Assembly (NCBI GenBank): GCA_020723935.1
Contig: DYHY01000012.1
Location: forward strand, 1 to 18,849
Length of the DNA: 18,849 nucleotides
Reading direction: 5' to 3'
Source of the DNA: Candidatus Micrarchaeum sp.
Lineage (GTDB): Archaea > SpSt-1190 > DYHY01
This document shows positions 1-18,849 of this stretch, piece after piece. The notes beneath the pieces were generated by a model. It made no database searches. It had not been told where the DNA came from and saw only the letters and a list, made by a program, of their open reading frames with translations. Both the position numbers and the translations under genes were made by a program. The number at the start of each line of letters is the position of its first letter. The first letter of the stretch is position 1.

Positions 1-192
1 ACTACTCTCACCCAGACGAGGACAGCCGAGGAGCTGCGGGTGAATCCGACGGTCGATTTCTACCTTACCCCGACGGAGGCAGGCGACAAGACAATCTATG
101 CGCAGGTCGACCCGTCCAACGCGATAGCGGAAAGCGACGAGACGAACAACGCGAGGTCGGTGGTGGTGTCGGTGAAAGAGACGCGGGGGTGA
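1..192 (+). CDS. C-terminal end of a CARDB-domain surface protein (partial)
   Basis: The frame is open from the first base and stops at a TGA at 190-192, giving 63 residues. They fit the last strands of a CARDB (cell-adhesion-related, Ig-like) domain: a segment AQVDPSNAIAESDETNN followed by a beta strand SVVVSV is the usual CARDB ending. Such domains are common in secreted archaeal surface proteins. The 5' part lies outside the window. The stop overlaps the GTG start of the next frame by 4 nt, right after a run of five G (185-189). One extra G there would fuse this domain directly to the metalloprotease downstream, so the stop may be artificial or a real break. Family assignment is good; whether this is a separate protein is uncertain. 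Confidence 0.6.
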   Translation, partial: TTLTQTRTAEELRVNPTVDFYLTPTEAGDKTIYAQVDPSNAIAESDETNNARSVVVSVKETRG

Positions 193-1154
193 ATTTGTAT
201 TTCGTGCCAGTTCCGTTCAGAAATGAGATTCCTGACTTCGATTCTTCTGTTGAGCACGGCGTATTTTTTCTTCAAGGAGCGTATCCGCTGTCCGAGACCG
301 GCCTGTCCTACGGGAAATCCCAAATATCCTATATTTCCTCTGCGCTTCCGCTTGTGGGGCCGGATCTAGACATACTTAATCTATGGCTGATGGGCGAGTT
401 GGCAACAGATGGGAAGTCGGACCGCACGGTAGGTATTGTTTCTTCGTCATATTTTTCAGGGCACTTGCGCCCTATTGATTTGATAGGTCTTTCTTTGCCT
501 TCAGTGCCTGGTTCCGTACTTGTTGATGAGCAGGCGTGGACAACTCTTGCTCACGAATTAGGGCACACTTATGGCCTTTACGTTGCCGGGCCAGAACAAC
601 GGATAATCTGTCCTCCTTGGAGCTGCCCTGTCAATGGCTTTTGGGTTGCCAGAAATAAGACTATGACCGCTTCTTCAAAGGGTCTTCCAATCTGTTTCAT
701 GGGCAGTGGCAGTGTTTACACGTTTGATGACAACTGGATAAGTGATGGTGTTTATTCCAACCTATTCCGGACTTTTAGGACTTCCTCAGACGATCCAGAC
801 GTTCTTCTTGTAAACGGAATAATATACTCTAACGGCACCGTGATATTCGGGCCGTTATACGAGATTCGAAACTCAACTACCAACGAGCAGGAACTCATTC
901 CAGGAAACTATTCTATTGAGCTCATTGGCCAAAACGGTAATCTGCTTCATTCCGCCAACTTCTCTGTTTCATTCGCGCCTTCCGACCCCAACCCTTCCAG
1001 TCCACATGCAGCTGTCTTTGGTTTCGCAATTGCATACCTTGAGAACACAACCTCGCCCGTTTCACGGATAACAACGGAACACGTGGCGCCGTCAATGTCA
1101 CTGAAAGCATTCTGCACACTGCAGTTGATTCCATACCCGACTCCGCGTTCCTGA
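189..1154 (+). CDS. Zinc metalloprotease-like protein (HELGHTYGL), probably surface-exposed; C-terminus frameshifted
   Basis: A 321-residue frame starting at GTG 189. Residues 122-130 read HELGHTYGL, the HExxHxxG zinc site of gluzincin/metzincin-like proteases: two His ligands and the catalytic Glu. A CFMGSG segment (residues 169-174) is a possible Met-turn, and a Cys pair lies around residues 141-146. There is no signal peptide in this frame; if the protein is really fused to the preceding CARDB domain, the signal lies off-window. From about residue 290 the translation stops looking like protein, while the -1 frame from about 1043 continues sensibly into the next entry, so the natural protein probably runs to 1372. 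Base composition is visibly lower in GC than the rest of the window, as expected for a fast-evolving or imported surface gene. The substrate cannot be told. Confidence 0.65.
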   Translation: MNLYFVPVPFRNEIPDFDSSVEHGVFFLQGAYPLSETGLSYGKSQISYISSALPLVGPDLDILNLWLMGELATDGKSDRTVGIVSSSYFSGHLRPIDLIGLSLPSVPGSVLVDEQAWTTLAHELGHTYGLYVAGPEQRIICPPWSCPVNGFWVARNKTMTASSKGLPICFMGSGSVYTFDDNWISDGVYSNLFRTFRTSSDDPDVLLVNGIIYSNGTVIFGPLYEIRNSTTNEQELIPGNYSIELIGQNGNLLHSANFSVSFAPSDPNPSSPHAAVFGFAIAYLENTTSPVSRITTEHVAPSMSLKAFCTLQLIPYPTPRS

Positions 1155-1156
1155 AC

Positions 1157-1372
1157 GTGCCCACACAGAGAAAGCTCGCCTTACACAACAAAATATACGT
1201 ATTGGAGAAAATGACCAACGCTATAGCCAAGGCCAACAAAATGAGAGACGACATACCAGACAAGATAGATAAATGGACGTACGATAGTTATGCGACAGAG
1301 ACACCCCTTCAATTGAGAAAAGACGAATTGCTTGGGCTAATAGACAATCTGATAGGAAGGCTAATCGCATGA
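1157..1372 (+). pseudogene. Displaced C-terminal part of the metalloprotease (other side of a frameshift)
   Basis: This frame is open from 1043, after a TGA at 1040-1042, to a TGA at 1370-1372. A possible GTG lies at 1157. The stretch before 1157 already reads like protein (DNNGTRGAVNV, then AVDSIPDSAFLNVPTQ), so it is best seen as the continuation of the frame starting at 189 rather than an independent gene. The last 70 residues are predicted helical, with the pattern KLALHNKIYVLEKM...DDIPDKIDKW...LLGLIDNLIGRLI. This resembles the helical C-terminal module found at the end of many secreted archaeal and bacterial repeat proteins. The switch from the upstream frame must lie between about 1043 and 1075 and needs a -1 (or +2) shift. 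I see no programmed slippery heptamer there. Confidence 0.55.
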
Positions 1373-1610
1373 GAAAGCAGGATTTGATCGTCGGAACTGC
1401 CTCGTTACTCTTATTGCTGTACTCTTAATCTCGTTTGGAGGAATAACAAAAAAGTCGTGTTTTTCTGCTGAAGGCTACACTTATTGCCACGACACATACA
1501 TCCTACCGCCTTTTGTTTCGCTAACGCGAGCACCCTTCTCTGTCTTTCTTTTTGTAATTTTGCGGAATCCGCAGGAATATGACAGGATAATACGAAGTAT
1601 TACGCTGTAA
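1369..1610 (+). pseudogene. Small two-helix membrane protein, frameshifted
   Basis: An ATG at 1369 overlaps the preceding stop (ATGA) and opens MRKQDLIVGTASLLLLLYS, which stops at 1428. In the -1 frame, from about 1407 to a TAA at 1608-1610, reading continues with a hydrophobic segment (LIAVLLISFGG), a loop with two Cys around GYTYCHD, a second hydrophobic segment (FSVFLFVIL) and a charged tail. The two frames join into one protein of about 80 residues with an N-terminal and a C-terminal membrane helix. The ATGA overlap suggests co-transcription with the metalloprotease. I do not recognise a family. The break, near 1405-1420, is again a missing-base type shift. The rest of the interval up to 1610 holds nothing else I can support. 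Confidence 0.45.
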
Positions 1611-1624
1611 TAATATTTATAAAC
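1611..1624 (+). promoter_or_regulatory. TATA box of the fbp gene
   Basis: TTTATAAA at 1616-1623 inside an A/T-rich patch. Its centre is about 27 nt before the ATG at 1647, the archaeal TATA-to-start distance, so transcription should begin at or next to the A of the ATG and the mRNA would be leaderless. Confidence 0.7.
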
Positions 1625-1646
1625 CGGGTTTGCATCAGACTCTGCC

Positions 1647-2813
1647 ATGACAACCCAGCACAAGGGCGCGCCGGCAAGACAGGTGCCTAACAAGACCTGG
1701 AAGCCCGCGGCCGCGGGCGCGAGGATCACCCTGTCCGCGATCAAGGCGGACGTGGGGGGGTATCCGGGGCACATGTCCGTGCACCCGCACCTGATAGAGG
1801 AGGCGGAGGCGCGCCTGAACGAGGCCAGGAAGGACGGGCTCCTGGTGGACTATTGCGTTTCCTCCTGTGGGGACGACTTGGAGCTCATAATGACCCACAA
1901 GGAGGGCGTGGACTCGGAGAAGATCCACAAGCTCGCCTGGGACGTGTTCTACTCCTGCGCGGGCGTTGCCCACGGCCTGAAACTCTACGGGGCGGGCCAG
2001 GACCTCCTTGCCGACTCGTTCAGCGGGAACGTCAAGGGGATGGGCCCGGGGGTCGCGGAGATAGAGCTTGACGAGAGGAAGAGCGAGCCTGTCGTCGTCC
2101 TGATGGCAGACAAGACCGGGCCCTCTGCCTGGAACCTCCCACTCTACAAGATGTTCGCGGACCCCTTCAACACGGCGGGCCTAGTCATCGACGGCTCGAT
2201 GCACGACGGGTTCGTCTTCGAGATCCACGACGTCAAGGAGCACCAGAAGATAGAGTTCAGCTGCCCGGAGGAGCTCTATTCGCTCCTCGCCTTCATCGGC
2301 TCGACGGGCAAGTACCTGATAAAATCCGTCCGCCGTAAGGACGGAACGCCGGCGGCGGTCAGCTCGACGCAGAAGCTGTCCCTTATTGCAGGCAAGTACG
2401 TGGGGAAGGACGACCCCGTCGCGATCGTACGTTGCCAATCGGGGCTCCCGGCTCTCGGGGAGGTGCTTGAGGCATTCTCGACGCCCTGGATCGTCGCCGG
2501 CTGGATGCGGGGGAGCCACAACGGGCCCCTGATGCCTGTCTCGAGGAAGCAGGCGACGCCGTCGCGCTTCGACGGCCCGCCGAGGGTCGTCGCCCTCGGC
2601 TTCCAGATAGCGCACGGCAAGCTCGTGGGCCCCATTGACCTCTTCGACGACCCGTCCTTCGACCACGTGCGGGAGGAAGCAAACCACATAGGCTCCTTCC
2701 TCAGGCGCCACGGCCCCTTCGAGCCCCACCGCCTGCCGCCCCATGATATGGAATACACTACGATGCCCGAGATAATGAACAAGCTCAAGGGGAGGTTCAG
2801 GAAGATAGACTAG
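1647..2813 (+). CDS. fbp: Fructose-1,6-bisphosphate aldolase/phosphatase (archaeal bifunctional FBPase, class V)
   Basis: This enzyme condenses DHAP and glyceraldehyde 3-phosphate to FBP and then removes the 1-phosphate, making fructose 6-phosphate in cytosolic gluconeogenesis. The 388-residue product shows the whole family signature: ADVGGYPGH (metal ligands D35, H42), CGDDLEL (D76, D77), GAGQDLL (Q118), MADKTGP (D155), and GKYVGKDDPV with Y251, the Schiff-base K254 and metal ligands D255/D256, then Q264. A Tyr in DMEY (Y370) matches the second aldolase residue of the Thermoproteus enzyme, judged from remembered family numbering. No key residue is missing, so both activities are expected. 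The N-terminus is about 24 residues longer than usual, but the TATA box spacing supports the ATG at 1647. The next gene, tpiA, supplies its triose phosphate substrates. Confidence 0.95.
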   Translation: MTTQHKGAPARQVPNKTWKPAAAGARITLSAIKADVGGYPGHMSVHPHLIEEAEARLNEARKDGLLVDYCVSSCGDDLELIMTHKEGVDSEKIHKLAWDVFYSCAGVAHGLKLYGAGQDLLADSFSGNVKGMGPGVAEIELDERKSEPVVVLMADKTGPSAWNLPLYKMFADPFNTAGLVIDGSMHDGFVFEIHDVKEHQKIEFSCPEELYSLLAFIGSTGKYLIKSVRRKDGTPAAVSSTQKLSLIAGKYVGKDDPVAIVRCQSGLPALGEVLEAFSTPWIVAGWMRGSHNGPLMPVSRKQATPSRFDGPPRVVALGFQIAHGKLVGPIDLFDDPSFDHVREEANHIGSFLRRHGPFEPHRLPPHDMEYTTMPEIMNKLKGRFRKID

Positions 2814-3035
2814 CTCAGGGCTCACGCTTCTTCGCGGGAGGGGGAAACCCCAAGAAGAAGGAAAAAAGCCACCACAAAAGAACGGAAAAACCCGCCGGCG
2901 CGGGGGAGGACGATGTCCCCGCGGGGCCGCAGAAAGCACTCCACTGTCCATGGAAAGAAGAAGGGTTGCCCCGCATCCTCCGAAAAAAGGGAAAAAGGAT
3001 ATTTAACCCCCCCGCCGACGGGCACATCAGCACGC
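2814..3035. other. Spacer between fbp and tpiA with three hairpins
   Basis: No credible gene. It holds GGGG-AAA-CCCC at 2841-2851, flanked by CTTCTT (2828-2833) and AAGAAG (2853-2858), so a longer stem with an internal bulge starts 15 nt after the fbp stop. A second hairpin, CCCGC-CGGC-GCGGG, is at 2891-2904, and the palindrome CCCCGCGGGG is at 2917-2926. None is followed by a U-run on the + strand, so they are not typical intrinsic terminators. Another TATA-like patch (ATATTTAAC, about 2999-3007) lies before the tpiA promoter. Confidence 0.4.
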
Positions 3036-3044
3036 GATTATAAG
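3036..3044 (+). promoter_or_regulatory. TATA box of tpiA
   Basis: GATTATAAG centred about 27 nt before the ATG at 3067, predicting a leaderless tpiA transcript. A second AT-rich patch near 3002 could serve an upstream start but is worse placed. Confidence 0.6.
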
Positions 3045-3066
3045 AACGGGAGAGACAGGGACGCAC

Positions 3067-3753
3067 ATGACCGAACGCACGAGGCAGCTCGTCATCAACT
3101 TCAAGACGTACGAGGAATCCACCGGGAAGAACGCGGTGAAGCTCGCGCGCGCCGTGGAAGCCGCGGCGACCAAATCCAAATCCAGGATCAACGCGGTGAT
3201 AGTGCCTACGGCCCTGGACCTTTGCGCGTGCCTCGCGGTCTGCAAGAAGGCCAAGGTCTTCGGCCAGCACGCGGACCCGGTGGCCCCCGGGAAGAGCACG
3301 GGATGGCTCACCGTCGAAAACTTCAAGGCCGCGAGGGCCGCGGGCCTCCTAATCAACCACGCCGAGCACCAGCTCCCGCACGAGAAGATCGCCGAGACGA
3401 TCGGCCGCTGCCGGAAGCTGGGCCTCGCGAGCCTCGTCTGCGCCAAGGACGAGAGCGAGGCGGCGGCGATCGCCAAGTTCGCCCCGGACATGATTTCGAT
3501 CGAGCCGCCCGAGCTCATCGGGAGCGGCATCTCCGTCTCCACCGCCAAGCCCGAGGTGGTCACGCGCGGCGTGCACGCGGTCCATCAGGTTTCCCCGGAT
3601 ATTCCCGTCCTCTGCGGAGCAGGGATTTCGGGCAAGGACGACGTCGAGAAGGCGCTCTACCTGGGCGCGCGCGGCGTGCTCCTCGCATCGTTCATAACCC
3701 TCGCCAAGAACCCCGAGAAGGCTGCCGAGGAGATAGTCGCGGGCTTCGATTGA
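3067..3753 (+). CDS. tpiA: Triosephosphate isomerase, archaeal short form
   Basis: Interconverts DHAP and glyceraldehyde 3-phosphate in the cytosol. At 228 residues it has the archaeal length (bacterial and eukaryotic forms are about 250). Substrate-binding NFK lies at residues 11-13. The catalytic His98 is in NHAEHQLP, where most family members have NHSE. The catalytic Glu146 is in SIEPPELIGSG, the mobile loop 6 with the archaeal PPELIG signature. The phosphate-binding GAGI is at 184-187 and GVLLAS near the C-terminus. The QHADP segment matches the archaeal QHvDP. The start is fixed by a TATA box 27 nt upstream. The gene follows fbp on the same strand but has its own promoter, and it converges with the pilin-like operon, with only 7 nt between the two stops. 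Confidence 0.95.
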   Translation: MTERTRQLVINFKTYEESTGKNAVKLARAVEAAATKSKSRINAVIVPTALDLCACLAVCKKAKVFGQHADPVAPGKSTGWLTVENFKAARAAGLLINHAEHQLPHEKIAETIGRCRKLGLASLVCAKDESEAAAIAKFAPDMISIEPPELIGSGISVSTAKPEVVTRGVHAVHQVSPDIPVLCGAGISGKDDVEKALYLGARGVLLASFITLAKNPEKAAEEIVAGFD

Positions 3754-3760
3754 TTCCGGT

Positions 3761-4132
3761 TCAGCCCGAGCAGACGGAAAGGAGGACCGTTCTCCCGCGG
3801 TAGCTTGCCGCGCGCCAGGAGCAGAAGCCAGAGTCCGTGCCTTCCTGCAGTGCTTCTCCGCCCGGGATTCCTATCGCCGTCACGTTTTCCGGCAGCTGCA
3901 GAAGCAGGTGGTCGGCGACGTGGCCGTCCGCCGACCTTCCGACGGCGCCCTCCTCCGGATTGAACAGGAGGCCGTCCCCGCCGATGACAGAGGTCCCGTA
4001 GCTCCTGAAGGCGGAAAAGTCGCCCGAAGATCCCTCGGCTACGCGCGTCGCGAGCTGCAGGAAGAACAGGAGGAAGATCCCGGCGGCGAGCGCGAAGAAG
4101 GCGACCTCGATCGAGATCTGGCTCCGCCCCAT
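3761..4132 (-). CDS. Pilin-like secreted protein C with class III signal peptide
   Basis: A 123-residue protein starting MGRSQISIEVAFFAL: positively charged residue, then Q5-x-S7-x-E9 and a 20-residue hydrophobic helix. This is the archaeal class III signal peptide recognised by prepilin peptidase (FlaK/EppA type), with cleavage before Q. The exported part is small and acidic and ends with a Cys pair (SGFC...SVCSG) that could form a disulfide. The frame is open upstream to 4378, but that extension overlaps the neighbour and is low-complexity R/G/S/P, so ATG 4132 was chosen; it lies 1 nt after the preceding gene's stop. It is the third gene of a three-gene operon and probably a minor pilin or pseudopilin. 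The exact role cannot be read from sequence. Confidence 0.75.
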   Translation of the reverse strand: MGRSQISIEVAFFALAAGIFLLFFLQLATRVAEGSSGDFSAFRSYGTSVIGGDGLLFNPEEGAVGRSADGHVADHLLLQLPENVTAIGIPGGEALQEGTDSGFCSWRAASYRGRTVLLSVCSG

Positions 4133-4133
4133 C

Positions 4134-4454
4134 TCATCCGGCCCTCCTGTACGGGGAGTAGTAGAGCCCGCCCCCGGCGGAGGCGTTTCCCCGGAGTCCC
4201 GCGCTTGAATTCCCCTTGAAAATCCTCCCGCCGGAAGCCGCCCCCGCAATCCTGACCTCGAAGGGTATCCCGCGGACGGCCGCGCTTTCCAGGACGAGGG
4301 CTGCCCCTTCCGCCCTCGCCTTCCCCTCGATGTCGGGGAAGGAGATCCTTCCGACGAACGCGATCGCGCAGCCAGCAATCAGCACGATCGACAGCAAGTA
4401 GGCCAGGAACTCAATCGACGCCTGAGATCTCGACACGCAGCTTCCCTCCTGCAA
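4134..4454 (-). CDS. Pilin-like secreted protein B with class III signal peptide
   Basis: A 106-residue product with SRSQASIEFLAYLLSIVLI near the N-terminus: the QxSxE class III signal followed by a hydrophobic helix, then a short Gly/Ala/Ser-rich exported part (GNSSAGLRGNASAGG). Two starts are possible, ATG 4454 and GTG 4436. The GTG places the SRSQ right after the initiator, as in protein C, and shortens the overlap with the upstream gene from 44 to 26 nt, so it may be the real one. Overlap on one side and a 1-nt gap on the other indicate one transcript. Probably a minor pilin-like subunit; no family name can be assigned. Confidence 0.7.
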   Translation of the reverse strand: MQEGSCVSRSQASIEFLAYLLSIVLIAGCAIAFVGRISFPDIEGKARAEGAALVLESAAVRGIPFEVRIAGAASGGRIFKGNSSAGLRGNASAGGGLYYSPYRRAG

Positions 4455-4890
4455 GCGCCCTTTCCGAGACGGACACTGTCCCGGAATATGGGAAATCCGC
4501 GCAGTTTTCCGTCCGCCCCCCGAACTCTCTGGCGCGCACGGGAACCGCCTTCTCCTCGGTCCCTCCCGAAATCACTCCACACGCAGAAATCCGCACCTCC
4601 GTCCCGTCCGAGACGGCGTTGAGGCGCACCGTCGGGAACAGCGTGAAGTTCTCGGAGGAGGAACCGCGGTCCCTCGACAGCGCCGCGGAATGGAACGAGA
4701 CGCTTTCCGATATTTCGGATACGGCCCTCGCCATCCCGGCGCGCTCCAGGCCGATGGCCCCCTCCCTGAAGAGCGCGACGGCCGCCGCAAGGTAGAGGGC
4801 GGAAACGGCGACGAAGACGAGGACTTCTAGGGAAAGCTGTGTTTTTCTAGACTGGCTGCGCCGTTCCTTGTCCTCTTTCTCTTCCTTCAT
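4411..4890 (-). CDS. Pilin-like secreted protein A with class III signal peptide
   Basis: A 159-residue product. A lysine- and arginine-rich leader of about 17 residues (MKEEKEDKERRSQSRKT) precedes QLSLEVLVFVAVSALYL, i.e. Q18-x-S20-x-E22 plus a membrane helix: a class III prepilin signal. The rest is a beta-rich extracellular domain with two Cys (ISACG and ENCADF). First gene of the three-gene pilin-like operon, with a TATA-like element about 23 nt upstream (4908-4917). The set of one larger and two small class III proteins resembles minor-pilin operons of archaeal type IV pili. No assembly ATPase, platform protein or prepilin peptidase is in this window, so the machinery must be encoded elsewhere. 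Confidence 0.75.
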   Translation of the reverse strand: MKEEKEDKERRSQSRKTQLSLEVLVFVAVSALYLAAAVALFREGAIGLERAGMARAVSEISESVSFHSAALSRDRGSSSENFTLFPTVRLNAVSDGTEVRISACGVISGGTEEKAVPVRAREFGGRTENCADFPYSGTVSVSERALAGGKLRVEISGVD

Positions 4891-4907
4891 TTCCTCGCGT
4901 GAGGGGG

Positions 4908-4917
4908 GTTTTTACGC
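4908..4917 (-). promoter_or_regulatory. TATA-like element of the pilin-like operon
   Basis: On the minus strand this reads CGTAAAAACC, about 23 nt before the ATG at 4890. It is a weak TATA, but it is the only A/T patch at the right distance. A GAGG shortly before the ATG could act as a ribosome site if a short leader exists. Confidence 0.4.
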
Positions 4918-4920
4918 TTC

Positions 4921-4960
4921 GCCGGGACCCCGCGCCCCGGCATGGACGGTCCTGGGACCG
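4921..4960 (-). terminator. Hairpins just after the HTH regulator stop
   Basis: CGGTCC-TG-GGACCG at 4947-4960 begins next to the stop codon at 4962, and GCCGGG/CCCGGC arms lie at 4921-4926 and 4936-4941. On the minus strand these would fold at the 3' end of the regulator mRNA. There is no clear U-run except the T-poor pilin promoter region, so terminator function is only a guess. Confidence 0.25.
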
Positions 4961-4961
4961 C

Positions 4962-5699
4962 TCAGAGCTTCGCGCGCATGGACGATATCAGCTCGTCCAC
5001 CGTCGGGTAATTGGAAAGTATCACGGGAATCTTCTCGGTCTCGGCGAGCTTTATCGCGAGCTTGTCGACCTCCTGAGGGCCGTGGAAGATTATGAGCGCG
5101 GGCTTGAGGCTCGTGAGCTTTATCGCTATCATCGGGCTCCTCCCGCTCGTGATCTTGGTGAAGACGAGGGCGCGCTGGGTGGTGGAGCCGTAGATCTTGG
5201 CAAGCTCCAGGGGCGAGAACTCCACGATCGCGCGAAGCGAGTCGACCACCGTGTAGCCGAACACGTCGCGGTCCAGGAACGGCTGGCCGCACAGGACAGT
5301 CCCCTTCACGACGTCCACGAAATCCTCGGCCTTCACGGGCTTCGTGAACTCCTTGATGTCCAGGATTATCTCGAATATCGCGTCGCCCGCGAGCATGTTG
5401 GAGAACTCGAAGATCGTCTGGCTGCCCTTCGTCTCGTCCAGGGAGAGGAGCGTGTTCACGAACTTCCTCACGACCTCGGTTCCCGGGCTCTTCCGCCTCC
5501 CGCTCTCGTAGTCGCTTATGACGGATGGCTTCACCTTAAGGAACCTGGCAACCTCGTTCTGGCGCGCCTTGAAGATCTCGCGCCATTTCTTGAGGGTCTT
5601 GCCGGGCGAGTCCGACAGGACTATCTCCCCCGCGATTTTCGTCGCAAGGCGCTGCTTGATCGTCGGGTTCTTGGCGAGCTCCGGCTTTTCGTCAGGCAT
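4962..5699 (-). CDS. Archaeal HTH (XRE-type) transcriptional regulator, COG1709-like
   Basis: A 245-residue protein from ATG 5699. The frame is open to 5753, but a TATA box (5721-5730) sits 26 nt before 5699, so the shorter form is preferred. Residues about 34-72 form an XRE-type helix-turn-helix: KARQNEVARFLKVKPSVISDYESGRR, with the recognition helix around VKPSVISDYESG. The C-terminal 150 residues carry no motif I can name with confidence. They look like an alpha/beta sensor domain with repeated hydrophobic strands (RALVFTKITSG, MIAIKLTSLKPALIIFHGP, IPVILSNY). This arrangement matches the conserved archaeal predicted regulator family COG1709. The gene is divergent from the unknown protein at 5839 with a 139-nt shared spacer, so it may regulate that gene and itself. 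Effector unknown. Confidence 0.8.
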   Translation of the reverse strand: MPDEKPELAKNPTIKQRLATKIAGEIVLSDSPGKTLKKWREIFKARQNEVARFLKVKPSVISDYESGRRKSPGTEVVRKFVNTLLSLDETKGSQTIFEFSNMLAGDAIFEIILDIKEFTKPVKAEDFVDVVKGTVLCGQPFLDRDVFGYTVVDSLRAIVEFSPLELAKIYGSTTQRALVFTKITSGRSPMIAIKLTSLKPALIIFHGPQEVDKLAIKLAETEKIPVILSNYPTVDELISSMRAKL

Positions 5700-5720
5700 C
5701 CAGCGATGAAAGGCATGCCC

Positions 5721-5730
5721 CTTTTTTAAC
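5721..5730 (-). promoter_or_regulatory. TATA box of the HTH regulator
   Basis: GTTAAAAAAG on the minus strand, centred 26 nt before ATG 5699. It decides between 5753 and 5699 as the start: a start at 5753 would lie upstream of the promoter. Confidence 0.6.
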
Positions 5731-5801
5731 AGGTTCGGCAATCGACGGCGCATTCCGCCCTCCTGGACGGGCGCCGCGGCACGGCCCTTTTCGGGCGGGA
5801 A

Positions 5802-5812
5802 GGTTTAATAAA
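5802..5812 (+). promoter_or_regulatory. TATA box of the aromatic-rich hypothetical gene
   Basis: GGTTTAATAAA, with TTTAATAAA at 5804-5812, about 31 nt before the ATG at 5839, predicting a leader of only about 5 nt. It lies in the spacer shared with the divergent regulator, so an operator could overlap it. Confidence 0.65.
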
Positions 5813-5838
5813 CCCGGAAGTGGTATCTTGCGCGGAAG

Positions 5839-6402
5839 ATGGCTGACACGCCGGCCGGGTTCGCAAAGCCAATAGACTGGAGCCAGCCCGTCAACTACTA
5901 TTCCTTCACCTACCTCACCTTCCGCCTCGAGGGCTGGGGGATAGACCAGCTCTACAGGAAGTCCTTCAGCGTCCTGCAGGACCTGCAGTATATGGTCCAG
6001 GAGGTGCGCTACGTGCACGTCCCGCCCACGCAGCCGGGGGAGGGCACCTTCATCGCGGGCTGGTGGCGCTGCAGCCACGAGGTCGACTACAAGTACGCGA
6101 TCAACTGGATGCACCTCAACTGGAAGATGTATTTCACGCCCAAGGCCAAGCCCGGGAGCGACCCCAAGAACCCGATAATGGCGAACTACGGCTTCGCCGA
6201 GTTCAAAATGGACGGGTTCCTGCGGACCGACTACCTGATGAGGTGGGTACACAGCCCGCTCCTGCGCCTCATCCGCCCGATGCGCGAGAAATACTTCTAC
6301 TACGACAAGATAGAGCAGTTCGTCGAGTTCGGCAGGCGCGACGCCAAGGCGTTCCAGGACAAGCTCGAGGAATACGCCAACTACCTCCCGACGATAATCT
6401 GA
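5839..6402 (+). CDS. Conserved-looking hypothetical protein, aromatic-rich
   Basis: A 187-residue protein that I do not recognise. It is soluble in appearance (no signal peptide or membrane helix) and very rich in aromatics: 7 Trp, 16 Tyr and 13 Phe, about 19 percent. Notable segments are PVNYYSFTYLTFRLEGWGID, GWWRCSHEVDYKYAINW, MHLNWKMYF and EKYFYYDKIEQF, the last opening a charged amphipathic helix to the C-terminus. The alternation of hydrophobic and polar residues suggests a beta-sheet core with C-terminal helices. Strong codon bias like its neighbours and a well-placed TATA box argue that it is a real, expressed gene. It is transcribed alone, divergent from the HTH regulator and convergent with the nucleotidyltransferase-like gene. 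Confidence 0.8.
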   Translation: MADTPAGFAKPIDWSQPVNYYSFTYLTFRLEGWGIDQLYRKSFSVLQDLQYMVQEVRYVHVPPTQPGEGTFIAGWWRCSHEVDYKYAINWMHLNWKMYFTPKAKPGSDPKNPIMANYGFAEFKMDGFLRTDYLMRWVHSPLLRLIRPMREKYFYYDKIEQFVEFGRRDAKAFQDKLEEYANYLPTII

Positions 6403-6427
6403 GTGTAGGGGGGGGCTTTTCCGGTTC

Positions 6428-7087
6428 TCAGGAGAACAGGACGTAGCCGTACTTCTTCCCCACGAACTCGTCCATCGTGCGGCCCATCGCCTCTAGGCTC
6501 GCCCTGATCCTTCCCGGCCGCACCAAACCTGAGTTGAGCCCGGCGAGGACGGCCACGATCTCCTCGTCGGCGAGGGCCTTGCCGTTCGAGACCCGCCTGG
6601 GCGCGACGCTCGCGCAGATGTATGCCGTCAGGAGGTCGTTCACCCCGTAGATCGCAAGGCTGCCCTCGCCGGGGACGAGGGCGATCTCCGGCTCCTCGGC
6701 CGAAGAGAAGAAGGGGACGAGCGGATGTTTCTTGTCCTTCTTGTAGTAGCTTTCCGTCATGTCGACGGGGATCCCGTAGGCCCCCTCGCCTAGCGAGAGC
6801 CTCAGCATGCGGCCGTTGTCCCTGTAGCCCTCCCGCACGTCGCACGCGCATCCGCGCGCGTCGGAGACGGCCGTTATGCCGCCGGCCCCCACCATCACGT
6901 TGACGTCTCCGGGCGCGGCGCCGTCCGCGCCGTAGTATATCGCGGCGACCTTGCCGTGTATCGCGTAGGTCACGCCCAGCGAATCGAGAAGTGAGGCGGC
7001 CGCGCACGCCGCCCTCACGGCGGCGCCGTATTGCTCCGCCTGAAGAAGCCTTGCCGGATCCCCACCAATTGCCAAAGCTAAGTTCAT
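6428..7087 (-). CDS. Nucleotidyltransferase-like protein with degenerate active site
   Basis: A 219-residue protein. An N-terminal helical part is followed by LLDSLGVTYAIHGKVAAIYYG and APGDVNVMVG, which follow the layout of the pol-beta nucleotidyltransferase fold: helix, hG[GS] strand-turn, then a DxD strand. Here the second Gly/Ser of the hGG/hGS motif is replaced by Lys46 and the DxD by DVN (61-63), so catalysis by the usual mechanism is doubtful. The C-terminal 100 residues are helical (GVNDLLTAYICAS, DEEIVAVLAGLNSG), like the helper region of AbiEii/antitoxin-type nucleotidyltransferases. ATG 7087 is annotated, but a TATA-like patch fits a TTG start at 7075 better. Fold assignment is tentative and based on pattern only. 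Confidence 0.6.
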   Translation of the reverse strand: MNLALAIGGDPARLLQAEQYGAAVRAACAAASLLDSLGVTYAIHGKVAAIYYGADGAAPGDVNVMVGAGGITAVSDARGCACDVREGYRDNGRMLRLSLGEGAYGIPVDMTESYYKKDKKHPLVPFFSSAEEPEIALVPGEGSLAIYGVNDLLTAYICASVAPRRVSNGKALADEEIVAVLAGLNSGLVRPGRIRASLEAMGRTMDEFVGKKYGYVLFS

Positions 7088-7090
7088 CCC

Positions 7091-7106
7091 TTAATAAAGG
7101 TTATTT
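7091..7106 (-). promoter_or_regulatory. A/T-rich promoter patch of the nucleotidyltransferase-like gene
   Basis: On the minus strand AAATAACC (7099-7106) is followed by TTTATTAA (7091-7098). The first lies about 27 nt before the in-frame TTG at 7075 but only about 15 nt before ATG 7087. If the gene is leaderless like its neighbours, TTG 7075 is the start. Confidence 0.4.
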
Positions 7107-7139
7107 CCTTCCGAAGACCGGCGGCCCCGTGCGTTTTCC

Positions 7140-7613
7140 CTATTTCCTCTTCCTCGGGAGGCCCATAAGGTCGTCGGGCTTGACACCGAAATACCTGTTG
7201 TAGACCTTGGGCTTGTAAGTCTGGATCGCGACGACCTTCGTCTTCAGGCCGTACGTGTGGAGCTCCATCTCGAGGATCCTCTTATCCACCGGATGGTACG
7301 CGCTTATCGCGATCACGTCCGGGCGCACCTGCATGATCCGCTCTATCGCGTTGGTCTTGCTGCCGAAGACGACCCTGTCTGCGAGGCCCAGGGACTTTAT
7401 CGTCTCGGCCCGCTCGTTCTCCGGGAGGCTGTAGCGCTTCGCGAACTTCCAGAGGGCATCGTCCCTCGCCACGGCGACGACCAGATAGTCCCCCTTCTTC
7501 TTCGCCTGCTTGAGGTAGTAGATGTGCCCCGCGTGGACGCCGTCGAAGGCGCCGAAAGCCATGACTGTCTTCTTCCTCTTTTTCCCTCCAGCTCCCCTTC
7601 CAGACGGTGCCAT
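7140..7613 (-). CDS. ribL: Archaeal FAD synthetase-like cytidylyltransferase (RibL family)
   Basis: A 157-residue protein of the nucleotidyltransferase alpha/beta-phosphodiesterase superfamily. AFGAFDGVHAGHIYYLKQAKKKGD at the N-terminus gives the HxGH motif (HAGH, 27-30) that binds the nucleotide phosphates, followed by LVVAVARD. RibL adenylylates FMN to FAD in archaea; related family members use CTP with glycerol phosphate or other alcohols, so the substrate is inferred. The middle (LPENERAETIKSLGLADRVVFGSKTN) matches the RibL pattern of an E-x-R helix and a GS loop. The basic N-terminal extension of about 16 residues precedes the fold. It starts 17 nt after the frameshifted KaiC-like gene, and a TATA box inside that gene's last codons may drive it separately. 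Confidence 0.8.
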   Translation of the reverse strand: MAPSGRGAGGKKRKKTVMAFGAFDGVHAGHIYYLKQAKKKGDYLVVAVARDDALWKFAKRYSLPENERAETIKSLGLADRVVFGSKTNAIERIMQVRPDVIAISAYHPVDKRILEMELHTYGLKTKVVAIQTYKPKVYNRYFGVKPDDLMGLPRKRK

Positions 7614-7630
7614 GCTAGCGCGCCCGGAAT

Positions 7631-8195
7631 CTATCCGACATTTATAATTCTGTCGCAGGCGCCGGCGACTTCCTCCGCGAGGGAGCTTGCGAAGACGAGG
7701 AAGGCGACGCCCCTCGGCCGCGCCCTCTGCATGACGAAGCGGAAGAACTGCCCGACGCTCTCGTCGGAGGAGAACGCCCTGAGGGCGTCTACAGAATCCA
7801 CCATCACGAACATCCCTTCCCCCTCTCCTTCTCTCCGTCGCCGAACGCCTTGATCGACTCGAGCATCGAGAGGGAGATGCCGATGAGGTTCCTCGGGCTC
7901 CTGACGTAGGCCGCCCGCTCGTTGTCCGCGGGCCTGGCGCCGCTCATGATCGACACGCAGTTGATGACCTTCAGGCCCTGCGCACCTATCCCCTTCTCGG
8001 AGAGCGCCCTTGACAGGTCCGCGTAGGGCGTCGTCGCGGAGAGACGAGGATCCCTTTCATTCCGGATGCGAGGACGATTCCCCGGGCCGCGAGCCTCGCG
8101 TCCCCTATTGCCTGGGACGGGGCGCGCACGAAGAGCGCCGAGCCGCCGGCCATGCACCCGATCTCCTTCCCCAGGGTTTCTTCAGCGTCTTGCAA
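7631..8195 (-). pseudogene. KaiC/RAD55-like ATPase-fold protein, two frameshifts, no Walker A
   Basis: Three overlapping minus-strand frames join into one product of about 188 residues. Frame 1 runs from TTG 8195 to about 8040 and ends GMKGILV. Frame 2 runs from about 8040 to about 7820: ATTPYADLSRALSEKGIG, then VINCVSIMSG. Frame 3 runs from about 7817 to a TAG at 7631-7633 and starts GMFVMVDSVDAL. The order matches a KaiC/RAD55-like RecA fold with the Walker B strand (FVMVDSVDAL) and a final strand CDRIINVG, but the Walker A position (APSQAIGDAR) lacks GK[ST], so it should not bind ATP normally. A TATA box (8221-8231) lies about 30 nt before the TTG. Each break needs a -1 (or +2) shift; the second falls at a run of five G. 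Either decay or sequencing error is possible. Confidence 0.6.
7641..7650 (-). promoter_or_regulatory. Internal TATA box for ribL
   Basis: GAATTATAAA on the minus strand, lying in the last codons of the KaiC-like gene and centred about 32 nt before the ribL ATG at 7613. It would let ribL be expressed even though the upstream gene is broken. Confidence 0.45.
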
Positions 8196-8220
8196 AGCCG
8201 GGCCAGGGGCCGGGAGGCCG

Positions 8221-8231
8221 TTAAAATATCT
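8221..8231 (-). promoter_or_regulatory. TATA box of the KaiC-like gene
   Basis: AGATATTTTAA on the minus strand, about 31 nt before the TTG at 8195 and about 20 nt after the endonuclease III stop. It supports the TTG start. Confidence 0.55.
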
Positions 8232-8246
8232 TGCGGCCGGCCGGCG

Positions 8247-8885
8247 TCAGATTCTGAACGCGGAGGGACAGATTTTGCTCAGGCTGCACTTTGCGCACGC
8301 GGGTCTTTTTGCGGTGCAAACGGCGCGCCCGTGGTGTATCAGGAGGTTCGAGACGGCGAGCCAGGCCCTCTTCGGGAAAAGGGCGATGAGATCTTGCTCC
8401 ACCTTCTCCGGCGTCTTCCCCGCGGAGAGGCCGAGGCGCCTGGCGAGCCTGAAGACGTGCGTGTCGACGACTACACCCTCGTTTATCCCGTAGGCGTTGG
8501 AGAGGACGACGTTCGCAGTCTTCCTCCCCACCCCCGGCAGACTGATCATCTCGCCGATCGTCCGCGGAAGCCTCCCGCCGAACCGCTCGAGCACCCCCTT
8601 GCAGCAGCCGATGACGCTTCCCGCCTTGTTCCTGTAGAACCCGGTGGGGCGGATGAGCCTCTCCAGGGTCTTCCTGTCGCAGCCCGCGAAATCCCCGAAC
8701 GTCTTGTACTCCTTGAAGAGGACGGAGGTTACCTCGTTAACCTTCCTGTCGGTGCACTGGGCGGAGAGGATGACGGAGACGACGAGCTCTGCCTGTGTGC
8801 GGTAGCGCAGGGTGATCCTCGCGCCCGGATAGCTTCTCTTCAGGATGGAAAGGACCTTCGGCGCGCGCTTCCCCTTCGCATCCAC
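8247..8885 (-). CDS. nth: Endonuclease III, DNA glycosylase/AP lyase
   Basis: A 212-residue HhH-GPD base-excision repair enzyme that removes oxidised pyrimidines and nicks the abasic site. The helix-hairpin-helix LPGVGRKTANVVL carries the catalytic Lys122, and VVDTHVFRLARRLG carries the catalytic Asp141. The N-terminal helix ends in SVILSAQCTD, the typical Nth pattern. The C-terminus has the [4Fe-4S] loop C190-x6-C197-x2-C200-x5-C206 exactly as in E. coli Nth. The start is GTG 8885; there is no in-frame ATG before it, and a TATA-like CTTAAAC (8909-8915) lies 27 nt upstream, fitting a leaderless GTG. It is transcribed on its own promoter. Its cluster would depend on the SUF system encoded further on. 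Confidence 0.95.
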   Translation of the reverse strand: MDAKGKRAPKVLSILKRSYPGARITLRYRTQAELVVSVILSAQCTDRKVNEVTSVLFKEYKTFGDFAGCDRKTLERLIRPTGFYRNKAGSVIGCCKGVLERFGGRLPRTIGEMISLPGVGRKTANVVLSNAYGINEGVVVDTHVFRLARRLGLSAGKTPEKVEQDLIALFPKRAWLAVSNLLIHHGRAVCTAKRPACAKCSLSKICPSAFRI

Positions 8886-8898
8886 GACGCAAGCCCGT

Positions 8899-8930
8899 CC
8901 CCTGCCCCGTTTAAGTCAGTTGCGGCGCCG
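8899..8930. repeat. Spacer direct repeat, copy 1
   Basis: Two blocks: CCCCTGCCCCGTTTA (8899-8913) and TCAGTTGCGGCGCCG (8916-8930), separated by 2 nt. The second block recurs exactly at 9056-9070 and the first, with one C fewer, at 9030-9043. Copy 1 carries the nth promoter. Confidence 0.6.
8908..8916 (-). promoter_or_regulatory. TATA-like element of nth
   Basis: ACTTAAACG on the minus strand, centred 27 nt before GTG 8885. It sits inside one copy of the spacer repeat; the other copy (near 9040-9043) has GTAAAC instead. Confidence 0.5.
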
Positions 8931-8935
8931 TGATG

Positions 8936-9054
8936 GACCCCCACCTGTTCACGGGCGGGAGTGCTCCGCAGAGCATCCGTGCCCCGGCGCCGGAGAAAGG
9001 CGCCCCACATGACCTACCCGCCCGGGCGACCCCTGCCCGTTTACGGGTGGGTAG
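8936..9054. other. Hairpin-rich non-coding stretch between nth and the M23 gene
   Basis: TGCTC-CGCA-GAGCA at 8962-8975, the 10-bp palindrome CCGGCGCCGG at 8984-8993, and an 11-nt stem CTACCCGCCCG (9014-9024) with CGGGTGGGTAG (9044-9054), one G-T pair, enclosing 19 nt. CCCG-TTTA-CGGG (9036-9047) is an alternative fold. It is not a tRNA: no T-loop or matching acceptor stem. It may be a 3' UTR/terminator structure or a small RNA; no function can be read. Confidence 0.4.
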
Positions 9055-9070
9055 TTCAGTTGCGGCGCCG
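9030..9070. repeat. Spacer direct repeat, copy 2 (expanded)
   Basis: CCCCTGCCCGTTTA (9030-9043) and TCAGTTGCGGCGCCG (9056-9070), separated by 12 nt rather than 2. The inserted bases (CGGGTGGGTAGT) complete a hairpin with upstream sequence. The copy lies just downstream of the M23 protein's stop on the minus strand. Confidence 0.6.
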
Positions 9071-9078
9071 GGACGCGG

Positions 9079-10353
9079 CTACGGGAGCGCGTTCCTGAGG
9101 AACAATGCGTCCGCCTTGCCGCCCGCGGGGGTCCACAGCTCCATGTGCAGGTGCCTGCCGTAGAGATTGTGGTAGCGCGCCGGATCGTCCTGCGCGTCCT
9201 TCAGGAGGCCGTCGGAGCTGCTGTAGCTCCATCCCTGGTTGCCCATTTCGGCGAGTATCTCCCCGCCCTTCGTCACGTAGCCGGGGACGACCCAGTCCGG
9301 GATGGAGTCGTGCCCGATGTGGAAGAACGTGAGTATGACGTCGTTCCCCTGCGGATCCCTGCCCTGGAGGACGAGCCTGTTCACGGTAGAATTGTACTTG
9401 TTCACGGGGACGTTTCCGTAGAAGCCCTCGATGTCGTCCGAACAGCCGGCGGCCCCGTCCACGTACCAGTTGCAGTCGCCCCCGTCGTATATCCCGGGGA
9501 GGTTCAGCCCGGTCAGGGGGTCCAGGTACGTGCCAAGGACAGTCCAGTCCCCGGCGGGCGCGACGACGTAGTAGGGATTCTCGTCGTACTGGCTCGACGG
9601 GGCGACGTCGATGTGGTTTTCGGAGAAATACGTGACGACCGCCCTGCCGCCGGCAGGGGACGCGACCGCGGGGAAATATCCGTTGGCGGAAGCCGCCACC
9701 AGTTGCTGGGGCACCCCCTGCGCCGCGGGAGGCCAGGCGGGCTGTACGGACTGCGGCGCGACCATGACTGCCTGCGCGGGAACCCCGCCGGAAACCGCCG
9801 CGAGGACGCCGCCCGCTAGCGACCTGTCCGGCACGAGGAACTTGTCCGAAGGGAGGCCGTATACCAGGTGCGCCCGGCACGCCATCTGTGCGGCCAACGC
9901 CATCTGCTCGGACGTGGGCTCGGCGCCCGGGATCTCGGAATAGCCTGCGGCCTGGACGACGAACGTCAACGGGTTGGGGTTCCCGACCTCGTGCACGACC
10001 CCGTCGCGCGAGATGAGATAGTCGGGCATCTCGAAAAAGGCGACGCCGGCAAGAGAGAGATCCAGGTATTTTTCGGTTATCTTGTTCACCGTCCCGGCCC
10101 GATCGAAGCTTTCCAGGATCTCCTGCCTGCGCCACTCCTCAAGGGGCCTCTCCTCAATGACGGCGGACCCCGGCGCGTTGCCGGCAGCGTGCGGGCTCCT
10201 GTGAGAGGAATCTATCTGGAAGCTCCCTGGGTCGCAGGGCTGCTGGGGCGAGTACCCGTACGTCTGCCCCCCGCCGCCCCCGCCGCAGGCGGAGGCGAGT
10301 GACGCCACAAGCACGACGTCCACGAGAAATGCTACAAGCCTGGCACCCCCCAT
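9079..10353 (-). CDS. Secreted lipoprotein-like protein with an M23 (LytM-like) metallopeptidase domain
   Basis: A 424-residue protein. The N-terminus has a hydrophobic segment (LVAFLVDVVLVASLASAC) ending in a lipobox-like ASAC, with Cys23 followed by six Gly, typical of a membrane-anchored lipoprotein. Residues 50-235 are a region of no known type with a Pro/Gln-rich stretch near 195-220. The C-terminal part (about 240-424) resembles peptidase family M23: NHID (H247, D249), VILTFFHIGHD (H345), PGYVTKGGEILAEMGNQGWS, and the closing GRHLHMELW (H401, H403). That order matches HxGxD, YxHL and HLHFEL of M23 enzymes, with an insert of about 60 residues (290-335) and a missing Gly in the first motif, so activity is uncertain. 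It has its own promoter. Confidence 0.75.
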   Translation of the reverse strand: MGGARLVAFLVDVVLVASLASACGGGGGGQTYGYSPQQPCDPGSFQIDSSHRSPHAAGNAPGSAVIEERPLEEWRRQEILESFDRAGTVNKITEKYLDLSLAGVAFFEMPDYLISRDGVVHEVGNPNPLTFVVQAAGYSEIPGAEPTSEQMALAAQMACRAHLVYGLPSDKFLVPDRSLAGGVLAAVSGGVPAQAVMVAPQSVQPAWPPAAQGVPQQLVAASANGYFPAVASPAGGRAVVTYFSENHIDVAPSSQYDENPYYVVAPAGDWTVLGTYLDPLTGLNLPGIYDGGDCNWYVDGAAGCSDDIEGFYGNVPVNKYNSTVNRLVLQGRDPQGNDVILTFFHIGHDSIPDWVVPGYVTKGGEILAEMGNQGWSYSSSDGLLKDAQDDPARYHNLYGRHLHMELWTPAGGKADALFLRNALP

Positions 10354-10388
10354 GATTCTTCCCCTCTAGAGAAGGCTGGCCGCCCTCC

Positions 10389-10400
10389 CTATTTAACAGG
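10389..10400 (-). promoter_or_regulatory. TATA box of the M23 gene
   Basis: CCTGTTAAATAG on the minus strand, about 40 nt before ATG 10353, so this gene should have a leader of about 15 nt. A purine run AGAGGGG lies 8-14 nt before the ATG as a possible Shine-Dalgarno site, unlike the leaderless neighbours. Confidence 0.5.
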
Positions 10401-10425
10401 TGCCCCGTTTTCCTATTGCGCGGCG

Positions 10426-11553
10426 CTAGAATATGATCGCTATCTTATGCCCACACGCCGGGCATGTCGGCCTTTTCGCGCGCGACCCCTTGAAGGCGTT
10501 CCTGACGACCCCGAAGCCGCGCCGCTCTATCAGGAGCTCGCCGCAGCCCGGGCAGAGCGTGTCCTCGTGGCCGGACGTCCCCGTGTTCCCGATGTAGGCG
10601 TATTCGATCCCCGCTTCCCTTGCTATCTCCCGCGCCTTCTCGAGGGTCCCGATCGGCGTCGCCGAGCCGCCCGAGACCCGGTAGTCCGGATGGAACCGGA
10701 TGAAATGGAGAGGGACGGACTTCCCCACCGCTGCGACGAAGGAGGCGAACTCCTTGAGCTGCGCGGGCTTGTCGTTCATCCCTGGGATGACGAGGACTAT
10801 CACCTCCATGTGCATCCCTGTCTTGGCGACCGCCCGTATGTTCTCGAGGACCGGCTCAAGGCGCGCGCCGGAGAAGGACTTGTAGTCGGCCCCGTTCATG
10901 AACTTGAGGTCTATCCTCATGGCGTCCAGGAGCCTCTCGCGCGCTATTTTCGCGAGCATCTCCTTGGAGAAGTAGCCGTTCGTGACGAAGACGTTGTAGA
11001 AATCCTTGGGGAGTCTGCCGGAGGCGACGAGCTTCTTGGATTCCCTGACGCAGTCGCGCGCGTATTCGAAGAAGATCGTCGGCTCCGAATACGTGTAGGC
11101 GAGGCCAGCGGCGCCCGTGCGGACGGCTTCCCCGGCCATCCGCTTGGCAGGGACCCTCTCCCCGGGGAGCGCGACGCCGAGGCGCGGCCCCTGGGACAGC
11201 TCCCAGTTCTGGCAGCCGAGGCAGCGGAAGTTGCAGCCGGGCGAGCCGAAGGAGAGGACGCGCGTCCCGGGCCGGAAATTGAAGAAGGGCTTCTTCTCTA
11301 TCGGGTCCAGGGCCAAGCCTTCGACCAGGCCGTAGTTGAGCGAGTAGAGTCTCCCCTTGCGGTTGCCCCTGACATGGCAGAAGCCCATTTCGCCCCTGCC
11401 TATCACGCAGAAATGGCTGCAGAGGCGGCACCGGACCCACGCGGATTCCGGCTCATGCTTGGCGCGGACCTCGCCTCCGGCCCGGCTGTCCGCCCTGGCT
11501 AGCGGCTTCCAGAGGAGCGCCGGGTGTTCCTGCTCCTGCGCCTTTCCCCTCAT
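10426..11553 (-). CDS. amrS: AmmeMemoRadiSam-system radical SAM enzyme (PflA-like, COG1180)
   Basis: A 375-residue protein. A Cys-rich N-terminal motif (C42, C45, C49, C59 in VRCRLCSHFCVIGRGEMGFC) precedes the radical SAM site CNFRCLGCQNW (C107-x3-C111-x2-C114), which binds the [4Fe-4S] cluster and SAM. The C-terminus has a zinc-ribbon-like pair, LCPGCGELL and TCPACGHKI. This layout is that of the PflA-related enzyme that occurs with AMMECR1 and Memo proteins; its natural substrate is not settled to my knowledge. The start ATG 11553 overlaps the stop of the oxidoreductase beta gene (ATGA), giving translational coupling. An open frame continues upstream to 12360, but it lies inside the beta gene and is low-complexity shadow sequence. 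No AMMECR1 or Memo gene is in the window. Confidence 0.9.
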   Translation of the reverse strand: MRGKAQEQEHPALLWKPLARADSRAGGEVRAKHEPESAWVRCRLCSHFCVIGRGEMGFCHVRGNRKGRLYSLNYGLVEGLALDPIEKKPFFNFRPGTRVLSFGSPGCNFRCLGCQNWELSQGPRLGVALPGERVPAKRMAGEAVRTGAAGLAYTYSEPTIFFEYARDCVRESKKLVASGRLPKDFYNVFVTNGYFSKEMLAKIARERLLDAMRIDLKFMNGADYKSFSGARLEPVLENIRAVAKTGMHMEVIVLVIPGMNDKPAQLKEFASFVAAVGKSVPLHFIRFHPDYRVSGGSATPIGTLEKAREIAREAGIEYAYIGNTGTSGHEDTLCPGCGELLIERRGFGVVRNAFKGSRAKRPTCPACGHKIAIIF

Positions 11554-12404
11554 ATCATCTTCTGCATCAGCCTGTCGATGTCCACGTTGTCTATCGGCTG
11601 CTTCACGAGCGGCGTCGAAAGCTGCGGGAGCTCGTCCGCGTACGTGGGCCTGCTCTCCTTGTAGAAAACTCCGATCGGTATCCCGGAGTCCCCCCATTCC
11701 ATCGACTTCTGGAAAGCCGCCATTTTGTCGGCCGGGTTGTACGTCTCCGGCAGCTTGTAGACGGTCTTCTGGTACCATTCGTACGTGTTCTTGTGGTTGA
11801 ACGTCACGCACGGCTGCAGGACGTCTATCAGGGCGAAGCCCCTGTGCGTTATCCCATCGGCTATGAGCTTGGAGAGGTGCACGATGTCCCCCGCGTACCC
11901 GCGGGCGACGTAGGTGGCTCCGGAAGCTATCGCGAGAGCGAGCGGGTTCACCGGGACCTCTATCACCCCGAACGGCGTCGACTTGGTCGCGAAGCCCTTC
12001 TCGCTCGTCGGGCTCGTCTGCCCCGTCGTGAGGCCGTAGACGAGGTTGTTGAACACCACGTACGTGAGGTCGATGTTCCTCCTCATCGCGTGCAGGAAGT
12101 GGCCCGCCCCTATCCCGTAGCCGTCCCCGTCCCCGCCCGTGACGATCACGTTTAGGTCGGTGTTCGCGAGCTTCGCGCCAGTGGCGACGGGGAGCGCGCG
12201 CCCGTGCAGCGTGTGGATGCTGTACGTGTTGAGCCACTGTGGGGTCTTGCCTGAGCAGCCGATCCCGGCGACGAGGTAGAACTTCTCGTGCGGGAGGCCT
12301 GTGTCCATCATCGCCCTCTTCAGGGCGTTGAGTATGCCGAAGTCCCCGCAGCCAGGGCACCAGTCCGGGATCTTGCCGCTGTTGAGCTCCGCAAGGGTCA
12401 CCAT
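11550..12404 (-). CDS. korB: 2-oxoacid:ferredoxin oxidoreductase, beta subunit (TPP-binding)
   Basis: The catalytic thiamine diphosphate subunit, 284 residues. WCPGCGDFG (C16, C19), C50 in GIGCSGK and C199 in LQPCVTF supply the four cluster Cys expected in this family. GGDGDGYGIGAGHF (90-102) with NN at 119-120 is the TPP/Mg site (GDG...N). With the alpha subunit it oxidatively decarboxylates a 2-oxoacid to an acyl-CoA and reduces ferredoxin in the cytosol. Which oxoacid (pyruvate, 2-oxoglutarate or another) cannot be fixed from the sequence; the two-subunit architecture favours the KorAB/OFOR type, so the symbol is a family label. It starts 1 nt after the alpha gene's stop and its own stop overlaps the radical SAM gene, so the three form one operon. 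Confidence 0.92.
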   Translation of the reverse strand: MVTLAELNSGKIPDWCPGCGDFGILNALKRAMMDTGLPHEKFYLVAGIGCSGKTPQWLNTYSIHTLHGRALPVATGAKLANTDLNVIVTGGDGDGYGIGAGHFLHAMRRNIDLTYVVFNNLVYGLTTGQTSPTSEKGFATKSTPFGVIEVPVNPLALAIASGATYVARGYAGDIVHLSKLIADGITHRGFALIDVLQPCVTFNHKNTYEWYQKTVYKLPETYNPADKMAAFQKSMEWGDSGIPIGVFYKESRPTYADELPQLSTPLVKQPIDNVDIDRLMQKMI

Positions 12405-12405
12405 C

Positions 12406-14163
12406 TCAGGCCCGCCCCCCCTTCAGGGAAGTGAACCCGCCCCTGATGTATTCGGCCGAAAGTGGCCTGCCGTCGTACCTCAGTATCTTCTCCTCTATTT
12501 TGATCCCGGTCTGCTGCCTTATCAGGCGCCCGAGCTGCCCGGTCGCGTTCCCCTCAACGAGCACCAGGCGCTTGGCCTCGCGAAGAAGCCCTTCGGCAGC
12601 TTCGGGGAACGGCCACATGTAGACGAACTGCATAACGTTCGCCCTCACGCCCTGCTTTTCCAGGAGTTCGAGAGCCTCGATCGCCGGGCCCTTGGTGGAG
12701 CCCCACACCACGAGCGTGACATCCGCCCCCGCCGGGCCGTGGAGCGCCGGCGCGGGGACCTCCTTCTGGACGGAGGCGAACTTGCGCAGGCGCCTCTCGA
12801 CCTGGACCTTCCTCACCTGCGGGTCCTCGTCGATGCTCCCGAGCTCGTCCCTCTCGTCGCTCGGCTCCCTGTGGATGCCATACGCCGTCCCGGGTATCAC
12901 GCGCGGCGAGACGCCGTTCTCCGTGGAGAAATACCTCTTGAACGGCTGGTGAGCTTTGAGCCAGTCCTCGCCCACTATCCAGCCGCGGTTCACCGTCACC
13001 CTCGACTGGTCGAACTTCTCGTGGGAGAAGAAGCTTTCCGCGAGGTACTTGTCGCTCATGACGATCACTGGGAGCTGGAACCTCTCAGCCCAGTTGAACG
13101 CCTCCGCCGTCAGGTAGAAGCACTCCTCGGCGTCCCCCGGGACGACCACGAGGCGGGGGAACTCCCCCTGATGCGCGTTTATCACGAAATGCAGGTCCGC
13201 CTGCTCGGTCCTCGTCGGGAGGCCCGTCGCGGGCCCCGGCCTCTGGACCTCGATCATGACGACCGGCGTCTCGGTCATCGCCGCGAGGCCCAGGCCCTCC
13301 GTCTGGAGGGAGAAGCCCCCGCCGGAGGTGGAGATCATCGCGCGCACGCCCGCGTTCGCGGCCCCTATCGCCATGTTTATCCCCGCTATCTCGTCCTCGA
13401 CGTGCTTCATGACGAGGCTGCATTCGCGCTCGTTAGCCGCGAAATAGTGCATTATGGCGGAGGCGGGCGTCATCGGGTATGCGGCGAGGAACTTGCATCC
13501 GGCGCGTATCGCGCCCATCGCCATCGCCTCGTTCCCGGTGATGAGCATCTTCGGCGGCTCGCCCGCGCGGCCGGAGAGCTTCCAGCCGAAGGCCTTCGTG
13601 TCGTAGTTCTTCGCGGCGAAGTCGTACCCCAGCTTCGCTGCCCTGATGTTGGTGTCTGCCAGGGCCTCGCCCTTCTTCCCGAGGCCCTCCTTGATGAGCT
13701 GGTTCATGATCCCGACGTCCAGGCCGCAGAACGCCGCCGCGGCGCCCAGGCCCACAGTGTTCCTCATGATCCTCTCGCCGCCGGCCTCCTTGGCGAGGGC
13801 GAGGAGCGGGATGTGGCAGTAGGAGACGTCGCCCCTCTCCTTCTTCGTGTCCTTGACGTCGTCCGCGTCGTAGAGTATCACCCCGCCGGGAAGGACCTCC
13901 TTCTCGTGGTCGTCCATCGTCTTCCTGTTGAGGGCGAGGACCATCGAGACCGTCTCGGTGTGGCCCGGGACGGGCTTCGCGCGCACGCGTATCTGGACGG
14001 TGTTGTGGCCGCCGCGGATGAGGGAGGGGTATTCGTTGTTCACGAAGACGTGCAGGCCCATTCTCGTGCAGGCCTTGGAGAAGATCATCCCCGACTGGGC
14101 GATGCCGTATCCGGCCTCGCCGCCCATCTTGAAGCTGAAATCCAAGTCCGCCTGGCCTGCCAT
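12406..14163 (-). CDS. korA: 2-oxoacid:ferredoxin oxidoreductase, fused gamma-alpha subunit
   Basis: A 585-residue fusion. Residues 1 to about 195 are the gamma domain, beginning KMGGEAGYGIAQSG and with NNEYPSLIRGGHNT. From about 205 comes the alpha domain, with GNEAMAMGAIRAGCKFLAAYPMTPAS: YPMTPAS (229-235) is the YPITPSS motif that contacts substrate and TPP. Next come HVEDEIAGINMAIGAANAG with a conserved Glu, and GPATGLPTRTEQADL (310-324), all standard for the family. The C-terminus carries the transketolase-like segment ADVTLVVWGSTKGPAIEAL. The alpha-gamma fusion is typical of archaeal two-subunit 2-oxoacid:ferredoxin oxidoreductases. First gene of the operon with the beta subunit and the radical SAM gene. 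A TATA box 28 nt upstream supports leaderless ATG 14163. Confidence 0.93.
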   Translation of the reverse strand: MAGQADLDFSFKMGGEAGYGIAQSGMIFSKACTRMGLHVFVNNEYPSLIRGGHNTVQIRVRAKPVPGHTETVSMVLALNRKTMDDHEKEVLPGGVILYDADDVKDTKKERGDVSYCHIPLLALAKEAGGERIMRNTVGLGAAAAFCGLDVGIMNQLIKEGLGKKGEALADTNIRAAKLGYDFAAKNYDTKAFGWKLSGRAGEPPKMLITGNEAMAMGAIRAGCKFLAAYPMTPASAIMHYFAANERECSLVMKHVEDEIAGINMAIGAANAGVRAMISTSGGGFSLQTEGLGLAAMTETPVVMIEVQRPGPATGLPTRTEQADLHFVINAHQGEFPRLVVVPGDAEECFYLTAEAFNWAERFQLPVIVMSDKYLAESFFSHEKFDQSRVTVNRGWIVGEDWLKAHQPFKRYFSTENGVSPRVIPGTAYGIHREPSDERDELGSIDEDPQVRKVQVERRLRKFASVQKEVPAPALHGPAGADVTLVVWGSTKGPAIEALELLEKQGVRANVMQFVYMWPFPEAAEGLLREAKRLVLVEGNATGQLGRLIRQQTGIKIEEKILRYDGRPLSAEYIRGGFTSLKGGRA

Positions 14164-14186
14164 ATGGGTTTTTGGGGCTCCGAGGA

Positions 14187-14199
14187 AAATATTTAACCG
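14187..14199 (-). promoter_or_regulatory. TATA box of the oxidoreductase operon
   Basis: GGTTAAATATTTT on the minus strand, centred about 28 nt before ATG 14163. It is the strongest TATA in the window and separates this operon from the SUF operon ending at 14214. Confidence 0.7.
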
Positions 14200-14213
14200 T
14201 TCCGTTTCCCGCG

Positions 14214-14714
14214 CTATTTAAGCGCCTTAATAACCTGCTTCGCGTGCCCGGTCGGGTTCACCTGCTGGAACACCTTCCTGATCTTCCCCGCCGGGTCGAT
14301 GACGAACGTCGTCCTGACTATCCCCCAGCCGAAGATGCCCTTGTTCTGCCACACGCCGTAGGCCTTCGAGACGCTCCTGTCCGTGTCGCAGAGGAGCGGG
14401 AAGTTGAGCGAATACTTGTCGGAGAACTTTTTGTGGGAGGTGTAGTTGTCGTTGCTGATGCCCAGGACCACCGCCTTCTTCTTCGTTATGGCGGGGATGG
14501 TGTCCCGGAAGCCGCAGGCTTCCATCGTGCAGCCCGGCGTGTCGTCCTTGGGGTAGAAATAGATGACAACTGTCCTGCTCTTGAACTGCGAGAGCGTGTA
14601 CTTGTTCCCGTCGCTCCCCCACATCGAGAAATCCGGCGCCGTTTCGCCCCTTGAGAGCGGTGGCTTATACGTCGGCGAAGCTCTCGGCCGTGCGTAGGGA
14701 CCCCTGCTTGCCAT
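14214..14714 (-). CDS. bcp: Peroxiredoxin of the BCP/PrxQ type
   Basis: A 166-residue thiol peroxidase that reduces hydrogen peroxide and organic hydroperoxides. The active-site segment is YFYPKDDTPGCTMEACGFRD: peroxidatic Cys62 and, five residues later, the resolving Cys67, the atypical 2-Cys arrangement of E. coli BCP. APDF near residue 26 marks the start of the thioredoxin fold, and FVIDPAGKIRKVF the late strands. The first 20 residues (basic, Pro-rich) precede the usual family start. ATG 14714 comes 3 nt after the sufU stop with AGGAG about 10 nt upstream, so it is co-transcribed with the SUF genes. Placement suggests protection of Fe-S assembly from peroxide, which is inference. Confidence 0.92.
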   Translation of the reverse strand: MASRGPYARPRASPTYKPPLSRGETAPDFSMWGSDGNKYTLSQFKSRTVVIYFYPKDDTPGCTMEACGFRDTIPAITKKKAVVLGISNDNYTSHKKFSDKYSLNFPLLCDTDRSVSKAYGVWQNKGIFGWGIVRTTFVIDPAGKIRKVFQQVNPTGHAKQVIKALK

Positions 14715-14717
14715 CTT

Positions 14718-15134
14718 CTAACTCCTACGCTCCTTCGGCTTGCCCGGCCCCTTTATCATTTTTTCGCCCCCTTCCTGCCCGAGCGCCTCTTTCAGCGTCC
14801 TCAGCGGCAACAGGGCGCAGTTGAGCCTCGCGTGGCTTATGCCTATCCCCAGGAGCGCGAGGGCGTCCTTCTTGGAGAGATTCCTGGCCTCGGATAGACG
14901 CATCCCTTCGACTTTCTCCATAAGCATTGAAGAGGCCGCCGTGCTTATCGCGCACCCGCTCCCCATAAAGCGCGCCTGGGAGATCCTCCCCTTCGAGACC
15001 CTGACCTGGATGCTCACGCTGTCGCCGCAGGAGGGGTTGTGGCCGCTCGCCTGCGCGGTCGGCTCCGCAATCGTCCCCTTCTTCCTCGGGTGCTGGTAAT
15101 AGTCGACGATTGCTTCCGTGTAGATGTTCCCCAT
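14718..15134 (-). CDS. sufU: Fe-S cluster assembly scaffold / sulfur carrier, SufU-NifU (IscU-like)
   Basis: A 138-residue IscU-like protein. The three conserved Cys are all present: C36 in NPSCGD with D38, C61 in GSGCAIS, and C106 in RLNCALLPL. The spacing and the YTEAIVDYYQHPRKKG opening match SufU/NifU-N. In SUF systems it accepts sulfur from the cysteine desulfurase and passes it to the SufBCD scaffold, or acts as a zinc-dependent partner of SufS. The basic tail after residue 125 (KGPGKPKERRS) is an extra. It starts 4 nt after the sufS stop and is followed 3 nt later by the peroxiredoxin. I cannot decide from sequence between a scaffold and a transfer role. Confidence 0.92.
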   Translation of the reverse strand: MGNIYTEAIVDYYQHPRKKGTIAEPTAQASGHNPSCGDSVSIQVRVSKGRISQARFMGSGCAISTAASSMLMEKVEGMRLSEARNLSKKDALALLGIGISHARLNCALLPLRTLKEALGQEGGEKMIKGPGKPKERRS

Positions 15135-15138
15135 CGCC

Positions 15139-16389
15139 TCATGCGCCCCTTCTGCGGCCGCCGAAGACCTTCCTGACCTTCTCCAGCGAGCGCGCGAAGA
15201 ACTCGACCTCGCTTCCGGTGTTGTAGAAGTAGAAGCTCGCCCTGCTCGTGGCGAAGACCCCCAGCTTCCTCGTCAGGGGCTGGGCGCAGTGGTGGCCGGA
15301 GCGCACGGCAATCCCCTCCCGGTCGAGGATCGCCGCGATGTCGTGCGGATGCGCGCCCTCCATGCCGAAGGCGACGACCCCGCCCTTCTTCGCCGCGTCC
15401 GCCGGGCCGAAGACGCGCACGTCCCCTTGCTCGGAGAGGAGCGAGAGCGCGAGCTTCGTGAGCCTCATTTCGTGCGCGCGGATGCGGCCCATTCCTGCCT
15501 TCTTCAGGTAGTCGCACGCGGCGCCGAGGCCGATGGCTTGGGCGATCGGTGGCGTCCCCGCCTCGAACTTCCAAGGCAGGTCGTTCCATTTCGCCCCGGA
15601 AAACGTCACTTCCGAGATCATGTCCCCGCCGAACAGGAAGGGCGGCATCCTTTCGAGGAGCTCCTCCTTCCCCCAGAGGACGCCTATCCCCGTCGGGCCG
15701 CACATCTTGTGGCCTGAGAAGGCGAGCATGTCGCAGCCCAGGCTCCCGACGTCAACCCTCATGTGCGGGACGCTCTGCGCCCCGTCGACGACGACGTACG
15801 CGCCCTCCTTCCTCGCCATCGCCGCTATTTTCGCGACGGGGTTTATCGTCCCGAGGACGTTGGAGGAATGGGTGAGGGACACTATCTTGGCTCCGGCGAT
15901 CTTCTCCTTGAAGGTCCCCTCGTCTAGGAGCCCCGTCCGCATGTCGACCTCGAGCAATTCCAGGCGCGCTCCGTGCCTGCGGGCGGCCTGCTGCCAGGGG
16001 ACGAGGTTGCTGTGGTGCTCCATCTCGGTCGAGACGATCTTTTCCCCCTCCCCCACCGCGAGCTCGGAGAGCGACCCGGCCGCGAGGTTCAGGGCCTCCG
16101 TCGCGTTCTTCGTGAATATGATCTCCTTGGGGCTCCTCGCCCCTATGAACCTAGCGATCCTCTCGCGCGCACCCTCGTAGGCGTCCGTCGCCTCCTGGCT
16201 CAGGGTGTGCATCCCGCGGTGGACGTTAGCGTTCTCCCTCCGGTAGTATTCCTCGATGCGCCCGAGGACCTGCACGGGCTTGTGCGTCGTCGCGGCGTTG
16301 TCGAGGTAGACGAGCCTCTTCCCGTCGATCCTCCTCGAAAGTATCGGGAAGTCCTTCCTCAGCGCCGAAAGCGGCGGGCCCTGCGCCAT
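15139..16389 (-). CDS. sufS: Cysteine desulfurase, SufS type (group II)
   Basis: A 416-residue PLP enzyme that takes sulfur from L-cysteine as a persulfide, releasing alanine. It opens LRKDFPILSRRIDGKRLVYLDNAATTHKP as group II desulfurases do. Key residues: H125 in EMEHHSN (stacks on PLP), D202 in VVDGAQSVPH, the PLP lysine K228 in AFSGHKMCGPTG, and the catalytic C368 in VRSGHHCAQPL on a short SufS-type loop. The frame is open to 16440, but the extension overlaps the end of sufD and reads as R/G-rich shadow; ATG 16389 lies 4 nt after the sufD stop and gives the normal length. Sits between sufD and its acceptor sufU in the operon. Confidence 0.95.
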   Translation of the reverse strand: MAQGPPLSALRKDFPILSRRIDGKRLVYLDNAATTHKPVQVLGRIEEYYRRENANVHRGMHTLSQEATDAYEGARERIARFIGARSPKEIIFTKNATEALNLAAGSLSELAVGEGEKIVSTEMEHHSNLVPWQQAARRHGARLELLEVDMRTGLLDEGTFKEKIAGAKIVSLTHSSNVLGTINPVAKIAAMARKEGAYVVVDGAQSVPHMRVDVGSLGCDMLAFSGHKMCGPTGIGVLWGKEELLERMPPFLFGGDMISEVTFSGAKWNDLPWKFEAGTPPIAQAIGLGAACDYLKKAGMGRIRAHEMRLTKLALSLLSEQGDVRVFGPADAAKKGGVVAFGMEGAHPHDIAAILDREGIAVRSGHHCAQPLTRKLGVFATSRASFYFYNTGSEVEFFARSLEKVRKVFGGRRRGA

Positions 16390-16393
16390 CGCG

Positions 16394-17497
16394 TCATCTC
16401 TCCCCCGCCGGCCGCGCCGGGTCGCGCCATTTCTCGGCAATCATCCTTGCCACCGCATCGCGCTCCTGCGCTCCGCCGATTTTTAAGAAGGCCGGCGCGA
16501 GGAACCCTAGGGCGACGAGCTTCGTCGCCTCGTCGCGGGCTATCCCGCGGCTCATCAGGTAGAAGATGTGGTCGGGGTCTATCGGGCCTGAGGACGCGGA
16601 ATGGGTCGCGCGCACGTCGTTGGCCTCTATCTCAAGGGACGGTATCGCGTCGCTCCTCGAGTCGCTGTCGAGGAGCAGGGCGTGGCCCGCCAGGAACGAG
16701 TCCGTCTTCTGGGCGTCCTTCTCTATCTTTATGAGGCCCTCGAAGACGTTCTGCGCCCCGTCGGAAAGTATCGCCCGGGAGAGGACGTTCCCGGTCGTGT
16801 CGGGTTCCTCGTGGCTGACGAGTATCTCTGTGGCGAAGAGCTCGCCCCCCCTCGGATAGACCGCCTCCGAATAGCTGGCGGATGCCCCCCTTCCAGCGAG
16901 GGTTATTGTCTTCCTCGAGAACGCGAGCGAGCCGGCAAGCGAGGCGGAGAACCAGTTGATGGAGGAGTCCGCCGCGAGGACCGCCGTCTCCTCGGAGAGG
17001 ATCGCCGACTCGCGGTTGGCGGTCCCCGCGCCCAGGTCCACGACATCCAGGGCCGCGCCCCTGCCCAGGAAGAAAGCGAGGCTGGAGAACGACGCGGCGG
17101 GGCGCCCTTCGGAGGAGAGGATGATTCTTGCAAAGGCCCCCTCGCCTACGCAAACGACGCTCTTCACCGCGGCGGGCTTGCCGTTCTCGTAGGACGCCGT
17201 GAGCCTTATCGGCGCCTCCGGGCGCGCCCCCCGCGGGATGCTCAGGAACGCCCCGGCGGAGAAGGCGCAGTTCGCCAGAGCCCCTGCCTTCGTGCGTGCG
17301 GGCAGGAGGAGCTTTGCTGGGGCCTCCACTATCCCCGCTAGCTCTGCCGGGCCCTCCGAGGAGACCCCGGCCCTCCCGGTCACGCTCCCGATAGAATAGT
17401 CCAGCTTCCCCAGGTTCATGTAGACGGTCTTCTTCGGGGCGAGGCGCGCGAGCGATGCGCCCTCGCGCCGTCTGTATGCGCCGACGCCCTCCGCCAT
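16394..17497 (-). CDS. sufD: Fe-S cluster assembly protein SufD
   Basis: A 367-residue SufB/SufD-family protein that pairs with SufB on the SufBCD scaffold. The variable N-terminal half is followed by the beta-helix repeats. Near the C-terminus [31 protein letters not shown] shows the family block, with the conserved His of the THxA position (E. coli SufD His360 by alignment from memory) and the FYLMSRGI helix. It lacks the extra domain seen only in SufB. The ATG at 17497 directly follows the sufB stop (TAGATG), so translation is likely coupled. sufC, the ATPase gene, is not in the window and probably lies upstream of sufB. Confidence 0.9.
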   Translation of the reverse strand: MAEGVGAYRRREGASLARLAPKKTVYMNLGKLDYSIGSVTGRAGVSSEGPAELAGIVEAPAKLLLPARTKAGALANCAFSAGAFLSIPRGARPEAPIRLTASYENGKPAAVKSVVCVGEGAFARIILSSEGRPAASFSSLAFFLGRGAALDVVDLGAGTANRESAILSEETAVLAADSSINWFSASLAGSLAFSRKTITLAGRGASASYSEAVYPRGGELFATEILVSHEEPDTTGNVLSRAILSDGAQNVFEGLIKIEKDAQKTDSFLAGHALLLDSDSRSDAIPSLEIEANDVRATHSASSGPIDPDHIFYLMSRGIARDEATKLVALGFLAPAFLKIGGAQERDAVARMIAEKWRDPARPAGER

Positions 17498-18849
17498 CTA
17501 GCCCACCGACCCCTCCATCTCCAGCTTTATCAGCCGGTTGAGCTCGACTGCGTATTCCATCGGGAGCTCCTTGGTGAACGGCTCGATGAAGCCCATTATT
17601 ATCATGGATATCGCGTCCTCCCGTGATATGCCGCGGCTCATCAGGTAGAATATCTGGTCCTCGCCGATCTTGCCCACGGTCGCCTCGTGGCCTATCGTCG
17701 CGCTCTTCTCCTTGATCTCGATGTTGGGGTACGTGTCTGTCCTGCTCTTCTCGTCGAAGAGGAGCGCGTCGCAGCGGACGTTGCTCTTGACGTTCGTCGC
17801 CCCCTTCGCCACGAGCAGCTGGCCCCGGTAGGTCGCCCGCCCGCCGTCCTTGGAGATGGATTTCGAGACTATCGTCGACGTGGTTTCCGGCGCGAGGTGC
17901 AGTATCTTCCCCCCCGCGTCCTGGTGCTGGCCCCTGCCGGCGAAGGCTATGGAGAGTATGTCGCCGCGCGCCCCCCTGCCCTTGAGGAAGATGGAGGGGT
18001 ATTTCATCGTTATCTTGCTCCCGAGGTTCCCGTCCACCCACTCGACGGCCGAGTTCTTGTAGGCGTGCGCGCGCTTCGTCACGAGGTTGTAGACGTCGTT
18101 TGACCAGTTCTGTATCGTCGTGTACCTGATCTTGGCGCCGGGCATCGCGATGAGCTCCACGACCGCCGAGTGGAGGGCGTCGGTCGAATAGATGGGCGCG
18201 GTGCAGCCCTCGACGTAGTGGACCTGCGCGCCCTCGTCCGCTATTATGAGCGTCCTCTCGAACTGGCCCATGTTCTTTGCGTTGATCCTGAAATACGCCT
18301 GTAAAGGCACCTTGACTTTGACGCCCTTGGGGACGTAGACGAAGGAGCCGCCCGACCAGACCGCGCTGTTGAGTGCCGCGAACTTGTTGTCGTAGGGCGG
18401 GATCACCTTGCCGAAATGCTTCCCGACGATTTCCTCATGCTCCCTGAGGCCCGAATCCATGTCGAGGAACACGACGCCCCGCTTCTCGAGGTCTTGCCTG
18501 AGGTTGTGGTAGACGACTTCGCTGTCGTACTGCGCGCCGACGCCACCCAGGAACTGGCGCTCCGCCGCCGGGACGCCGAGCCGATCGAACGTGCGCTTGA
18601 TGTCCGCGGGGAGGTCGGTCCACTTCCTGCCGCGCCTGTCCTGCGGGCGCAGGTAGTAGACGATCTTGTCGAAATCTATCCCCGAGAGGTCCGCCCCCCA
18701 GCCGGGCATCGCCTTCCTGCGGAAGATCTCCAGGCTCTTCAACCGGAAGTCGAGCATCCATTTGGGCTCGCCCTTGATCTGCGATATCTGCCTAACGACC
18801 TCCTCGTCCAGGCCCTTCTTCGTCCTGAAGACGGAGCGCTCCTTGTCGT
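17498..18849 (-). CDS. sufB: Fe-S cluster assembly protein SufB (5' end outside the window)
   Basis: The frame continues past the internal Met at 18757 to the window edge ([20 protein letters not shown], then IKGEPKWM), so 449 residues are visible and about 10-30 are missing. SufB features: [13 protein letters not shown] opening, [28 protein letters not shown] with the Cys equivalent to E. coli SufB Cys254, and the C-terminal block [31 protein letters not shown]. At the position of E. coli Cys405 (KCGAHT) this protein has KSRTDT, a Ser; I believe this is usual for archaeal SufB, but it was not checked. First visible gene of the suf operon; sufC should be just outside. Confidence 0.95.

Follow-up and report, generated by a model that had tools for sequence, protein, structure and literature searches.

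An archaeal gene in the window, the 18,849 nt stretch of contig DYHY01000012.1 (Candidatus Micrarchaeum sp.) analysed here, encodes a predicted lipoprotein whose C-terminal motifs recall the M23 endopeptidases that cut bacterial peptidoglycan. This raises the question of whether the likeness reflects true kinship, whether the domain could still act as an enzyme, and what an archaeon without murein would use it for.

Gene and Genomic Neighbourhood

The gene occupies positions 9079–10353 on the minus strand and encodes 424 amino acids plus a stop codon, with a frame that is uninterrupted over all 424 codons in the ORF translation of the window. Its GC3 of 0.86 resembles that of the likely genes alongside (0.83–0.91). 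On one side of this solitary gene lies an endonuclease III-like gene (8247–8885), on the other a radical-SAM gene (10426 on). On the same strand, a putative TATA box, TTAAATA (10390–10396), lies 37 nt 5′ of the start codon and resembles the TATA-box consensus; GAGGGG (10361–10366), 5′ of the ATG, may serve as a Shine-Dalgarno sequence. The window also carries an archaeal-type fructose-1,6-bisphosphatase (PF01950), and elsewhere in the 1.14 Mb assembly, on a different contig, an archaeal-type S13-S4-S11-Rpo3 cluster was recognised by eye. With its host-like GC3 and archaeal neighbours, the lipoprotein gene belongs to the archaeal genome.

None of the neighbouring genes in the window hinted at bacterial targets. 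Gene order was uninformative; nth and AmrS-like genes lie on separate contigs in every relative carrying both.

Two other parts of the window stood out. An ORF at 189–1154 (plus strand) has a GC3 of 0.48 versus ~0.87 in its neighbours and is possibly a recent arrival; it contains an HELGH metalloprotease-like motif and has no Pfam match. At 3761–4890 (minus strand), three ORFs in series bear, by eye, pilin-like (class III) signal peptides, e.g., SRSQASIEFLAYLL.

Predicted Signal Peptide and N-Terminal Region

Residues 1–22 (10288–10353, minus strand) form a predicted signal peptide with the lipobox LASA/C, cleavage being expected just before Cys23 (10285–10287, minus strand), the predicted lipid-anchored residue. 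Residues 1–23 fit a PROSITE-type lipobox pattern, which agrees with the lipobox-like Cys23 proposed in the earlier note and makes the product a predicted lipoprotein. Lipobox proteins occur in archaea, and the biogenesis factors AliA and AliB are known from Haloferax (PMC12186497).

The N-terminal region (residues 61–222; 9688–10173, minus strand) was not assigned to any family in library searches. A PDB sequence search with the protein yielded chance-level matches only; among them, a lectin match to residues 61–118 (E 0.025) was dropped as weak. Comparison with another predicted lipoprotein of the same genome revealed no real similarity.

Sequence Homology to M23 Domains

Pfam, NCBIfam and PHROGs library searches of the protein gave no match, nor did they recognise a peptidoglycan-binding domain. 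Homology missed by Pfam hmmscan was nevertheless detectable with hhalign: the single sequence scored 44.5 (E 4.6e-6) against five aligned M23 domains from archaea and ~47 against larger M23 sets, with E values over all sets ranging from about 1e-7 to 5e-6. In the shuffle control (n = 300 per profile), the mean score was 12.9 (SD 2.5, maximum 22.5) versus 47.1 for the real sequence, and the best of 85 other ORFs in the window reached 21.3 versus 47.3 for the protein. The aligned core comprises residues 324–412. An hmmsearch with an M23 profile built without this protein gave just 6.6 bits (E 0.1). About 60 positions could be reliably aligned with M23 sequences, at a mean identity of ~25%.

Taken from these alignments, M23 homology of the C-terminal domain (residues 236–424; 9082–9648, minus strand) is near certain, and the divergent M23/LytM-like assignment made in the earlier note, with which the M23-guided AF2 model and its structure matches agree, holds up against controls that never exceeded 22.5. 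Neither tblastn nor pattern scans found a sequence relative in genome contigs, viral contigs or phages, in 10 genomes of the same phylum, or in an archaeal phylum represented by 156 genomes. In one pattern-scan alignment, a few letters were altered by hand to widen the pattern; this alignment was kept out of the structure work.

Putative Active-Site Residues and Inserts

The motifs appear in the order previously described, with NHID starting at residue 246, FFHIGH at 343, GYVTKGGEILAEMGNQG at 358 and GRHLHMEL at 399. His247, Asp249 and His403 were correctly placed by the earlier note, and His345 and His401 are present as well; residue 251, which had been offered as an Asp, is Ala. In the alignments, Asp249 falls on the motif Asp, His345 (9319–9321, minus strand) on the YxH His that is catalytic in M23, and HLH (9145–9153, minus strand) on HxH, with His401 in the general base position and His403 in the zinc ligand position. 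The three His residues were aligned in all rows. Four of the five site residues (D249, H345, H401 and H403) are kept at ~25% mean identity. The phage rows have 26 conserved columns, of which the protein retains 15, the gapped H247 included. Several normally invariant residues are lost, namely two Gly (now W270 and N325) and one His (now R332).

The fifth position departs from the usual form. Motif 1 reads ENHID (E245–D249; 9607–9621, minus strand) instead of HxGxD, so that an ungapped alignment places Glu245 at the usual His position (D-4) and His247 at D-2, in accordance with the altered first motif reported earlier. The usual H(x)nD zinc motif is absent; His247 and the Asp make up HxD, a spacing below the range from H(x)3D to H(x)12D reported for M23 (PMC9662197). 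In many MAFFT runs, a gap was opened so that H247 paired with the first-ligand His. Since β-strand residues two apart share a side, H247 could reach the metal and replace the usual His. Asp257 was also considered as the ligand Asp, in an H(x)9D arrangement, and was judged less likely because the next strand begins just six residues later. An M23 domain above the Pfam cut-off in another archaeal genome (locus L006, genome G036) seemingly has its first-motif His replaced (YKQLDEW); loss of the standard ligand is therefore not unique to the window protein.

Two inserts flank the site. The insert described earlier is present, although its length is about 46 residues (277–322; 9388–9525, minus strand) rather than 60; it contains Cys294 and Cys304 and was modelled with low pLDDT. 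A second insert of 24 residues (375–398; 9160–9231, minus strand), absent from the earlier note, is predicted by AF2 to form helices just before HxH.

Structure Models

AF2 modelling of residues 216–424 with 31 phage-contig M23 rows gave a core pLDDT of 80–91 and a pTM of 0.64. The row set was picked among many trial alignments as one with D249, the 327 strand, H345 and H403 in register. The high-probability Foldseek matches of this model were all M23 chains (best E 0.003). VIA-align returned a Z of 12.4 for ShyA (110 residues, rmsd 2.5), 12.3 for both LytM and SpoIIQ, and about 12 for lysostaphin; EnvC was also among the structural matches. The predicted LytM fold, at a Z of about 12, involves some circularity, since the guiding rows were themselves M23 and had been selected for register. 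AF2 from the single full-length sequence was of low confidence (pLDDT 33) and placed strands at similar residues and in a matching order, which may lend the guided model weak independent support.

Genome Context

A search of the genome, which is 91% complete, found no Mur ligase, consistent with the premise that the archaeon lacks murein. The Pfam M23 model detected one other M23 domain in this genome (G000), on contig C17 (57457–57798, Pfam E 1.2e-17, standard HxGxD). It forms the end of a 2297-aa ORF (51046–57936, locus L033) that also has a GH39-like domain. A few kb upstream lies an ORF with a lytic transglycosylase (SLT) domain (47231–47521, locus L040), preceded by ORFs that resemble, by eye, a type IV pilus/secretion ATPase and membrane protein. 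Many small single-helix proteins, likewise recognised by eye, are located between the pilus-like ORFs and the SLT/M23 ORFs.

Locus L040 additionally contains a further predicted lipoprotein (14083–15075, minus strand) with the lipobox LSGC, a Thr/Pro-rich linker and a lower GC3 of 0.71; its gene lies between the one with the SLT domain and the one for the giant M23 protein.

In a relative of the same class (G003), four ORFs of 1901–2252 aa carry M23, two of them together with NlpC/P60. These data suggest that murein-cutting enzymes without a sign of murein synthesis are a recurring theme here; any link of the window gene to those loci is conjectural. The four G003 ORFs are found on contigs C20, C53, C41 and C21 (loci L034, L036, L037 and L038), and one begins, by eye, in an SLT-like manner. 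The G003 genome, at 3.8 Mb, is much bigger than those of its class relatives and is listed as 6% contaminated.

Proposed Function and Alternative Explanations

We tentatively propose that the protein is a tethered zinc endopeptidase directed against the peptidoglycan of bacteria, giving the proposal as a whole somewhat less than an even chance. The protein would be exported by the Sec route and cleaved at the lipobox, and the lipid on Cys23 would hold it on the outside of the membrane. A low-complexity linker and the N-terminal region of no recognised family would hold out the C-terminal M23/LytM-fold domain, where Asp249 and His403 might bind one metal together with a third ligand, His247 or Glu245, and where His345 and His401 would form the catalytic pair. 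The weakest step is the last, in which the domain would cut peptide cross-links of peptidoglycan in touched bacterial cells, for attack, feeding or attachment. Catalysis by the domain is somewhat favoured. The bacterial wall as target is a best guess by analogy, from precedent and genome content, because archaeal M23 precedent exists (PMC12352652) and the genome itself has a canonical M23, an SLT domain and no Mur ligase that was found.

The counterweight to a catalytic reading is a first zinc ligand that, in the alignments, is not the standard His. Moreover, the domain came to attention in part through its retained site, which counts against the tethered endopeptidase, as do the lack of a recognised peptidoglycan-binding domain, the low hmmsearch score and the absence of any neighbouring gene that hints at bacterial targets. 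The main rival is a loss of catalysis, with the LytM-type domain acting as a binding or scaffold module that holds a partner protein or wall fragment at the surface, as in EnvC, NlpD, Csd2 and SpoIIQ. The missing standard ligand, a groove flanked by two inserts, the existence of degenerate M23 proteins with protein-binding roles (PMC9662197) and the presence of SpoIIQ and EnvC among the structural matches all speak for such a module; we still regard it as rather unlikely, as D249, H345, H401 and H403 are all retained in a very divergent sequence and a spare His sits two residues from the ligand Asp.

Catalysis could also be directed elsewhere, at envelope or pilus proteins of the archaeon itself or of an archaeal partner. 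The lack of a recognised peptidoglycan-binding domain would suit this, as would the locus like a type IV pilus/secretion system and the pilin-like ORFs in the window, but the substrates of those active M23 enzymes that have been characterised are mostly peptidoglycan or Gly-rich peptides (PMC9662197) and the genome has other peptidoglycan-enzyme domains, which leaves a different substrate clearly unlikely. Chance resemblance of short motifs, with no M23 kinship, would account for the blank Pfam, NCBIfam and PHROGs searches and for tblastn finding no relative in any set searched. It is very improbable given an hhalign score of 47 versus shuffle and ORF controls of at most 22.5, and given the high core pLDDT and Z of about 12, even though M23 rows guided the AF2 model.

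Returning to the tethered endopeptidase, it might belong to a dedicated wall-breaching set, composed of the tethered M23 with its rewired zinc site, a giant M23 and a pilus-like machine that has a transglycosylase of its own, in an archaeon living in contact with bacteria; we consider this extension quite improbable. Few archaeal weapons or tools against bacterial walls are known; if active, the enzyme would extend them by a membrane-tethered form whose metal site is altered, and it would show that divergent members escape surveys based on family models. In combination with the genome's other wall-enzyme domains, it would make an archaeon–bacterium contact lifestyle testable in a little-known phylum.

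Comparison with Known Systems

Archaeal M23 peptidoglycan hydrolases were published in 2025, one of which kills a halophilic bacterium (PMC12352652). That survey required a Pfam match and a wall-binding domain, and would therefore miss the window protein, which has no Pfam domain and so lacks the modular pairing of a catalytic with a recognised wall-binding domain. Like Woldo and the other archaeal hydrolases (PMC12352652), it combines an M23 domain with predicted export from an archaeal cell, and its genome is not one from which murein synthesis would be expected. Woldo has a Pfam M23 match, tandem PG-binding-1 domains and a Tat signal, whereas the window protein has a lipobox and neither a Pfam match nor a known binding domain.

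With the M23B enzymes LytM, lysostaphin, ShyA and zoocin A, the domain shares, as modelled, the order of the core strands, and with bacterial and phage M23B in general the motif 1 Asp, the YxH His, HxH followed by an acidic E, and the GNxG turn. It differs from M23B in having E at the first His position and H two before the Asp, in lying below Pfam detection, and, relative to the M23B endopeptidases, in its inserts of 46 and 24 residues and ~25% identity. The canonical M23 domain on contig C17 likewise has a Cys-rich insert, placed between the corresponding strands; unlike the window protein, it has standard HxGxD, ends a 2297-aa ORF and is detected by Pfam.

Protein-binding and scaffold roles are known for a class of degenerate M23 proteins (PMC9662197). 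The window protein, with its predicted M23 fold, resembles EnvC, NlpD, Csd2 and SpoIIQ in that the standard site is incomplete, and differs from them in retaining four of five site residues. As both antibacterial archaeal M23 and degenerate M23 proteins are already known, the window protein is best described as a divergent variant, new in its changed first motif, its pair of inserts and its probable lipid tether.
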